Source: Christiangramia portivictoriae DSM 23547
Lineage (GTDB): Bacteria; Bacteroidota; Bacteroidia; Flavobacteriales; Flavobacteriaceae
Assembly: GCF_000423045.1 (NCBI RefSeq)
Contig: NZ_AUHF01000001.1
Span: 1-64,000 of the forward strand
Direction of reading: 5' to 3'
Length of the DNA: 64,000 bases
In this document: positions 1 through 64,000 of the stretch, in pieces
Numbering within the stretch: position 1 is the stretch's first letter
How the letters are laid out: each line of letters begins with the position of its first letter
Position numbers and translations under genes: made by a program
Notes under the pieces: model-generated
Databases searched by the model: none
What the model was told of the DNA's origin: nothing
The model's input: the letters and a program-made list of their open reading frames with translations, nothing else

Positions 1-703
1 CAAATCCCTTTAATTTAGCAACAGCAGCTACCTCAAAAGCCCAAAAACCAAAGAAAAATTTTCCTCCATCTTGTGTTTTCGTGCTTTCAAGTCCCATTTC
101 ACTTCCATACTTATTATAACTCTTAAGCCAGTATTTTTTTAAGTATTGCTCAATCATTATTTTACAGGTATCTAAATTCCGTTCTAAAATGATCTCTCTT
201 AATCTTTTAAATTTTTGAGGAATCATAAAAAACCGTGTATAACTTTCCTCAACCAAATTTTGATCTTCATCAAATACATGATTAATGTAATAGTTGAAAA
301 TCAAGTCTTGTACCTCACACTCTTTAATTATGGTAGATACCGTTTTGCTTCCTTTTTCAGATTCTAAAAGAATAGAGATACTAAAAAACCAAAGTATATT
401 CACATAATTATCATATTTAAATTCATTTAATTCCTTACGATTTCTACCCACATATACTTTTAAGGCTTCTTTATTCCATCTATTCTTCAATGTTTTATTC
501 AGTTCTTCGAATGAAATGTTTAATTCGGTATTATCTTCTCCTTTTGAATACCTAGCAATCCACGATTTTAAAGCTATACTGAAGACTGCAAAATTATTTA
601 GATTTCTCCTGTGAGGACTCAAATCTTTATCTAAGCTTTGTATATTGATTTCATTTAGAATACTAAAATTATCCAGAGTGCTTTGAAAATCAAATTTTTC
701 CAT
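1..703 (-). CDS. PoNi-like immunity protein (DUF1911-type), C-terminus cut by window edge
   Basis: The frame runs open from an ATG at 703 to the window edge, giving 234 residues with no stop, so the last part is missing. The protein is helical and soluble, without a signal peptide. Near the visible end it carries FFGFWAFEVAAVAKLKGF (about residues 217-234), which fits the GYWAFEAAAVAKI-type motif that marks the C-terminal DUF1911 half of PoNi immunity proteins. It starts 11 bp after the stop of the upstream gene, whose product looks like a PoNe DNase, and this is the usual toxin-then-immunity order. The inferred role is to bind and neutralise that toxin in the cytoplasm. The family call rests on the one motif plus context; the pairing is inferred. 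Confidence 0.72.
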   Translation of the reverse strand, partial: MEKFDFQSTLDNFSILNEINIQSLDKDLSPHRRNLNNFAVFSIALKSWIARYSKGEDNTELNISFEELNKTLKNRWNKEALKVYVGRNRKELNEFKYDNYVNILWFFSISILLESEKGSKTVSTIIKECEVQDLIFNYYINHVFDEDQNLVEESYTRFFMIPQKFKRLREIILERNLDTCKIMIEQYLKKYWLKSYNKYGSEMGLESTKTQDGGKFFFGFWAFEVAAVAKLKGF

Positions 704-714
704 TTTTATAATAT

Positions 715-1164
715 TTAAAGATCCGGATAATAATGATTTATAGGGTAGCCTGACTCATCAACATATTTATAGGAAGTTTTACCGTCAGGCCATACATAAG
801 CAACCACTCTTTCATAATTTTCCCTAACAATTTTATACAAACTTTCGTCATTTCCAAGTGCTTCCAATAGTCTTGAATCTTCCGGTGAAAAATCGATCCA
901 TTCATCACTCATTTGCCTAGTCCCATTTGTCAAAGTAATCATATTTGTACCGTTATACTTCGTTTCTACAATCGCGTATTTTTGGGTATTAGGATTCCAG
1001 AAAATATGACCTATGCCCTGATGGCTGTCTGTTAGTGTGGTTACTTTGTGTTTATGTATAGCGGTATAACCTTTTTCGAACCACTTAACATCTACAACAG
1101 CCTCGGCCCAATTACCTTTATGTTGACGAATATAATTAGCCACTAAATTAATATGATCATCCAT
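715..1164 (-). CDS. PoNe-type polymorphic DNase toxin domain, stand-alone
   Basis: A 149-residue soluble protein. A TTG at 1167 is possible, but the ATG at 1164 is a better start. The core resembles the PoNe domain, a PD-(D/E)xK nuclease that degrades DNA: a helix with NWAEA near residue 20, then QGIGHIF, then AIVETKY with the E-x-K pair near residues 67-69, then RQMSDEWI near 83-90. PoNe domains normally form the C-terminal tip of large secreted proteins; here no delivery domain precedes it, and an in-frame stop lies at 1183-1185. The gene is followed at once by a PoNi-like immunity gene. The position where the family usually has an Asp (GID) reads GIG-H, so activity is uncertain. It could be an orphan cassette left by recombination at a toxin locus. 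Confidence 0.65.
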   Translation of the reverse strand: MDDHINLVANYIRQHKGNWAEAVVDVKWFEKGYTAIHKHKVTTLTDSHQGIGHIFWNPNTQKYAIVETKYNGTNMITLTNGTRQMSDEWIDFSPEDSRLLEALGNDESLYKIVRENYERVVAYVWPDGKTSYKYVDESGYPINHYYPDL

Positions 1165-1350
1165 CAATTTTCGCTGGGATTTTCAATAGTACCTCTAACT
1201 ATTCTTTTTACTCTGAATGATAAAATGTATTGTTTCTCAAAGTTAAAAACTTTATCAAATTCTTAGTAGCTATAGGTATAATGGCCTTCTTATAGTGAAC
1301 ATTAGTAAGTAGTTACGAATATATCCAATTTCTTTAATATACGGTATGGT

Positions 1351-2424
1351 CTAAAAAAGCTTCGTTTGCCCATCCTTGTATTCCTCATGCAACTTACAGT
1401 TTAGACTGGGTTTTTTACGATCCTGCAGATACATTTTGCGAGCAATTTTAAATTGCTGCTTTACCTGTTCAGCAAACTGTCCTTCTCCCTTCATACGGGT
1501 GCCAAACCTGCTATCATTCAGACTACCTCCATGTATGTTGGCAATCTGGTTTAAAACCTTATCTGCCCGGTCTGGCATGGATTTCCTGATCCAGTCTGTA
1601 AAGATCTCTCCAATACTTCCATTCAGTCGCACGATCGTATAACCTACACCCAGCGCACCTCGATTAGCAACCTCCCTTACCAGCGGCATAATTTCGTGAT
1701 TGTTGATTGATGGTATAATAGGCGCCATCATCACACTTACGGGAACATTTGCTGCCGCCAGTTTTTCTACTGTTTCCAGTCTTTTTTTGATACTGGCGGT
1801 CCTTGGCTCCAGCACTCTACGGGTATGTTCCTGCAGCGTGGTGATACTGATATTTACATGTACAAGCCGGTCCTGAGCCAGTTCTCTTAGAATATCCAGA
1901 TCGCGTAAGATGAGGGAATTCTTCGTGATCATACCAACAGGGTGCCGGTACTTCAGAAAGGTTTGCAGCAAACTTCTGGTAATTTTGAGTTCCTTTTCAA
2001 TTGGCTGGTAACAATCGGTATTTCCAGACAGGACGATAGGTCGTGCCTGCCAGGATTTGCTCTTCAGCTTTTTCTCTAAAAGTTCAACCGAATTTCTTTT
2101 GACCAGGATCTTCTGTTCAAAGTCCAGACCCGCACTATAACCCCAGAATTCGTGACTGTTACGGGCATAGCAATAAATACAGCCATGTTCACAACCCTGA
2201 TAAGGATTCAGGGAAAAATCCATTCCCACATCGGGACTGGTTACTTTATTCACGATTGTTTTTGGAAAAGTTTCAATGGTAGTCGTCTTAAAATTGACCG
2301 CCTCTTCGCCTTCCGCATCGCAATAGTTGAGATAATCGTCACGTGTCTCGTGACTGTGCGCATCAAATTTGTTATTTACATTTTTTTGTGCCCCTCTACC
2401 TTTGATAAAATCCTCATAACTCAT
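1351..2424 (-). CDS. PA0069-family radical SAM protein (spore photoproduct lyase-like)
   Basis: A 357-residue cytosolic protein of the radical SAM superfamily. The cluster-binding cysteines form C-x3-C-x2-C at residues 78, 82 and 85 (GCEHGCIYC), the spacing that binds a [4Fe-4S] cluster for S-adenosylmethionine cleavage. The N-terminal GRGAQ, the NPYQGCEHGC stretch and the VLSGNTDCYQPIE stretch are typical of the PA0069/SplB-like family, whose substrate is not established. It begins at an ATG at 2424, about 100 bp downstream of the enoyl-CoA hydratase, with a weak hairpin between them. It may be in its own unit or at the end of the histidine kinase operon. Confidence 0.88.
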   Translation of the reverse strand: MSYEDFIKGRGAQKNVNNKFDAHSHETRDDYLNYCDAEGEEAVNFKTTTIETFPKTIVNKVTSPDVGMDFSLNPYQGCEHGCIYCYARNSHEFWGYSAGLDFEQKILVKRNSVELLEKKLKSKSWQARPIVLSGNTDCYQPIEKELKITRSLLQTFLKYRHPVGMITKNSLILRDLDILRELAQDRLVHVNISITTLQEHTRRVLEPRTASIKKRLETVEKLAAANVPVSVMMAPIIPSINNHEIMPLVREVANRGALGVGYTIVRLNGSIGEIFTDWIRKSMPDRADKVLNQIANIHGGSLNDSRFGTRMKGEGQFAEQVKQQFKIARKMYLQDRKKPSLNCKLHEEYKDGQTKLF

Positions 2425-2488
2425 AATCCAAAATTATGGAATTATTCCTTTTTAATGGATTTTATCCTAGTTAAAATTCAAAGAAATA

Positions 2489-2522
2489 GCTCCTTCTTCA
2501 AACCATATTTTCAGAAAGGAGC
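2489..2522 (-). terminator. weak hairpin between enoyl-CoA hydratase and radical SAM genes
   Basis: GCTCCTT at 2489-2495 pairs with AAGGAGC at 2516-2522 around a 20-base loop, just after the stop of the enoyl-CoA hydratase gene read on the minus strand. The following bases are T-rich but not a clean T tract. This is a possible weak terminator. Confidence 0.3.
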
Positions 2523-2529
2523 CTGTATT

Positions 2530-3312
2530 CTATTTGTTTGGAAAGTCGGCTTTACGCTTATTTAGAAATGCTGAAGTACCCTCTTTAAAATCATCAGTAC
2601 CAAAGCTATCTCCGAAACCTTTTACTTCCACCTGAAATCCATCAATACCATCCTCAAAGTTTGCATTGATCGCTTTGATCGCGGTAGAAATGGCAACCAT
2701 GGAATTTTTCATGATCTTCTGAGCCAGACTTACAGCCAGTTCCATTAATTCTTCCTGGGAAGTTACATGGTTTACCAGGTTGTATTGCAGCGCCTGGTTG
2801 GCATCAATCATTCCGGCGGTCATGATCATTTCCATCGCCCGACCTTTTCCTACCAGTTGCGGCAGTCTTTGAGTTCCACCATATCCCGGGATCACTCCAA
2901 GAGATACTTCCGGAAGACCCATTTTCGCATTGTCACTGGCAATTCTAAAATGAGCTGCCATGGCGAGTTCGAGTCCGCCACCGAGAGCAAAACCATTTAC
3001 CGCTGCGATCACCGGCTTTGGAAAATTGGCTACATAATCAAACAACTTTTCCTGTCCATCTGCCGCGAGTTTCTTTCCTTCTTTTGGTGAATAGTCTGCA
3101 AACTCGCTAATATCGGCACCGGCCACAAAAGCTTTTTCGCCGCTTCCGGTGATGATCACCACTTTTACCTCGTCATTATCTTTCGCGGCTTTAAAAGCCT
3201 GGTGAAGCTCAAGAATCGTCTCTCTATTAAGAGCATTCAGCTTCTTTGGTCGATCTATCGTGATCGTTAATATTTCATTTTCAATCTCTTCTAAAATGTT
3301 CTGATAACTCAT
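2530..3312 (-). CDS. enoyl-CoA hydratase/isomerase (crotonase family)
   Basis: A 260-residue crotonase-fold protein that hydrates trans-2-enoyl-CoA thioesters, as in fatty acid beta-oxidation or the 3-hydroxybutyryl-CoA step. The oxyanion-hole segment AFVAGADISEF (about 61-71) and NGFALGGGLELAMA (107-119) are intact, and both catalytic glutamates are present: Glu115 in GGGLE and Glu135 in GLPEVSLG. IPGYGGTQRL follows at 141-150. It starts five bases downstream of the histidine kinase stop, so the two are probably cotranscribed. Exact chain-length preference cannot be read from the sequence. Confidence 0.92.
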   Translation of the reverse strand: MSYQNILEEIENEILTITIDRPKKLNALNRETILELHQAFKAAKDNDEVKVVIITGSGEKAFVAGADISEFADYSPKEGKKLAADGQEKLFDYVANFPKPVIAAVNGFALGGGLELAMAAHFRIASDNAKMGLPEVSLGVIPGYGGTQRLPQLVGKGRAMEMIMTAGMIDANQALQYNLVNHVTSQEELMELAVSLAQKIMKNSMVAISTAIKAINANFEDGIDGFQVEVKGFGDSFGTDDFKEGTSAFLNKRKADFPNK

Positions 3313-3317
3313 AATCT

Positions 3318-4772
3318 TTATTTTGGAAATCGTACGTTAAAGATAGTGCCTTTATTTTGTTTGGAAACGAAGCTAATCGTCCCGTTATAAGTTTCCACGA
3401 TATTTTTTACCATGGCAAGGCCCAATCCCATTCCGCTTGATTTCGTGGTGAATTTTGGTTCAAAAACCTTCGTTTTATTTTCTTCGGAAATACCCATTCC
3501 ATTATCGGAAACCGAAATAAGAACAGTGTTCTCCTCTTCTTCGACAGACACCAGAATTCGTGGATCTTCCACATCCTGAAGTGCCTGAGTAGCATTTTTA
3601 ACCAGGTTGGTCACTACCCGAATTAACTGGGTTCGATCGAATTTTGCCAGAATCTCTTCCTGGTCACATTGAAATTCAATGTATTTCTCATTAAAAATGT
3701 CCAGTGCCAGTTTTACTATTTTAGGCACATTAAGGGTTTCATTCTGTTGTGCGGGCATTTTTGCAAAGTTCGAGAATGCGGAAGCAATAGAACTCATCGT
3801 ATCTATCTGGTTGATAAGTGTCTCGCTGTATTCGTTCACTTTATGCTGAATATCGGGATCTTCCACATCAAAATTACGCTGAAAACTTTGTACACTCAAC
3901 CGCATGGGTGTTAACGGATTCTTGATCTCATGCGCTACCTGCTTGGCCATTTCCCGCCAGGCTTGTTCCCGCTCATTCGTAGCCAATTTTACGGCACTTT
4001 CCTCCAGCTCATCGATCATACTGTTATAGGCTGAAACCAATGCGTAGATCTCTTCTGTAGCATTGGAGAGTTCGATCTTCTGGTTGCGTTTGTCCAGTCT
4101 GGTCTGGTTGATCTTTTCTGAAATGATCTTAAGCGATTTGGTGATATATTTTGAAAGAAAGAAAGACAGAATAATAGCGATCAAAAGCATGAAGAGATAC
4201 ACCTCAGCCATACGCACCAGGAAATTGTTCAGATCCCGGTTGAGCAGGCTGTCATCCTGCACATACGGTAAATAGAGTATCGCAAGAGGTTTGAATTTCC
4301 CATCGGTAATATAACTGTATGAGGACTGGTATTTTTGTCCATTCACTTCCGTCTTATCAAGATAATGTTTGGTCGTGGTCGCATCAAGCTTTTTCAGTAC
4401 ACTTTCCGGGATACTTACGGTCGTGGAATCTTTAAAAAAAGATTCGTTGGATTTGATAATAAGGCTTCCGTCGAGATCGTAAATATGGATCTGCATTTCA
4501 TGTACTTCAGCCATTTCATCAATCTTATCCCTTTCAGTAAAAATAGGTTCAAGATTCTCTGTGTCTACAACATAAGTAGTGCTGGCAAGTACGAATTTGA
4601 TGTTTTCAAGGATCGCCCTTTGTTTACGCTCCAGCCGCTCTTCGTGATAACTTTCTGCTTCCTGTTTATATTGGTAGACCGTTACCCCAAAAATCAGAAT
4701 AGACGCCCCCAGAACCAAAAGGATCATGGAAATAAATATTCTGGTTCGTAAGGATAACTTAAGCATTTTCAT
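3318..4772 (-). CDS. NtrY-like sensor histidine kinase with HAMP domain
   Basis: A 484-residue inner-membrane kinase. A first membrane helix lies at about 11-34, an extracytoplasmic sensor region at 35-185, a second helix at about 190-208 and a HAMP-type linker after it. The phosphoacceptor is His281 in VAHEIKNPLTP, the variant common in NtrY-like kinases. The ATPase part shows NLVKNATQAL (N box), DNGMGI (G1) and SSGMGLGLAMVKNIV (G2). No response regulator is adjacent, so the partner is elsewhere. The gene lies 42 bp downstream of hemJ and 5 bp upstream of the enoyl-CoA hydratase gene. The signal sensed is unknown. Confidence 0.9.
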   Translation of the reverse strand: MKMLKLSLRTRIFISMILLVLGASILIFGVTVYQYKQEAESYHEERLERKQRAILENIKFVLASTTYVVDTENLEPIFTERDKIDEMAEVHEMQIHIYDLDGSLIIKSNESFFKDSTTVSIPESVLKKLDATTTKHYLDKTEVNGQKYQSSYSYITDGKFKPLAILYLPYVQDDSLLNRDLNNFLVRMAEVYLFMLLIAIILSFFLSKYITKSLKIISEKINQTRLDKRNQKIELSNATEEIYALVSAYNSMIDELEESAVKLATNEREQAWREMAKQVAHEIKNPLTPMRLSVQSFQRNFDVEDPDIQHKVNEYSETLINQIDTMSSIASAFSNFAKMPAQQNETLNVPKIVKLALDIFNEKYIEFQCDQEEILAKFDRTQLIRVVTNLVKNATQALQDVEDPRILVSVEEEENTVLISVSDNGMGISEENKTKVFEPKFTTKSSGMGLGLAMVKNIVETYNGTISFVSKQNKGTIFNVRFPK

Positions 4773-4814
4773 ATAAGGCAGGCTTCGCTTCTAGGCAACA
4801 ATTATTGAACCATT

Positions 4815-5363
4815 TCAGGCGTTGGGATTTCTGGATCGAATTCCTTTATATAATTTGATTCCCAGCATCAACATGATTCCGAGAACAAAAATTCCCAGGA
4901 CACCATAGATCCAGTTGATCGCATCGCGCACGATCACTAGGAAAATCACTGAAAACAGGATAAGCGTGCTTCCCTCATTCCAGATGCGCATTCCATTCGA
5001 TGTCCATTTAACAATCCCTTCCTGCAGTTCTTTGAAAATTAAATGGGTTTTGAAATGATAGGCAAACAACAGCACGACAAATCCAAGCTTTACATGCATC
5101 CAGGGTTGCTCGAGCCAGCCGGGAGCCATCGCCAGTAAAGTGAAAGCGAATGCGCTCGCCAGGATCGCAGAAGGCCAGGTAATAATGAACCAGAGTCGTT
5201 TCGCCATCAACTTTAGCTGATCTCCAAGAATCGTTTTATCGGGTTCTGGCTTCTCTGCAGCTTCGATCTGGTAAACAAATAAGCGCGGAATATAAAAAAG
5301 CCCGGCAAACCACGTAATTACAAAAATAAGGTGCAGGGCTTTGATATAATTATAGTACTCCAT
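4815..5363 (-). CDS. hemJ: HemJ-type protoporphyrinogen IX oxidase (CopD-like membrane protein)
   Basis: A 182-residue membrane protein with about four to five helices. HemJ oxidises protoporphyrinogen IX to protoporphyrin IX, the step before ferrochelatase. Family features include His11 in the first helix (IKALHLIFVITW), the conserved FYIPRLFVY with Arg27, HVKLGFVVLL in the third helix, and the RxWNE segment (RIWNEGSTLILF). Its ATG follows the stop of the BNR gene with no spacer (TAAATG), so translation is probably coupled. Placement downstream of hemH and in a region holding the rest of the pathway supports HemJ over a copper-related CopD role. Confidence 0.82.
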   Translation of the reverse strand: MEYYNYIKALHLIFVITWFAGLFYIPRLFVYQIEAAEKPEPDKTILGDQLKLMAKRLWFIITWPSAILASAFAFTLLAMAPGWLEQPWMHVKLGFVVLLFAYHFKTHLIFKELQEGIVKWTSNGMRIWNEGSTLILFSVIFLVIVRDAINWIYGVLGIFVLGIMLMLGIKLYKGIRSRNPNA

Positions 5364-8300
5364 TTAGTCTTCAGTCTCCACGAATAGATAATTAAGATCC
5401 ATCGCATTAAATTCCTTATTAAATGCTTTTACTTCTTCTTCTAAAAGCTGGTCAAATTTATTCAATTCTTCGTTGATACTGGCAGTAAGTTGGTCTTTAA
5501 CTGCAATATCCTGCTGAGTTGGTGGAAAATCGTCCATTCCCACAAGACTGTTTAAATGTGCCAGTTTATTGGTGAGTTTTATCGGGAAATTCAACGGATC
5601 CTGGTTACTGCGATTTTTGGTCTGGTAAAGCGCATTTTCAATTTCTGAAAGTTGTTCGCTCAGAGTTTTCGCCTTTTCCAGCAGTGGTTTTACCTGCTCA
5701 TTGTTTTTATACTGCTTCTGAAAATCCTGCAATTGCGCATCGACCTTTCTCATCTTTTTGATGGATTGGTGAGCTTTGTCTACGGTTTCATTCACGCTGG
5801 TAATGAAGTCATATTGTTTTTGCATACCTGCCTGGTCGGTTTCAGCATTCGCATCTGCCAGAATCTCGAAATCCTGAGTCATCACCTCATCTTCCACTTC
5901 CAGAACTACTTTATAATTTCCGGGAACCGCCTGTGGAGCATCTGTACTTGCCCACCAAAGGATCATTCCGTCAAGTCTTTCAGCGCCTTTACCACGCATA
6001 TCCCAAACATGTTGATTCGCTCCTTTACTTACTTCCAGCTTATTCTTTTTTGCATTGGAAGAAAAGCTTTGGATCGTATCATTTTCAGCATTCAAATAGC
6101 TTAGTTTCACTTTCTTCCCTTCAGGATCCTTCAGAAAAAAATAGGTCATTACTCCGGCAGGATGGTTCGTCCCGCTTGTCGCACTTTCCCGGGATCTGCC
6201 ATCCATTCGATAGGAAGGTTTCGGCTTGAATAAATGATCCTGATCCTTTTCTACTGAATTCAACTGGTGTAACAGGCTTAAATCATCAATGATCCAGAGA
6301 CTTCTTCCCTGCGTAGCCACGATCAAATTGTTTTCTTTAATGGCAAGATCGGTAACTGGAACAATTGGCAGATTTAACTGAAAAGACCTCCAGTTTTCTC
6401 CATTATCGAATGAAATATACATCCCGGTTTCAGTCCCTGCATAAAGCAAGCCTTGCTTCTCAGGATCTTCACGAACCACCCTGGTAAAATGTTCCGAAGA
6501 AATTCCCGAGGTGATCTTTTTCCAGGACTTTCCGAAGTTGGTCGTTTTATATAAATAAGGAGCGAAATCTCCCAGTTTGTACCTGGTTCCGGCGATATAA
6601 GCGGTGCCTTCATCAAAAACCGAAGGTTCAATGCTATTGATCATCATCCACTCCGGCATTCCTTTAGGAGTTACATTTTCCCAGTTTTTTCCTCCATCCC
6701 TGGAAACATGAATCAGGCCGTCGTCACTTCCAGTCCAGAGCAAACCCTCCTTTAAAGGCGACTCTGCAGCAGCGAAAATAGTACTGTAATATTCTACGGA
6801 AGTATTATCCTGAGTGATAGGTCCTCCTGAAGACTTTTGTTTTGATTTATCATTTCTCGTAAGATCTGGACTAATTTCTTCCCAGCTTTCCCCCTCATTC
6901 GTGGTCATATGCAAGTGATTGGACGCGGTATACAATTTATCAGGATCATGCGGAGAGAAGAAAATAGGGAAATTCCACTGGAAACGATATTTAAGATTTT
7001 CGGCTCCATGACCCATTGGATTGTCTGGCCAGACACTAATACTTCTTACCGTCCCGGTTTCATGATTGTACCTGGTTAGGAATCCGTCATAACTTCCACC
7101 ATACACGATCTCAGGATTTTCAGGATCCACGGCAATATGCGCGCTTTCTCCTCCGGCTGTAGATTCCCAGTCGGCTTCGCCAATACTTCCGCCTTCTGTT
7201 CTATGACGTATTCTTACCGTAGAATTATCCTGCTGTGCCGCGTAAATTCTATACGGAAATGAATTATCTGTGGTAACCCTGTAAAACTGGGAAGTTGGCT
7301 GATTGTGATATGTACTCCAGGTTTCCCCGCCATCGTAAGTAATCTGTGCGCCACCATCATCTCCCATAATCATACGCTGTGGGTCTTCCGGAGCGATCCA
7401 TAGATCATGGTGATCTCCGTGCGGCGCATTGGCAGAACTGTAAGTCTTCCCGCCATCTGTACTCGTATGATAATTCACATTGAGCACATATACCTTGTCT
7501 TCATCTTCAGAGTCGGCATAAATACGTGTATAATACCAGGCACGTTGTCTCAGGCTGCGATCATCATTAATCAAATTCCAGGTTTCACCGGCATCGTCAC
7601 TGCGATAAACGCCTCCTTTTTCTTTATTTTCAACAATAGCCCAGACTCGTTCGCTATTCGCCGGAGAAACGGTCACGCCAATGATCCCTAACGTATCCTG
7701 AGGAAATCCATTATTTTCTGAAATTTCCTTCCAGGTTTCTCCGCTATCTGTACTTTTCCATAAAGCCGATCCTTCTCCTCCACTACTAAGACTATAAGGT
7801 GTACGCTGCACGTTCCAGGTACTCGCGTATAAAACCCGCGGATTGTTAGGATCCATGATGAGGTCTACCGCGCCGGCATCTGCGTTAGAAAAAAGTACTT
7901 TTTTCCAGTTCTTTCCACCATCGGTAGATTTGTAAACGCCGCGATCTTCGGTTGGTTTGTAGATATTTCCAAGTACCGCTGCATAAACCGTATTGTAATC
8001 CTTCGGATGAATTACGATCCTGGGAACATGCCGACTGTTTTTCAATCCAGCGGTAGTCCAGGTCTTCCCGGCATCTTCGGTTTTCCAGATTCCGTAGCCA
8101 GAAGAGACATTTCCACGAACTGTTTTTTCTCCACCTCCCACATACATTACATTTGGATCACTTTCTGCTACTTCTATAGCTCCTATGGAACCTCCAAAAT
8201 AACCATCAGAAATATTGCTCCAGCTACGACCTCCATTGGTCGTTTTCCATACACCACCGCCCGCGGCCCCAAAATAGAAAAGATTAGGCTTGCCGGGAAC

Positions 8301-8462
8301 ACCGGTTACGGCAGCACTTCGTCCACCTCGAAACGGACCAATTAGACGATATTCCAAAGCGCTGTAAAGTTCTTCGGAATTTTCCTGCGCAATATGTTTT
8401 TGTGAATTGAAGAGAATGGCGATCAGTAAAAGAACTGAGAGCCTGAGTAGAGATTGGTTCAT
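5364..8462 (-). CDS. secreted BNR/Asp-box repeat protein (VPS10/sortilin-like beta-propeller)
   Basis: A 1032-residue protein. The ATG at 8462 is preferred because it begins a clear signal peptide (MNQSLLRLSVLLLIAILF); the longer frame from 8549 would run into the MATE gene. Many Asp-box repeats of the S-x-D-x-G-x-x-W type are visible (TTNGGRSW, TEDAGKTW, STDGGKNW, SRDGGKNW), which predict one or two beta-propellers over roughly the first 700 residues. A beta-rich segment and a charged helical tail follow. There is no recognisable type IX secretion C-terminal domain. Such proteins are often labelled glycosyl hydrolases, but sialidase catalytic residues are not evident; the function is unknown. 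It sits between the MATE gene and hemJ in the hemH operon. Confidence 0.85.
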   Translation of the reverse strand: MNQSLLRLSVLLLIAILFNSQKHIAQENSEELYSALEYRLIGPFRGGRSAAVTGVPGKPNLFYFGAAGGGVWKTTNGGRSWSNISDGYFGGSIGAIEVAESDPNVMYVGGGEKTVRGNVSSGYGIWKTEDAGKTWTTAGLKNSRHVPRIVIHPKDYNTVYAAVLGNIYKPTEDRGVYKSTDGGKNWKKVLFSNADAGAVDLIMDPNNPRVLYASTWNVQRTPYSLSSGGEGSALWKSTDSGETWKEISENNGFPQDTLGIIGVTVSPANSERVWAIVENKEKGGVYRSDDAGETWNLINDDRSLRQRAWYYTRIYADSEDEDKVYVLNVNYHTSTDGGKTYSSANAPHGDHHDLWIAPEDPQRMIMGDDGGAQITYDGGETWSTYHNQPTSQFYRVTTDNSFPYRIYAAQQDNSTVRIRHRTEGGSIGEADWESTAGGESAHIAVDPENPEIVYGGSYDGFLTRYNHETGTVRSISVWPDNPMGHGAENLKYRFQWNFPIFFSPHDPDKLYTASNHLHMTTNEGESWEEISPDLTRNDKSKQKSSGGPITQDNTSVEYYSTIFAAAESPLKEGLLWTGSDDGLIHVSRDGGKNWENVTPKGMPEWMMINSIEPSVFDEGTAYIAGTRYKLGDFAPYLYKTTNFGKSWKKITSGISSEHFTRVVREDPEKQGLLYAGTETGMYISFDNGENWRSFQLNLPIVPVTDLAIKENNLIVATQGRSLWIIDDLSLLHQLNSVEKDQDHLFKPKPSYRMDGRSRESATSGTNHPAGVMTYFFLKDPEGKKVKLSYLNAENDTIQSFSSNAKKNKLEVSKGANQHVWDMRGKGAERLDGMILWWASTDAPQAVPGNYKVVLEVEDEVMTQDFEILADANAETDQAGMQKQYDFITSVNETVDKAHQSIKKMRKVDAQLQDFQKQYKNNEQVKPLLEKAKTLSEQLSEIENALYQTKNRSNQDPLNFPIKLTNKLAHLNSLVGMDDFPPTQQDIAVKDQLTASINEELNKFDQLLEEEVKAFNKEFNAMDLNYLFVETED

Positions 8463-8523
8463 AGAAAATCGTTTAGTCTGCTTTAAAGATAAGGATTTAC
8501 TATAATTTTCAAGCTTCTGAAGT

Positions 8524-9864
8524 TTACCTGAGTGTATGCCGAATTTCACGATTCAGGAAATAGGCGGTAATGATGGTAGAAAGTACATCGGCAATAGGAA
8601 ACGAGATCCAGACGCCAAGCTCTCCGTAATACTTCGGAAGAAAGAGAATAAGCGGAATAAATATAAATCCCTGCCTGGAAAGAGTTAGCAAAAACGCGGG
8701 CATGGCTTTGCCAATCGCCTGAAAGTAAGCAGCGCCAATCAGCTGGACCGTCACAATTGGAATTGCTGCAAAAACCCAGCGCATGGCTGAAGGTGTTTGC
8801 TCCAGAATACTTGGTTCGGTAGTAAATATTGCGACAATATCTGGCGCGAAAATCATGATGCCGGCAAAGATCAAAAGTCCCATCAGGAACGAATACAGGA
8901 TCGCTGTATTCACACTTTTTCGAACCCGACTGAAGTTTTCTGCACCATAATTGAAACCGGCAATGGGCAAAAATCCCTGGGTAACTCCAAGTACAGGGAA
9001 AAGCGCGAACATAAGCATTCGAGCGATAATGGCGTAAACAGTGATCGACTCTTCACCACCAAGATCAAACAGGATATTGTTCATAAGCAAATAGGTTACA
9101 CTTACCACCGCCTGCCTGGCCAGCGTAACCACTCCCAGTGCCGATATTTCCTTCAGAATAGGAAAATCCATATTGAAATGAGAGAAACTGATCTTTAATT
9201 CTGAATTCTTAGATAGAAAGAACCAGATGATATAAGCCATACAAAAGAAATACGAAGCGGTGGTTGCCAGAGCAGCACCTTCCATTCCCATATTCAGCTT
9301 ATTGATGAGTATATAATCAAGAATTAGATTGGCTACAGAGGGAATGATCATCGCGATCATGGCAAAACGAGGCTTTCCCTCAGCCCGAATGACGTTGTTC
9401 CCCATCATAGCCAGAGCTAGCATGGGCACGCCACACAAAACGATGATATAATAGATCTTTGCAGGATCGAAGATCTCTCCCATCCCTCCAAACGCTGGAA
9501 TAAGTTCATCGACAAAGATTAATCCCGGGATGACCAGGCCTATCGATAGCAGTAAGGTGAGCGTGATCTGGTTTCCAAAGGTTCGTAAGGCTTTGGAATC
9601 ATCATTGGCTCCAAGCGCCCGGGAAATTATAGAACTTCCACCTATCCCGATAGCCATTCCCAATGCCGCTATAAAAAAGGAAACCGGCAGTACCACATTG
9701 ATCGCTGCGATGGCGATTGGTCCTATCCAGTTACCAACAAAAATGGTATCTACCAGGATGTTCAAAGACATTACAAGTATCCCAACAGATGCCGGTAATG
9801 CCTGCTGGATAAGTAATTTACCGATGGGTTTATCACCCAGCGCTTTGGAGTTTCGCACGGCCAT
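8524..9864 (-). CDS. MATE family efflux transporter
   Basis: A 446-residue inner-membrane protein with about 12 helices in two repeated halves, of the MATE family, which exports organic cations and other small molecules in exchange for H+ or Na+. Each half opens with a short loop then PASVGILVMSLNILVDTIFVG or a counterpart around GVTQGFLPIAGFNYGA, which is diagnostic. The ATG at 9864 shares a base with the stop of hemH (TAATG), which favours this start over the upstream frame and implies translational coupling to ferrochelatase. A role in moving a tetrapyrrole or a toxic by-product is suggested by position only. Confidence 0.87.
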   Translation of the reverse strand: MAVRNSKALGDKPIGKLLIQQALPASVGILVMSLNILVDTIFVGNWIGPIAIAAINVVLPVSFFIAALGMAIGIGGSSIISRALGANDDSKALRTFGNQITLTLLLSIGLVIPGLIFVDELIPAFGGMGEIFDPAKIYYIIVLCGVPMLALAMMGNNVIRAEGKPRFAMIAMIIPSVANLILDYILINKLNMGMEGAALATTASYFFCMAYIIWFFLSKNSELKISFSHFNMDFPILKEISALGVVTLARQAVVSVTYLLMNNILFDLGGEESITVYAIIARMLMFALFPVLGVTQGFLPIAGFNYGAENFSRVRKSVNTAILYSFLMGLLIFAGIMIFAPDIVAIFTTEPSILEQTPSAMRWVFAAIPIVTVQLIGAAYFQAIGKAMPAFLLTLSRQGFIFIPLILFLPKYYGELGVWISFPIADVLSTIITAYFLNREIRHTLR

Positions 9865-10901
9865 TAAGCCTCCACCGGAGTTGGCTGGGTTGCCCATTCA
9901 TCGATCCACCTGGATAATACTTTCACCCAGTCCTCACGATCGTTCAAACATGGAACTACAGAAAATTCTTTTCCACCAACTTCATGAAAGATTTCTTCAC
10001 CTTCCATAGCAATTTCTTCCAAAGTTTCCAGACAATCTGAGACGAAAGCCGGAGTTACAATGGCTAATTTTTTCATACCCTGTTTTCCAAATCTTTCGAT
10101 GGTTCTATCTGTATAAGGTTTTAACCATGGATCGAATCCTAATCGTGACTGGAAGGAAACGCTATAGGTATTGGGCTTCATTCCTAAATGTTCTGCAACC
10201 AACCTTGTGGTTTCAAAGCACTGGTGGCGATAACAAAACTGGTGAGCGGTTGACGCCGTCTGGCAACAGGAGCCGTCTATCTTACAATGTGAACTGGTCA
10301 CATCGCTTTTGCGAATATGCCTTTCTGGAACACCATGATATGAGAATAGCAAATGTTCATATTCCTTACCTTCAAGATTTTCAGCAATGCTGTTTGCCAA
10401 AGTTCTTACATAATCTGGATGATTATAAAATGGTGGAACCGTGGTAAAGCTCATTTCCGGAAAAAATTCTTTACGCAATTCTTCAGCAAGGACCAGAATG
10501 GTTTCGGTAGTGGCCATAGCGAATTGTGGATACAATGGGAAAAGCAGCACTTCGTCCACTCCCTTATCCTTCAATTCCTGTAAACCCTGTTTGATATTCG
10601 GTGTTCCATACCGCATTGCCAGTGCAATTGGTACAGAGGTTTTTTCATCGATCTTGCTCTGGAGTCTTTCAGAAAGTACAATGAGCGGGGAACCTTCATC
10701 CCACCAAATCTTCTTGTAAGCTTCAGCAGATTTTTTAGGACGGGTGTTCAATACAATTCCTTTTACCAGCAGTGTCCTTGCCCAGTATGGCACATCGATC
10801 ACTCGCTCATCCATAAGGAATTCACCTAAATATTTCTTGACATCTTTGGGGTCGGTACTGTCTGGAGAACCCAGATTTACCAGCAATACGCCTTTACTCA
10901 T
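9864..10901 (-). CDS. hemH: ferrochelatase
   Basis: A 345-residue enzyme that inserts Fe2+ into protoporphyrin IX, the last step of protoheme synthesis. The N-terminal VLLVNLGSPDST, the catalytic His189 in SYHGVPERH and the acidic SDCLETLEEI (288-297) are intact. The segment after the catalytic His holds five cysteines at 206, 212, 213, 223 and 228, more than simple ferrochelatases need, and could bind an iron-sulfur cluster. The gene starts an apparent operon with the MATE gene, the BNR gene and hemJ. A TATTTTTG -7 element lies 19 bp upstream of the ATG. Confidence 0.95.
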   Translation of the reverse strand: MSKGVLLVNLGSPDSTDPKDVKKYLGEFLMDERVIDVPYWARTLLVKGIVLNTRPKKSAEAYKKIWWDEGSPLIVLSERLQSKIDEKTSVPIALAMRYGTPNIKQGLQELKDKGVDEVLLFPLYPQFAMATTETILVLAEELRKEFFPEMSFTTVPPFYNHPDYVRTLANSIAENLEGKEYEHLLFSYHGVPERHIRKSDVTSSHCKIDGSCCQTASTAHQFCYRHQCFETTRLVAEHLGMKPNTYSVSFQSRLGFDPWLKPYTDRTIERFGKQGMKKLAIVTPAFVSDCLETLEEIAMEGEEIFHEVGGKEFSVVPCLNDREDWVKVLSRWIDEWATQPTPVEA

Positions 10902-10919
10902 AATTTTTCTTTTTCAGCT

Positions 10920-10927
10920 CAAAAATA
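10920..10927 (-). promoter_or_regulatory. -7 promoter element for hemH
   Basis: TATTTTTG on the minus strand matches the Bacteroidota primary sigma -7 consensus TAnnTTTG and lies 19 bp before the hemH ATG. No clean TTG -33 element is seen. Confidence 0.5.
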
Positions 10928-10988
10928 ATACTAACTGGTCTATTGAAATACCATTTATAATTAGTGTTCTCTATGATTCAATAATCGT

Positions 10989-11879
10989 TTAGCTAACCGA
11001 CAATGTATATTTCTTCGGCGTGGTTCCAAATTTCTTTTTAAAACCGGCAATAAAGTGACTCGCCGTACTGTAACCAACCTTCAATCCTACTTCATTTACA
11101 TTATATTCACCCGTTTCCAAAAGCTTTCGTGCATATTCCATTTTATAGTCAAACAGAAAGCTATAAACCGAATCACCATAAATTTGCTTAAAACCTTCTT
11201 TCAGTTTTTTCAGGCTAAGCCCAATTTCATCTGAAAGTTCCTGCAAGGATGGTGGCTCAGCCATTCTTGCGATCACGATATCCTTGGCTCTCCTTATTTT
11301 TTTGATATTCTCCTCATCACTAAGGAAAGGACACTGTTCCAGGTCTGGATTTTCCGCTTTATTAAAATACAGACTCAGCAACTCAAAAGCTTTTGCTTTA
11401 AAATAGAGATTCTTGATACTGGGAGTTAAATTAAAATTCATGATCTGGTTCAACACCACCGCAGTAGATGGCGATACCTGAGCGTCCTTATAGTATTTTT
11501 TATCCTTGTTGTCGCCACTCAAAAAGGTGATATAATCTGCTTCCTGGGAAAACAATGCATGGAACTTTTTAATGGAAATAACCAGTGAAATCAACCAGCT
11601 CTCCTTTTCCATGGATAGATGCAGTGGTAAATCACGCTGTGGATTGTACAGAAGCAGTGAATTCTCCTCAGGAAGCGGCAATTCGTAGCTGCCATTATTG
11701 AAAAGAAATTTGCTGTTTCCCTTTACATTAAAGTGAAATTGTATAAAACTATTATCGATCTCGCGAGACATGATTTTTGTCTCATCTGTATCATTCTGAA
11801 ACTTCAGAATATAGAATCCATCCTCGATCTTGATCTCTTCTGAAATACTTACAGCGTTATTTTTTATGATTTCCTCCAT
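10989..11879 (-). CDS. AraC family transcriptional regulator
   Basis: A 296-residue regulator. Residues 1-160 form a ligand-binding-type N-terminal region without a recognised motif, and residues about 195-292 carry two helix-turn-helix units ending in GLKVGYSTASHFIAGFKKKFGTTPKKY, the AraC signature. It lies between hemH (same strand, downstream) and hemA (divergent), so it is well placed to control heme synthesis. A palindrome resembling an iron-regulator site lies 16 bp upstream of its start. The regulon, ligand and sign of control are inferred from position only. Confidence 0.9.
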   Translation of the reverse strand: MEEIIKNNAVSISEEIKIEDGFYILKFQNDTDETKIMSREIDNSFIQFHFNVKGNSKFLFNNGSYELPLPEENSLLLYNPQRDLPLHLSMEKESWLISLVISIKKFHALFSQEADYITFLSGDNKDKKYYKDAQVSPSTAVVLNQIMNFNLTPSIKNLYFKAKAFELLSLYFNKAENPDLEQCPFLSDEENIKKIRRAKDIVIARMAEPPSLQELSDEIGLSLKKLKEGFKQIYGDSVYSFLFDYKMEYARKLLETGEYNVNEVGLKVGYSTASHFIAGFKKKFGTTPKKYTLSVS

Positions 11880-11894
11880 CTTCTGAAAATTTAT

Positions 11895-11917
11895 TTATTT
11901 AGAATCAATCTAAACAA
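11895..11917. promoter_or_regulatory. 23-bp palindrome, candidate iron-regulator (Fur-like) box
   Basis: The arms at 11895-11903 and 11909-11917 (TTATTTAGA and TCTAAACAA) match in eight of nine positions around a 5-bp centre. It lies in the leader of the AraC gene between a candidate -7 element and the ATG, a position suited to repression. The TTTAGA-n5-TCTAAA core resembles the Fur box I recall for related Flavobacteriia; the assignment is tentative. Confidence 0.5.
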
Positions 11918-11944
11918 ATCTATTCCTAACAGCTTTGTTTACTA

Positions 11945-11952
11945 CAAAAATA
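11945..11952 (-). promoter_or_regulatory. -7 promoter element for the AraC gene
   Basis: TATTTTTG on the minus strand, 65 bp upstream of the AraC start, matches TAnnTTTG. The palindrome at 11895-11917 lies downstream of it within the expected leader. Confidence 0.45.
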
Positions 11953-12047
11953 GCGCATTTTCAAGATAGTGACTTTAAAAAGCTGATAAATATCATCTAT
12001 CGACACATTTAGTGCTTCCAGCGTTACTTTTTGAAATAGTCATCTGT

Positions 12048-12055
12048 TATTTTTG
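12048..12055 (+). promoter_or_regulatory. -7 promoter element for the hemA-B cluster
   Basis: TATTTTTG matches the Bacteroidota -7 consensus and ends 23 bp before the hemA ATG. A TTG occurs upstream at 12031-12033 but is closer than usual. Confidence 0.5.
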
Positions 12056-12078
12056 CAAACGTATTTCCAAATCGATAC

Positions 12079-13335
12079 ATGGAAGATTATCATATTTCTA
12101 GAGGTAAGCATTTTTATACGATAGGTTTAAGCTACAAAAAGGCTGATGCCGAGATCCGGGGACATTTCAGTCTTTCGGAGCAGGGCAAGGAAAATCTGCT
12201 GAAACAGGCAGGCAGGGAAGGTATCGATGGCATCCTGGTAACCTCCACCTGTAATCGTACTGAAATCTATGGTTTTGCAGAACATCCTTTTCAATTGATC
12301 AAATTACTGTGTGAGCATACACATGGCACGGTGGAGGAGTTCGAGAAAGTAGCTTATGTTTATAAGAATAAACAGGCGATCGCCCATATCTTCAGGGTTG
12401 GAACAGGACTGGACAGCCAGATCCTGGGGGACTTTGAAATTATCAGTCAGTTAAAAGTAGCCTTTGTACGTTCCAAAAAACTGGGACTGGTAAATGCCTT
12501 CCTGGAAAGACTGGTAAATGCGGTGATACAGGCCAGTAAAAGAATTAAGAACGAAACAGAGATTTCAAGTGGAGCGACTTCAGTTTCATTTGCCTCTGTA
12601 CAGTATATATTAAAGAATATCGAGAATGTTTCAGACAAGAACATTCTTCTCTTCGGAACAGGGAAAATTGGGCGTAATACCTGTGAAAACCTGGTAAAGC
12701 ACACCCGGAATAATCATATTACCTTAATCAACAGGACCAAGGACAAAGCTGAAAAGGTTGCGGGTAAGTTTGATCTTATTGTAAAGGATTATGCAGATCT
12801 CCAGGCAGAGATCAGGAACAGTGATATTCTGATCGTCGCCACCGGAGCTCAGAATCCTACTGTTTCCAAAGAACTTATCTATTCCAAGAAAGACCTTTTG
12901 ATCCTTGATCTTTCTATCCCGAAGAACGTTTCCGAAGATGTTGAAGAATTGCCGAACGTGCAGTTGATCCATCTTGATCATTTATCGCAAATGACCGATG
13001 AAACACTGGAAAGAAGGAAACAATTTATTCCGCAGGCAAAAGAGATCATTGCTGAAGTTGAAAACGACTTTAATCAATGGCTGGAAACAAGAAAGTTCGC
13101 TCCAACGATCAAAGCTTTAAAGAAAAAGCTGAGGTCTATGAAGGATGATGAACTGGATTTCCAGCGCAAAAAAATGTCTGATTTCAATGATGAACATGCT
13201 GAAATTGTAAGCAATCGTATCATACAGAAGATCATGAAACATTTTGCCAATCACCTCAAGGAAGATACAGAAACTACGAATGAAAGCCTGGAATTGATCC
13301 ACAAGGTCTTTCAACTCGAAGAAGTTAGCAAATGA
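12079..13335 (+). CDS. hemA: glutamyl-tRNA reductase
   Basis: A 418-residue enzyme that reduces glutamyl-tRNA(Glu) to glutamate-1-semialdehyde with NADPH, the committed step of the C5 heme route. The catalytic Cys58 lies in TSTCNRTEIYG. The NADPH domain shows LLFGTGKIGRNTCENL (about 190-205), and the C-terminal dimerisation helix follows from about 310. The aminomutase HemL that would use the product is not in the window. It is the first gene of the hem cluster and its stop overlaps the hemC start (ATGA). Confidence 0.96.
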   Translation: MEDYHISRGKHFYTIGLSYKKADAEIRGHFSLSEQGKENLLKQAGREGIDGILVTSTCNRTEIYGFAEHPFQLIKLLCEHTHGTVEEFEKVAYVYKNKQAIAHIFRVGTGLDSQILGDFEIISQLKVAFVRSKKLGLVNAFLERLVNAVIQASKRIKNETEISSGATSVSFASVQYILKNIENVSDKNILLFGTGKIGRNTCENLVKHTRNNHITLINRTKDKAEKVAGKFDLIVKDYADLQAEIRNSDILIVATGAQNPTVSKELIYSKKDLLILDLSIPKNVSEDVEELPNVQLIHLDHLSQMTDETLERRKQFIPQAKEIIAEVENDFNQWLETRKFAPTIKALKKKLRSMKDDELDFQRKKMSDFNDEHAEIVSNRIIQKIMKHFANHLKEDTETTNESLELIHKVFQLEEVSK

Positions 13336-14249
13336 GCAAAATAATTCGAATTGGCACTCGCGATAGTGAACTGGCGATGTGGCAGGCCCGCACCGTACAG
13401 AACGCACTGGAACGAACCGGTCATCAAAGTGAGCTGGTGCCTGTAAAATCTACTGGCGACCTCAATTTAGATCAACCTTTATATGAAATGGGAATCACCG
13501 GGATTTTCACAAAAACCCTGGATGTTGCTATGATCAAAGGGGAAGTAGATATTGCGGTTCACTCCATGAAAGATGTACCTACCGCCCTTCCGAAAGGGAT
13601 CGTTGAAGCTGCAGTGATGAAGCGGGCCAGCAATAAGGATATTCTGGTTCATAAAGGGATCGATTTCCTGGAAAATAAATTGGGAAAGATCGCTACTGGT
13701 AGCCTGCGACGGAAAGCACAATGGCTGCACAGATACCCTGAACACCAGGTCGTGGATCTTCGTGGGAACGTGAACACGAGAATGCAGAAATTACAGGATA
13801 ATGACTGGAATGGAGCCATTTTCGCAGCGGCCGGACTGGAACGTATCGAGATCAAACCAGATAATTATATAGATCTTAACTGGATGATCCCGGCACCAGC
13901 TCAGGGTGCAATGCTTATCGTAGCCATGGAAAAAGACGAAGAAAGCCGTAAAGCACTGGCTCTTTTAAACCACCGGGAATCGCAAATTTGCGTCCATGTA
14001 GAACGTGAATTTCTTAAAGTTCTGGAAGGTGGTTGTACTGCTCCCATAGGAGCACTGGCTAAAATTCAGGATGAGCATATTCATTTTCACGGCGCACTTT
14101 TCAGCCTGGATGGATCCAGAAAAATTGAAGTGGAAAAGAGCGTTCCGGTAGCACAGGCAGAGAATTTAGGAAAGTTCTGCGCTCAGGAAGTTTTAAATAA
14201 CGGAGGCCGTGAATTGATGCAACATATTAAATCTGCCTTAAATAATTAA
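13332..14249 (+). CDS. hemC: hydroxymethylbilane synthase (porphobilinogen deaminase)
   Basis: A 305-residue enzyme that condenses four porphobilinogen molecules into hydroxymethylbilane. The dipyrromethane cofactor attaches to Cys235 in LEGGCTAPIG, and the catalytic Asp81 lies in HSMKDVPT. RIGTRDSELAMWQA at the N-terminus and TGSLRRKAQ at 122-130 are family hallmarks. Length is normal. The ATG overlaps the hemA stop by four bases and hemD starts three bases after its own stop, which fits coordinated translation of the cluster. Confidence 0.96.
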   Translation: MSKIIRIGTRDSELAMWQARTVQNALERTGHQSELVPVKSTGDLNLDQPLYEMGITGIFTKTLDVAMIKGEVDIAVHSMKDVPTALPKGIVEAAVMKRASNKDILVHKGIDFLENKLGKIATGSLRRKAQWLHRYPEHQVVDLRGNVNTRMQKLQDNDWNGAIFAAAGLERIEIKPDNYIDLNWMIPAPAQGAMLIVAMEKDEESRKALALLNHRESQICVHVEREFLKVLEGGCTAPIGALAKIQDEHIHFHGALFSLDGSRKIEVEKSVPVAQAENLGKFCAQEVLNNGGRELMQHIKSALNN

Positions 14250-14252
14250 TGA

Positions 14253-14918
14253 ATGCCTACGGTACTATCCACGAAAAAACTTGCGCTCAACCAGAAGGAA
14301 CTGCTTCTAAACAGTGGCATAGGTTTTACAGAATATGATGCTATCGCTATAGAATTCGTAGATGTTGATTTGCCCGAACAAAAGGTTGAAAATGCGATTT
14401 TTACCAGCAAGAATTCTTTAAAGGCGATCAAATCAAAGAACCTGGATATTACCCGTTGTTTCTGTGTGGGAAGTAAAACAGCGGCAATGGCTGAGCAAAT
14501 GGGATTTAAGGTTGTAGAAACCACTGCAAATGCTCGGGAGCTGGCTGAAATTATCATTCGCACTTATCCTGATAAGAACTTCAGGTTTTTCTGCGGAAAT
14601 TCAAGACGGGATGAACTTCCGGAAATGCTTCAGCTGCAAAATATAGTGCTTGAAGAAGTTGAAGTTTATCGAACTAATTTAAATATTCAGGAATTTCGTT
14701 CAGATTATGACGGGATCCTGTTTTACAGCCCTAGTGGCGTGAAAAGCTTCACCAGTAAAAATAATTTGAATTCCATCGCATTCTGTATTGGAGGCACTAC
14801 AGCTTCCGAAGCAAAAAAACATACTACCCGCATCGTGACTCCGGGAACTCCCGGTATCGAGAACCTGATCGCCGCGGTAGCAAAAACATTTAGAAAAGAA
14901 TTAAAACATCAGCAATGA
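14253..14918 (+). CDS. hemD: uroporphyrinogen-III synthase
   Basis: A 221-residue protein of the HemD family, which closes and inverts ring D of hydroxymethylbilane to give uroporphyrinogen III. HemD sequences diverge strongly; the call rests on [13 protein letters not shown] and [12 protein letters not shown], which match the family's F-T-S and Y-S-P-S-G-V motifs in its two lobes, on the length, and on its place between hemC and hemE. Its stop overlaps the hemE start by four bases (ATGA). Confidence 0.9.
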
Positions 14919-15940
14919 TCAAGAATGACCTTTTTTTGAAAGCCCTTAGAGGTGAAAGCGTAGAACGTCCACCAGTCTGGATGATGAGACAGGCAGGACG
15001 ATATCTTCCTGATTTCATGAAACTCAAGGAGAAATACGATTTTTTCACCCGTTGCCGCACTCCTGAACTTGCTACTGAAATTACAGTAATGCCCATTCGC
15101 CAGATAGGTCCCGATGCCGCTATACTTTTTAGCGACATTCTTGTGGTCCCACAGGCAATGAACGTCGATGTGGAAATGAAGCCTGGTGTAGGCCCGTGGT
15201 TGCCAAATCCAGTAGATACTGCTGCAAAAGTTGACCAGGTGATCGTCCCAGATGTGAACGAAACTCTCGATTATGTATTTGACGCGATCAAACTCACAAA
15301 ACAGGAATTAAACGATGAAGTACCGCTTATTGGATTTGCTGGTTCTCCATGGACAATTCTATGCTACTGTGTGCAGGGACAGGGATCAAAAACCTTTGAC
15401 AAGGCGAAAAGATTCTGTTTTATGGAGCCTATCGCCGCGCATAAATTGCTTCAGAAAATAACCGACACTACCATCGCCTATCTGAAAGAAAAGGTTAGAG
15501 CCGGTGTAGATGCCGTGCAGCTTTTCGATTCCTGGGGAGGATTGCTGGAGCCTAAGGATTATAAAGAATTTTCGTGGCAGTACATGCAACAGATCATCGA
15601 TGCTCTTAATGATGAAGTTCCTGTCATTGCCTATGGAAAGGGTTGCTGGTTTGCCCTGAAGGACATGTCGCAATCTGGAGCAGCAGCACTTGGTGTGGAC
15701 TGGACCTGTGAAGCGCGAAATGCCCGCTATTTAAGTGGCGGACAAATCACTTTGCAGGGGAATTTTGATCCCGCGAGGCTGTATTCCAAACCTATAGAGA
15801 TTAAATACATGGTAAATGATATGATCAAAGCCTTCGGAAAAGATCGTTATATCGCCAACCTTGGACATGGTATTTTACCAGATATTCCGGTAGACAATGC
15901 GAAAGCTTTTGTGAATGCCGTAAAGGAATACAGAGAGTAA
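14915..15940 (+). CDS. hemE: uroporphyrinogen decarboxylase
   Basis: A 341-residue cytosolic enzyme that removes four carboxyl groups from uroporphyrinogen III to form coproporphyrinogen III. The N-terminal signature [14 protein letters not shown] supplies Arg25 and Arg29, and the catalytic Asp74 is in LFSDILVVP. The second signature [12 protein letters not shown] is intact. Full length with no oddities. It lies between hemD (4-bp overlap) and hemF (52-bp gap). Confidence 0.96.
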
Positions 15941-15992
15941 CTATCATCCAGAATTAACAGAACCATAACCAAGCTGAAAAGCCTTCATAAGT

Positions 15993-16895
15993 ATGAAAGA
16001 ACAATTTTACAGATACATCGAACAATTGCAGGATGCCATCACTTCGAAACTGGAGGAGATCGATGGCGCTGCTAAATTTAAAGAAGATATCTGGAAAAGA
16101 AATGAAGGCGGTGGCGGTAGAACCCGGGTAATCGAAAATGGAAATGTTTTCGAAAAAGGAGGTGTGAACATCTCCGCAGTGCATGGGCCACTTGCTCCGG
16201 CGATGCAAAGCTATTTCAAAGTTGGGGACGTGGACTTTTTTGCCTGCGGACTCAGCCTTGTCCTGCATCCCAAAAACCCAATGGTTCCAACGGTTCATGC
16301 CAACTGGCGCTATTTCGAAATGTATGAAAAAGACGGTACCGTGATCGACCAGTGGTTTGGTGGCGGCCAGGATCTTACTCCCTATTACCTTTTCGAAGAA
16401 GATGCAAAACATTTTCACTACACATGTAAGAAAGCATGTAATCCTCATGGATTCTCATTCTATTCAGACTTCAAGAAAAAGTGCGATGAATACTTCTGGA
16501 ATGCACATAGAAATGAAGCCAGGGGAATTGGCGGACTTTTCTTCGATTATTTAAAAGAGAATGACCGTATGAAGATTGCCGACTGGTATGATTTCGTGAC
16601 CGATGTTGGTAATTCATTTTTACAGGCATATGTCCCGATCGTAGAAAAGCGCAAGAATTTATCTTATTCTGAAGAAAATAGAAAATGGCAGGAAATTCGT
16701 CGCGGTCGCTACGTAGAGTTCAATCTCGTACATGATAAAGGAACTTTGTTCGGCCTAAAAACCAACGGAAGAATAGAAAGCATCCTGATGAGTCTGCCAC
16801 CTCACGTACAATGGGTGTATGACCATCATCCAGAACCGGGAAGTGAAGAAGAAAAACTCATACAGGTACTTGAAAGACCAGTGGACTGGGTCTAA
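15993..16895 (+). CDS. hemF: oxygen-dependent coproporphyrinogen III oxidase
   Basis: A 300-residue enzyme that uses O2 to decarboxylate coproporphyrinogen III to protoporphyrinogen IX. Signature segments are ISAVHGPLAPAM, the catalytic-His region HPKNPMVPTVHANWRYFE, and WFGGGQDLTPYY. HemF together with HemJ in the neighbouring operon implies an aerobic route; no radical SAM HemN is present in this window. It starts at an ATG at 15993, 52 bp after hemE, and hemB follows after 38 bp. Confidence 0.96.
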   Translation: MKEQFYRYIEQLQDAITSKLEEIDGAAKFKEDIWKRNEGGGGRTRVIENGNVFEKGGVNISAVHGPLAPAMQSYFKVGDVDFFACGLSLVLHPKNPMVPTVHANWRYFEMYEKDGTVIDQWFGGGQDLTPYYLFEEDAKHFHYTCKKACNPHGFSFYSDFKKKCDEYFWNAHRNEARGIGGLFFDYLKENDRMKIADWYDFVTDVGNSFLQAYVPIVEKRKNLSYSEENRKWQEIRRGRYVEFNLVHDKGTLFGLKTNGRIESILMSLPPHVQWVYDHHPEPGSEEEKLIQVLERPVDWV

Positions 16896-16933
16896 AAAAT
16901 AGTCACACAGCAATCCAAAAAAAAATTGAAACA

Positions 16934-17902
16934 ATGCTTAGAAGAAACCGAAGACTACGTACAAACGAATCTATAAGATCACTGGTAAGAGAAACATTTA
17001 TTTCTCCAAACGATTTCCTGGTGCCCCTTTTTGTGGTTGAAGGAAAACAGGTAAAAGAGGAGATCGCCTCCATGCCTGGTTATTATAGATATAGTCTTGA
17101 TCTTCTCAAACAGGAAATCAAAGAATTATGGAGCCTTGGATTAAAGTCGGTTTTACTGTTCGTAAAAGTACCGGATAAGCTGAAAGACAACGCGGGTACT
17201 GAAGCTATAAATCCGGAAGGATTGATGCAAAGAGCGATAAAAACGGTAAAAGACGTCGCTCCGGAATTGCTGGTAATGACAGATGTCGCCCTGGATCCAT
17301 ATTCCTCTTATGGTCACGACGGGATCGTTAACGATGGTAAAATCCTAAACGATGATACCACCGCAATTCTGGCAGAAATGGCGCTTTCGCATGCTCAGGC
17401 AGGAGCAGATTTCGTAGCGCCCAGTGATATGATGGATGGTCGCATCTTTGAAATGCGAACCTTGCTGGAAGATGAAGGCTACCACGATACTGGCATCATG
17501 AGCTATTCTGCGAAGTACGCTTCTGCATTTTATGGTCCGTTTAGAGATGCGCTGGACTCAGCTCCAGGCTTTGGTGATAAGAAAACCTACCAGATGGATC
17601 CTGCCAATCGTGATGAAGCCATCAAGGAAACTTTGATGGACATTGAAGAAGGTGCAGATATCGTGATGGTGAAACCAGGTCTTTGTTACCTGGATATCGT
17701 TCGTGACATTAAAAATACTGTAAATGTACCGGTTGCCGTTTACCAGGTAAGCGGAGAATATGCCATGATCAAAGCCGCAGCAGAGAAAGGATGGCTGGAC
17801 CACGACGCCGTGATCCTGGAACAGTTAACGGCTATAAAGCGTGCTGGAGCGAATATGATCGCCTCCTACTTCGCAAAAGATGCGGTGAAATTAATTTCCT
17901 GA
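16934..17902 (+). CDS. hemB: delta-aminolevulinic acid dehydratase (porphobilinogen synthase)
   Basis: A 322-residue enzyme that condenses two 5-aminolevulinate molecules into porphobilinogen. The Schiff-base lysines are Lys194 (YSAKYASAFYGPF) and Lys247 (MVKPG). The metal-site stretch reads DVALDPYSSYGHDG at about 117-130: aspartates and alanine replace the cysteines of the zinc type, so this is the zinc-independent, Mg-responsive class. It is the last heme gene of the plus-strand cluster, out of pathway order, which does not matter for a cotranscribed set. Confidence 0.96.
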   Translation: MLRRNRRLRTNESIRSLVRETFISPNDFLVPLFVVEGKQVKEEIASMPGYYRYSLDLLKQEIKELWSLGLKSVLLFVKVPDKLKDNAGTEAINPEGLMQRAIKTVKDVAPELLVMTDVALDPYSSYGHDGIVNDGKILNDDTTAILAEMALSHAQAGADFVAPSDMMDGRIFEMRTLLEDEGYHDTGIMSYSAKYASAFYGPFRDALDSAPGFGDKKTYQMDPANRDEAIKETLMDIEEGADIVMVKPGLCYLDIVRDIKNTVNVPVAVYQVSGEYAMIKAAAEKGWLDHDAVILEQLTAIKRAGANMIASYFAKDAVKLIS

Positions 17903-17965
17903 TTTTTAGAAAAAAAATAAGATTCCTTCGGTTTACAGAATTGGTTTTTGACGTAATATTACTGC

Positions 17966-18319
17966 ATGAAATCCAGTAAATTTTTATGGATAAACTTCCT
18001 GCTGCTTCAGGTATTCCTGCTAGGCGGTACGAATGTTTATGCTACTGGAATTTCTTCGGAAGTTAAATCCAATAAGTCTGCCAGCGAATTTCAGATTGAT
18101 CAGTCTCGTAGTAATGAGGATGCTTATCTTATTGATGAAGCCTTTTCTTTATCTGAAGAAGTTAATTCTAAAGACTCCTGTTTTTTCAAATTCTTCGGAA
18201 GTTCTGATCGTATTAATGAGGTATATTCAGAAGAAAATGAAGGGCTACAGCTCTTCAAAAATTCCAGGTTTCAATCTTACCTGAAAAAAATTCTCTATCC
18301 GTTCCATGGTTTCTGGTAA
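17966..18319 (+). CDS. small secreted protein of unknown function
   Basis: A 117-residue protein beginning with a signal peptide (about residues 1-27, ending NVYA). The mature part is acidic and serine-rich for about 60 residues, then more basic and aromatic at the C-terminus (SRFQSYLKKILYPFHGFW). I recognise no domain. It lies 63 bp downstream of hemB on the same strand with no terminator between, so it may be read from the hem promoter, but no functional link is visible. Confidence 0.6.
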   Translation: MKSSKFLWINFLLLQVFLLGGTNVYATGISSEVKSNKSASEFQIDQSRSNEDAYLIDEAFSLSEEVNSKDSCFFKFFGSSDRINEVYSEENEGLQLFKNSRFQSYLKKILYPFHGFW

Positions 18320-18401
18320 ATAGAATGAATTATATCATGCTGATTAAGGTTTGAAGACCTGAAAAGCACTTTTTATTTCATTTTAAATACTAAAAATCAT
18401 T

Positions 18402-18869
18402 ATGGATACCATATCTCTTATTCTAGGGCTGGGACTTCTGGCTCTTTTCGCAATACCTATTTTATATCTTATTTTAAAAAGCAATGCTCAAACCTCTAAA
18501 GTGAAGCAAAGAACGTATGATTTTGCTGCTCAAAACAAGCTTAAAATCAACGACCTTGAACAGGTGGGCGACACGACCTTAGCCCTGGACCTGGATAATA
18601 AAAAAATCATTTTAAGCAAATACGATAAGGATCAATTTGAAATCATTGATCTTTCTCAATATGCGGCAATTCGTTTACAACAGGATTTACAGGCAGGAAA
18701 ATCCGGGAAAATTCAATTTCTGGCTTTAAATCTTTCTAACAGTCATCAACAAAGCTCAAAGTCTATTTGTTTCTATGATGAAGCCGGAAGTGATATCCTG
18801 GCGCCGGAAATACGACTGCAGCAGGCCCGAAAATGGGAAACAAAGATAGCTTCCCTTATCGCCGCTTAG
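18402..18869 (+). CDS. single-pass membrane protein of unknown function
   Basis: A 155-residue protein with one N-terminal membrane helix (about 4-26) and a cytoplasmic domain of about 125 residues with alternating hydrophobic strands (TTLALDLDNKKIILSKY, FEIIDLSQY), which suggests a small beta-sandwich or PH-like fold. I recognise no family. It begins 82 bp after the small secreted protein and ends just before a strong terminator at 18889. Confidence 0.7.
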   Translation: MDTISLILGLGLLALFAIPILYLILKSNAQTSKVKQRTYDFAAQNKLKINDLEQVGDTTLALDLDNKKIILSKYDKDQFEIIDLSQYAAIRLQQDLQAGKSGKIQFLALNLSNSHQQSSKSICFYDEAGSDILAPEIRLQQARKWETKIASLIAA

Positions 18870-18888
18870 TATACAGTCTATTTTTCAG

Positions 18889-18922
18889 AAAGGTCTTTCG
18901 AATTGGAAAGACCTTTTTGTTT
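18889..18922 (+). terminator. intrinsic terminator
   Basis: An 11-bp perfect stem, AAAGGTCTTTC at 18889-18899 with GAAAGACCTTT at 18906-18916 and a 6-base loop, followed by a T-rich tract. It ends the unit containing the 155-residue membrane protein gene. Confidence 0.85.
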
Positions 18923-18988
18923 TATAATTTCTTTGTAAATTTTTGAATTGAGAATACATAAATTAGCCAGTCTAACTTATTTAAGTGC

Positions 18989-20119
18989 ATGGGATTACTA
19001 ATCATTTTTGCCGTATTATCGATATTTTTCTCTTTTATGTGTTCCATTCTGGAAGCCACATTATTGAGCATAACACCCTCTTATATCAAGATCAGGAAAA
19101 AAGAAGGTAAAACCTACGCCAAAGAACTCGCCAATCTTAAGAAAGATATAGATAAGCCGCTTATCGCAATCCTAACCATCAATACCATTGCACATACTGT
19201 GGGAGCAATTCTTGTGGGTGTTCAGGCTGAAAAGACCTTTGGTGATGGAGGTAATTCTGTAATGATCGTCTCTGCCATCATGACTCTGGCAATTTTGATC
19301 CTTTCAGAAATTATTCCGAAGACGATTGGAGCCACTTACTGGCAGTCTTTAGGCAATTTCACTGCCAAAGCGTTAAAGATCATGATCTTCCCGCTGAAAT
19401 ATACCGGAATCCTGTGGCTTATGATGCTCACAACCAAACTTATTGGGAAATCTGCTCATGTAAGCACGATGAGTCGTGAGGAATTTGCCGCGATCACCGA
19501 TGCTGCGGAAGAGGAAGGTGTTTTCGAAGAAAGTGAAACCACCGTGATCAAGAACCTGCTCGTTTTTAAGTCCATTGAAGCCAAGGATGTGATGACACCA
19601 TTTTCTGTAGCGATCGTAGAGGACGAAAGTATGAGCCTGAGCGATTTCTATTCCAATCATAAAAACCTGAAATTCTCAAGAATTCCCGTATACAAAACAA
19701 AGTCCAATAACGTCTCTGGATTTATTCTGAAGGATGACGTTCTGGAAGCAATGATCGATGAACACGGTGACCAACCTTTGAGCAATATCAAAAGGGATAT
19801 TTTGGTGACCAATGACAATACACCTATTCCAGAATTGTTCGAGATCTTCGTGGAAAAACGTGCTCATATATCCATGATCGTGGATGAATTTGGTAATACA
19901 ACCGGAATTGTGACCATGGAGGATATTATAGAAACGCTTTTAGGCCTGGAGATCATGGACGAAAGTGATAGTGTGGAAGACATGCAGGTGCTGGCCAGAA
20001 AGAACTGGGAACGCCGCGCTAAACGCCTTGGGCTCATCCAGAGAAAACAGGACCAGGAGACAGCTTCAACTACAGAGAACAGCGATCAATCTGATGTCGA
20101 GGAAACAGGCAAACATTAG
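18989..20119 (+). CDS. CNNM/DUF21 membrane protein with CBS pair (hemolysin C-like)
   Basis: A 376-residue membrane protein. Residues 1-160 form the DUF21/CNNM transmembrane domain with four hydrophobic segments, including the LSEIIPKTIGATYW signature near 105. Two CBS domains follow at about 195-320 (DVMTPFSVAIVED, and HISMIVDEFGNTTGIVTMEDIIETLLG). The C-terminal CorC/HlyC domain found in longer relatives is absent, and a polar tail takes its place. CNNM proteins are linked to magnesium and divalent-cation efflux; the older hemolysin name is misleading. Its 3' end overlaps the next gene by 26 bp. Confidence 0.88.
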   Translation: MGLLIIFAVLSIFFSFMCSILEATLLSITPSYIKIRKKEGKTYAKELANLKKDIDKPLIAILTINTIAHTVGAILVGVQAEKTFGDGGNSVMIVSAIMTLAILILSEIIPKTIGATYWQSLGNFTAKALKIMIFPLKYTGILWLMMLTTKLIGKSAHVSTMSREEFAAITDAAEEEGVFEESETTVIKNLLVFKSIEAKDVMTPFSVAIVEDESMSLSDFYSNHKNLKFSRIPVYKTKSNNVSGFILKDDVLEAMIDEHGDQPLSNIKRDILVTNDNTPIPELFEIFVEKRAHISMIVDEFGNTTGIVTMEDIIETLLGLEIMDESDSVEDMQVLARKNWERRAKRLGLIQRKQDQETASTTENSDQSDVEETGKH

Positions 20120-20570
20120 AACTCCACTTGGCATTGCCACCATCATTGGGGATAAACACGGAATTCAGCAAATAAAACTCGATGAAGTTTCTGTGGAATC
20201 TTCAGAAATACCTGAAGTGCTGGAGTCGGCTGTACTTCAGCTCCAGCAATATTTTTCAGGAGAAAGACAGGAATTTGATCTGAAACTGAATCCGGAAGGA
20301 ACCGATTTTCAGAAGAAAGTCTGGAAAGAACTTAGCTATATCCCATATGGAACTACCCATTCATACCTTGAACTATCCCGTAAATTAGGCGATGAGAAAG
20401 CCATTAGAGCCGTTGCTGCCGCCAATGGGAAAAATCCGCTTTGGATCGTTGTTCCCTGTCATCGTGTAATTGGAATTGACGGTTCTTTAACTGGCTATGC
20501 TGGTGGCCTGCATCGCAAGAAATGGTTACTGGAACTGGAAAACCCGCCATTGCAGCAAAGTCTGTTCTAA
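20094..20570 (+). CDS. ogt: methylated-DNA--[protein]-cysteine S-methyltransferase
   Basis: A 158-residue DNA repair protein that transfers the methyl group from O6-methylguanine to its own cysteine. The acceptor is Cys122 in VVPCHRVIG, and the Arg finger is Arg105 in AIRAVAAANGKNP. The frame is open upstream to 19965, but the ATG at 20094 gives the normal N-terminus; it overlaps the end of the CNNM gene by 26 bp. It lacks the Ada activator domains, so this is the stand-alone Ogt/MGMT form. Confidence 0.93.
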   Translation: MSRKQANIRTPLGIATIIGDKHGIQQIKLDEVSVESSEIPEVLESAVLQLQQYFSGERQEFDLKLNPEGTDFQKKVWKELSYIPYGTTHSYLELSRKLGDEKAIRAVAAANGKNPLWIVVPCHRVIGIDGSLTGYAGGLHRKKWLLELENPPLQQSLF

Positions 20571-20588
20571 ATTCGCTATTTTCAATAC

Positions 20589-21737
20589 ATGAAAAAGATT
20601 TTCAAGCTACTCCTCTACATTGCGTTATTTATCGTTGTTCTTTCCATTGGTCTCTATGTGACAGGATATGGATATATTCTGCGAGCAGTACAAACCACTT
20701 ATTTAAACGGACACAAAACTGCTTTTATCGATGATCATCCCTACTTCGAAAATGCCGTTATAAAGAATGGGGAAAATGTTCAGGAATGGCCGCTCTCAAA
20801 GGACTATAATAGTTTCGATGCGACCAGAAGTCTGGACAGTCTTCATGGCGAACTGGGATCTGCCGCATTTTTGATCATTCAGAATGACAGTCTGGTCTAC
20901 GAAAATTATTACCAGGAATACGGGGCTGCGAGCCAGACAAACTCCTTTTCCATGGCGAAAAGTGTGGTGACATTACTTATGTACAAGGCGATTCAGGATG
21001 GATATCTTGAAAATGTCGAGCAACCTGTAGAAAACTTTTTCCCTCAGTTCGACAAAAGCCTCAAAATTGGAGACCTTTCTTCAATGGCTTCCGGGCTTAA
21101 CTGGAATGAAAATTATTACAATCCTTTTGCGTCTACCGCCCGCGCTTACTTCGGAAAAGATATCCGGGAACAGGTACTGGATTTGAAAGTGATCAAGACT
21201 CCGGGGAAGGAATTTGAATATCTGAGCGGGAATACACAATTGCTGGCGATGGTCATCGAAAAGGCCACCGGAAAAACCCTGAGTAATTACCTCAGCGAAA
21301 GTTTCTGGAAACCTATGGGAATGAACGACAATGCACACTGGCAATTGGATAGCAAGGAATCTGCGATGGAAAAAGCGTATTGCTGTATCGCTACCAACGC
21401 TAGAAATTTCGGGAAATTTGGAAAATTATTATTGAATAATGGACGGTGGAATGACGAGCAACTGCTGGACGCTGCCTATATAGCCCAGCTTTCACAACCA
21501 AGGTTCGAAGCCTCACCATACTATGGTTACGGCTTCTGGCTAAGCGATTATAAAGATAAAGAGATTTATTATATGCGTGGTATTCTAGGACAATATGTGA
21601 TTATAATTCCTGAGGATGAGCTCGTCATCGTTAGATTGGGTGAAAAGCTCATTCGAAAGGATAATGATAAACATTATGAAGATTTCTATCGTTATATAGA
21701 TGAGACTTACAAGATGCTCGAAAACCGAAATCTATAA
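20589..21737 (+). CDS. serine hydrolase, beta-lactamase/penicillin-binding family (class C-like)
   Basis: A 382-residue protein with an N-terminal membrane anchor (about 5-27) and a periplasmic domain of the class C beta-lactamase/esterase fold. The nucleophile motif is Ser121-x-x-Lys124 (SFSMAKSV), and EYLSGNTQLLAMVIE supplies the Tyr-containing second motif. Substrates in this family range from esters to D-amino peptides, so a beta-lactamase role is not implied. It starts 18 bp after the MGMT gene and ends at a bidirectional terminator. Confidence 0.87.
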   Translation: MKKIFKLLLYIALFIVVLSIGLYVTGYGYILRAVQTTYLNGHKTAFIDDHPYFENAVIKNGENVQEWPLSKDYNSFDATRSLDSLHGELGSAAFLIIQNDSLVYENYYQEYGAASQTNSFSMAKSVVTLLMYKAIQDGYLENVEQPVENFFPQFDKSLKIGDLSSMASGLNWNENYYNPFASTARAYFGKDIREQVLDLKVIKTPGKEFEYLSGNTQLLAMVIEKATGKTLSNYLSESFWKPMGMNDNAHWQLDSKESAMEKAYCCIATNARNFGKFGKLLLNNGRWNDEQLLDAAYIAQLSQPRFEASPYYGYGFWLSDYKDKEIYYMRGILGQYVIIIPEDELVIVRLGEKLIRKDNDKHYEDFYRYIDETYKMLENRNL

Positions 21738-21757
21738 AGCTACCGTATAGAATAAAA

Positions 21758-21780
21758 AAAGCCGGAATAAATCCGGCTTT
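21758..21780. terminator. bidirectional intrinsic terminator
   Basis: AAAGCCGGA and TCCGGCTTT form a 9-bp perfect stem around a 5-base loop, with A and T runs on the two flanks, between the convergent serine hydrolase and CoA transferase genes. It can serve both strands. Confidence 0.85.
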
Positions 21781-21784
21781 GAAT

Positions 21785-22441
21785 TTATAATTGCATTTCA
21801 GGAATATCGCCTTCGACGATGAGTTTTCCTTCCGTGGCATTTTGAACGTCTTCCACGCTCACACCCGGTGCCGTTTCCAGCAATTTAAAGCCATTATCGG
21901 TTACTTCTATCACTGCCAGGTTTGTTACGATTTTAGTCACGCATCCAACGCCTGTGAGCGGCAGAGAACATCTTTTAAGCAATTTGGATTCTCCGGCCTT
22001 ATTGGTATGCATCATGGCCACGATGATATTTTCTGCTGAAGCCACCAAATCCATGGCGCCTCCCATTCCTTTTACCATTTTGCCCGGGATCTTCCAGTTG
22101 GCGATATCTCCGTTTTCAGCAACTTCCATAGCTCCAAGAATCGTAAGATCGACATGCTTCCCTCTAATCATTCCAAAACTGGTGGCAGAATCAAAGAAAC
22201 TTGCTCCTGGTCTGGCAGTAATGGTCTGTTTCCCGGCATTAATAAGATCGGCGTCTTCTTCTCCATCTATAGGAAATGGTCCCATTCCCAGAATTCCATT
22301 TTCGCTTTGAAATTCCACCTGTATATCATCACGAACAAAGTTGGCAACCAGTGTTGGAATCCCTATCCCAAGATTTACGTAATATCCATCTTTTACTTCT
22401 TTAGCAATTCGCTTTGCTATTCCGTTTTTATCTAGTGCCAT
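21785..22441 (-). CDS. scoB: 3-oxoacid CoA-transferase subunit B
   Basis: A 218-residue subunit that with ScoA moves CoA between a dicarboxylic or short-chain donor (commonly succinyl-CoA) and a 3-oxoacid such as acetoacetate. The catalytic glutamate is Glu47 in [12 protein letters not shown], preceded by [20 protein letters not shown] around 120 is also typical. It follows scoA with a 3-bp gap. The exact donor cannot be read from the sequence. Confidence 0.93.
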
Positions 22442-22444
22442 TCC

Positions 22445-23146
22445 TTAATCTTTTTGTCTAACCGTACGTTGTTCAATTCTTTTCTCATAATTCTTACCCT
22501 GGAAGATCCTTTGCACGAAAATTCCCGGAACGTGAATATGGTTTGGATCCAGTTCTCCTGGTTCTACAAGTTCTTCCACTTCAGCTACGGTGATCTTTGC
22601 TGCACCACACATGACCGGGTTAAAATTTCTAGCAGTTCCTTTAAAAACAAGATTGCCGGCTTTATCTCCTTTCCAGGCTTTTACAAAGGCGAAATCTGCC
22701 TTGAAAGCTTCTTCTAGAACATACATTTTCCCGTCAAATTCACGGGTTTCCTTGTCTTCAGCAACTTCAGTTCCATAACCTGCTGGTGTATAGATCGCTG
22801 GAAAACCCTGTTGTGCTGCTTGGCATCTGGCTGCAAGCGTTCCCTGCGGAATCAATTCCACCTCCAGTTCACCGCTAAGCATTTGTTTTTCGAATATGGC
22901 ATTCTCTCCTACATATGAAGAAACCATTTTATCGATCTGTTTCTTGTGAAGTAATTGCCCAAGCCCAAAATCGTCTACACCTGCATTATTGGAAATACAG
23001 GTTAGATTTTTAATATTAAGGCGTACCAGTTCAGAAATGGCGTTCTCCGGAATTCCGCAGAGTCCGAATCCACCAAGCATAAAAGTCATTCCGTCTTCTA
23101 CACCTTCAGTAGCCTTCTGTACGCTATCAACCGTTTTTATGATCAT
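22445..23146 (-). CDS. scoA: 3-oxoacid CoA-transferase subunit A
   Basis: A 233-residue subunit, partner of the adjacent scoB product. The CoA-binding loop [13 protein letters not shown] lies at about 26-38, and [16 protein letters not shown] near 165 is typical of the A subunit. Length is normal. The pair would activate acetoacetate or a related acid. It opens a two-gene operon, 109 bp downstream of the PBP1A gene on the same strand; a small hairpin lies in that gap. Confidence 0.93.
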
Positions 23147-23223
23147 TATTTTCAGAATTTAATCCGAAAATACAAAATTTAAAAGGTCGATACAACGCCT
23201 GAAGTCGGCATAATTGAACATTC

Positions 23224-23247
23224 CAGAATTTTTAGACTGAAATTCTG
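23224..23247 (-). terminator. hairpin downstream of the PBP1A gene
   Basis: CAGAATTT at 23224-23231 pairs perfectly with AAATTCTG at 23240-23247, just after the PBP1A stop on the minus strand. No T tract follows, so it may be a weak terminator or an mRNA 3' stabiliser. Confidence 0.35.
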
Positions 23248-23255
23248 CGAATTAT

Positions 23256-25565
23256 TTAAAAATCGAGTTCCTCTGGAACCGAATCTTCATTTGAACTGCT
23301 CGAGTTATAGCTTGCGCAATCTGTCGCAATACTTAAATTATCCGGTCTTTCAAAAGCTTCTTTAGATACCTTGAGATCTGGGTTTGCATAGACATCTTTC
23401 ATGTACATTCCCCAGATGGGCAGCGCCATGGTAGCTCCCTGGCCATATTGTATTCCTGGAAAATGCACTGCACGATCTTCTGCCCCAACCCATACTCCTG
23501 TGACAAGGTCTGGAACCATTCCCATGAACCAGCCATCACTTTGATTTTGAGTGGTACCTGTTTTCCCTGCAATCGGATTTTTAAAATCATAAGGATACCC
23601 GGTCATCACATCTTTATAGAATGCATTGGTTGTTCCCCAGGTATTACGCAGCCTGGTTCCTGAACCTCCCTGCGTTACACCTTCCAACAGGTTTACCGTG
23701 ACATAAGCCGCTTCTTTACTAAGAACATCCCTGGTTTCAGGCACATTTTGATAAAGTACCGTCCCGTTCTTGTCTTCGATACGATTCACCATAACAGGTT
23801 TGATATAAACTCCCTGGTTCGCAAAAGTGCTGTATGCAGAAACCATCTCAAAAAGACTGATATCTGCCGTTCCCAGTGCGATGGAAGGTACTGCAGGTAC
23901 ATTTTCAGTATCTATACCCAGTTTACCAAGCAAATCGATCACGGGTCCTGGTCCTGTTTTATCGATCAAACGCGCTGTAATGGTATTTACAGAGTTTGCC
24001 AGCGCCTGTTTAAGCGAAAGCATTCCTGAATATTCACCATCACTGTTTCTGGGCGCCCAGTCTTTCATGTTCCCGTGTTTACCGGCTTCGATCGTGAATT
24101 TAGATCTTGGCAAGGTATCACAGGGTGAGAATTTTAGCTGGTCTATCGCAGTTGCATACACAAAAGGCTTGAAGGTAGAACCAACCTGTCTTTTCCCCTG
24201 CTTCACGTGCTCGTATTTGAAATGCTTAAAGTCAATTCCTCCAACCCAGGCCTTTACTTCGCCGGTTTGAGGAACCATAGACATCATTCCTGCCTGTAAA
24301 AATGCTTTATAGTAAAGAATGGAATCACGCGGAGTCATTACCGTATCAATGTTTCCTTTCCAGCTAAAAACTCTCATTTCTGCTTTCTCCTTGAAGGACT
24401 TCTTGATCTCAGCATCAGATTTTCCCTGTGCTTTCATTTGCTTCCAGCGGGCAGAGACTCTCATTGCGTTTTGTATACTGGACTCTACCTCATCTTCTGT
24501 AATATCACGAAAAGGTGCCGTTGGATTTTTCTCATTCTGGCGATCAAATGATTTCTGAAGATTGGCGATATGGCTGGTGACTGCATTCTCTGCATATTCC
24601 TGCATCTTGGAGTCAATACTGGTGTATATCTTGAGTCCGTCACGATAAAGACTATATTCAGATCCATCAGGCTTCGGATTTTCCGCGATCCAATCCTTCA
24701 TGAAGCCCTGAAGGTAGGCTCTGAAATAAGTCGCCATTCCTTCATCATGCCCTTCCGGAGTGAATTCAATTTTCATAGGTAACTTCTGAAGAGAATCTGT
24801 TTCCTGTTCAGAAATAAAACCATTACGATTCATTTGTTCAAAAACCTGGTTTCTTCTGGATTTAACCAGTTCTGGTCTTCTCATGGGATTGTAAAGCGCC
24901 GAGTTCTTCAGCATTCCTACCAGAACTGCCGACTCTTCTATCTTCAATTCTGAAGGTTCCTTATCAAAATAGATTTTCGAGGCAGAACGAATTCCCACCG
25001 CCTGGTAGATAAAATCGTATTTGTTGAAGTACATGGTAATGATCTCTTCCTTCGTGTACTGGCGCTCAAGCCTGGTAGAAATAACCCATTCCTTTACTTT
25101 CTGAAATACCCGTTCCACATCATTCTGTGCAACATCTTCAGTAAATAATTGTTTTGCTAATTGTTGCGTAATGGTACTCGCACCTCCTCTTGTTCCCAGG
25201 TATACTGCGGCCCTGGCGGTTCCTTTTGCATCGATCCCCGCATGTTGATAAAAACGTTCATCTTCAGTAGCGATTAAAGCCTGTACCAGGTGATCTGGAA
25301 GATCTTCATACTTTATTGGGGTTCTGTTCTCACTGTAATATTTACCTAAAGTTTCTCCATCTGCGGAAAAGATCTCGGTAGCAAGGTTGTTTTCAGGGTT
25401 TTCGAGTTCATCGAAAGAAGGCATCTTTCCGAAGAATCCCCAACCCGCGAAAAGGAAAATTAGAATTCCAGCTAGAATTCCTATTCCAAACAATGTCCAG
25501 AAGCCAACGATGTACTTGCGGTTGCTGTGCGCAGGTTTCTTAGTTTTTTTGGTAGTAGCGGCCAT
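23256..25565 (-). CDS. mrcA: class A penicillin-binding protein 1A
   Basis: A 769-residue bifunctional peptidoglycan synthase. After a membrane helix at about 20-42 comes the GT51 glycosyltransferase domain with catalytic Glu101 in IATEDERFYQHAG and GGASTITQQLAKQL. The transpeptidase domain follows with Ser463-x-x-Lys466 (GSTFKPF), Ser525-x-Asn527 (NSVN) and Lys668-Thr-Gly (GKTGTTQ). It polymerises glycan strands and cross-links stem peptides in the periplasm. gldH lies 13 bp upstream and ricT before it, so the three probably share a transcript. Confidence 0.94.
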   Translation of the reverse strand: MAATTKKTKKPAHSNRKYIVGFWTLFGIGILAGILIFLFAGWGFFGKMPSFDELENPENNLATEIFSADGETLGKYYSENRTPIKYEDLPDHLVQALIATEDERFYQHAGIDAKGTARAAVYLGTRGGASTITQQLAKQLFTEDVAQNDVERVFQKVKEWVISTRLERQYTKEEIITMYFNKYDFIYQAVGIRSASKIYFDKEPSELKIEESAVLVGMLKNSALYNPMRRPELVKSRRNQVFEQMNRNGFISEQETDSLQKLPMKIEFTPEGHDEGMATYFRAYLQGFMKDWIAENPKPDGSEYSLYRDGLKIYTSIDSKMQEYAENAVTSHIANLQKSFDRQNEKNPTAPFRDITEDEVESSIQNAMRVSARWKQMKAQGKSDAEIKKSFKEKAEMRVFSWKGNIDTVMTPRDSILYYKAFLQAGMMSMVPQTGEVKAWVGGIDFKHFKYEHVKQGKRQVGSTFKPFVYATAIDQLKFSPCDTLPRSKFTIEAGKHGNMKDWAPRNSDGEYSGMLSLKQALANSVNTITARLIDKTGPGPVIDLLGKLGIDTENVPAVPSIALGTADISLFEMVSAYSTFANQGVYIKPVMVNRIEDKNGTVLYQNVPETRDVLSKEAAYVTVNLLEGVTQGGSGTRLRNTWGTTNAFYKDVMTGYPYDFKNPIAGKTGTTQNQSDGWFMGMVPDLVTGVWVGAEDRAVHFPGIQYGQGATMALPIWGMYMKDVYANPDLKVSKEAFERPDNLSIATDCASYNSSSSNEDSVPEELDF

Positions 25566-25578
25566 TTATATGCTAAAA

Positions 25579-26061
25579 TTAATTGTCGTTCTTTTCAATT
25601 CTAAATCCAATGTCGGTAATTCCCTCCAGTTTTTCGATACCATCCACATCACCATTCTTACGCATCGCCTGCTGGATGCTCACTCTGTATCTGCCCGCTT
25701 CCTCGAACTTTACATCTTCCTTGTACCAGAGTTTGCTTTCCTTGATATCACCAAAACCTTCACCAAGCCATTTACCGTCTGGCTGAGCCATTTCATACTC
25801 GAGAGTATCGCTGATCACCTTTCCCTGCGGGAACCTGATCTCGGTGATCAAAAACAAATTACTGTAAGCGTACTGGTTATTGTTCCTTACATTAATGAAC
25901 AGATCATACACCTTCGTAGAGTCCAGTTCCTCAAGTTCAAAAGTAACCAGTGAATCTTTATGCCATTCCTTAATCGACTTGTATTCGTCATAAACCCGTT
26001 TTTCATCGCAGCTCACTATAAAGGCTGAAACAAAAATTAGAAGGAAAAAAACTTTACGCAT
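25579..26061 (-). CDS. gldH: gliding motility lipoprotein GldH
   Basis: A 160-residue lipoprotein. The ATG at 26061 gives a clean type II signal (MRKVFFLLIFVSAFIVSC) with lipidated Cys18. The mature domain (SLVTFELEELDSTKVYDLFINVRN, then SDTLEYEMAQPDGKWLGEG) matches GldH, which is required for gliding motility and linked to type IX secretion in Flavobacterium johnsoniae. The start lies inside the last codons of ricT (8-bp overlap), the arrangement expected in Flavobacteriia. Confidence 0.9.
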   Translation of the reverse strand: MRKVFFLLIFVSAFIVSCDEKRVYDEYKSIKEWHKDSLVTFELEELDSTKVYDLFINVRNNNQYAYSNLFLITEIRFPQGKVISDTLEYEMAQPDGKWLGEGFGDIKESKLWYKEDVKFEEAGRYRVSIQQAMRKNGDVDGIEKLEGITDIGFRIEKNDN

Positions 26062-27229
26062 TTTTAGACTTTGTAGGGTTTGGCTTGCGTTTCTTTCTCT
26101 TCTTATTGCGTTTCTTGCGCTGCTGTTGCTTTGGTTTATCAAAACGAGTGAGACTATCTTCACCTCCAGAATTATTAAATCCTTTTTCCTTTTCTTCGCT
26201 CAGGATCACTTCAGTTTCATACTCCTCCAGGCTTGTAGCCTGTTCCCCTTTTTTGTTCAGGGCTACGATCTTATTTGCCTGTTCCGGACTCAACTGGTGC
26301 CAGTTCATCCATTCTCCTTCATAGGCATACCAGAGAGCACCTTTGAAAATGTCTATTTTCTGGCAAACTGCAGTTCCCTTCTTTGTTTTTAACTTAACGT
26401 CGGTTTTTGGAAAAGATTTTAATGCTTCCAGATAAGTATCCAATTCGTAGTTAAGGCAGCACTTTAATTTCCCGCATTGCCCAGCAAGTTTCTGAGGATT
26501 AAGGGATAGTTGCTGATATCTTGCTGCTGACGTGCTCACAGATCTAAAATCTGTAAGCCAGGTAGAACAGCAAAGTTCACGACCGCAGGAACCAATCCCT
26601 CCAAGTCTCGCCGCTTCCTGTCGAAGCCCGATCTGTTTCATTTCAATACGGGTATTGAATTCCCGTGCGAATTCTTTGATTAGTTGTCTGAAATCCACAC
26701 GATCTTCCGCAGTATAGTAAAAAGTGGCTTTGGAACCATCTCCCTGGAACTCGATATCGCTAATTTTCATACTTAAATTAAGCCTGATAGCGATCTGTCT
26801 TGAACGTTGTTTGATCTTTTCCTCGCGCTCTCTTCCTTCCTGCCAGATGTCGATATCTCTCTGAGAAGCCTTGCGATAGATCTTCAGAACTTCATCTGAA
26901 TTCTGCGCAACTTTTTTCTTCTTCATCTGTACGCGAACGAGCTCCCCGGTAAGACTTACCTGTCCCACATCGTGACCCGGGCTGGCTTCCGTAGCAACTA
27001 CATCGCCAATACTCAGGCTCAGGTTTTCGGTATTTCGATAGAAATGTTTACGGCCGTTCTTAAAACGAACTTCTACGATATTAAAAGCTTCCACGCCTCC
27101 CGGAAGAGACATATTGGAAAGCCAGTCGAAAACGCTTAGTTTATTACAACTGTCTGTTCCACAGGTTCCGTTATTCTTACATCCTTTCGGCTGACCGTCT
27201 TTGCCGGTCGAGCAACTTGTGCAAGCCAT
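26054..27229 (-). CDS. ricT: RicT-like PSP1-domain protein
   Basis: A 391-residue cytosolic protein. The N-terminus is rich in cysteine (Cys3, 6, 17, 23, 28), and the core carries the PSP1 C-terminal domain with GGIGSCGRELCCSTW and AGQCGKLKCCLNYE. In Bacillus RicT joins RicA and RicF in a [4Fe-4S] complex that helps RNase Y; no such partners are here, so function in this group is uncertain. The last 25 residues are a Lys/Arg-rich tail (KKRNKKRKKRK), which suggests RNA contact. It overlaps gldH by 8 bp. Confidence 0.88.
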   Translation of the reverse strand: MACTSCSTGKDGQPKGCKNNGTCGTDSCNKLSVFDWLSNMSLPGGVEAFNIVEVRFKNGRKHFYRNTENLSLSIGDVVATEASPGHDVGQVSLTGELVRVQMKKKKVAQNSDEVLKIYRKASQRDIDIWQEGREREEKIKQRSRQIAIRLNLSMKISDIEFQGDGSKATFYYTAEDRVDFRQLIKEFAREFNTRIEMKQIGLRQEAARLGGIGSCGRELCCSTWLTDFRSVSTSAARYQQLSLNPQKLAGQCGKLKCCLNYELDTYLEALKSFPKTDVKLKTKKGTAVCQKIDIFKGALWYAYEGEWMNWHQLSPEQANKIVALNKKGEQATSLEEYETEVILSEEKEKGFNNSGGEDSLTRFDKPKQQQRKKRNKKRKKRKPNPTKSKNA

Positions 27230-27275
27230 ATGTTATATATATTGAGGGCGTAGCTTTAGATAGCCTGTAAACATC

Positions 27276-27370
27276 ATCCTGTCTAAGCGCTTTGCTTTCT
27301 GGCGCAGGATCTCCTTCATCTTCACAGCCCCTTCGGGCATCCGGCATTTCCTAAAGTACCTCCTTGAGGT
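27276..27370 (-). other. three consecutive hairpins in the trhO-ricT gap
   Basis: The 202-bp gap holds no gene but has three inverted repeats: ATCCTG/CAGGAT at 27276-27281 and 27305-27310 enclosing GCGC/GCGC; GCCC/GGGC at 27327-27338; ACCTC/GAGGT at 27358-27370. On the minus strand they precede ricT by about 45 bases. It could be a 5' leader structure, a small RNA, or a dispersed repeat. Confidence 0.45.
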
Positions 27371-27431
27371 TCATAAAAAATTTTCAACAGTAAATATACC
27401 AATATTAATTGGCTCCACCATTGAGAAGAAA

Positions 27432-28463
27432 CTATTGCTTGTACAGCAATACTTTAGATCTTCCTTTCTTAAAAATCTTATTGCTGGCACCTTTTCCTTT
27501 TCTCAATGCCTTCTGTTCTTCGTAAGGCAGGGCATGGATCTCCTTACAATCTGTAGAACAGCAATTATCCATTTTTTCAGCACATTCCTCACATTGAATG
27601 AATAGCAGGTGACAGGCTTCGTTCGCGCAATTTACATGCGTATCACATGTTTTTCCGCATTGATGACATTGTGCGATCACATCTTCTGAAATTCGCTCGG
27701 CACGTCGATGATCGAATACAAAGTTCTTACCTATGAATTTATTTTCCAGTTGCTGATTTTCAACCTGACGGGTATATTCAATGATACCACCTTCCAGTTG
27801 ATAAACGTTCTGGAAACCTTTATGTTTATAATAAGCACTTGCTTTTTCACAACGTATTCCGCCGGTACAGTACATTACGAGGTTCTTATCTTCTTTATGA
27901 TCTTTAAGATCTTCTTCGATAATATCCAGCGAATCCCGGAAAGTATCCACATCTGGGGTGATCGCCCCTTTAAAATGGCCAATTTCGCTCTCGTAGTGAT
28001 TTCTCATATCTACCAGCACCGTGTTTGGATCATTGATAAGCTCATTGAACCTGGCCGCATCTACATGAATACCTTTATTGGTGACATCAAAAGTGTCATC
28101 ATTAAGGCCATCTGCCACGATCTTCTTACGCACTTTTACTTTTAGCTTCAAAAACGATTTGATATCATGTTCTATGGCAATGTTCAGTCGTACATTCTCC
28201 AAAAAATAAATCTCATCGATAAACTTCTTGAATTCATTAAAACGCCTGGCAGGAACTGAAAGCTGGGCGTTAATGCCCTCATGGGCAACATAGATTCTTC
28301 CCAGAACATCCATCTGGTCCCAGGCGATAAATAAGTGATTTCTGAAAAGTTCGGGGTTTCCGATTTTTGCGTATGCATAGAAAGAGAGCGTAAGCCTGTC
28401 TTCACCGGCTTCTTCTAATAGTGCTTCCCTTTCCTTAGCGCTCAATTTATTGTACAGTTGCAT
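27432..28463 (-). CDS. trhO: tRNA uridine(34) hydroxylase TrhO (rhodanese-like, YceA family)
   Basis: A 343-residue protein of the TrhO family, which in E. coli carries out O2-dependent 5-hydroxylation of U34 in tRNA, a step toward cmo5U. An N-terminal RNA-binding-like domain (to about 100) is followed by a rhodanese domain with Cys199 in VMYCTGGIRCEKA, then a cysteine-rich C-terminus (CHQCGKTC, CEECAEKMDNCC) that probably binds zinc. It is divergent from recA. A TATCTTTG -7 element lies 38 bp upstream. Confidence 0.93.
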   Translation of the reverse strand: MQLYNKLSAKEREALLEEAGEDRLTLSFYAYAKIGNPELFRNHLFIAWDQMDVLGRIYVAHEGINAQLSVPARRFNEFKKFIDEIYFLENVRLNIAIEHDIKSFLKLKVKVRKKIVADGLNDDTFDVTNKGIHVDAARFNELINDPNTVLVDMRNHYESEIGHFKGAITPDVDTFRDSLDIIEEDLKDHKEDKNLVMYCTGGIRCEKASAYYKHKGFQNVYQLEGGIIEYTRQVENQQLENKFIGKNFVFDHRRAERISEDVIAQCHQCGKTCDTHVNCANEACHLLFIQCEECAEKMDNCCSTDCKEIHALPYEEQKALRKGKGASNKIFKKGRSKVLLYKQ

Positions 28464-28500
28464 GCTATACTAATATTTTAAGGGTTAAGATAAATTTTGG

Positions 28501-28508
28501 CAAAGATA
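28501..28508 (-). promoter_or_regulatory. -7 promoter element for trhO
   Basis: TATCTTTG on the minus strand matches TAnnTTTG, 38 bp upstream of the trhO ATG. The divergent recA side shows only a weaker match, TATTTTAG at 28619-28626. Confidence 0.5.
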
Positions 28509-28658
28509 CATTTTTAACTGAAGCCAGAAAATTTGGATATATTCAGATCTTATCCAAATATTCGGAATAATTCCATAATTGCAACTACATTTTTATTGTA
28601 TTGCAACAAAACTTATAGTATTTTAGCACACCTAAATTGCATATTTTAAAACATATAC

Positions 28659-29675
28659 ATGAGCAACGATAAAGAGAAAGAAGCGAAATTAAAAGCATTA
28701 AAGCTTACCCTTGACAAAATGGATAAAACCTACGGAAAGGGTACCGTGATGAAAATGAGCGACCAGGTAGTCGTAGATGTGGACGCGATTTCTACAGGTT
28801 CACTTGGATTGGACCTTGCTTTGGGAGTGGGAGGATATCCACGAGGAAGAGTGATCGAGATCTATGGTCCTGAATCTTCCGGTAAAACCACCCTGACCTT
28901 ACATGCAATTGCTGAAGCTCAGAAAAAAGGTGGTATTGCTGCTTTTATCGATGCTGAACATGCTTTCGATCGGTTTTATGCGGAAAAATTAGATGTTGAT
29001 ATAGACAATCTTATTATTTCTCAACCAGACAATGGAGAACAGGCTTTAGAGATTGCAGATAATTTGATTCGCTCTGGAGCGATCGATATTATTGTGATTG
29101 ACTCTGTTGCGGCACTAACGCCAAAAAGCGAGATCGAAGGAGAGATGGGAGATTCCAAAATGGGTCTTCATGCCAGGCTAATGTCCCAGGCACTTAGAAA
29201 ACTTACTTCATCCATTAGCAAAACAAATTGTACCGTCATCTTTATCAACCAATTGAGAGAGAAGATTGGGGTGATGTTCGGGAACCCGGAAACTACAACT
29301 GGTGGTAACGCCTTGAAATTCTATGCTTCCGTTCGTCTGGATATTAGAAGATCCACCCAGATCAAGGATAGCGCTAACAATGTTATGGGTAATAAGACCA
29401 GAGTGAAGGTAGTGAAGAACAAGGTTGCTCCTCCTTTTAAAACTGCTGAATTCGACATCATGTATGGTGAGGGTGTTTCCAAGATTGGAGAGATCATTGA
29501 TATTGGAGTTGATTATGAGATCGTAAAGAAAAGTGGATCATGGTTTAGCTATGAGGACACCAAGTTAGGACAGGGACGGGATGCCGTTAAAAACCTGCTT
29601 AAAGATAATCCGGATCTTATGGAAGAACTGGAAGTCAAAATTAAAGACGCGATCAAGGTCGCTAAAGAAGCTTAA
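28659..29675 (+). CDS. recA: recombinase RecA
   Basis: A 338-residue DNA-dependent ATPase that forms the strand-exchange filament in homologous recombination and repair. The Walker A motif GPESSGKT is at 70-77, and [27 protein letters not shown] and [28 protein letters not shown] are the classic RecA signatures. Length is normal and the C-terminal acidic tail is short. It is followed immediately by a strong terminator, so it is monocistronic. I saw no convincing SOS operator upstream. Confidence 0.98.
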
Positions 29676-29678
29676 AAA

Positions 29679-29703
29679 AAATCCCCGAATGGGGATTTTT
29701 TTT
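29679..29703 (+). terminator. intrinsic terminator of recA
   Basis: AAATCCCC and GGGGATTT form an 8-bp stem with a four-base loop (GAAT), followed by an unbroken run of T, four bases after the recA stop. Confidence 0.9.
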
Positions 29704-29758
29704 GTGCCGCACGCAACCATTTATCAATTATTGCATCTACTACGAAAGCAATAAGAAT

Positions 29759-30193
29759 ATGAAAAAATTGGTTGTAATAGCCCTGACATTACTGCTGATA
29801 GGTTGTTCTGTAGATAATGATTCCCAAATCACCTCCTACGAATTAGCAAGCATTACCGATTATGATTTGCCAGATGAACTGGTTCTGGGCAGAACATACG
29901 ATGTTAGAGTCGGTTTCGTTTTTCCATCAGATTGTAATAACTTTCAAGCGCTGGACGCTCGAAGAGCAGGCACTACTTCAGAAGAAAGAAGCCAGATCTA
30001 CATCTCCGTGATCACCGCAGTTGTTGAGAATAATTCCTGCAACCGTGATGTAACCGGACATCCTGCAAGCACGAGGTTTGTATTGACTGTTGACGAAGAA
30101 AGAGATTACACTTTTAGATTCTGGACAGGACAGGACGGGGATGAACCGATATATGAAGAAGTTACCATACCTGTTGTAATGGAGCAGTCCTAA
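29759..30193 (+). CDS. small lipoprotein upstream of the sigma/anti-sigma pair
   Basis: A 144-residue lipoprotein starting at an ATG at 29759, with a type II signal ending in LLLIGC (Cys18). The mature domain of about 125 residues is beta-rich with two further cysteines (FVFPSDCNNF and VENNSCNRD) that could form a disulfide. I recognise no family. It begins just after the recA terminator and ends 21 bp before the sigma factor gene, so it is probably the first gene of that operon and may act in the envelope with the dual-membrane protein. Confidence 0.75.
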   Translation: MKKLVVIALTLLLIGCSVDNDSQITSYELASITDYDLPDELVLGRTYDVRVGFVFPSDCNNFQALDARRAGTTSEERSQIYISVITAVVENNSCNRDVTGHPASTRFVLTVDEERDYTFRFWTGQDGDEPIYEEVTIPVVMEQS

Positions 30194-30214
30194 GTACTAA
30201 CCTAATATGAATAC

Positions 30215-30757
30215 GTGGGTTCAAAAGACCTCATCTACCGTTGTAAACAACAAGACAGGAAAGCTCAGGAAGAGCTTTACCGGCTCTATTCTCCCAAGTT
30301 GTTTGGTATATGTTTGAAGTATTCAGATAATTACCAGCAAGCGGAAGATAATTTGCAGGATGGATTCGTGACCATTTTTGAAAAGATTGGTCAGTTTCAG
30401 GATAAAGGATCCTTTGAAGGCTGGATGAAACGAATCCTTATCAATACCTCGCTTCAGAAACACAGGCAGCAGAAAGTTTATGGCATTACCAATGAGGAAG
30501 ATCTGCAGGAAGATGAAATTGAGGTTGAAACAGAAGACATTTCAGTAGACTTCCTACTACAATGTGTTCAGGATCTGCCAGAAAGGTATAGACAGGTATT
30601 TAACCTTTATGTACTGGATGGCTACTCCCATAAAGAAATATCAGATTTACTAAGTATTACTGAGGGAACATCCAAATCGAACCTGGCCAGAGCCAGAACC
30701 TCTTTAAAGGAGAAGATCGAATTGGTACAGAACTCAAAAGCAGTTAAATCATCATGA
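30215..30757 (+). CDS. ECF-type RNA polymerase sigma factor
   Basis: A 180-residue sigma-70 family factor with region 2 (about 20-85, YRLYSPKLFGICLKYSDNYQQAEDNLQDGFVTIFEKI) and region 4 (about 115-170, LPERYRQVFNLYVLDGYSHKEISDLLSITEGTSKSNLARAR). The only in-frame start is GTG at 30215; a stop lies four codons upstream. The GTG may keep synthesis low. Its stop overlaps the next start by four bases (ATGA), so sigma and the anti-sigma-like protein are made in step. Target promoters are unknown. Confidence 0.9.
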   Translation: MGSKDLIYRCKQQDRKAQEELYRLYSPKLFGICLKYSDNYQQAEDNLQDGFVTIFEKIGQFQDKGSFEGWMKRILINTSLQKHRQQKVYGITNEEDLQEDEIEVETEDISVDFLLQCVQDLPERYRQVFNLYVLDGYSHKEISDLLSITEGTSKSNLARARTSLKEKIELVQNSKAVKSS

Positions 30758-32319
30758 AAGAGAAAAAAAATATAGACAGGATCTTTCAGGAGAAGTTCAA
30801 GGACTTCGAGAAAGAACCATCTCCAAGAAACTGGGAGCAGATTGCTTCGCGCCTGGATGCTGGAGCGCCGGTTGCACAAAAACCGGTTATTCCATTGTGG
30901 CTTAAGTTTAGTGCCGCAGCAGTAATCCTGGCCTTAGTCGCCACAGGAATCTGGAAAATGAATGTTTCTTCTACGGAAGTTCGAGAACCTGGATTTGTGA
31001 ATGAGTCGGTTGAAACCGGAGCAGAAAACAACGGGAATATTGATAAGGACTATTCTTCAGAAGAAAAGATCGTAGATAAGTATAATACCAGTCAAAAAGA
31101 GCAACCTGCTGCCACTTTGCATAACAAACAGAAAAATAAAAACACCTCTGATGAAGCAGGCAGTTCCAATGCGGCTATTGCTGATAAAAGAAGTAATTCT
31201 GACAGTGAAGACCAAAAAGACCTAAATAAATCAGGGTCAAAAGAATCCCATACCAATCAAAGATCAAAAGAAGATTCCCGCTATGCTCATCAGGAAAATA
31301 CTCATGATCAAAATTTGGAAGAAAATAATTTAGAGAATAAATATAGTACCTCAGCCACTACAGCTGTCATTAGCGAAGCAATAACTTCGAACGATGAAGA
31401 TGTAAAGAGAAACACCATTGTAAGTATATTTGAAAGCTATTGGAATGAAAGAAACCCTGAACTTTCAGATGAACTGTTAAGTACTGCTCTTATACAGGAT
31501 ACTTCCCTGAACCAACTCGAAAAATTATTGGCTGCAAAAACTTCCGAAGAAAATAAAGAAAACGAAGAGGAGGAAGACCTTAACCAGAAAAATCTTCGCC
31601 TGTCTACCTTTGCAGCTCCGGTTTTCTATACCAACCTTGGGGATGGAAATATACTGTCCAACCAGTTTTCAAATAACTCAACGAATACCGAAGTAACTTT
31701 CTCTTACGGTGTTAAGCTGGCCTATGATATTGCCAAAAATGTCAAGATTAGGACGGGGATTAGTAAGGTGAATATGAGCCAGAATATCGCTAATGTTTCG
31801 TACAGCCCAACGGCAATGAATCCAGGTTTTAATAATATCAACTCTTTAGAAGATAATATTGAAATTAGGACAGATGCTCCGGCACCTGAAAGTGGTTTAC
31901 CTAGTTTTGGTGGCAATAGTGATGGTAGCACTGGAAGTGTTATTTCTCCATCTGTATTTACTCCCGGGGAGATCAATCAGCAATTTGGCTTTATCGAAGT
32001 TCCCCTAGAAGTGGAATATGCCTTGATCGACGAACGTTTTGGACTGAATCTTATTGGTGGTGCAAGCGGACTGTTCCTTGACCAGAATAGTGTGGATCTT
32101 GTGACTTCCGAATCCAGAACCAAACTTGGAACGGCCTCCAATATCAATAAAACCAGTTTGAGCACCAATGTGGGCATTGGTGTGGATTATGAGTTTAGCG
32201 ATAAAATTAGCCTGAGTGTGGAGCCTATTGTGAAATACCAGGTAAATACTTTTACCAATGTTGATAATGTGCGTCCAGTTAACTTTGGAGTCTACTCGGG
32301 GATTAGCTATACTTTCTAG
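30754..32319 (+). CDS. dual-membrane-spanning anti-sigma factor (Dma-like) with C-terminal outer-membrane domain
   Basis: A 521-residue protein with no signal peptide. Residues 1-45 are charged, with a short helix and SPRNWEQIASRLD, as in cytoplasmic anti-sigma segments. One membrane helix lies at about 48-67. Residues 70-285 are a polar, low-complexity linker rich in Glu, Asn, Ser and Lys, long enough to cross the periplasm. Residues about 290-521 are strand-rich with aromatic girdles and end in SGISYTF, a terminal Phe typical of outer-membrane barrels. This is the layout of Dma anti-sigma factors that span both membranes in Bacteroides. The upstream sigma gene overlaps it by four bases, which supports an anti-sigma role. 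Topology is inferred. Confidence 0.8.
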   Translation: MKEKKNIDRIFQEKFKDFEKEPSPRNWEQIASRLDAGAPVAQKPVIPLWLKFSAAAVILALVATGIWKMNVSSTEVREPGFVNESVETGAENNGNIDKDYSSEEKIVDKYNTSQKEQPAATLHNKQKNKNTSDEAGSSNAAIADKRSNSDSEDQKDLNKSGSKESHTNQRSKEDSRYAHQENTHDQNLEENNLENKYSTSATTAVISEAITSNDEDVKRNTIVSIFESYWNERNPELSDELLSTALIQDTSLNQLEKLLAAKTSEENKENEEEEDLNQKNLRLSTFAAPVFYTNLGDGNILSNQFSNNSTNTEVTFSYGVKLAYDIAKNVKIRTGISKVNMSQNIANVSYSPTAMNPGFNNINSLEDNIEIRTDAPAPESGLPSFGGNSDGSTGSVISPSVFTPGEINQQFGFIEVPLEVEYALIDERFGLNLIGGASGLFLDQNSVDLVTSESRTKLGTASNINKTSLSTNVGIGVDYEFSDKISLSVEPIVKYQVNTFTNVDNVRPVNFGVYSGISYTF

Positions 32320-33059
32320 TGCACGCTAGGGTCTACCAATTCATCATGAATGATCCTGAAAGTTGAATTCTTGATTTCTTTTCTATCATTCATTTCCAGA
32401 CCGCGGGTAGACAGAAAATGATGGATCTTGATTCTTAATCTGCCTGGACTGCCAGACAGGAATTTATATGAAAATCTTTTTTTAGAATCATGAAAAGTGA
32501 TGGGAACAATTGGTATCTGGTGTTCAATGGCGAGCCTGAAGGCTCCTTCCTTAAACTGGTCCAGTACGACCGACTGATCATCTGGCACTCCGCCTTCAGG
32601 AAATATACAAATGGAATTCCCCTGTTTTAACCTTCTCTGAGCTTCCAGAAATGCAGCTTTCCGGCTTTGCTGATTCTTTCTATCCACCAGAATACAGGTT
32701 CGCTTGTAGAAAAATCCAAAAACCGGGATTTTACTAAGTTCCTTCTTTCCAATAAATACAAAAGGCTGCTTCATGATCACCAGCATCTGCATGATATCCA
32801 GCATGCTTGTATGATTTGCTACCAGCATATAGCTTTTCTGTTTTTCTGGAATTTCCTCTGCTTCCACATGAATCCAGAAACCCATTCCGTAGAGAATACA
32901 TTTCGCCCATATACGGGAGCACACATAATATTGCGGGTAAAACCTTTCAGAAGTGGTAAATACGATCAAAACAGGAAGCATTATCACGATAGGCACGATC
33001 AGGAGAATATAGAACCAGATTCTCCATAATAGGATGCCTGCCATTTTGATGTATCTCAT
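32316..33059 (-). CDS. plsC: 1-acyl-sn-glycerol-3-phosphate acyltransferase
   Basis: A 247-residue membrane-associated enzyme that acylates lysophosphatidic acid to phosphatidic acid. The HX4D motif is NHTSMLD with His83 and Asp88, and the second motif is ICIFPEGG. An N-terminal hydrophobic segment (8-33) anchors it. A -7 element sits only five bases before the ATG at 33059, so translation may begin there on a nearly leaderless mRNA or at Met6 (33044). Its stop shares a CTAG palindrome with the stop of the convergent dual-membrane protein gene. Confidence 0.92.
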   Translation of the reverse strand: MRYIKMAGILLWRIWFYILLIVPIVIMLPVLIVFTTSERFYPQYYVCSRIWAKCILYGMGFWIHVEAEEIPEKQKSYMLVANHTSMLDIMQMLVIMKQPFVFIGKKELSKIPVFGFFYKRTCILVDRKNQQSRKAAFLEAQRRLKQGNSICIFPEGGVPDDQSVVLDQFKEGAFRLAIEHQIPIVPITFHDSKKRFSYKFLSGSPGRLRIKIHHFLSTRGLEMNDRKEIKNSTFRIIHDELVDPSVH

Positions 33060-33063
33060 GCTT

Positions 33064-33071
33064 CAAAAGTA
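33064..33071 (-). promoter_or_regulatory. -7 promoter element for plsC
   Basis: TACTTTTG on the minus strand, five bases from the annotated plsC ATG, matches TAnnTTTG. The expected transcript start falls at or next to the start codon. Confidence 0.4.
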
Positions 33072-33104
33072 GTAAAATGAAAGGAAGGAGTTCTATAAAA
33101 AATT

Positions 33105-33112
33105 TACCTTTG
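33105..33112 (+). promoter_or_regulatory. -7 promoter element for trpS
   Basis: TACCTTTG matches the Bacteroidota -7 consensus 20 bp before the trpS ATG. Confidence 0.5.
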
Positions 33113-33132
33113 CAGGAAAATTCAGAAAGTCC

Positions 33133-34101
33133 ATGTCAAGAATACTTACAGGAGTCCAGAGTACAGGAACCCCGCATTTAGGGAATTTGCTTGGTGCAAT
33201 CATGCCAGCCATCACTATGGCAAACGATCCTAAAAATGATTCTTTTATTTTTATTGCAGACCTGCATTCGCTTACGCAGATCAAAGATGCTGAAACCCTT
33301 CGGCAAAACACGTTTTCTGTGGCCGCAACCTGGCTTGCCTGTGGACTTGATATAGAAAGAAGTGTTTTTTATCGCCAGTCTGATATTCCTCAGGTTGCAG
33401 AACTTTCCTGGTATTTAAGTTGCTTTTTTCCATACCAGCGTCTAACCCTCGCGCATTCCTTTAAAGATAAGGCAGATAGGCTTGAAGACGTGAATAGCGG
33501 ATTGTTTACGTATCCTATGCTGATGGCAGCCGATATCCTTATGTATGATGCTGAAATTGTTCCCGTAGGTAAAGATCAACTGCAACATATCGAAATGACC
33601 CGTGATGTTGCTTCCCGATTTCATGCGAAAATGGGAGAGGTTTTTGTAATTCCTGAAGGTAAAGTACAGGAAGAAACCATGTACATTCCAGGCACCGATG
33701 GCGCGAAGATGAGCAAATCCAAAGATAATACCATCAATATTTTCCAGACCGATAAGAAGCTAAGAAAGCAGATCATGGGTATCGCAACCAATAGTACGCC
33801 ACTGGAAGATCCAAAAGACCCCGATACCTGTAATGTATTTGCGCTTTATAAGATCATGGCTTCTGAAGAGCAAACTGCTGAAATGAGAAAGAATTATGAA
33901 GCAGGTGGATATGGTTACGGTCATGCGAAACAGGCCTTGTTCGAGCTGGTTAGAGATAAATTTGCTGAACCACGCGAGAAATACGAATACTATATCAATA
34001 ACCTTGAGGAAGTAGACAAGGCACTATTAATTGGGGCTAAAAAAGCGAAAAACGTCGCAAATGAAGTTCTGGCTAAAGTAAGGACCAGATTAGGCTACTA
34101 A
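33133..34101 (+). CDS. trpS: tryptophanyl-tRNA synthetase
   Basis: A 322-residue class Ic synthetase that charges tRNA(Trp). The HIGH-type motif is TPHLGN at 13-18, and KMSKS is present at 192-196. GVQSTGTPHLGNLLGA and VGKDQLQHIEMTRDVA are family hallmarks. Length is normal for the bacterial enzyme. It is monocistronic, divergent from plsC and convergent with dprA with a 2-bp gap. Confidence 0.97.
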   Translation: MSRILTGVQSTGTPHLGNLLGAIMPAITMANDPKNDSFIFIADLHSLTQIKDAETLRQNTFSVAATWLACGLDIERSVFYRQSDIPQVAELSWYLSCFFPYQRLTLAHSFKDKADRLEDVNSGLFTYPMLMAADILMYDAEIVPVGKDQLQHIEMTRDVASRFHAKMGEVFVIPEGKVQEETMYIPGTDGAKMSKSKDNTINIFQTDKKLRKQIMGIATNSTPLEDPKDPDTCNVFALYKIMASEEQTAEMRKNYEAGGYGYGHAKQALFELVRDKFAEPREKYEYYINNLEEVDKALLIGAKKAKNVANEVLAKVRTRLGY

Positions 34102-34103
34102 AC

Positions 34104-35207
34104 TTACGCGATCTCAAACAACTTACCAGGGAGAGGTCTAACCGCTCCCTTTAATTCCATACTCAAAAGCAAGGATGCAGTCTTAAAAGTTGGTATCTTA
34201 CACTGAAGTGCCAGCAGGTCCAGTTCTGTTTTTCCCTGAATTTGTAACTGGTCGAACAATACCTGTTCTTCTGCTTCCAGCTCGATAAATAATCTCTTCT
34301 GAATTGGTTTGAGATCCTGCTCAACGGTACGCCAGTTCAGCATATAAGCGATATCGGCGGCAGAAGTAAGAACTCGTGCGTTCTGGCATTTAATGAGTTC
34401 ATTGCAACCAATACTGGATTTGTCTCCCGGTCTACCAGGAACTGCAAATACTTCCCGGTCATAAGAATTGGCAATATCTGCCGTGACCAGAGCACCTCCC
34501 TTTTCGGCACTTTCTATCACTACCGTTGCTTCGCTTAATCCGGCAATGATCCGGTTGCGTTTCAGGAAGTTGTTGCGATCAAAAGTATCGCTGCTCCAGA
34601 AGTCGGTAAAAAAGCCTCCGTTCTCCTCCATCTCTTGCATGTACTTCTTATGTGGTTTGGGATAGATCTGGTTCAATCCATGTGCAAGGCAGGCAATTGT
34701 TTGCAGTTTATTCCTGATGGCGGCTTTGTGAGCGGTAATATCGGTTCCGTATGCAAATCCAGAGACAATAACCGGATCTAAAGGAGCTAGTTCTTCTATG
34801 AGCTGTTCGCAAAAAGAAATGCCATGCGAGCTAATCTGCCGGGTGCCAACGATACTTAGAATTCTACGTCGATGCATGGCTATATTCCCTCGGCTAAACA
34901 GCAACAAAGGTGCATCCTGGCAGTGTTTCAGTTTTTCGGGGTAGTCATCTTCCTTGAAAAAATGTACATGGATTTTATTCTTCTGAATAAAATGTAGTTC
35001 CTTTTCAGCTTCCTTCAGATGTAATGGATCTTCGATTTCACCAATCCTGGTCTTTCCAATACCATCAATCTTCAGTAAATTTGATTTCTTTTCCCTGAAA
35101 ACATTTTCCGCAGAACCAAAATGTCTAATGAGTTTTTTAGCCGTGCTATCACCCAGATTTGGAACATGTTGCAGCGCCAGGGTGTACAAAAGTTGATCAG
35201 GTTCCAT
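34104..35207 (-). CDS. dprA: DNA-processing protein DprA
   Basis: A 367-residue protein that binds incoming single-stranded DNA and loads RecA during natural transformation. An N-terminal helix-hairpin-helix region (about 12-60) is followed by the Rossmann-like domain with ILSIVGTRQISSHG and VIVSGFAYGTDITAHKAA (147-163), then a C-terminal winged-helix domain from about 300. No other competence genes are in the window. It is convergent with trpS and has no operon partner. Confidence 0.93.
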   Translation of the reverse strand: MEPDQLLYTLALQHVPNLGDSTAKKLIRHFGSAENVFREKKSNLLKIDGIGKTRIGEIEDPLHLKEAEKELHFIQKNKIHVHFFKEDDYPEKLKHCQDAPLLLFSRGNIAMHRRRILSIVGTRQISSHGISFCEQLIEELAPLDPVIVSGFAYGTDITAHKAAIRNKLQTIACLAHGLNQIYPKPHKKYMQEMEENGGFFTDFWSSDTFDRNNFLKRNRIIAGLSEATVVIESAEKGGALVTADIANSYDREVFAVPGRPGDKSSIGCNELIKCQNARVLTSAADIAYMLNWRTVEQDLKPIQKRLFIELEAEEQVLFDQLQIQGKTELDLLALQCKIPTFKTASLLLSMELKGAVRPLPGKLFEIA

Positions 35208-35292
35208 TCAGGATAATTTGACGAAATTTACAGAAAAAATCATTTGTTAATAAAAATTGTTTAGGTAACTTTAACTAACTGTCATTAACCTA

Positions 35293-35300
35293 TATTTTTG
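35293..35300 (+). promoter_or_regulatory. -7 promoter element for the HU/SPOR gene
   Basis: TATTTTTG ends only six bases before the ATG at 35307, which implies a leaderless or very short-leader mRNA. Confidence 0.5.
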
Positions 35301-35306
35301 CACTCG

Positions 35307-36236
35307 ATGAATATTTCCAATTACATACAGGACCTGCTTTACCGTTACGAATGTGTGGTCCTTCCAGGTTTTGGAGCCTTTCTGGCTCAGAAGCAATCAG
35401 CTTTTATCGATAAAAATTCCAACGAGTTCTTTCCTCCAAAAAAGGTGATCTCGTTCAACAGGCAGTTGATCAAAAATGACGGACTCCTGGCTAATTATAT
35501 TGCTGAAGTCGAGAATGTAAATTATCAGACGGCAAATAACATGATCCAGGAATATGTTTATGACCTGGAGTCATCTTTGCAAAATGCTTCTAAAGCAAGA
35601 CTGGAAAATATAGGAGAACTTTTCCTGGATAACGAGGAAAAACTACAGTTCGAGCCAGTTACAAACGTGAATTTTCTTACACAGTCCTTTGGTCTGGATA
35701 CCTACAAAGCATTGCCGGTTAACAGAGAGGTTTACAAACAACAGGTATCAGAACTTGAGGAAAAAGCTCCTATTACTTTTACTCCTGAAAGCAGAAGATC
35801 ACCGGTATGGAAATATGCTGCCATTGGTCTGATTGCTGTGGGACTTTCAAGTTTCGCCGGACTGAATATTTACAGCAGCCAGGTTACAAAGCATAATATC
35901 GCGGAACAGCAGGAAGCAGAAACGCAGCTTCAGGAACAAATTCAACAGGCAACCTTTGTGATAGACAATCCTTTACCAGCGGTTACCTTCGAGGTTGAGA
36001 AACAATCCGGTAACTATCATGTTGTTGCAGGAGCTTTTAGAGTTGAAGAAAATGCCCAGAACAAAGTGGATGAACTGAAGGCTGAAGGTTTTAAAGCTCG
36101 TTTACTTGGTGTGAACAAGTATGGTCTTCACCAGGTAGTTTATTCCAGTCATCAAACCAGAAGAGAGGCGATCAACAAACTGTATGCGGTCAAGAAAACC
36201 AACGATGCAGCCTGGTTATTGGTTCAGGAACTGTAA
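35307..36236 (+). CDS. CCDC81-like HU domain protein with C-terminal SPOR domain
   Basis: A 309-residue protein. The N-terminal 130 residues resemble the prokaryotic CCDC81-like HU domains (MNISNYIQDLLYRYECVVLPGFGAF, then VISFNRQLIKNDGLLANYI). A membrane helix follows at about 170-190, a polar linker, and a SPOR domain from about 232 (YHVVAGAFRVEENAQNKVDEL) that would bind denuded glycan at the division site. The predicted topology puts the HU-like part in the cytoplasm and SPOR in the periplasm, a possible link between nucleoid or other partner and septal peptidoglycan. The ATG at 35307 is preferred over the TTG at 35298. Confidence 0.87.
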   Translation: MNISNYIQDLLYRYECVVLPGFGAFLAQKQSAFIDKNSNEFFPPKKVISFNRQLIKNDGLLANYIAEVENVNYQTANNMIQEYVYDLESSLQNASKARLENIGELFLDNEEKLQFEPVTNVNFLTQSFGLDTYKALPVNREVYKQQVSELEEKAPITFTPESRRSPVWKYAAIGLIAVGLSSFAGLNIYSSQVTKHNIAEQQEAETQLQEQIQQATFVIDNPLPAVTFEVEKQSGNYHVVAGAFRVEENAQNKVDELKAEGFKARLLGVNKYGLHQVVYSSHQTRREAINKLYAVKKTNDAAWLLVQEL

Positions 36237-36276
36237 TTTAATAGTTCGTTAACTGCGTAATTACCGGTAACCTCCC

Positions 36277-36284
36277 TATTTTTG
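36277..36284 (+). promoter_or_regulatory. -7 promoter element for the thioesterase gene
   Basis: TATTTTTG ends 13 bp before the ATG at 36298 and matches TAnnTTTG. Confidence 0.5.
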
Positions 36285-36297
36285 CAAAAAATTTTAC

Positions 36298-36807
36298 ATG
36301 GAGGCTAAATCACCCAATGAATCCCGTACTACGTTAACAGATCTTGTTTTACCAAGTGAAACCAATCCACTTAACAATCTTTTTGGTGGTGAACTACTGG
36401 CCAGAATGGATCGTGCAGCAAGTATCGCAGCCAGGCGCCACAGTCGCAGGATTGTAGTTACTGCTTCGGTTAATCACGTGGCCTTCAATAAAGCGATTCC
36501 ATTAGGAAGTGTGGTGACAGTAGAAGCAGCGGTTTCAAGGGCTTTTAAGAGTTCCATGGAGATCTTTATCGATGTTTGGGTAGAAGACCGCGAAAGCGGG
36601 CGCAGAACCAAAGCTAACGAAGCGATCTATACTTTCGTTGCCGTAGATGAAACGGGTACTCCCATTCAAATTCCACAGCTAGAGCCAGAAACAGATCTGG
36701 AAAAGGAAAGATTTGCAGCCGCATTGCGTAGAAAGCAATTGAGTCTTGTACTGGCTGGAAAGATGCAACCTGGCGATGCAACTGAACTTAAGGCTCTTTT
36801 TGACTAA
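36298..36807 (+). CDS. acyl-CoA thioesterase (hotdog fold)
   Basis: A 169-residue cytosolic hotdog-fold enzyme that hydrolyses acyl-CoA to free acid and CoA. LVLPSETNPLNNLFGGELLARMDRAASIAARRHS is the typical active-site stretch, with the conserved Asn and Asp on the hot-dog helix, followed by VTASVNHVAFNKAIPLGSVV. Substrate length is not readable from sequence. The stop abuts the stop of the convergent membrane-protein gene with no spacer. Confidence 0.9.
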   Translation: MEAKSPNESRTTLTDLVLPSETNPLNNLFGGELLARMDRAASIAARRHSRRIVVTASVNHVAFNKAIPLGSVVTVEAAVSRAFKSSMEIFIDVWVEDRESGRRTKANEAIYTFVAVDETGTPIQIPQLEPETDLEKERFAAALRRKQLSLVLAGKMQPGDATELKALFD

Positions 36808-37428
36808 TTAATGCGTGATAAACCTCACGCCTGCCCTTAAAGTCAATAAGTTCACATTTCCAAAGTAGTCTTCCAATTGGGGGCTCACTGCTATATTCAT
36901 AAAATCTCTTCTGATTTCACTACCAAGAAATATTCCGAAGAAATTATTGATACGATAACTAATTTTCGGACCAGCCCAGATACTGGTTGCTGAATCCCTG
37001 AAGTTCGTACCAAACTTTGAATCATGATAATATCCGGTCGTCCCAATACCTGCAATTAGATCCAGATATAATCTTTTATTGAATTGATGTACATATGCAC
37101 CCTGAACGCCGAAGGTGAAGATCCTCGTGCTTTGAATATCACCAATTTTCTCAGACTTTTCTACGCGCGTATTGATGTTTAAAAAACGTGTTCCCACATA
37201 CCAGTTCTTATGAAGGTAGAAGTCGGCACTAAGACCTGTTCCAATGTCAAGGTCATAGGCGTCTTTTAGAAATCCATCGCCTAAAGCAGTTAGCAGACTA
37301 AGTTCAGGATCCAACTGTATACGATTAAAATGATGTGGAAAAAATTCAATGCTGTCCTGCTCCTGTGCAATTATTGAGCTATAAGTGCAAAGCAATGATA
37401 GTGTGAAAACTCTAAAGATCGATCTCAT
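36808..37428 (-). CDS. predicted outer-membrane beta-barrel protein
   Basis: A 206-residue protein. The ATG at 37428 begins a signal peptide (MRSIFRVFTLSLLCTYSSIIAQ). The mature part is made of alternating strands with aromatic residues (GVQGAYVHQFNKRLYLDLIAGIG, GPKISYRINNFFGIFLGSE), typical of small outer-membrane barrels. I recognise no specific family. It overlaps the preceding lipoprotein gene by 17 bp, so the two are cotranscribed and possibly partners. Confidence 0.7.
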   Translation of the reverse strand: MRSIFRVFTLSLLCTYSSIIAQEQDSIEFFPHHFNRIQLDPELSLLTALGDGFLKDAYDLDIGTGLSADFYLHKNWYVGTRFLNINTRVEKSEKIGDIQSTRIFTFGVQGAYVHQFNKRLYLDLIAGIGTTGYYHDSKFGTNFRDSATSIWAGPKISYRINNFFGIFLGSEIRRDFMNIAVSPQLEDYFGNVNLLTLRAGVRFITH

Positions 37429-38113
37429 AATGGTTATCGATTTCATCCACCTCAAATTCATAAATATATACTCCCTGTGCATTCTGTAATTGTAAATTAA
37501 CCCTTGAATTATCAGCAGTGATAAGTTTTAAAGTTTCAACCTGATTTTCAGAATTTATAAAGCCTTCCCTGGTGCTATATTTTGAGTCCAGGTCTGCTTC
37601 ATCGTAAGAGTTTAATTCATTCCAATCGTTAATATTTATTTCTACTGAAGATGATTCAAACTTCAGGCTATAATTGAAGTCTGAATTATGGCGAATGATA
37701 ATTCGCGTCTCGATAAGTTCTTTAAGGACCCATTCCCCCAGATCCAATAAAGTCTCGTTTCTGCTGAAGGCCGAATCACAAACTGTAAAACTCTGCAGTC
37801 TTCGATCATTCGATGTACCAGTAATATCCAGGCATAAAATTCCAGGGTTCACATCCAGTGAAACCATGGAAATATTCCCGTTTTGATCACTTAAAGCTTC
37901 AGAAAGTGTTCCCTGTCCCCGGCTTAAAAAACTATTGATATCTGTAATGGTACTTACCCGGATCCCCTGCAGCGCAGTGCCTTCAGGAGTTACGAATTTT
38001 CCCTGTACCAGAATGCGTTTGTTGTTTTCTATGGATACAGGTGTACAGGAATATAGCGACAGTGCGAAGAAAAGCAGAATTACGCCATAAAAACCGGGCT
38101 TTACTAACTTCAT
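37412..38113 (-). CDS. lipoprotein with carboxypeptidase-regulatory-like domain
   Basis: A 233-residue lipoprotein with a type II signal ending LSLYSC (Cys23). Residues about 35-110 (VQGKFVTPEGTALQGIRVSTI, SDQNGNISMV) resemble the transthyretin-like CarboxypepD_reg fold common on Bacteroidota surface proteins. The rest is beta-rich and unrecognised. The gene overlaps the following outer-membrane protein gene by 17 bp, which suggests a two-component envelope unit of unknown function. Confidence 0.7.
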   Translation of the reverse strand: MKLVKPGFYGVILLFFALSLYSCTPVSIENNKRILVQGKFVTPEGTALQGIRVSTITDINSFLSRGQGTLSEALSDQNGNISMVSLDVNPGILCLDITGTSNDRRLQSFTVCDSAFSRNETLLDLGEWVLKELIETRIIIRHNSDFNYSLKFESSSVEININDWNELNSYDEADLDSKYSTREGFINSENQVETLKLITADNSRVNLQLQNAQGVYIYEFEVDEIDNHYEIDL

Positions 38114-38165
38114 AAGATAGATTCTATTCCTTAGATGCTTATAAAGCTAAATGGTTGCGTGGCAA

Positions 38166-39389
38166 TTACATTCTATAGATCCAGCCTGCCGGATCCATCT
38201 TCTGGTCATTTTTGTACAAAAGGAAATGTAAGGTCGTTTTACCCGTGGTTTTACTGGTGGCGATCTCACCTATCTCCTGCTCTGTTCTTACCGCATCCCC
38301 TTTTTTCACAAAAACATTCTCCAGGTTGTTATAGATCGTTATGAAATCACCGTGTCTAACCATCACGGCCTTGTTTGCACCTTTTACGGCCTGTACTTCA
38401 CTAACGGTTCCATTAAAGACGGCACGTGCTTTTCCACCTTTATCGGTATCTATTCGTACCCCGTTATTATTCACCATTACCGAGCTTACTACTGGATGCG
38501 GCTGTTTTCCAAATTTCATCGTCACCACACCAGATTTTACCGGCCATGGCAATTTGCCTTTGTTGTTATTAAAATCGGTCGCCAGCGCTTTCGCTTCCGG
38601 GGTAAGTTCATAGGTGCTTCTCGAACTCGATCCACTCTCTTTATTTGCTTTCGCGATAGATTCCCGAATCATTCGATCAATCGCCCTGTCGATCTGGTCG
38701 ATCTCGTTCTGCTTAGTTTTTAACTGACTCGCAAACTCACCTTCTCGTTTTTTTATGGTTGAAACAAGTTCCTGCTGTGATTTTCGATTCTGTTCCAGTT
38801 GAGCCCTGGTTTTCCTGTTTTCTGCGATAAGCTTCTGCTTTTCTTCCTTCTGCTTCACCAGTCTGGAGTTCAATTGCTGCAATTCTATTGTATTCGCCTT
38901 GATCTCCTCTCCCTGCTGTTTTCGATAATTGGTATACTGCTTCATGTACTGAAGGCGTTTGTAGGCCTGCAGGAAGTTTTGAGAAGACAGCAGGAACATC
39001 ACTCTGCTTTGCTGAGACTTGCTCTTATAGCTTTTCTCGATCATTCGGGCGTAATCCTCCTTAAGTTGTTCCAGCTCCTTTCTAAGCGCTCCAATTTTGT
39101 TTGTATTCGTTGTAATTTCCCTCGTAAGCAAATTCGCCTGCTGGTTGGTGAGCTTTATAAGATCTTCAGTGCTTTTTATCTGCTGGCCAAGATCTTCCAC
39201 CTGCACCAGCACCGAGCGTTGTTTCTTCTGGTTGGAAATTCTAAGCTCATTGATCCTGGTAATTTCATTTCTAAGCTGAATTCGCCTTTTTTCCAGTTCT
39301 TCACGATCTGTTTGAGCATAGCTAAGCTGCGTGCCGCCGAGGCAAAGCAATAAAATAATTAAAATATTTGAAGCCTTCATGCTAATCAT
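38166..39389 (-). CDS. EnvC-like murein hydrolase activator with degenerate LytM (M23) domain
   Basis: A 407-residue periplasmic protein. After a signal peptide (ILIILLLCLGGTQLSYAQ) a long coiled coil spans about 28-250, then a LytM/M23 domain from about 285 to the end. Zinc-ligand positions of active M23 peptidases look lost: the H-x-G-x-D site reads NNGVRID, and the Y-x-HL site reads YNNL, with only LHF retained. This fits an EnvC-type activator of amidases rather than an endopeptidase. The ATG at 39389 overlaps the DUF4292 stop (ATGA); Met4 at 39380 is an alternative. Confidence 0.87.
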   Translation of the reverse strand: MISMKASNILIILLLCLGGTQLSYAQTDREELEKRRIQLRNEITRINELRISNQKKQRSVLVQVEDLGQQIKSTEDLIKLTNQQANLLTREITTNTNKIGALRKELEQLKEDYARMIEKSYKSKSQQSRVMFLLSSQNFLQAYKRLQYMKQYTNYRKQQGEEIKANTIELQQLNSRLVKQKEEKQKLIAENRKTRAQLEQNRKSQQELVSTIKKREGEFASQLKTKQNEIDQIDRAIDRMIRESIAKANKESGSSSRSTYELTPEAKALATDFNNNKGKLPWPVKSGVVTMKFGKQPHPVVSSVMVNNNGVRIDTDKGGKARAVFNGTVSEVQAVKGANKAVMVRHGDFITIYNNLENVFVKKGDAVRTEQEIGEIATSKTTGKTTLHFLLYKNDQKMDPAGWIYRM

Positions 39390-40156
39390 TTCAAGCTTAT
39401 TTCTTCGTATCCGGAAGGGATATCGAAAGGAAAACTAACTTCCTCATTGAAGCTGATGCTTCTGTAGGTTATGTCAATATTAGTGCTGCTACCGCCTTCA
39501 TTTGCGATGATACGTATCGCTTCAGGAAAAACAATACCGTCTACCACCTGGTAATCTGAATAGGTGACGGTAAGGCTTCTGTTTTCTGAAACCTGTGCCA
39601 GTTGCTGAGCAGCTGCTTTTAAGGTGCGACTGTCCAGCAGGAACATTTTCTTCATATCTGCATCTTCTGCCTGAACGAACTGAAATCCTTTTGGAGATTG
39701 TGTGAAATCGTATACTTCCGTACGAAGGTCATAGATCGCCTGCCCAATCAGCAAATTCTGAAGTTTTTGAAAATCCAGCGGAGTTCCCAGAAAATCACTT
39801 ACTAATCTAAAATCTCCATCAAAATAGCTTTGAGTCACTTTTTCATAATAGCTCACACTATTAGGAGTAATATATGCTTTGGCCACAGGAAATCCAAGAA
39901 TGCTTGCGCTCATCCAGATCGCCTTGTCTTTTTCCATTCTAAAGCTAAGATTTACAGATTGTGTTTTTTCATCATCCTGGTACACTGCTCTCAATTTTCC
40001 GGAAGCGGTCTTATAATCGGCTTCTTCAGCATAATGCTTTTTTATAATAGAAACGGCTTCAGTGTTTTTTGTAACGATCTTTCCGGCGCGGCGTGAACTT
40101 CCGCAGGAAGCTATCATAACCGTCATAAATACCAGTGCAAATATTCTTCTAATCAT
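39386..40156 (-). CDS. DUF4292 lipoprotein
   Basis: A 256-residue lipoprotein with a type II signal (MTVMIASC, Cys18). It matches the DUF4292 family by ASGKLRAVYQDDE, KDKAIWMSASILGFPVAKAYITP and FLGTPLDFQKLQNLLIGQ. The strand pattern suggests a LolA/LolB-like open barrel that could hold a lipid or acyl chain, but that is inference. The ATG at 40156 shares a base with the TPR gene stop (TGATG), and its own stop overlaps the EnvC-like start, so the three are tightly coupled. Confidence 0.85.
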   Translation of the reverse strand: MIRRIFALVFMTVMIASCGSSRRAGKIVTKNTEAVSIIKKHYAEEADYKTASGKLRAVYQDDEKTQSVNLSFRMEKDKAIWMSASILGFPVAKAYITPNSVSYYEKVTQSYFDGDFRLVSDFLGTPLDFQKLQNLLIGQAIYDLRTEVYDFTQSPKGFQFVQAEDADMKKMFLLDSRTLKAAAQQLAQVSENRSLTVTYSDYQVVDGIVFPEAIRIIANEGGSSTNIDITYRSISFNEEVSFPFDIPSGYEEISLK

Positions 40157-41520
40157 CAATTTATTTCTTTAAGTAATTTTTCCGCTTTGGCGCGGTATTC
40201 ATTCGCCAATCCTGCATTATTCATACCACTATAGCTCAAAGAAAGCTGGGCATAGAAATCGGCTTCCAGTCTTCTATCATCCACCAGGTAATCCAAGCCG
40301 TCTTTCAAAATGCTTTCTGCCTGTTCGAACTTCTCAAGTTTATTAAGTGCAACGCCCTGAAACAGGTATAACACAGGCTGCGATGGAAAATTTTCCAGTG
40401 CCTGTGAGCTCAAGGATCTTACCTCTTTAAATTTTTGAAGTTCTACTTGCAGCAACAGTGTATTCCTGATTAGTTCAAAATTGGCAGCGTTCTTTTTGAT
40501 TCCCAGTTTAAAATACCGTAGTGCATTTTCACGATCAGCTTTTTGAAGATAAAACTGTCCCAGCTTTTCATATAAACCTGGCGCATTCTCAGTTTGGGTA
40601 AGTTTTTCTGCCACTGCTACCAGACGGTCTTCGAATTCGGTGTTCTCCTGAACATAAATCAGGAAGTCATTAAGCACCTTGAACTTGGACTCTGCATCAA
40701 TTTCTTCACTTTCAAAAACAATTTCCATGGAAGCTACCGCAGCTTCAGGCTCGTGTTTTTCCAGCTGAAATTTATACAATGCGAGATGAGCCAGGGAAGA
40801 GCCGGGATTGCTTTCCAGCAGTTCATTGGCCACCTTATAAGCTTCTTCGTCCTCACCCTGCTCGCTATACATATAAATGAGATTCAGGTAATTTTTTTCC
40901 TGCTCAGGATTGGCTGCGATACTCTGCCTTAAATTCTCAATTTGAGCATCGGTATTATTGGTCCTCGCATAGATCTGCCGGCGTAATGAATTACGATAGG
41001 AATTTGCTCCTAAGTCCTGATCCAGTTGGTCGATAAGTTGTAAGGCATTCTCATAGTCTTCATTAAGCAGGTACAAATTCGCCAGGTCTTCCTTATAATC
41101 TGTATCAAAGCCTATCAGCTTTTCCACTGTGGAAATGGCGTTGTCAAAATCTTGAATGGAGGCATAGGTTTCGAATAGTGAAACAAGTATAGCTTCCCGT
41201 TTGGGTTCTAATGCTGTAGCCTTCTGAAAATTTTCAATAGCTGCCGGAAATTGCTGAAGTTCCCGATAATTCTTACCGAGTTCAAAATAAAGCACCGCGT
41301 TGTCTTCAGAAATTTCTGAAGCTTTACGCAGTGCTACAATTGCTTTTTCGTAATTCTCAATGCCTTTTTGCTTGAGAGCTTCAAAGAACAGTTCCTGAAA
41401 CTCATCATTCACAAGACCGAGATCATCCTGGTTCACATCTTTAAATGGACGTTCGTCTTCCTGTGCCTGCACAGAAATCATCAAACATAGCATTAAAAAT
41501 AGGCTCCAGGATGAACGCAT
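40156..41520 (-). CDS. periplasmic TPR-repeat protein
   Basis: A 454-residue protein with a signal peptide (about 1-20, ending SVQAQ) and roughly ten tetratricopeptide repeats, for example AVLYFELGKNYRELQQFPAAIENFQKA and APGLYEKLGQFYLQKADRENALRYFKLG. Such scaffolds assemble complexes; here the partners are probably the DUF4292 lipoprotein and the EnvC-like protein, because the three genes overlap end to end. Specific function is unknown. Confidence 0.83.
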   Translation of the reverse strand: MRSSWSLFLMLCLMISVQAQEDERPFKDVNQDDLGLVNDEFQELFFEALKQKGIENYEKAIVALRKASEISEDNAVLYFELGKNYRELQQFPAAIENFQKATALEPKREAILVSLFETYASIQDFDNAISTVEKLIGFDTDYKEDLANLYLLNEDYENALQLIDQLDQDLGANSYRNSLRRQIYARTNNTDAQIENLRQSIAANPEQEKNYLNLIYMYSEQGEDEEAYKVANELLESNPGSSLAHLALYKFQLEKHEPEAAVASMEIVFESEEIDAESKFKVLNDFLIYVQENTEFEDRLVAVAEKLTQTENAPGLYEKLGQFYLQKADRENALRYFKLGIKKNAANFELIRNTLLLQVELQKFKEVRSLSSQALENFPSQPVLYLFQGVALNKLEKFEQAESILKDGLDYLVDDRRLEADFYAQLSLSYSGMNNAGLANEYRAKAEKLLKEIN

Positions 41521-41525
41521 AAATA

Positions 41526-42536
41526 TTATTCTAAAACAGAGTAATCACCAATGCTAATCTGGGTAAAATCTCCATCAAATCTGGCAAAATTCCCGATCAT
41601 GGCATTATCAAGTTTTGCATTTTTCACTTCAGCAAAGGTCTGGATAAGACTGTTCTTTACGGTACTGTTTTCAATTTTAGTTCCATCACCAATGGATACG
41701 TTAGGTCCAATTTTAGCATTGATCAATTCCACATTTTCACCAATATAACAAGGTTCGGTAATTTCAGAATCTTTGATCTTTACAGAGTCTGCCATCAGTT
41801 TTTCTCCATCCTGATGCAGGAAATTCAGCATTCTGCCGTTGGTTTCCACGGTTACATTCTTGTTTCCACAGTCCATCCATTCATCTACTTTCCCTGGCAC
41901 AAAACGAAGTCCGTTTTTACGCATTGCTTCAATCCCATCGTTGATCTGATACTCTCCACCGCGGGTTAGCTTTGCATCCAGAACATTCTGAAGTTCATCT
42001 TTTAAAACTGCCACATCCTTGAAATAGTATATACCAATAACCGCAAGATCTGAAACAAATTCTTCAGGCTTTTCCACAAGATCGGTGATCTCATTATTGT
42101 CATTGAGCTTCACCACACCATAAGCTGATGGATTTTCAACTTTCTTCACCCACATTACTGCATCTGCAGATTTGTCCAGGTTAAAGTCGGCTTTAAAAAG
42201 TGTATCGGCATAAGCAACCACGGCAGGACCGCTAAGGGATTCCTTAGCACACATAATGGCGTGACCGGTTCCCAGTGGTTTGTCCTGGTAATAGATCGTT
42301 CCTTTGGCGCCAAGACTCTCGGCGATCTTTTTAAGATCTTCTTCCACTTTTTCTCCAAAATCCTCTCCTATGATGAATGCGACCTCGTCGATCTTTTCAT
42401 CAAGAACTTTTGCAATGTCTTCAACCAGTCGGTGAACGATTGGTTTTCCAGCGATAGGAATTAAAGGTTTTGGAACTGTTAATGTATGTGGACGAAGCCG
42501 TGATCCACGACCTGCCATTGGTACAATAATTTTCAT
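41526..42536 (-). CDS. sugar-phosphate nucleotidyltransferase
   Basis: A 336-residue cytosolic enzyme of the RmlA/GlmU-like family, which joins a sugar-1-phosphate to an NTP. The N-terminal Rossmann domain has GRGSRLRPHTLTVPKPLIPIAGKP with Lys23, and DKPLGTGHAI near 88. After about 240 there is a short left-handed beta-helix with hexapeptides (IGPNVSIGDGTKIENSTV). The sugar is not determined. It lies between dut and the TPR gene and close to a flippase, consistent with envelope polysaccharide synthesis. Confidence 0.88.
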   Translation of the reverse strand: MKIIVPMAGRGSRLRPHTLTVPKPLIPIAGKPIVHRLVEDIAKVLDEKIDEVAFIIGEDFGEKVEEDLKKIAESLGAKGTIYYQDKPLGTGHAIMCAKESLSGPAVVAYADTLFKADFNLDKSADAVMWVKKVENPSAYGVVKLNDNNEITDLVEKPEEFVSDLAVIGIYYFKDVAVLKDELQNVLDAKLTRGGEYQINDGIEAMRKNGLRFVPGKVDEWMDCGNKNVTVETNGRMLNFLHQDGEKLMADSVKIKDSEITEPCYIGENVELINAKIGPNVSIGDGTKIENSTVKNSLIQTFAEVKNAKLDNAMIGNFARFDGDFTQISIGDYSVLE

Positions 42537-42569
42537 TTTATAGCTTTTTAATTAATCTTTAAATATGGG

Positions 42570-43004
42570 CTAGTTATTTCCTGTGCTTCCAAAACCTCCT
42601 GCGCCCCGGGAAGTTTCTCCAAGAATATCCACTTCTTCCCAGGAGATCTGTTCGTGTTTCGCGATGACCATTTGAGCGATTCGTTCTCCATTCTGGATCT
42701 CAAATGCTTCGTTGGACAAATTTACAAGGATAACACCAATTTCGCCTCTATAATCGGCATCTATCGTTCCTGGAGCATTGAGTACCGTGATGCCTTTTTT
42801 TGCTGCGAGACCGCTTCTTGGTCTTACCTGGGCTTCAAATCCCAAAGGTAATTCTATAAAAAGTCCTGTTTTTACAATAGTACGTTCCAAAGGTTTAAGC
42901 GTTATTGGTTCTTCAATATTGGCTCGAAGATCCATACCTGCAGAAAAATTGGTTTCATAATGCGGCAACTTATGTGCCGACTTATTGATCACTTTTACTT
43001 CCAT
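42570..43004 (-). CDS. dut: dUTP diphosphatase
   Basis: A 144-residue trimeric dUTPase that cleaves dUTP to dUMP and pyrophosphate, keeping uracil out of DNA and feeding dTMP synthesis. All five motifs are visible: AGMDLRA (22-28), RSGLAAKKG (63-71), [13 protein letters not shown] (79-91) with Asp82 and Asp84, NGERIAQMV, and the C-terminal GGFGSTG that closes over the site. It follows the flippase gene after three bases. Confidence 0.96.
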
Positions 43005-43007
43005 GTT

Positions 43008-44459
43008 CTAGGATTGTATGATTCTTAAAATCTGGTCTTTTTCAAAATAGTAAATGACACCCATAAATATCAATAATAACGGGATTCCCACGAAATAATT
43101 TCCCCGGAAAAAGTAAAATGAGATGATGGAGAAGACAATGGATACCAGTAGGTAGGCTCCTATTCGCTTCATATCATAAGGAACTTTATAAAATTTTCTT
43201 CCGTAGTAATAAGAGAGTAACATCATCAAGCCATAAGCGGCAAGGGTTGCGATAGCCGAACCGGTATAACCTATCTTCGGAATAAGGTATAGGTTAAGAG
43301 CTATGGTCACGGCAGCTCCAGCCAGAGAAATGTAGCCTCCAAATCTCGTGCGGTCTGTTACTTTATACCAAACTGAAAGATTGTGGTAAATACCAAGAAA
43401 AAGGTTCGCCAGTAAAATTAGCGGTACGATTTCCATGGCTTCCCAGTATGCTGAATTTTTAATGATCAATATCTTTAAAAGATCGGCAAAAACGATCACG
43501 CCTAATAGGATCAAACTTCCCAGAATTACGAAATAATTCGTGATACGGGCATAGGTCGTCGTGGCATTTTCTTCCCCGGAATGGCTGAAAAAGAATGGCT
43601 CAATTCCCAATCTAAAAGCGGTTGCAAACAAGGTCATGAACATGGCCAGCTTATAACAAGCTGAGTAGGCTCCAACCTGTTCCCGGGCAATAGCTTGCGG
43701 TAATAGTCGGTCAAGCAGAATTCTATCAAAAACTTCATTTACTGAAAAGGCAATCCCCGCGATCAGGATAGGGAATCCGTAAGACAGCATCTTACGCCAG
43801 AGTACCGAATCAAAAGTGAAAGAAATCCTGAAATAAAAAGGCAGCATGAGCAAAAGTGTAAGTCCGCTTGCTATAAGATTGGATATAAAGACGTAGCTTA
43901 TTTCGAAATTTTCAATATAAATGCTTCGGAAGAAGTTATGTTCTTCTGCCAGATCCTTCAGGTAAACCAGGAAAAAAACATTCAGACCCAGGTTTACAGC
44001 AACATTGAAGATCTTGATGATCGCATATCGCATGGGTTTTTCCGCGGCACGCAACCAGGCAAAAGGAATGATTACCAGGGCGTCGAGCAGCAGGATCCAG
44101 ATCGCCAGTTCTATATATTGCAAGGGGATATTGGTAAGCTCTACGATAAGTTCGCGAGCCAGGTAAGCCACTGCAGTGAAAAGCAGCGAAGTGATCACCA
44201 GCGACCAGCCAGAGGTACTTAAGACCCTGTTAGGATCCTCGCTCTTATTATAGAATCTGAAAAATGCCGTTTCCATACCATAAGCAAGGATGACATTGAT
44301 CAAAACGAAATAAGCAAAAATAACCGATATTTCACCGTACTCTTCTTTCGGTAAAATATCGGTATATAAGGGAACTAAAAGGAAACTTACCATCCTTGGC
44401 AGGACGGTAGCCAGGCCATAGACGAAAGTTTGCTTAAAGAGATTTTTTATAGTACTCAA
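43008..44459 (-). CDS. oligosaccharide flippase / polysaccharide biosynthesis membrane protein
   Basis: A 483-residue inner-membrane protein with about 14 helices of the MVF/Wzx-like superfamily. The N-terminal KNLFKQTFVYGLATVLPRMVSFLLVPLYTDIL is characteristic; members move lipid-linked sugars to the periplasmic face. The only plausible start is TTG at 44459, since an in-frame stop lies 12 codons upstream with no ATG or GTG between. It is the first gene of the flippase-dut-nucleotidyltransferase-TPR-DUF4292-EnvC run. Confidence 0.87.
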   Translation of the reverse strand: MSTIKNLFKQTFVYGLATVLPRMVSFLLVPLYTDILPKEEYGEISVIFAYFVLINVILAYGMETAFFRFYNKSEDPNRVLSTSGWSLVITSLLFTAVAYLARELIVELTNIPLQYIELAIWILLLDALVIIPFAWLRAAEKPMRYAIIKIFNVAVNLGLNVFFLVYLKDLAEEHNFFRSIYIENFEISYVFISNLIASGLTLLLMLPFYFRISFTFDSVLWRKMLSYGFPILIAGIAFSVNEVFDRILLDRLLPQAIAREQVGAYSACYKLAMFMTLFATAFRLGIEPFFFSHSGEENATTTYARITNYFVILGSLILLGVIVFADLLKILIIKNSAYWEAMEIVPLILLANLFLGIYHNLSVWYKVTDRTRFGGYISLAGAAVTIALNLYLIPKIGYTGSAIATLAAYGLMMLLSYYYGRKFYKVPYDMKRIGAYLLVSIVFSIISFYFFRGNYFVGIPLLLIFMGVIYYFEKDQILRIIQS

Positions 44460-44514
44460 AGGAGCCGGTTGGTTTGCTACAAATATCTGAATTTAAATAA
44501 CAAAACCGCTCTGG

Positions 44515-44961
44515 CTACTCTTCCTTTTCCTTAATTCCGGTAAGCTTGTAAAATTTAGTTTTCTCATTCTGTCCAAACACCAGTATAGCTTCATCCTGAT
44601 CGATCTTAAACGGACTCTCTTCTGGCATTTGAGGCATTTTATTACCATATTCCTTCTTAGGGTCTACATCCATCACCATATCTCCACCACCTACTCTAAA
44701 ATTGGCAATGTAGATATTGGAATTTTCTTTGCTTTTAACAAGGGGCGACTTCATTCCATGGAAATAAACCGCTTGCAGATCTACACGCTCCTCCTGTATA
44801 ACCGCAACGGGAATATGGAGTTGAATACCTTCTGAAGTATATGTATAATAAACTTCAGCGAATTGAGCAGGTGCTCTTTCCTGAAGATCTTTATTACTGC
44901 CACAGGAAGCAAAAATGCTCAATACCAGAATACCGGTTATCATTAGTAGTGATTTTTTCAT
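44515..44961 (-). CDS. small lipoprotein of unknown function
   Basis: A 148-residue lipoprotein with a type II signal ending SIFASC (Cys20); the ATG at 44961 is used because the longer frame runs into the ATP synthase terminator. The mature domain is beta-rich (AEVYYTYTSEGIQLHIPVAVIQEERVDLQAVYFHG). No family is recognised. It lies between the atp terminator and the flippase gene and probably has its own promoter. Confidence 0.72.
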   Translation of the reverse strand: MKKSLLMITGILVLSIFASCGSNKDLQERAPAQFAEVYYTYTSEGIQLHIPVAVIQEERVDLQAVYFHGMKSPLVKSKENSNIYIANFRVGGGDMVMDVDPKKEYGNKMPQMPEESPFKIDQDEAILVFGQNEKTKFYKLTGIKEKEE

Positions 44962-45013
44962 AATGTTGATTTTTAAAGTTGAAGATATAAAAACAAAAGC
45001 TGTACCAAACAAA

Positions 45014-45039
45014 AAATGCCCTCCATTTGGAGGGCATTT
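45014..45039 (-). terminator. intrinsic terminator of the atp operon
   Basis: An 11-bp perfect stem (AAATGCCCTCC with GGAGGGCATTT) and a 4-base loop, followed on the minus strand by a run of six T, 20 bases after the atpG stop. Confidence 0.9.
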
Positions 45040-45058
45040 CAAGGTATATTTAATAAGC

Positions 45059-45919
45059 TTATCCGTTCAAAGCTTCAGCTCCACCAACGATCTCAAGGAT
45101 CTCATTGGTAATCGAAGCCTGTCTTGCTTTGTTGTAAGATAATTTAAGGTCGTCTCTTAGCTCCTTGGCATTATCTGTCGCTTTGTGCATCGCCGTCATA
45201 CGTGCACCATGTTCAGAAGCGAAAGAATCTCTAAGAGCCTTAAAAAGTTGCATTTTTAAAGACTTTGGAATAAGATCTTTAACGATCTCAATTTTCGATG
45301 GTTCAAAAATATAGTCCAGTTGCTTTTCAGTTTCGGTTTCAAAGCGCTCAATAGGCAGAAACTGCTCATCCATCACGATCTGTGTTCCGGCATTCTTGAA
45401 CTGGTTGTAAACAAGCTCAATCCTGTCGAATTTACCGTCTACAAATACCTGCATTAGCTCTTCAGCAATCGCAGAAACATTCTCGAAGGATAGATCATCG
45501 AAGATCGTATTATCGTTCTTGTATACTTCAAAGGTTTTCTTCAGAATATCGTTACCCTTCTTTCCAAGAGTAAGAAGTTCAACTTCTGTGTTTTGATAAT
45601 CTGCAGCGACCTTGCTTTTAACCTTTTTGATGATATTGGTATTAAAAGCACCAGCCAGTCCTTTGTTAGAAGATATAGCCACGATAAGTACTCTTTTCAC
45701 CTCACGCTCTTCAGCAAATTTGCTGTTTGAATCATCGTCCAGAGTAGCACTTAAATCCTGTAGCAATTGCGTTAACTTTTCAGCATAAGGTCTCATGGAT
45801 GTGATCGCATCCTGTGCCTTGCTCAACTTCGCAGCCGATACCATTTTCATGGCACTGGTGATCTGCATCGTTGAGGAAACTGAAGTAATCCTGCTACGTA
45901 ATTCTTTTAAGTTTGCCAT
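45059..45919 (-). CDS. atpG: ATP synthase F1 gamma subunit
   Basis: A 286-residue central-stalk subunit that rotates inside the alpha/beta ring. The N-terminal LKELRSRITSVSSTMQITSAMKMVSAAKL and C-terminal SYNKARQASITNEILEIVGGAEAL helices pair as the coiled-coil axle and are clear family signatures. It is the last gene of the operon, followed by a strong terminator; the beta and epsilon genes that usually follow in other bacteria are not here. A hairpin lies between atpA and this gene. Confidence 0.97.
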   Translation of the reverse strand: MANLKELRSRITSVSSTMQITSAMKMVSAAKLSKAQDAITSMRPYAEKLTQLLQDLSATLDDDSNSKFAEEREVKRVLIVAISSNKGLAGAFNTNIIKKVKSKVAADYQNTEVELLTLGKKGNDILKKTFEVYKNDNTIFDDLSFENVSAIAEELMQVFVDGKFDRIELVYNQFKNAGTQIVMDEQFLPIERFETETEKQLDYIFEPSKIEIVKDLIPKSLKMQLFKALRDSFASEHGARMTAMHKATDNAKELRDDLKLSYNKARQASITNEILEIVGGAEALNG

Positions 45920-45974
45920 AAACCCCTCTTAATCTCCCAATATGGAGAAATTAGTAATCAAATTTGTAATATAA

Positions 45975-46001
45975 CTCCTCCCTCTCTAAGAAAGGAAGGA
46001 G
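45975..46001 (-). other. intercistronic hairpin between atpA and atpG
   Basis: On the minus-strand RNA the pyrimidine arm (46001-45992) can pair with the purine arm (45984-45975) over ten positions, two of them G-U. It lies in the 88-bp gap, directly after the atpA stop. It may set relative mRNA stability. Confidence 0.45.
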
Positions 46002-46007
46002 CCTTTA

Positions 46008-47588
46008 CTATTTCTTATATTTCCCTGAAAGTTCCTTTGCAGCCTTCGTTAAAGTATCTGTAACTTCGTCTGTAAGTTTACCTGCCTTTAAAGTATCAAG
46101 CGTATCTCTGTGCTTGGAATTCAGGTAATCAAGGTATTCCAGTTCAAATTCTTTCACTTTCTCTACCGGTACATCTCTAAGTAAGTTCTTAGATCCTGCG
46201 TAGATAATTGCAATCTGGTTCTCTACCGGGTAAGGATCGTTTTGTCCCTGCTTCAGGATCTCTACGTTACGCTTACCTTTTTCGATCACACTCATAGTAG
46301 ACGCGTCAAGGTCTGACCCGAACTTGGCGAATGCTTCAAGTTCACGGTATTGTGCCTGGTCCAGTTTTAATGTACCAGATACTTTTTTCATAGACTTGAT
46401 CTGTGCATTACCACCCACACGTGATACAGAAATACCTACATCAATCGCAGGACGAACCCCCGAGTTAAATAGATCTGAAGTAAGGAAGATCTGACCATCT
46501 GTAATCGAAATTACGTTGGTTGGAATATATGCTGAAACGTCACCTGCCTGAGTTTCGATAATTGGAAGTGCCGTCAGCGACCCGCCTCCTTTTACCTTGT
46601 CTTTCAAGCTATCTGGAAGATCGTTCATTTGCTTCGCGATATCATCATCGGCGATGACCTTCGCTGCCCGCTCAAGAAGTCTTGAGTGAAGGAAGAAAAC
46701 ATCCCCAGGATATGCTTCACGTCCTGGTGGACGACGAAGTAAAAGAGAAACCTCACGGTAAGCAACCGCCTGCTTGGACAAATCATCATAAACGATTAGT
46801 GCAGGACGACCTGTATCCCTAAAATATTCACCAATCGCGGCACCGGCAAATGGAGCATAAACCTGCATTGGAGCAGGATCTGATGCATTTGCAGCAACGA
46901 TAGTGGTATAAGCTAAAGCACCTTTATCTTCAAGGGTCTTAGCGATTGCAGCAACGGTAGAAGCTTTCTGCCCGATAGCCACATATATACAGTACACCGG
47001 TTCACCGGCATCGTAAAATTCTTTCTGGTTTAGGATCGTGTCAATAGCAACCACAGTCTTACCTGTTTGACGGTCACCAATCACAAGCTCACGCTGTCCT
47101 CTTCCTACTGGTACCATCGCATCGATAGATTTGATACCAGTTTGTAAAGGCTCTGTTACAGGCTGACGATAAATTACTCCCGGAGCTTTACGCTCTAGAG
47201 GCATTTCGAAAGTCTCACCTTCAATTGGACCTTTTCCATCAATAGGAGCTCCAAGAGTATCAACCACACGGCCAACAATACCTTCCCCTACGTTAATAGA
47301 AGCAATTCGCTGAGTTCTTTTTACTGTAGAACCTTCTTTGATCTCCTTTGCAGGACCCAAAAGTACTACCCCAACATTATCTTCCTCAAGGTTTAGAACG
47401 ATCCCTTCCAAACCACTCTCGAACTGAACAAGTTCGCCGTATTGAGCGTTTGCAAGTCCGTAGATATTCGCAATACCGTCACCAACGGTTAGAACGGTAC
47501 CTACTTCATCAAGTGAGGCCTTGGATTCAAAACCTGATAATTGTCGTTTTAATATTGCTGATACTTCAGCAGGATTTACTTCTGCCAT
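46008..47588 (-). CDS. atpA: ATP synthase F1 alpha subunit
   Basis: A 526-residue nucleotide-binding subunit of the F1 hexamer. The P-loop GDRQTGKT is at 171-178, the N-terminal crown contains [22 protein letters not shown], and [43 protein letters not shown] is the classic alpha signature. Length is typical. The 44-bp gap to atpH holds a small perfect hairpin. Confidence 0.98.
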
Positions 47589-47606
47589 AATTATTCAAGA
47601 TAAAAT

Positions 47607-47623
47607 GGTACGCAGGACGTACC
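47607..47623 (-). other. small hairpin between atpH and atpA
   Basis: GGTACG and CGTACC form a 6-bp perfect stem with a 5-base loop in the 43-bp intercistronic gap. Confidence 0.4.
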
Positions 47624-47631
47624 TGTTTTAA

Positions 47632-48186
47632 TTAAATTTTTGAAACGTATGTGTTGTCTTTTAATTGTCTCTTTAGTCTGTCCAGGTTTCTGGCTACACT
47701 CGCATCATATTGCAGGTCGCCAACTCTTAGTACAAAACCACCAATAATGCTCTCATCGATCACATTTTCCAGGATCGCGTCATTACCGGTTAGTTCCTTC
47801 ACCTTAGCCATAATGATCATTTCCAGCTCAGCATCCAACGGAATAGCCGTAGTTACTTTTGCATGCTGAATATTGTTCATGGCATTGAACATCATCGTAT
47901 ACTGCTTTGCCACAATGTGCAAAATATTAATACGATCATTGTCAAGTAGTATATCCATCGCACCAACAGTTACACCGTTAAGACCCTTAAAGATCTCAAG
48001 CAGCGCGCTCTTCTTGATGCTTTTTCTTACTACCGGACTTGTGAGCATGTTTTCCAGATCACCACTGTTCTTTACAGTAGCAGATATGGTTTGCATATCA
48101 CTGTTTACAGCTTCCGCCGAATTCTTATCCTTTGCCAGTGAAAGGATCGCTTTTGCGTAACGTTGTGCGGCTCTGTTTCCTTTCAT
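47632..48186 (-). CDS. atpH: ATP synthase F1 delta subunit
   Basis: A 184-residue stator subunit that ties the F1 head to the b subunits. The N-terminal NRAAQRYAKAILSLA and the C-terminal IGGFVLRVGDLQYDASVARNLDRLKRQL are typical of the OSCP/delta family. It starts three bases after the atpF stop, so translation is probably coupled. Confidence 0.95.
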   Translation of the reverse strand: MKGNRAAQRYAKAILSLAKDKNSAEAVNSDMQTISATVKNSGDLENMLTSPVVRKSIKKSALLEIFKGLNGVTVGAMDILLDNDRINILHIVAKQYTMMFNAMNNIQHAKVTTAIPLDAELEMIIMAKVKELTGNDAILENVIDESIIGGFVLRVGDLQYDASVARNLDRLKRQLKDNTYVSKI

Positions 48187-48189
48187 ATC

Positions 48190-48684
48190 TTAGTTTAACT
48201 TAGCATCGCTCAGCATCTTCTCGATCATCTGGCGTTGTTCGTTCTTACTTGATAATTCTTTACGCACAACTTTCTCAGCAATTTCTACTGAAAGCTCTGC
48301 AACCTGATTTTTAAGTTCCGCAAGGGCAGATTGTTTTTCAAGTTCGATACTCTTTTGAGCATCTGCAACAATTCTGTCTGCCTTCAACTTCGCTTCTTCA
48401 GCTGCTGAAGCGATTGTCTTTTCTTTCAACTCACGTGCTTCTTTAAGGATAGCATCTCTTTCTGCACGAGCTTCTTTCATCAACTGCTCATTGTCAGATT
48501 TAAGATTCTGCATTTCCTTACGAGCATTTTCAGCTGAAGCCAACGCGTCGTTAATAGACTGTTCCCTGTCTCTTACAGAATTAAGGATAGGTCTCCAGGC
48601 GAATTTTGCCATAAGAAACAAGAGCACCAAAAAGACGATCGTTTGCCAGAAAAACAAGCCAAAATCGGGAGTGATTAAATCCAT
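48190..48684 (-). CDS. atpF: ATP synthase F0 b subunit
   Basis: A 164-residue peripheral-stalk subunit with one N-terminal membrane helix (about 7-25, FGLFFWQTIVFLVLLFLMAKFAW) and a long charged coiled coil for the rest. Length and layout are standard. The gap upstream to atpE is 92 bp and holds a strong hairpin. Confidence 0.95.
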   Translation of the reverse strand: MDLITPDFGLFFWQTIVFLVLLFLMAKFAWRPILNSVRDREQSINDALASAENARKEMQNLKSDNEQLMKEARAERDAILKEARELKEKTIASAAEEAKLKADRIVADAQKSIELEKQSALAELKNQVAELSVEIAEKVVRKELSSKNEQRQMIEKMLSDAKLN

Positions 48685-48726
48685 ATATAGTTAAATAAAA
48701 TGTTCTTAAGTAATCATTAATTAATT

Positions 48727-48763
48727 AAGATCTGTTCGTAACCAACCGTTACGAACAGATCTT
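48727..48763 (-). other. strong intercistronic hairpin between atpE and atpF
   Basis: A perfect 16-bp stem (48727-48742 with 48748-48763) and a 5-base loop in the 92-bp gap after atpE. On the minus strand it is followed by TTAATTAATT rather than a T run, so it is more likely a partial terminator, RNA-processing or 3'-stabilising element than a full terminator. Confidence 0.75.
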
Positions 48764-48776
48764 TTTAAGTTCAGGA

Positions 48777-49007
48777 CTATGCCGGTACAGTAAGTACCCC
48801 AAGCAAAGCAGCTACCACTCCAAAAAGTGCAACACCTTCTACAAGTGCAGCAGCAATAATCATAGCAGTCTGGATCTTTCCAGCAGCCTCAGGCTGACGT
48901 GCGATAGCATCCATGGCAGAACCACCAATTTTACCAACACCGATAGCGGCTCCAACAACTGCAAGACCAGCTCCTAAAGCTGCAAGTCCAATGTGTAAAT
49001 ACTCCAT
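48777..49007 (-). CDS. atpE: ATP synthase F0 c subunit
   Basis: A 76-residue two-helix proteolipid that forms the rotor ring. The polar loop is ARQPE (37-41), and the ion-carrying carboxylate is Glu57 in AAALVEGVALFG. The residue after Glu57 is Gly rather than Ser or Thr, which with the rest of the site favours protons over sodium ions. It lies between atpB (24-bp gap) and atpF, with a strong hairpin downstream. Confidence 0.97.
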   Translation of the reverse strand: MEYLHIGLAALGAGLAVVGAAIGVGKIGGSAMDAIARQPEAAGKIQTAMIIAAALVEGVALFGVVAALLGVLTVPA

Positions 49008-49031
49008 AATAATAGAATTAAATAATTAAAA

Positions 49032-50132
49032 TTAATGATGTTCATGTTCCTCAACCGCCATCCCGATAAACAGGGCAGACAGCATTGTAAAAATAAACGC
49101 TTGTAGGAATGCTACTAACAATTCCAGTACTGTTATAAATAAGGCAAATGGAACCGAAACTCCGGCGATGCCCGCATTTTCCAAGATAAAGATCAACCCG
49201 ATCAAACTCAGGATGATAATGTGTCCCGCCGTTATGTTCGCAAACAAACGAATCATAAGTGCGATAGGCTTAATAAACACACCTGCAAGTTCTACAACTG
49301 CAAGAATAGGTTTCACGAAAGTTGGAACTCCTGGCATCCATAAAGTGTGCTTCCAGAAATCCTTATTTCCATTTATTAGAATCAAAGCCAGAGTAAACAA
49401 ACCTAAGGAAACGGTTACGGCAATATTACCAGTTACGTTCGCTGCTCCTGGTAAAAGACCAAGTAAGTTTGTGATCCAGATGAAGAAGAACACTGAAAGT
49501 AAGAAAGGCATGAATTTCATGTATCGCTTTTCTCCAAGTTGCGGAATTGCGATATCATCTCTTACAAATATCACTAAAGTCTCAAGGATATTGTTGAAAC
49601 CGCTTGGCGCATGAGAATTCTTTTTATGATGTCTGGCCAGGCTAGTAAAGAAAATAAGCATCAGAATGACCGTTAAAAACATCGCGGCCACATTCTTCGT
49701 GATAGAAAGATCCCATGGTTTGCTTGCATTCACCGGGTGATGCTCTGCATCAAACTCCACGGCAGTAGCCCCATCGTTCAATCTATAAATATCTTCATGA
49801 AGATTCACAAAACGCATCCCGTCCTTTTCAACCACGTGATGACCTTCAGTATCATGATGAAATTCACTGGACATAAAGCTTACCAGGCCATTTTCAGTAT
49901 ACAGAATTACCGGTAAAGGCAGTGTGTATGAATTGTCTCCGGATCCAAAGAAATGCCAGCCATGAGAATCACCAATATGATGCAGGATCATCTCTGTTGC
50001 ATTGAACTCTTCTTCAGCTTCCTGAAGATCGGAATGCTCCTCTCCGTGCTCCTGAGCAAAGGTGAAAGCTGGGAAAATGGCTAAGGCCAATGTAAAGTAT
50101 AAGCTAATCACTAAAGATTTCTGTGCTGTCAT
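49032..50132 (-). CDS. atpB: ATP synthase F0 a subunit with long N-terminal periplasmic extension
   Basis: A 366-residue membrane subunit that forms the ion channels. The ATG at 50132 begins a signal peptide (SLVISLYFTLALAIFPAFTFAQ); a His- and acid-rich periplasmic stretch of about 115 residues follows (EFHHDTEGHHVVEKDG), then the usual five-helix core from about 145. The essential Arg295 lies in ALMIRLFANITAGH. The extended N-terminus is common in Bacteroidota a subunits. The promoter element TACCTTTG lies 42 bp upstream. Confidence 0.95.
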   Translation of the reverse strand: MTAQKSLVISLYFTLALAIFPAFTFAQEHGEEHSDLQEAEEEFNATEMILHHIGDSHGWHFFGSGDNSYTLPLPVILYTENGLVSFMSSEFHHDTEGHHVVEKDGMRFVNLHEDIYRLNDGATAVEFDAEHHPVNASKPWDLSITKNVAAMFLTVILMLIFFTSLARHHKKNSHAPSGFNNILETLVIFVRDDIAIPQLGEKRYMKFMPFLLSVFFFIWITNLLGLLPGAANVTGNIAVTVSLGLFTLALILINGNKDFWKHTLWMPGVPTFVKPILAVVELAGVFIKPIALMIRLFANITAGHIIILSLIGLIFILENAGIAGVSVPFALFITVLELLVAFLQAFIFTMLSALFIGMAVEEHEHH

Positions 50133-50174
50133 ACTACCTGATCTACTTAAAATTGTGGGCTCTAAATTTCCGTG

Positions 50175-50182
50175 CAAAGGTA
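50175..50182 (-). promoter_or_regulatory. -7 promoter element for the atpB-G operon
   Basis: TACCTTTG on the minus strand matches TAnnTTTG, 42 bp before the atpB start, in the 133-bp gap after the upstream small membrane-protein gene. Confidence 0.5.
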
Positions 50183-50265
50183 TACTTTTAATTTTTATCT
50201 GAAAGAAGCAGTTATATTTTTTTTACTGAACCTCAGAATTTATGATTTTACTGAAAGTCAGTTAA

Positions 50266-50649
50266 TTATTTCAGGTTTATAAGCTTTACTGCATAAATAG
50301 TTTCGAAAACCAGAAAGATAAAATAGGGTATAAAAAACGCGATCAAACTTTGAAATGGATTTGCTGTCCCATTCAGCATCATAGGAAGCAAAAACAAGAC
50401 TGCGGCGAGCATTTTAAATAGACTGCAACCCATAAAGGCAAAACCGGTCTTCTCACTAAAGTTTTGCTGCACAAGAACCAGTAAGATATAAACGATGAGT
50501 GTCGCAATGAATTGAAACGCATAAATAGAGAAGGTCGAATAATAGAGTTCCGGCTGGAACAGGTAGTTTACCAGTGCGAACTGTATAATGAAACATATGA
50601 TGAAAAAGGGAATAAATACTTTGAGAAAACCTATGATCTTTTGTTGCAT
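50266..50649 (-). CDS. four-helix membrane protein in the AtpI position
   Basis: A 127-residue inner-membrane protein with four hydrophobic segments (about 8-28, 42-62, 70-92, 98-120). Its place just before atpB and after the AtpZ-like gene matches that of AtpI, an F0 assembly factor, and the topology agrees, but the sequence itself is not diagnostic. Its ATG shares a base with the AtpZ-like stop (TAATG). Confidence 0.65.
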   Translation of the reverse strand: MQQKIIGFLKVFIPFFIICFIIQFALVNYLFQPELYYSTFSIYAFQFIATLIVYILLVLVQQNFSEKTGFAFMGCSLFKMLAAVLFLLPMMLNGTANPFQSLIAFFIPYFIFLVFETIYAVKLINLK

Positions 50650-50864
50650 TACTCGTCTTCGTTCAGATTTTTGACCTCTCTGTAAACCAGGTAAAGTGAG
50701 ATAAACACGCCGGCGAGAGAAAGCGAAATTGTGTATACCGAAAATTTGTTCGGGAATTTATCATCCAGCCAGATGCCCGCAAAAACTCCGGCACCTATAA
50801 GCAGGCCCATCTGGAAGGCTATATTAATAAAACCCAGATATTTGTTACGCTGATCGTTTTTCAT
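50649..50864 (-). CDS. AtpZ/AtpI-family small membrane protein
   Basis: A 71-residue protein with two membrane helices (about 10-28 and 40-60). FINIAFQMGLLIGAGVFAGIWLDDKF is the AtpZ/AtpI signature; in other bacteria such proteins form a calcium/magnesium channel or aid c-ring assembly. The ATG at 50864 lies inside the end of the bactofilin gene (20-bp overlap); a further upstream TTG or ATG is possible. Confidence 0.8.
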   Translation of the reverse strand: MKNDQRNKYLGFINIAFQMGLLIGAGVFAGIWLDDKFPNKFSVYTISLSLAGVFISLYLVYREVKNLNEDE

Positions 50865-51243
50865 TCGTAGTTTTAAGAGGTTTGATACCTCCATTCATTT
50901 TACAGGTAGCATTGAATACGGCTCCGGCTTCCACCGCAAGTTTACCCGCGATCACTTCCCCTTCGATATGTGCTGTTCCGCGAAAACTGAGCACTTCCTT
51001 TACCAGCAACTTCCCATTAAAATTCCCTTCAATATCTGCGCTATCACATTCCAGAGTACCATTTATTACTCCGCCTTTACTTATGACTACCTTTCCGGGA
51101 GTTTTTAAACTACCCTCCAAGGTGCCTTCTATTCTAAAACAACCCTTCCCGGAGATCTCCCCGGTAATGATGGTTCCTGCTGCAATACGATTTTGCTCTC
51201 GCTGATCTGCAGAGCTTTTGGACTTTTTGGAATCTGAAAACAT
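50845..51243 (-). CDS. bactofilin (polymer-forming cytoskeletal protein)
   Basis: A 132-residue protein of the DUF583 bactofilin family, which polymerises without nucleotide into cytoskeletal filaments, often near the envelope. After a polar N-terminus the central part is a right-handed beta-helix with short repeats (GTIITGEISGKGCFRIEGTLEGSLKTPGKVVI). It follows sprE after 12 bp and overlaps the AtpZ-like gene by 20 bp. Its job in this context is unknown. Confidence 0.9.
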   Translation of the reverse strand: MFSDSKKSKSSADQREQNRIAAGTIITGEISGKGCFRIEGTLEGSLKTPGKVVISKGGVINGTLECDSADIEGNFNGKLLVKEVLSFRGTAHIEGEVIAGKLAVEAGAVFNATCKMNGGIKPLKTTNEKRSA

Positions 51244-51255
51244 GATAGTAGGGCT

Positions 51256-53823
51256 TTAATTAAGGTCTGACAAATTTCTTAAATTTTTCTTAATTTGTAC
51301 AATTCTATAATTTTCTGCCGACATGACAAAAGCTTCCTCTTCAATTTTGATGTTCTTATCCTTCTGAAGCAGTTCCAAAAATCCCATGCTTGCAGATCTG
51401 GAGCTAAATCCATGTACAACCAGAAACAACTGCTCATCGCTATAAACATCGGCTGAAGTTTTTATATTCCTGTAGTCTAATTCCTGTAATTTTTCATCGA
51501 TAGCGAGTTTCAAGGAATCTAAAACGGGCGCCTCATTTTCAGAAAAAGAGAAAACCAATTTAAAGTTAGTCTGAGTACTATCTGCTACAAACTCCAGATT
51601 CTTCAAAGACGGAATCGCTGTATTCAATAATTGCTGTGCATTCTGGCCTTCCGGCGATTGCGGGTAATTTGCGGCCACATACTGCAGTGAATTCTGGTAG
51701 GCATCCAGTCCATATAATCTCGCGATCGCCCGTGTTTTCAACAATTCTATCTTGGGCAGGATACTGTTTCCATTATACTGTGATCTGTAATTATCGGCCT
51801 GTTTAATAACTTCAGTGAATTGCTGTGTTTCAAATTTTCTATACAGTTGTTCATAAACATTTTCCGGACTGTTTTCATCCATTTGAACACTCTCAGGATT
51901 TCTGATAAACGCGGCATATCGGGAATCGGGATAATTCTGCAAAATATCCTGTTCCAGTCTTTGCAGGTCACTTACCCGGTTCTGTGCTTTATAAACCGAA
52001 TACAAATTATATTTTGCCGGAAGGATCAGGCTTTGTTGCGGATTATTGTTAAGCATGAATTCAAGCCTGTTCGCTGCCAGTGCATATTCACGGTATTTTT
52101 CATTGTAGATTACTCCCAGTTGATAATTCGCCCGATTTCGCTGAGCAGATAAGCTGTCCAGAATCAGAGCTGCTGTAGGAATCTGAGCCAAATAAGTTTG
52201 AGGATCGTAAATTGGATCGTTATCCAGATTGATATCCATTAATCGTTCTTCAGCATTTACCGTAGTCTGGTTCATCGCACGGCTGCCGTAACGCCAGTTA
52301 TCTGCCAGTTCCCGGCTACCCCAGGTACGAAGAAAATCCTGCGCGCCCCTGGAAACACGTATTGGGTTATAGAAATAAAAAATATTACCACCATTTCCAG
52401 TATTAAAATTACCTGCCGGCGGCACTGTTGCAGAAGCGGGGATATTGGTTTGTGGAAAGTTGGTTCTTGGACCTATGCCTGCGGTATAAGCTGGCAATGC
52501 ACCAGACTCCATGGTTTTGACCGCACGTGCCCTCAAGGTATCCGTATATGCAGTGAAATACTGCAGTCTATCTGTTTCGCTCATGTTCGCGAGCCTAAGG
52601 ATACTATCTGTTTCCTCCGCGATCTGTTCGTAAAGAATTACATCTGCCAGGTTCTCTCTTTTTTTGCTAATGGTTCTGAACTCCAGTAGATCTGGCGACA
52701 TATAGGTAAGGGTACTGTCAAAATATTTACCTGCTTGCTGGTAATTTGCCTCATCAAAACTGATATTCGCGAGGATCTCATAATTGATCGATTTCAGGAA
52801 AATATCGCTTGACGGTGACCTTAAGGAGCGATTATAATAATCTACTGCAGTTTCTACGGAATCTAACTGGTTGTAATATTCACCTATCTGAAAATAAATC
52901 TTGTCCAGGTATGGGCGGTTTTCACGATCTTCTTCCAGTTCTTTTAAAAGTCCCAGCAGCTGGTTGGGATCACCATTCTGAAAATCAAAATTTCTTGCTT
53001 TCTGTACATGCGCATTGACCAGGTAGATTCTTGGTGACTTGCGATTCAGGTCAATTACCTTATCAAAAGAGGCATTTGCCGCTGCGGTTTGATCCAGGCG
53101 ATTATAAAGTTGCCCAAGAATGTAATAATAACGCCCTTTTTCGGCATTGATCCTGGTAAATTCACTGGCATTTTGTAATGGGGCTACTGCGCTGTCTATA
53201 TAGCGTAAATTGATATAAGCCTGTGCTAGACTGGAACTGGCATCGGCAATATCTTCATCGCTAAGTTTGTCTGAATCCAGGATCTTCTTCAGGTTCTTGA
53301 TCGCCAGCTTTTCATTTCCCAGCCTGATATTGGTCTTTTCCCTCCAGATCCTTGCATGAGTAATATTATTACTGGCTGGGTAGCGGTAAAGAATGTAATT
53401 GAATGCATCGAGAGCTGGTACAAAACGTTGATCGAAGTACCTGGATTTACCAAGGAGTAAATAAGCTTCGTCCATTTGTGGGTTGCGTTCTTTGCCTCCT
53501 ATTTGCATGGAATGCTTCTGAATAGCCTTTACCGCTTTTTCTTCAGCAATCCCGAAATTTTGGTTTCTAACGCTGTCTGGTAGAACGATATTTTCATCCA
53601 GCGCCAGTCTTTCAACGGGCAGAATATCCCAGTAATTATCTGCATAGTTCTGGTTGATCTCTTCCTTTCCCTGCTCGAAGGCCAGACCACCGTTATATAA
53701 CGTATTATATTCCGAAGTGATCGCGTGATAATTTCGGTTTACAAAAGAATTCTTTTTCCTGGAGCAGCCAAGAATTGCCGCGACAGTTAGTAGAACCAAT
53801 GAAATTCGGGTAAACGTATTCAA
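51256..53823 (-). CDS. sprE: SprE/PorW, gliding and type IX secretion TPR lipoprotein
   Basis: An 855-residue lipoprotein with a type II signal ending AAILGC (Cys20). The N-terminal NRNYHAITSEYNTLYNGGLAFEQGK and following TPR-like repeats match SprE/PorW, which in Flavobacterium johnsoniae and Porphyromonas is needed for type IX secretion and links the outer-membrane translocon to the inner ring and motor. The start is TTG at 53823: no ATG or GTG occurs between it and the in-frame stop seven codons upstream, and an AAAAGG purine run precedes it. Confidence 0.88.
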   Translation of the reverse strand: MNTFTRISLVLLTVAAILGCSRKKNSFVNRNYHAITSEYNTLYNGGLAFEQGKEEINQNYADNYWDILPVERLALDENIVLPDSVRNQNFGIAEEKAVKAIQKHSMQIGGKERNPQMDEAYLLLGKSRYFDQRFVPALDAFNYILYRYPASNNITHARIWREKTNIRLGNEKLAIKNLKKILDSDKLSDEDIADASSSLAQAYINLRYIDSAVAPLQNASEFTRINAEKGRYYYILGQLYNRLDQTAAANASFDKVIDLNRKSPRIYLVNAHVQKARNFDFQNGDPNQLLGLLKELEEDRENRPYLDKIYFQIGEYYNQLDSVETAVDYYNRSLRSPSSDIFLKSINYEILANISFDEANYQQAGKYFDSTLTYMSPDLLEFRTISKKRENLADVILYEQIAEETDSILRLANMSETDRLQYFTAYTDTLRARAVKTMESGALPAYTAGIGPRTNFPQTNIPASATVPPAGNFNTGNGGNIFYFYNPIRVSRGAQDFLRTWGSRELADNWRYGSRAMNQTTVNAEERLMDINLDNDPIYDPQTYLAQIPTAALILDSLSAQRNRANYQLGVIYNEKYREYALAANRLEFMLNNNPQQSLILPAKYNLYSVYKAQNRVSDLQRLEQDILQNYPDSRYAAFIRNPESVQMDENSPENVYEQLYRKFETQQFTEVIKQADNYRSQYNGNSILPKIELLKTRAIARLYGLDAYQNSLQYVAANYPQSPEGQNAQQLLNTAIPSLKNLEFVADSTQTNFKLVFSFSENEAPVLDSLKLAIDEKLQELDYRNIKTSADVYSDEQLFLVVHGFSSRSASMGFLELLQKDKNIKIEEEAFVMSAENYRIVQIKKNLRNLSDLN

Positions 53824-53917
53824 TATGAACCTTTTATGGTATCATGAATAACTTTGATACAACTGGTTTAGTATGTAAAAGTAAACTTCTTTTTGCAAAG
53901 TCCAATAGCCGCAGAGC

Positions 53918-54628
53918 CTAGCCTTCCACGATCTCACTGGAAAAATATTCCTCCAGTTCCTTCAGGGTAGCTTCGGAAGTCGTGATATCACGAACCGGCA
54001 CTCCCCTGTCCAGTACTACGATCCTTTCGCAAACTTCAGTCACATGAATAAGATCATGACTGGAAATAAGCACGGTAGTTCCCGAAGTATTTGAAAGTTC
54101 TTTAAGGATCTTTTTAAGCCTGATCTGTGTGGTAGGATCCAGGTTTGCAAATGGCTCATCAAGGATAACCACCTCAGGATCACCTATCAACGCCGCGACG
54201 ATACCTACTTTTTTCTGGTTCCCTTTGGAAAGATCCCGAAGGTATTTTTTGCGACCAATGATCTCTCCGTTAAAAAAATCCTGAAATTGAACCAGGAACG
54301 TATCTACATCTGCCCGATTCCTATTCCGAAGATCTCCTATAAAGTAAAAATATTCTTCCGGAGTCAAATATCCAATCAGGAAACTCTCGTCAATAAAGGA
54401 GGAGGTAAAGCTTTTCCAGTCCTCACTTTCGCTCACCGTAATATCCTGATTAAAAATGTTGCCAGATGTAGGCTGAATAAGATCCAGCAGCAAGCTGAAA
54501 AATGTGGTTTTTCCGGCACCGTTGTTACCTACGAGTCCGAAGTTTTGTCCTGCCGGAATTTCCAGATGCTCGATATCCAGAACTTTGTTTCCGTTATATA
54601 TTTTTGAAAGATTGGTTGCTGTGATCAT
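53918..54628 (-). CDS. ABC transporter ATP-binding protein
   Basis: A 236-residue ATPase subunit. Walker A is GNNGAGKTT (34-42), the signature is LSKGNQ (133-138), and Walker B is VVILDEP with Asp157 and Glu158. The H-loop is in ISSHDL. It lies 12 bp after the DUF5687 permease gene on the same strand, so the two form an exporter. Substrate unknown. Confidence 0.93.
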   Translation of the reverse strand: MITATNLSKIYNGNKVLDIEHLEIPAGQNFGLVGNNGAGKTTFFSLLLDLIQPTSGNIFNQDITVSESEDWKSFTSSFIDESFLIGYLTPEEYFYFIGDLRNRNRADVDTFLVQFQDFFNGEIIGRKKYLRDLSKGNQKKVGIVAALIGDPEVVILDEPFANLDPTTQIRLKKILKELSNTSGTTVLISSHDLIHVTEVCERIVVLDRGVPVRDITTSEATLKELEEYFSSEIVEG

Positions 54629-54640
54629 AATACTCTTGAT

Positions 54641-56125
54641 TTAATCTCCTTTTTGTTTGAATCCCTGAATCGTTACATATTTACGTCTTCGGTAGCGTTG
54701 GGTGAGGTATGTTAGTAGTGTGGGACGCATAAGAATACCAATAATACCCAAACCAGCAATAGTTCCCACCGCAACTTCATAGCCTACAAACTTGTTTACC
54801 AGCCAGAAAATGAAGACTGGAACGGCCATGACCGGTATTCCAACAAGCCATTGAGAAACTCCTACTCCCTGGTAGTTCATCACGGGGCTTTTGTCAAGAT
54901 CGATACTCTTTTTATTAAAACTACCAGAAAAAATAAGCATGGGTACATTCACTCCAATATTATAGATCGCCGCGGTGATATTCAGCATCACTACTTCCCA
55001 TCCAAAATATATATAAGGAGTGGTTAAAATTAGAAGTACAATCACACTTACCGTGATCAAACCCATCTTAGAAGCCAGGTATTGTCTCATAGGAATGTTT
55101 TGAGACATGATCATGGAGTAATAGGAAGAATCCCAGGATGGTACAAATTGTCCAAAATTCATCATAAACACTCCGGTCATAAAAATACCCACGAACAGAA
55201 AAAATGCGGGCATATCCTGGTAGGTGTCGTTAGGATAAAATATGAGACCATAACACAACAGCAGCAATGACATGAAAATGGTTGTTTTCGCTCTCTTATT
55301 CCGAAGTATGAGTTTGATATCCAGTTGAAGGAAAGGAGCTATACTACCAAATTTGCGGGTCCAGCCCAGATCCTGAGTTTGAACTTCTTTTGATTTCGTT
55401 TTGAGATCCTGGTCGAGATAGAATTTTCTTCGCAGGTCTGAAAGATTCCATTGATAGAGAACTATAAGCAGTATGAATGGAACTACAGCCAGGTACGGTT
55501 GGTTATATAAATAATCGAGCGCAGCCCCAAAATACCTTCCTATATCAAAAATACCAAAGTAGTCCAGCGCAGCCAGGATGGCCACCATGAGAAGGACCGG
55601 AATTAATTGCTTAAGACTTTCGTTGAACTTCTTCTTGACAATAAAATTGAAATAGTTCACGCATAAAACAAGAGCGTAAAACCCAAGCATCCAACCAAGT
55701 ACATTCCAGGCTGGATAGTCGTATTTGAGGATGCTTACCAGCCCAAAAGGTAGTATCCATAGCAACGGCAGTATATTGTAGAAAGAATAGAGTGACTTTA
55801 ATAGAATATAGTTTACCGCCTTTTTCTTGGACACCGGAATAACCATAAGCGGTTTGATATTCAACACCGGTAGGCTTTGTAACATAAATCGAAAAATCAA
55901 TTCAAAACCCAAGTAGGTCAAAGCAAAACTGTTTACTACCGAAATAGGATCCTGTTCTGGAAAAGATTCTCTTAATATCGGAAACAATGCGACTCCCAGA
56001 AAAAGGAATACTGCTGAAAAATAGAGGGCCAGGAATATCATCAGGATCTTTAATCCCAGACTTTTTCCAAAACTGGCCGATCTTGTAAATGACTTCCATT
56101 CCAGCCAGAGAAACTTACCAAACAT
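54641..56125 (-). CDS. DUF5687 family ABC-type permease
   Basis: A 494-residue inner-membrane protein with about 11 to 12 helices. The N-terminal FLWLEWKSFTRSASFGKSLGLKI and the layout match DUF5687, a Bacteroidota family found next to ABC ATPases, as here. It is the first gene of a two-gene exporter operon. What it moves is unknown. Confidence 0.87.
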   Translation of the reverse strand: MFGKFLWLEWKSFTRSASFGKSLGLKILMIFLALYFSAVFLFLGVALFPILRESFPEQDPISVVNSFALTYLGFELIFRFMLQSLPVLNIKPLMVIPVSKKKAVNYILLKSLYSFYNILPLLWILPFGLVSILKYDYPAWNVLGWMLGFYALVLCVNYFNFIVKKKFNESLKQLIPVLLMVAILAALDYFGIFDIGRYFGAALDYLYNQPYLAVVPFILLIVLYQWNLSDLRRKFYLDQDLKTKSKEVQTQDLGWTRKFGSIAPFLQLDIKLILRNKRAKTTIFMSLLLLCYGLIFYPNDTYQDMPAFFLFVGIFMTGVFMMNFGQFVPSWDSSYYSMIMSQNIPMRQYLASKMGLITVSVIVLLILTTPYIYFGWEVVMLNITAAIYNIGVNVPMLIFSGSFNKKSIDLDKSPVMNYQGVGVSQWLVGIPVMAVPVFIFWLVNKFVGYEVAVGTIAGLGIIGILMRPTLLTYLTQRYRRRKYVTIQGFKQKGD

Positions 56126-56222
56126 AAAATCTGCTGTTTATTTAGATAGGTAGAGAAATTTAAACTTTTGTTACATTCTTAAAAGCGTCATACTTTGTAT
56201 TTTTACGCCCAAATATCAAAAA

Positions 56223-57272
56223 ATGAGTAATTTTTACCCGCTAAAAATAAAGGAAATAATTCGTGAAACTTCCCAGGCGGTGAGTTTATCTTTCGAAATT
56301 CCGGAAAACCTGAAAGAGGAGTTTAAATTCAAGGCAGGGCAGTATATCACAATCAAATATGATACAGAGAACGGCGAAATTAGAAGAGCTTATTCTCTTT
56401 GTTCTGCTCCAAATTCTGAAGATTTCAAAGTTACAGTAAAAGAGGTTGAAGGTGGAAGCTTTTCTGTGATCGCAAATAATAGACTTACCGCAGGAGACAT
56501 TCTGGAAGTCCATCCGCCGGAAGGAAAATTTGTTTTTGAACCAGGCAACTCTGCCAGGAACTATGCTGCATTTGCAGCGGGAAGCGGGATCACTCCGGTA
56601 CTATCCATCATCAAATCTGTGCTGGAAGAAGAGGCGCATAGCCGGTTCGTACTTACGTACGGAAATAAATCTGTAGATGATACGATCTTTTTTAAGGAAT
56701 TGCTGGAATTGCAATCAAAATTCCCGGATAGACTTTTTGTGGAGTTTATTTACAGCCGTACTCGAGAAGAAAATTCACAGTTTGGCAGAATCGAAACAAG
56801 CACCGTAAATTACATTCTGAAGAACAAATTCAAGGATACCAGTTTTGAAACATTTTATCTCTGCGGACCCAAAGAAATGATCGATCATGTCACTGAAGTG
56901 TTGAAGAAAAACGAGGTGCGCGATGAGCAGATCAAATTTGAGCTGTTTACGAGCACGGCAGAGGAAAAAGTGATTGAAGGTGATACTGATGGGAAAACCT
57001 CAGTAACAATTCTCGTGGATGACGAGGAATATAGCTTTTCCATGGACCGGAAGGATGTGGTTCTTGATGTTGCATTGGAAGAAGATATCGATGTGCCATA
57101 CTCCTGCCAGGGAGGGATTTGCAGTAGTTGTATGGCTCGTGTAACTGAAGGTAAAGCTGAAATGAGTAAAAATCAAATACTTACAGATGCAGAGATCGAG
57201 GAAGGGTTTATTCTTACCTGCCAGGCGCATCCAACAACCTCTACCCTAAAGGTGGATTTCGACGATGTTTAA
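56223..57272 (+). CDS. ferredoxin-NADP reductase-like flavoprotein with C-terminal 2Fe-2S domain (PaaE-like)
   Basis: A 349-residue electron-transfer protein. The FAD domain has RAYS at 55-58, the NAD(P) domain starts with AAGSGITPVLSI (about 117-128), and the plant-type ferredoxin domain at the C-terminus has Cys295, 300, 303 and 333 (C-x4-C-x2-C-x29-C). The layout is that of PaaE, the reductase of phenylacetyl-CoA epoxidase, but no paaABC genes are near, so the partner oxygenase is unknown. A possible TTG-N20-TACTTTG promoter lies upstream at 56168-56197. Confidence 0.88.
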   Translation: MSNFYPLKIKEIIRETSQAVSLSFEIPENLKEEFKFKAGQYITIKYDTENGEIRRAYSLCSAPNSEDFKVTVKEVEGGSFSVIANNRLTAGDILEVHPPEGKFVFEPGNSARNYAAFAAGSGITPVLSIIKSVLEEEAHSRFVLTYGNKSVDDTIFFKELLELQSKFPDRLFVEFIYSRTREENSQFGRIETSTVNYILKNKFKDTSFETFYLCGPKEMIDHVTEVLKKNEVRDEQIKFELFTSTAEEKVIEGDTDGKTSVTILVDDEEYSFSMDRKDVVLDVALEEDIDVPYSCQGGICSSCMARVTEGKAEMSKNQILTDAEIEEGFILTCQAHPTTSTLKVDFDDV

Positions 57273-58348
57273 GAATTATTCAGCAACCGCTGAACTTTAG
57301 ATACTACCACTTCCGGAGGAATGCTTCGCATCACGTCTTCGTATCCCTCCGGAACTTTATTACCATAAGCCGAAGTCGGGATCTTTGGATATTTCTCCAA
57401 ATCTGGTAAAATACAGTTGTCAAGCGGTTGATTAAAAGCTGCAAAACCCATGAATGGATGGGTAACGCCCCAGATACTTATCACCGGAATCCCAAAGATC
57501 GCTGCGATATGCGCATTACCACTATCCATAGACAGCATCAAGTCCAGGTTCGAAATAAGACTTAGTTCTTCCGCGAACCTCAGCTTGCCTACCACACTCA
57601 CGCACCTGTCAAATCTGGATTCCCATTCTTCCAGCTGTTTCTTTTCAGTATCTCCTCCCCCAAAAAGGAAAATCTTGATGTTTTTTTCTGAAGAAAGTGT
57701 AGAGATGACCTCCTGCATGAGATCTGCCGGGTAAAATTTGGAACTATGCTGTGCAAATGGTGCAATACCAATCCATTTGATGCCTTTTCTTCTGCCGGTA
57801 ACATTGGAAATCCTGGGCAGGATTTCCCTTCTGGCTGCTGGCATATATCGGGAAAGGTCTATAGGATATCCCAGTTTTTCAAAAACTTCAGCATAGCGCT
57901 GATGTGTTGTTTTGAGCTGTTTAAAAATCTTGTTCGTTTCACGGCTCAGAGCTTTCTTTTCAGCCCTGCCTTTGTTTATTTGCTCGAAAGGAATTCCGTA
58001 GAAATAAAAAACAGAGCGCAATACATTTGTTCTTAGTACATCATGAAGATCTGCGACCATATCGATCTCTTCATCCCTGAGTTCACGGGCCAGGGTCCCC
58101 AGACCCAGAACACCTTCGTGGACACCATCTACATCGGCCTCATAGAGCCTTACATTTTGCAAATGACTGAATAGTGGGAAAAAGAAGGATCGTGTGAGCA
58201 CTGTGATGGTAAGCTGCGGATAAGTTCTTACCAGCACGCTCAATACCGGTACCACCATGGCCACATCGCCCATGGCAGAGAGACGAATCACCAATAAGTG
58301 TTTATTCTCCTCGGTCGCTGTGTGAAGATCTTTATCCTGCTTTTTCAT
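57269..58348 (-). CDS. glycosyltransferase family 9 (heptosyltransferase-like)
   Basis: A 359-residue glycosyltransferase that adds sugars, commonly heptose, to the lipopolysaccharide core. The N-terminal LLVIRLSAMGDVAMVVPVLSVL and the C-terminal LDLMLSMDSGNAHIAAIFGIPVISIWGVTHP are the GT9 signatures. It starts two bases after the DUF4254 stop. Its stop shares a TTAA palindrome with the stop of the convergent reductase gene. Confidence 0.9.
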   Translation of the reverse strand: MKKQDKDLHTATEENKHLLVIRLSAMGDVAMVVPVLSVLVRTYPQLTITVLTRSFFFPLFSHLQNVRLYEADVDGVHEGVLGLGTLARELRDEEIDMVADLHDVLRTNVLRSVFYFYGIPFEQINKGRAEKKALSRETNKIFKQLKTTHQRYAEVFEKLGYPIDLSRYMPAARREILPRISNVTGRRKGIKWIGIAPFAQHSSKFYPADLMQEVISTLSSEKNIKIFLFGGGDTEKKQLEEWESRFDRCVSVVGKLRFAEELSLISNLDLMLSMDSGNAHIAAIFGIPVISIWGVTHPFMGFAAFNQPLDNCILPDLEKYPKIPTSAYGNKVPEGYEDVMRSIPPEVVVSKVQRLLNNS

Positions 58349-58350
58349 GA

Positions 58351-58959
58351 CTATTTATTCCCTCTAAGCACAGGATTAAGTTCCTCGTCATTGTACATTT
58401 TCATCTGTTTGTACACCTTCATATATTTTTCACCCTTTTCAATGTCTTCTAAAAGCTGATTGATCGCTGTTGAAAGGTCCACGCGTTGTTCCAGAAGTAT
58501 ATCCAGTTTCGCTTTACAGGCCATCTGGTGCTTTTCTGAAGCATCTGTACGCTGGGCTTCTTCGTTCATGTGATAGATCTTCAGCGCCAGGATGGACAAA
58601 CGATCGATCGCCCAGGCCGGACTTTCAGAATTGATCGTAGCATCGGTATTTGCCTTGACATCCTTATATTTTTCAAGAAAGTAACTATCAATATACTCAA
58701 CCGTATCGGTTCTGTCCTGGTTGGAAGCATCGATCTTCCGTTTTAAAGTAAGTGCAGCTACCGGATCAATATTCTGGTCGCGAATAATATCTTCATAATG
58801 CCATTGAACGGTATCTATCCAGCATTTCCTGAAGAGTAAGTGTTCCAGCAGATTCTTTTCAGCATTATAAGGATTTTTAAAATCCTGATCCACACTGTCT
58901 TTTTCATGATAGAGTTCGATCACTTCTCTGAAAATAGTATTGGCTTTATCTGAAAACAT
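58351..58959 (-). CDS. DUF4254 protein
   Basis: A 202-residue soluble helical protein. It matches the DUF4254 family, which in Bacteroidota is found next to GT9 glycosyltransferases, as here; FRKCWIDTVQWHYEDIIRDQNIDPVAALTLKRKIDASNQDRTD is the conserved core. Function is unknown, probably linked to lipopolysaccharide core synthesis. A TATCTTTG -7 element lies 55 bp upstream. Confidence 0.85.
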   Translation of the reverse strand: MFSDKANTIFREVIELYHEKDSVDQDFKNPYNAEKNLLEHLLFRKCWIDTVQWHYEDIIRDQNIDPVAALTLKRKIDASNQDRTDTVEYIDSYFLEKYKDVKANTDATINSESPAWAIDRLSILALKIYHMNEEAQRTDASEKHQMACKAKLDILLEQRVDLSTAINQLLEDIEKGEKYMKVYKQMKMYNDEELNPVLRGNK

Positions 58960-59013
58960 AAGGTTTTTTTATAAAATTTAGTTGCAAATTGCCCTGAAAT
59001 GCTCAGGTTTTTG

Positions 59014-59021
59014 CAAAGATA
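59014..59021 (-). promoter_or_regulatory. -7 promoter element for the DUF4254-GT9 unit
   Basis: TATCTTTG on the minus strand matches TAnnTTTG, in the 105-bp gap after the DUF6427 gene and 55 bp before the DUF4254 ATG. Confidence 0.45.
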
Positions 59022-59064
59022 TTATTTTTATAAAGAGATTCCTTTCGATTCTGAAGGAATTGGT

Positions 59065-59988
59065 TTATCCTACAAATAGCAGGACAAATGGCATAAGAAT
59101 TAGTATTGCCAGTAGAATCTCCTTAAAGATTCGATCCTTCTTGCTGTCGAAATAGTTCGAAGCGATGATACTTAATGGTACGAAAAAGAATATGAGTTCA
59201 CTTCCGTTTTTAGTTGGCGCAAAGATGGCCACTGCAATGGAAATTACCAGGCAGAACAGGATCATGCTTAACACCGGTCTCCTGGTGATACTTGCCTTTT
59301 GTATCGCACTGAAATACTGAACAATGGTCCAGAATAATATCCCAAGAATGATGCTTAAAGGAATTAATATGGCAGGAACATTATACCTGCTAAAATCGAA
59401 ATTGCTGGGCTGGAACCAATCATTTAATGTATAGAACTGGTCATAAGCGAGTAAATGAAAAGTTATTGTTAGAACGGCAACTGCTAAAAAAGCCACGAAT
59501 GGCACCAGCCAGTTCTTAAAGGCTGAAGCAAAGTTGAGTATCGCAAAGAAAATAAGTAAAAAGAACAATACCGACCAGAAATTGTAAAGGGTGGCGATGG
59601 AGATCCAGAACGTTGCATCAAAGATCTTCTGCTGTACGAATTTGTGTGACTTAAGACTAATGATCCTGCGTAAAGCCAGTAAAATGCATAGATTCGAAAG
59701 AATCACCGGTGTGTTGGCCAATAGCTCACTGAAGCTGATCGCAAAAATAGCAAAAAGCAATGTTTTATAGGCACTACGCTTTGTAAGTTCATTTTTCTTG
59801 GCTATAAAATTAAGTACGAACAAGCTTAACACCAATAAGGCCAGTACTCCTATCTTTTGTAGTAAATCCAGTAGTTCAAAACCGTTTTCCCAGTGAAAAA
59901 AGTTTACACCGGTATAAAAGATCACCAGCAGCAGAATGATCACTGTAAGGTTTATAGGTTTGGATTTGCTAAAAAAGCTTGTTAGCAT
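59065..59988 (-). CDS. DUF6427 polytopic membrane protein
   Basis: A 307-residue inner-membrane protein with about nine helices. It matches the flavobacterial DUF6427 family by layout and by its place beside DUF4254 and purD. The chain of helices resembles Wzy-like or glycosyltransferase-C-type membrane proteins, but no catalytic motif stands out. It is divergent from a small membrane protein whose -33 element lies inside its first codons. Confidence 0.78.
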   Translation of the reverse strand: MLTSFFSKSKPINLTVIILLLVIFYTGVNFFHWENGFELLDLLQKIGVLALLVLSLFVLNFIAKKNELTKRSAYKTLLFAIFAISFSELLANTPVILSNLCILLALRRIISLKSHKFVQQKIFDATFWISIATLYNFWSVLFFLLIFFAILNFASAFKNWLVPFVAFLAVAVLTITFHLLAYDQFYTLNDWFQPSNFDFSRYNVPAILIPLSIILGILFWTIVQYFSAIQKASITRRPVLSMILFCLVISIAVAIFAPTKNGSELIFFFVPLSIIASNYFDSKKDRIFKEILLAILILMPFVLLFVG

Positions 59989-60008
59989 TAGGAGTTTTTA
60001 TATTTTTG
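59979..60008 (+). promoter_or_regulatory. complete flavobacterial promoter (TTG-N19-TATTTTTG)
   Basis: TTG at 59979-59981 and TATTTTTG at 60001-60008 are separated by 19 bases, the best match in the window to the Bacteroidota promoter TTG-N17-20-TAnnTTTG. It is 23 bp upstream of the small membrane-protein gene at 60032. Confidence 0.7.
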
Positions 60009-60031
60009 TAGTCACAATTAATGATACGATC

Positions 60032-60259
60032 ATGAAAGATTTTTTTGAAGGAATAGAAGATTTGTTTGAGTTACTCCTTGCTCCGTTGGATGAATTGAGA
60101 GCTTTGGAACTTGATTCCTGGTTTCTTGCGAATGGATTGAATTGGGTCTTTATGGTTATTGGTTTTCTTGCCTTCCTTTACTGGATGAAACAGTTAAAAA
60201 CTTTTAACGATAACAACGAAGAAAACAGAGAATCTACTTCACATTCATTCTTAGGATAG
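60032..60259 (+). CDS. small single-pass membrane protein (DUF6341-like)
   Basis: A 75-residue protein with an acidic amphipathic N-terminus (MKDFFEGIEDLFELLLAPLDELRALELDSW) and one membrane helix at about 36-54 (NWVFMVIGFLAFLYW), then a polar tail. It is probably the small DUF6341 family conserved next to purD in flavobacteria, of unknown function. The promoter just upstream is the best in the window. The 3' end overlaps the convergent purD by 9 bp. Confidence 0.72.
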   Translation: MKDFFEGIEDLFELLLAPLDELRALELDSWFLANGLNWVFMVIGFLAFLYWMKQLKTFNDNNEENRESTSHSFLG

Positions 60260-61522
60260 GTCAAAGCCTAAATCCTTTCTAAAATACATCTTATCAAATT
60301 GCAATAATTCTGCACTTTGGTAAGATTTTTTTAGTGCCATTTTGTAATCCTCTCCAAACGAACTTACCGCGATCACACGGCCTCCGTTGGTGACCACGCC
60401 CTCTTCGGTTCTGCTCGTTCCGGCATGGAAAACAAGAGAATCTGTAACCTTGTCCAGTCCAGTGATAGGCTTTCCTTTTTCATAAGACTCCGGATATCCA
60501 CCAGATACCAGCATGACGGTGGTAGCAGCTCTTTCCTCAATTTCCAGGTTTACTGAATTTAGTTCACCTTTCCAGGCAGATTGCAGTAATGCCACCAAAT
60601 CAGACTTTATTCTTGGTAATACGACTTCAGTTTCAGGATCACCCATTCGTACATTGTACTCGATCACGTAAGGCTCATCCCCTACTTTTATCAAACCTAT
60701 AAAAATAAAGCCCTTGTAGTCTATCTCTTCAGCTTTTAAGCCACTTACCGTTGGTTTAACAATACGCTCCTCGATCTTTTTCATGAGCGTTTCATCTGCA
60801 AAAGGTACAGGAGAAATAGCTCCCATACCACCGGTATTCAATCCCGTATCACCTTCACCAATTCTTTTATAATCCTTTGCTGTAGGCAGGATCTTATAAT
60901 TTTCCCCATCGGTTAACACAAAAACGCTTAACTCGATCCCATCCAGGAATTCCTCGATCACCACTTTCCGGCTGGCCGCACCAAACTTACCTGAAAGCAT
61001 ATTTTCCAGTTCCATTTTAGCCTCTTCCAGATCTTCAATAATAAGCACCCCTTTGCCAGCGGCTAAACCATCGGCTTTCAACACATACGGTGGCTTTAAA
61101 GTTTCCAGAAAACGTTTCCCGGCCTGTAAACTCTCAAAACTGAAGGTTTCATAGGCCGCAGTAGGAATATTATAAAGCGCCATAAATTCCTTGGCGCGTT
61201 CCTTACTACCCTCGAGTAAAGCTCCACGTTGAGAAGGACCTATCATTTGAATATGTTTTAATTGATCATCATTTTTAAAGAAATCCACAATTCCTTTTAC
61301 CAGAGGATCTTCAGGACCCACCACGATCATATCAATATTCTTTTCCAGCGCCACTTTTCCTACCTGTGCAAAATCTATAGGATTGATCGACAGGTTTTCT
61401 GCCACTGCGGCTGTGCCCGCATTCCCGGGTCCTACGTATAGTTGATCGCATAGATCACTTTGTGCAATTTTCCAGGCAAAAGTATGCTCTCGTCCACCGG
61501 AACCAAGAATGAGAATATTCAT
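60251..61522 (-). CDS. purD: phosphoribosylamine--glycine ligase
   Basis: A 423-residue ATP-grasp enzyme that joins phosphoribosylamine and glycine in purine synthesis. The ATG at 61522 gives the normal N-terminus (MNILILGSGGREHTFAW). ATP-grasp elements include PPYVLKADGLAAGKGVLI and the GD-P metal site in EYNVRMGDPETEVVLPRI. Full length. It is divergent from the AMP-ligase gene. Confidence 0.97.
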   Translation of the reverse strand: MNILILGSGGREHTFAWKIAQSDLCDQLYVGPGNAGTAAVAENLSINPIDFAQVGKVALEKNIDMIVVGPEDPLVKGIVDFFKNDDQLKHIQMIGPSQRGALLEGSKERAKEFMALYNIPTAAYETFSFESLQAGKRFLETLKPPYVLKADGLAAGKGVLIIEDLEEAKMELENMLSGKFGAASRKVVIEEFLDGIELSVFVLTDGENYKILPTAKDYKRIGEGDTGLNTGGMGAISPVPFADETLMKKIEERIVKPTVSGLKAEEIDYKGFIFIGLIKVGDEPYVIEYNVRMGDPETEVVLPRIKSDLVALLQSAWKGELNSVNLEIEERAATTVMLVSGGYPESYEKGKPITGLDKVTDSLVFHAGTSRTEEGVVTNGGRVIAVSSFGEDYKMALKKSYQSAELLQFDKMYFRKDLGFDLS

Positions 61523-61546
61523 AGCTTCAAATTTTAATTGTTGCAT

Positions 61547-61554
61547 CAAAAATA
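61547..61554 (-). promoter_or_regulatory. -7 promoter element for purD
   Basis: TATTTTTG on the minus strand, 24 bp before the purD ATG, matches TAnnTTTG. Confidence 0.5.
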
Positions 61555-61606
61555 AATGTTTGTACATTGAAGCACCAATAAATTCGTTAAAAAAGCGCTT
61601 CTACAC

Positions 61607-62917
61607 TTGGATTGGTTCAGATTATCTTTACAACTCAATAAATTCCCTATTCAGCGGGCTCAGAAAAAGCTCGGGGAGATCAGGAACATCCCGGAAGCTG
61701 ATTTTGAGAAGTATCAATACCGGCAAAGAAATCTGCTACTGGATTATCATATTCAGCATAACGATTTTTACCGCGATTTTTTTAAATGGGAAGGTTTTGA
61801 CAATTGGAGCCAGGTCCCGATCATGAAAAAATCAGATCTGCAACAACCGCTGCGGGACCGTTTAAGTTCTACGTATAGCACGAAATCTGCATACGTGGGA
61901 AAGACTTCTGGAAGCAGTGGTCATCCCTTTATCTTTGCCAAGAACAGGTTTGCACATGCCCTGAGCTGGGCCGGTTTTCAGGACCGCTATTCGTGGTATG
62001 GGATCGATCTTAATACCTCACTGCAGGCCAGGTTCTACGGAATCCCTCTTGATTTCTTCGGAAATGTGCAGGAACGGCTCAAGGATAGAATAAGCCTAAG
62101 GCGGAGGTTTAATATTTTCGATCTTAGTGAACAGAAAATGGAATCTTTTCTTGAGCGATTTAAAAAGGCTGATTTCAATTATCTTAATGGTTACACCAGT
62201 GCCATACTCCTATTCGCAAAATTCCTGAAGGATCGCAAAATTCTGTTGAAGGATCTTTGTCCCAGTCTTAAAATATGCATCGTAACTTCTGAAAGACTTT
62301 TCGAAAAAGATAAAGAACTGATCGAAAATGTTCTGGAAGTACCTGTGATCAATGAATATGGAGCCAGCGAAGTTGGTCTTATCGCATTTGAAGATCCTCA
62401 TCATCAATGGATCGTGAATTCTGAAGACCTATATGTAGAGATTCTCGATGAAAAGGACCAGATTTTACCCTATGGTGAAGAAGGCAGGATTGTGATTACT
62501 GCGCTTTACAACTATGCACATCCTATGATACGCTACGATATTGGAGATACCGGGGCTTTGTCTACTAAAAGTACTCGCAAAAAGCCAATTCTGGAAAAAC
62601 TTATAGGCCGTACCAACGATATCGCCCGGCTTCCAGATGGAAAAGTTGTTCCAGGACTTACTTTCTATTATGTTACCAAAACGATCATAGAAGATAGCGG
62701 AAACATCAGGGAGTTCATCATTACTCAAACCAGCCTGGACACCTTTCATATAGACTATGTGAGTGAAATGGAGCTTTCAGAATTGCAGCAAGGAAACATC
62801 CTCAAAGCGATCGAAGTCTATGTGGGGAAAGACCTGAAAGTAAGCTTTAAAAAGAATGATATATTGAAGCGTACAAAAAGCGGAAAATTAAAACAATTCA
62901 CGTCGCTTATTCAATAG
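61607..62917 (+). CDS. CapK-like AMP-forming ligase (phenylacetate-CoA ligase family)
   Basis: A 436-residue adenylate-forming enzyme of the phenylacetate-CoA ligase/CapK group. The nucleotide loop is KTSGSSGHPF (99-108), and INEYGASEVGLIAFE and MIRYDIGDTG are the later core motifs. Relatives in polysaccharide clusters attach acyl groups to sugars. The start is TTG at 61607; no ATG or GTG lies in frame before the stop at 61568. Gene order with a GT2 and an epimerase supports a surface-polysaccharide role. Confidence 0.85.
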   Translation: MDWFRLSLQLNKFPIQRAQKKLGEIRNIPEADFEKYQYRQRNLLLDYHIQHNDFYRDFFKWEGFDNWSQVPIMKKSDLQQPLRDRLSSTYSTKSAYVGKTSGSSGHPFIFAKNRFAHALSWAGFQDRYSWYGIDLNTSLQARFYGIPLDFFGNVQERLKDRISLRRRFNIFDLSEQKMESFLERFKKADFNYLNGYTSAILLFAKFLKDRKILLKDLCPSLKICIVTSERLFEKDKELIENVLEVPVINEYGASEVGLIAFEDPHHQWIVNSEDLYVEILDEKDQILPYGEEGRIVITALYNYAHPMIRYDIGDTGALSTKSTRKKPILEKLIGRTNDIARLPDGKVVPGLTFYYVTKTIIEDSGNIREFIITQTSLDTFHIDYVSEMELSELQQGNILKAIEVYVGKDLKVSFKKNDILKRTKSGKLKQFTSLIQ

Positions 62918-63677
62918 TTAATCGTTGTTTGGATTTTACGAAGAACTGCTCATTAAGGAAAATGAGCATTCTTTTAAGCGATGCTCTTCGGCTAAAGCCT
63001 ACAAGCCTGTATACTTTATAATTGTATTTCAGCATTTCCAGTTTGTTTCCGGAAATTGAGTTCTTCCGAAGCCTGTAATAGGCCAGCGATTCCCAGATTC
63101 CTTCCATGGGTCCACCTTCTTCGATCACTCTTAGCCACATGGCCCAGTCCTGGCGCTTTCGAATATCTGGTGCATAGATCTTTCCCAGCAACCCGGCGTT
63201 GTAAATTCCGGTTAGGTTTCCAACATAATTTGCTTTGAGTAACCTGCAATGGCTAAGTACTGGTAATGCCTGGATAATGACGTTGCTTTTCTTTCCAGAT
63301 TCATGCATTAACTGGTAACTGGAGAAGCAGGCTGCGACATTGGACTTGGAAAGAACCTCTAACTGTCTCTCAAGCTTGTTATTTTTCCAGAGGTCATCTG
63401 TGTCCAGAAAGGAAATAAACTCTCCCTCTGAAGCTTCAATCGCTTTATTTCGGGAAAAAGCAGTACCCCTGTTCGTGGAATTATGAAAAACCCTGATCCT
63501 ACTATCTTCATCACTGTAGTTTTTCAGGATCTGTTCCGTAGAATCCCTGGAAGCATCGTTCACGATTAGTAATTCCCATTGGGGATATGTCTGGGAAATT
63601 ACAGACTGGATCGCTTCTGCAATATAAGCTTCACTATTGTAAGCAGGCATGATGACAGATACCAGACCCTTCTTCAT
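62907..63677 (-). CDS. glycosyltransferase family 2
   Basis: A 256-residue GT-A fold enzyme that transfers a sugar from a nucleotide donor. The N-terminal VSVIMPAYNSEAYIAEAIQSVISQTYP, NDAS at 40-43, and FLDTDDLW with the DxD metal site (Asp92, Asp94) are clear. It starts one base after the epimerase stop (TAG-A-ATG), so the two are cotranscribed. Its 3' end overlaps the convergent AMP-ligase gene by 11 bp. Confidence 0.92.
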   Translation of the reverse strand: MKKGLVSVIMPAYNSEAYIAEAIQSVISQTYPQWELLIVNDASRDSTEQILKNYSDEDSRIRVFHNSTNRGTAFSRNKAIEASEGEFISFLDTDDLWKNNKLERQLEVLSKSNVAACFSSYQLMHESGKKSNVIIQALPVLSHCRLLKANYVGNLTGIYNAGLLGKIYAPDIRKRQDWAMWLRVIEEGGPMEGIWESLAYYRLRKNSISGNKLEMLKYNYKVYRLVGFSRRASLKRMLIFLNEQFFVKSKQRLTIE

Positions 63678-63678
63678 T

Positions 63679-64000
63679 CTATCGTCTAATATGTGCTGAA
63701 AAATCTTTATGTTCTCGTTTGTCCAGTTCCTCTTTACTCATACTTCGGAAGTGGTCATAGGTGATCTTCATACCCTCGCTTCTTGAAACTTTTGGTTCCC
63801 AGCCCAGGATTTCCTTCGCTCTGGTAATATCTGGCTGTCGTTGCATTGGATCATCCTGTGGCAGGTCTTTGAAAACGATCTTCTGGTCTGTTCCGGTAAG
63901 CTTGATGATCTCTTTTGCAAAATCAAGGATCGTGATCTCATCTGGATTTCCAATGTTAACAGGATCGGAGTAATCGCTAAGCAGAAGCCGATAGATTCCT
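63679..64000 (-). CDS. UDP-glucuronate decarboxylase-like SDR epimerase, N-terminus beyond the window
   Basis: Only the last 106 residues are visible, in one open frame. They read GIYRLLLSDYSDPVNIGNPDEITILDFA, then FKDLPQDDPMQRQPDITRAKEILGWEPKV, which is characteristic of UDP-glucuronate decarboxylase (UXS) and close sugar-nucleotide epimerases of the extended SDR family. Such enzymes make UDP-xylose from UDP-glucuronate. It is upstream of the GT2 gene in the same operon. Confidence 0.85.
   Translation of the reverse strand, partial: GIYRLLLSDYSDPVNIGNPDEITILDFAKEIIKLTGTDQKIVFKDLPQDDPMQRQPDITRAKEILGWEPKVSRSEGMKITYDHFRSMSKEELDKREHKDFSAHIRR

Follow-up and report, generated by a model that had tools for sequence, protein, structure and literature searches.

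A putative flavobacterial branch of the Reo/Dma-type dual-membrane anti-sigma systems, encoded beside recA together with a lipoprotein gene in Christiangramia portivictoriae

The window, i.e., the whole stretch of 64,000 nucleotides of Christiangramia portivictoriae DSM 23547 analyzed here, harbors a three-gene operon downstream of recA, which ends at position 29675. The following features were found at this locus:

29674..29703, no strand assigned: terminator-like palindrome after recA, listed by the program for the minus strand, which probably separates recA from the operon
29712..29739, plus strand: ECF-type promoter CGCAACC-N15-CATCTA, probably read by the operon's own sigma factor (autoregulation), as suggested by the motif at the relatives' loci
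29759..30193, plus strand: lipoprotein ORF of 144 aa (...LLIGC-SVDND, lipobox C16), from a family without a name
30215..30757, plus strand: ECF sigma factor with a GTG start (Sigma70_r4_2, E 5.7e-17; Sigma70_r2, E 6.8e-14)
30754..32319, plus strand: dual-membrane anti-sigma-like ORF of 521 aa (P0002)

The gap between the lipoprotein and sigma genes is 21 bp, as the preliminary description had stated and the coordinates confirmed, and the ATG of the anti-sigma gene overlaps the stop codon of the sigma gene by 4 nt (ATGA). The lipoprotein-sigma-anti-sigma operon that had been proposed at 29759-32319 was likewise confirmed by the ORFs, by the Pfam domains of the sigma factor and by its recurrence in relatives, in which the gene order recA-lipoprotein-sigma-anti-sigma is repeated; therefore, this gene set did not arise by chance. 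Read by eye on the plus strand, the palindrome consists of CCCC-GAAT-GGGG followed by T8, and terminator-like sites across the region numbered 4, against a shuffle mean of 4.0, i.e., there is no excess. It had also been suggested that gliding/type IX secretion genes lie nearby, which held for PorW/SprE (51256-53823, minus strand, E 1e-237), found about 19 kb off among the 10 window proteins scanned.

Of 439 relatives confirmed in the search, the best 80 made up the locus set. Conservation of the lipoprotein gene next to the sigma/anti-sigma pair, which had been put forward as a check, was observed at 72 of these 80 loci, a count that describes the closer relatives because the set is the best 80 of 439, and the family sits at the sigma locus in 33 of the 35 relatives that have it. 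The gene is missing from the other 8 of the 80 loci, which keep the sigma gene, the anti-sigma gene and the promoter, and 5 of the 38 relatives that carry the sigma lack it as well; thus, the lipoprotein is not essential. Many cultured flavobacteria have the locus next to recA.

The anti-sigma-like protein was modelled with AlphaFold2 from a 51-row alignment, which drew on 50 of the 80 anti-sigmas (best 80 of 439 relatives), and the whole chain reached a mean pLDDT of 69.6 and a pTM of 0.50. Four segments were delimited:

30754..30888, plus strand: residues 1-45, two-helix segment predicted to be cytoplasmic and sigma-binding (modelled helices 5-15 and 24-35; co-variation with sigma)
30895..30963, plus strand: residues 48-70, predicted inner-membrane helix (AlphaFold2 model; hydrophobic by eye)
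30964..31593, plus strand: residues 71-280, tether, modelled by AlphaFold2 as disordered at 75-199 and then as helices of low to middling confidence
31594..32316, plus strand: residues 281-521, predicted 8-strand barrel of the outer-membrane type with a Phe end (model, Foldseek, alignment)

Residues 75-199 presented a pLDDT below 50, and eight long strands were modelled within residues 281-520, with blocks at pLDDT 94-98 and a poor stretch at about 351-400. Compared with the PDB by Foldseek, the barrel resembled OmpA (9fzc, E 1.4e-8, TMt 0.71) and NspA (1p4t, TMt 0.73), and Phe521 was near-invariant, being found in at least 90% of the 51 alignment rows. The Pfam search of P0002 (E <= 1) returned two OMP_b-brl families and nothing else, with no FecR or TonB-receptor domain; a profile search for PDB sequence relatives gave a single irrelevant match (E 0.2). 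The arrangement proposed earlier, in which an inner-membrane helix, a tether and a C-terminal barrel ending in Phe share one chain, was borne out by this model, although the predicted barrel starts near residue 281 and not at 290. Since the barrel was modelled with confidence, a soluble C-terminal fold was not seen. As modelled, the 521-aa protein would reach from the cytoplasm across the periplasm into the outer membrane.

The operon lipoprotein carries S-V-D-N-D after the lipobox cysteine (C16) and was modelled as a 7-strand beta-sandwich, with C59 and C94 invariant; its alignment drew on 56 of the 72 lipoproteins (from the best 80 of 439 relatives). None of 32 family members matched the NigD Pfam domains (NigD_N/NigD_C) at E <= 1. 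NF051862 (NigD) matched 6 of the 32 far under its cut-off (best E 0.014), and in the 4 listed of the 7 members examined the matches lay inside residues 3-74 and reached 13.7-15.2 bits, where the cut-off is 60. Homology to NigD was rejected, the hhalign alignment to three NigDs covering the N-terminal 29 residues only, and the Riean_0653 and PG1828 families were discarded with matches confined to residues 1-37. PDB searches gave no sequence relative below E 0.19 and, by Foldseek, no structural relative below E 0.001; the comparison of the model with 3k0y, a NigD relative (E 1.7e-24), gave a VIA Z of 6.2 (rmsd 3.5, 98 aligned), tied with unrelated Ig-like rows. Judged by sequence comparison, the operon lipoprotein belongs to a new family distinct from NigD. 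Weak paralogues of it in two genomes (G014 and G021, loci L223 and L178) also sit behind the promoter motif.

This motif, ACGCAACC(T/A)TT-N12-GCATCTA, precedes the operon and occurs in 2-7 copies per genome of the genus, and the reversed motif, used as a control, gave 1 match in 59 genomes. When up to 2 mismatches were allowed, 8 sites were found in the genome under study, against 2 for the reversed control. Between recA and the sigma gene, the strict motif was found at 63 of the 80 loci and a relaxed form at 78 (best 80 of 439 relatives), the latter count being made without a control; one of the two loci devoid of even the relaxed form (L137) starts inside the lipoprotein gene. All 8 lipoprotein-less loci of the same 80 keep the motif before sigma, 6 in the strict and 2 in the relaxed form. 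Moreover, of the 38 relatives that carry the sigma factor, 35 have the motif and 3 lack it, and of the 21 without the sigma factor, 1 has it. A site inside purA (L164) was taken as chance. The CGCAACC-N15-CATCT motif was absent from three Bacteroides-type loci (L275, L276 and L284), including their divergent regions. The SM6 promoters of Flavobacterium psychrophilum, described as ECF promoters with a CGT box that drive several T9SS genes (PMC9723704), are likewise a flavobacterial ECF promoter class; the motif found here ends in CATCTA and precedes lipoprotein genes, and SM6 was rejected as its identity given the different box and targets.

The motif scan yielded 128 matches, reduced to 124 sites distinct by sequence upon merging of identical ones, with at least one match, the own-operon site of genome G023, outside the scanned loci. 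An ORF was found within 260 nt at 118 sites, and a crude regular expression classed the next gene as a lipoprotein at 100 of the 124; the expression had scored 98 before loosening and was applied in the same loosened form to targets and backgrounds. The background rates were 90 of 949 locus genes, 7 of 57 window genes and 10 of 96 motif-flanking genes, in which the 949 genes are neighbors around one locus in 80 genomes (best 80 of 439 relatives), with the same neighbors recurring, and hence not a random genome sample. Without own-operon sites, the score was 72 of 96; the pattern that filtered them out was ad hoc and left a few of them, lacking a recognised lipoprotein, in the 90. Five of the 24 sites not scored look like lipoprotein genes by eye, and the remaining ones lie before sigma itself, before trhO-like or unrelated genes, or before no ORF.

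The median distance from the motif to the start codon of the lipoprotein targets was 24 nt. At least two acidic residues at +2..+6 were found in 82 of the 100 target lipoproteins versus 28 of 90 (loci), 1 of 7 (window) and 5 of 10 (flanks) background lipoproteins; with these acidic N-termini as the whole basis, most targets bear export-signal-like N-termini and are probably surface proteins. The target set differs among genomes, and two targets alone were seen to be widespread, namely the operon itself and an LVIVD lipoprotein of ~409 aa, which at least 20 of the 24 genomes of the genus carry. In the window, a second motif copy was found with its putative targets:

38132..38159, minus strand: second motif copy (motif scan)
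37412..38113, minus strand: predicted target, a 233-aa lipoprotein whose start codon follows the motif after 18 nt (the pairing of promoter and gene is repeated in L192, L197 and L227)
36808..37482, minus strand: barrel-like protein, possibly the second gene of the target operon, overlapping the end of the 233-aa lipoprotein gene (OMP_b-brl E 4.6e-4, below the cut-off)

Co-variation between components was expressed as residual r after phylogeny correction with plsC as the control, near-identical taxa having been dropped (from 92 to 84). Before this control, the barrel and the lipoprotein correlated with plsC at 0.60 and 0.57, respectively. The sigma factor co-varied with anti-sigma residues 1-45 (0.39) and the lipoprotein with the barrel (0.30; strands 0.36, loops 0.10), crosswise values being 0.05 for residues 1-45 and the barrel and 0.00 for the lipoprotein and residues 1-45; the lipoprotein and sigma gave 0.16. 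The values are modest and the pairs are not independent. Permutations belong to an earlier run only, in which residues 1-72 were taken as the N-terminus.

In FecA-FecR-FecI surface signalling, an outer-membrane barrel acts on an inner-membrane anti-sigma factor and this on an ECF sigma, receptor and anti-sigma being two proteins. In contrast, here a single chain would fulfil both roles according to the model, and Pfam found neither a FecR nor a TonB-receptor domain in it. Kinship with the dual-membrane anti-sigmas of Bacteroides, a class marked by increased vesiculation upon loss of the anti-sigma and to which the preliminary description had pointed, was supported by profile searches (E 2.8e-7 to 9.8e-11) and hhalign. 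The anti-sigma profile matched anti-sigmas encoded beside nigD in three Bacteroides-type genomes (E 1.7e-10, 2.8e-7 and 9.8e-11), and hhalign to the Bacteroides type gave E 2.5e-10 with an alignment confined to 106 columns of the barrel, the N-terminus being unaligned. The match to Bacteroides-type sigmas (E 2.6e-46 to 1.8e-51) is less telling because ECF factors resemble one another; with the Das-like sigma of L284 as the query, the window sigma was the best in the genome (119.8 vs 99.6 bits for the next). These similarities suggest a flavobacterial branch of Reo/Dma-type dual-membrane anti-sigma systems, related to EcfO-Reo and Das1-Dma1.

Publications on EcfO-Reo in Bacteroides fragilis and Phocaeicola vulgatus describe an anti-sigma running from the cytoplasm to an outer-membrane barrel, a small regulon, and three nigD surface lipoproteins under EcfO control, one of which adjoins by gene number (M0N98_03762 beside 03761/03760); the system is induced by envelope stress in Phocaeicola, and an outer-membrane stress response was proposed (PMC9308784, PMC13114119). 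As in EcfO-Reo so described, an ECF sigma is followed here by a putative cytoplasm-to-barrel anti-sigma, the predicted regulon is small and lipoproteins are the predicted targets. However, the lipoprotein shows no sequence relationship to NigD, and its gene leads the operon and points the same way as the others, whereas nigD is divergent in L275, L276 and L284, and the locus lies beside recA, with mixed lipoprotein targets (LVIVD propeller, lipocalin-like and others). Das1-Dma1 and Das2-Dma2 of Bacteroides thetaiotaomicron share with it the N-terminal part (there sigma-binding), TM helix, disordered tether and C-terminal barrel (PMC13088901), but NigD domains are absent here, and the similarity is at profile level to Bacteroides-type genomes rather than to named Dma1/Reo sequences. 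The same source reports that Das1 acts through nigD1, the Dma1/Das1 effect being raised nigD1 expression. The lipoprotein had been proposed as a third, undescribed component, which agrees with its conservation at the locus and its co-variation with the barrel (0.30); "undescribed" did not stand in principle, because in these texts nigD adjoins and obeys EcfO and Das1 works via nigD1 (PMC13114119, PMC13088901). In the literature searched, largely passages of open-access papers, neither the locus, the motif and the lipoprotein family nor, in the passages on BAM and Lol, a sigma response was found. Altogether, the class is known, and the protein set and the DNA control element look new.

Built on the computed architecture, synteny, promoter, target class and co-variation, the reading that we consider fairly probable is a sensor of outer-membrane state, of the Reo/Dma branch, which drives a small regulon of surface lipoproteins. 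In the resting state, the 521-aa protein would hold the sigma factor at the inner membrane through its cytoplasmic N-terminus, with the C-terminal 8-strand barrel in the outer membrane and the long disordered tether linking both. Upon disturbance of the outer membrane or surface, leaving the barrel uninserted, displaced or altered by a ligand, the chain would be cut or moved and the sigma freed, which could then transcribe the three-gene operon that encodes it and act at a small number of further ACGCAACC(T/A)TT-N12-GCATCTA promoters. The output would be a small regulon of lipoproteins, most of them with surface-export-like N-termini. The operon's first lipoprotein is probably a co-regulated surface protein working with the barrel, and a role as target or effector is no less likely than the one suggested earlier, a reporter of outer-membrane state, because most other predicted targets are also lipoproteins.

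The rival explanations are not all mutually exclusive. Chances are about even that the lipoprotein is an output or effector only, which, like NigD1, would alter the surface or vesiculation after release and sense nothing; this agrees with most other predicted targets being lipoproteins, with the 8 of 80 loci (best 80 of 439) that lost it and keep sigma, anti-sigma and promoter, with the weak paralogues behind the motif in G014 and G021, and with Dma1/Das1 working via raised nigD1 expression (PMC13088901). However, the operon lipoprotein, unlike the other targets, stays at the locus, and its co-variation with the barrel persists after correction for phylogeny (0.30; 0.36 for strands), against 0.00 with residues 1-45. 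The lipoprotein-barrel co-variation could also reflect a surface sensor that holds the switch in its off state by binding the barrel, so that its failed export frees sigma (a surface-lipoprotein export homeostat), as could its predicted surface location, a regulon of surface-type lipoproteins and its retention as the first gene of a probably autoregulated operon; this remains doubtful, given its absence at the same 8 of 80 loci and a co-variation higher with strands (0.36) than with loops (0.10), where loop binding would predict otherwise. Its extended form is unlikely, in which the surface lipoprotein would be the ligand of the barrel, delivery failure would be felt by the anti-sigma, and sigma would make more surface lipoproteins.

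In E. coli, unfolded OMPs trigger the cleavage of RseA via DegS. It is possible, if short of probable, that the barrel serves to monitor barrel assembly, in which case BAM overload would leave an unassembled periplasmic barrel that triggers anti-sigma cleavage, the lipoprotein being incidental. The sensor is itself, as modelled, a barrel ending in Phe, and a study on the Reo-type regulon reports its induction by BcpT along with many other genes responding to the BamA inhibitor bacteroidetocin A (PMC9308784); against this, the retention of the lipoprotein gene at the locus and its co-variation with the barrel would be left unexplained, and the targets seen, by unsystematic annotation, are mostly lipoproteins. 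That another ECF sigma reads the motif, the operon being merely one target, is highly improbable: the genome does have further ECF genes (10 more matches to the Bacteroides sigma query, E <= 0.001), but the motif and this sigma co-occur (35/38 vs 1/21), and loci that have lost the lipoprotein still bear the motif at the operon of this sigma.

The means by which Bacteroidota monitor their outer membrane, rich in lipoproteins, are an unsettled question, for which the sensor of outer-membrane state favored here would offer a handle, with a defined motif, a predicted 2-7 promoters per genus genome and a one-chain sensor predicted to span both membranes. Judging from the locus, dual-membrane anti-sigmas may be paired with surface lipoproteins beyond the families known from Bacteroides, including unrelated ones, and this speaks for the control of surface lipoproteins as the common function. 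If the homeostat were true, this signalling would serve surface lipoproteins specifically, and a protein spanning two membranes would read out the final stage of their export. A study on TamL depletion in F. johnsoniae reports that 31 of 47 changed outer-membrane lipoproteins were up, by a route left unexplained (PMC12045153), and the system described here is a candidate route for that rise.

The three-gene operon claimed in the preliminary description (a lipoprotein, an ECF sigma factor and a 521-aa anti-sigma-like protein) was borne out by open reading frames, laid out in the window as follows:

29674-29703, terminator-like palindrome located between recA and the operon
29759-30193, + strand, lipoprotein of 144 aa, ORF, first gene of the operon
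30215-30757, + strand, ECF sigma factor with a GTG start, second gene of the operon
30754-32319, + strand, anti-sigma-like protein of 521 aa, whose start overlaps the sigma stop

An ATG placed 8 nt ahead of the sigma GTG (30207-30217) is out of frame, the listed in-frame start being GTG 30215. The type IX secretion lipoprotein PorW/SprE was found ~19 kb from the operon (51256-53823, - strand; E 1e-237).

The architecture of the anti-sigma-like protein is well supported computationally. Its whole-chain AlphaFold2 model (pTM 0.50, mean pLDDT 69.6) presented helices at 5-15, 24-35 and 48-70, of which the last, being hydrophobic, is likely the inner-membrane helix, followed by disorder at 75-199 and low-to-middling-confidence helices up to 276. 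The barrel-like C-terminal domain, previously proposed for residues 290-521, was indeed modelled as eight long strands within 281-520, with strand blocks of pLDDT 94-98 except for the stretch ~351-400, and Foldseek matched the protein to OmpA and NspA barrels (TMt 0.71-0.73). The C-terminal Phe was nearly invariant in an alignment of 51 rows. The Pfam model OMP_b-brl scored 26.3 bits on the 521-aa protein, just under the cut-off of 28.7, and matched 32 of 36 aligned members at E <= 0.01, the window's protein among them.

The locus was found to be conserved beyond the genus. A sigma match at E <= 1e-40 was present in 38/59 genomes (own one included), comprising all 24 of the genus. Flanks were taken for 40 of 42 sigma places, the other two being in the own genome and in G023, where the contig stops just past sigma and recA and the lipoprotein likewise precede it. 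The order recA-lipoprotein-sigma-anti-sigma was observed in 22/22 same-genus loci with flanks, and across the 40 flanked loci recA was found in 31, a lipoprotein match in 31 and an anti-sigma match in 37. Among the named loci (the best 80 of 439 relatives by anti-sigma profile), whose genera we take to be mostly Flavobacteriaceae, recA was seen in 78 and the lipoprotein was kept ahead of sigma in 72; the eight loci lacking it belonged to Dokdonia (two), Aequorivita (two), Salinimicrobium (two), Planktosalinus and Winogradskyella echinorum. The lipoprotein profile matched 35/59 genomes. In 33 the match accompanied sigma, immediately ahead of it in 31, behind the anti-sigma gene in G037 and ~2 kb upstream in G025; G039 and G052 lacked a sigma of this kind and gave only a weak match. 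Of the 38 genomes with sigma, five had no member of this lipoprotein family. Tandem copies of the lipoprotein before sigma were also noticed: Zunongwangia mangrovi (L147) has three, and three Flavobacterium species (L097, L121, L148) have two each.

The promoter before the operon is well supported computationally. The sequence ACGCAACC(T/A)TT-N12-GCATCTA upstream of the lipoprotein was conserved amid variable neighbouring sequence, and between recA and sigma it was found in strict form in 63/80 and in relaxed form in 78/80 of these best 80 of 439 relatives, including all eight lipoprotein-less loci (six strict, two relaxed). In the 1.04 Mb of these named loci the strict motif gave 106 matches versus 0 for its reversed form; in the own genome, exact GCAACC-N15-CATCT gave 6 versus 0, and a longer pattern with <=2 mismatches 8 versus 2. 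Motif copies were detected in 36/59 genomes, at 2-7 per genome of the genus (reversed control, 1 match overall), and the motif co-occurred with sigma, being present in 35/38 genomes with sigma versus 1/21 without. Copies with 1-2 mismatches lay in the own genome at G000:C4:247229 (L170), C1:651679 (L172) and C2:670317 (L173). In several genera a second, divergent copy was observed across recA; a trhO-like gene lies ~200 nt off in its direction in L055 and L061, and in L054, L057, L058 and L062 no ORF start was found inside the scanned distance. In L056 and L065, motif sites preceded sigma itself.

Lipoprotein targets of the motif are likewise well supported computationally. Five of the six exact own-genome sites precede a lipoprotein gene, the sixth lying within purA (L164):

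operon's own lipoprotein, motif upstream
37412-38113, - strand, lipoprotein of 233 aa, motif at 38132-38159 (-)
locus L162, LVIVD-repeat lipoprotein (LVIVD E 1.5e-18)
locus L165, lipocalin-like lipoprotein (Lipocalin_4 E 4e-7)
locus L163, lipoprotein of 128 aa

The genomes compared yielded 124 sequence-distinct motif sites, 118 with an ORF start <=260 nt away, and 100 of these 118 next genes were scored as lipoproteins, against backgrounds by the same scoring of 90/949 genes of the named loci (best 80 of 439), 7/57 other window genes and 10/96 genes flanking motif sites. Five of the remaining sites (L066, L191, L201, L225, L226) had targets that looked lipoprotein-like by eye. Excluding own-operon sites left 96, of which 90 had an ORF and 72 were scored as lipoproteins. 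The median distance from motif to start codon was 24 nt for lipoprotein targets, and of the 24 genus genomes at least 20 have a ~409-aa LVIVD lipoprotein among their targets. Acidic residues after the lipidated Cys are described as a lipoprotein export signal, SDDFE in F. johnsoniae, in PMC5080379. At least two such residues at +2 to +6 occurred in 82/100 target lipoproteins and in 28/90 (named loci), 1/7 (window) and 5/10 (motif flanks) background lipoproteins.

The anti-sigma chain's two ends track different partners, as indicated by split residual correlations between pairwise distances of 84 taxa regressed on plsC, trpS and recA distances (ranks, plus squares and cubes). Sigma correlated at 0.39 with anti-sigma residues 1-45 and at 0.07 with the barrel, and the lipoprotein at 0.30 with the barrel (strands 0.36, loops 0.10), 0.00 with residues 1-45 and 0.16 with sigma, values which are modest, come from non-independent pairs and may partly reflect rate differences. 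For comparison, the correlation was 0.35 between the two halves of sigma and 0.05 between residues 1-45 and the barrel, which belong to one chain. The main pattern persists in both halves of pairs, closer and farther (sigma/anti-sigma N-terminus, 0.29 and 0.45; lipoprotein/barrel, 0.29 and 0.31). In 300 label permutations under a simpler correction, sigma versus residues 1-72 (observed 0.41) never exceeded 0.139 and lipoprotein versus barrel (observed 0.28-0.30) never exceeded 0.127, whereas lipoprotein versus sigma (0.160) fell inside the permutation range (maximum 0.162). Without plsC as a control, plsC itself correlated with the barrel at 0.60 and with the lipoprotein at 0.57.

Related systems are known from Bacteroides. 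In PMC13114119 and PMC9308784, the Phocaeicola EcfO-Reo pair is described as having an anti-sigma reaching from cytoplasm to surface, with a proposed outer-membrane stress response, a regulon including three nigD surface lipoproteins, and a sigma gene up 33-fold on toxin treatment; vesiculation is raised by Dma1/Das1 via nigD1 (PMC13088901). Thus, the dual-membrane anti-sigma class, and also a lipoprotein beside such a sigma, were already known. The suggestion that the lipoprotein is an undescribed third component therefore stands only as regards its family, which is the flavobacteria's own, the arrangement having precedent in nigD (PMC13114119, PMC13088901). Domain search of the operon lipoprotein returned no named domain besides the lipid-attachment site, and by sequence it does not belong to NigD. 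C16, P38, C59 and C94 were invariant in a 57-row alignment, and the model was a 7-strand beta-sandwich (mean pLDDT 89.8), whose similarity to the C-terminal part of the NigD relative 3k0y (Z 6.2) was equalled by unrelated Ig-like domains. Weak paralogues elsewhere in G021 and G014 (L178, L223) are also preceded by the motif.

Among 198 class-wide genomes, NigD1/NigD2 genes over the NF051862 cut-off occupied 12 places in five genomes; three (L275, L276, L284) were divergent from an ECF sigma plus barrel anti-sigma, and the other nine had no such pair. The flavobacterial profiles matched L275, L276 and L284 at E 1.7e-10, 2.8e-7 and 9.8e-11 (anti-sigma) and 2.6e-46, 4.4e-49 and 1.8e-51 (sigma); hhalign aligned both anti-sigma types at E 2.5e-10 across 106 barrel columns, and the L284 sigma retrieved the window's sigma as best in the own genome (119.8 bits versus 99.6 for the next). 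The flavobacterial motif was absent from the three nigD-sigma divergent regions. An apparent common element like TTTAACAAA then GATGCAGTA was seen there by eye, and TTTAACAAA...GATGCAGTA may possibly be the promoter of the Bacteroides-type loci.

What we infer concerns sigma binding, the signal, release, surface location and the exact role of the lipoprotein. As far as the literature was searched, novelty lies in a flavobacterial branch that sits beside recA and has a lipoprotein family of its own, in the promoter motif, in a predicted regulon of mixed, surface-type lipoproteins, and in the way co-variation is divided between the two ends of the anti-sigma.
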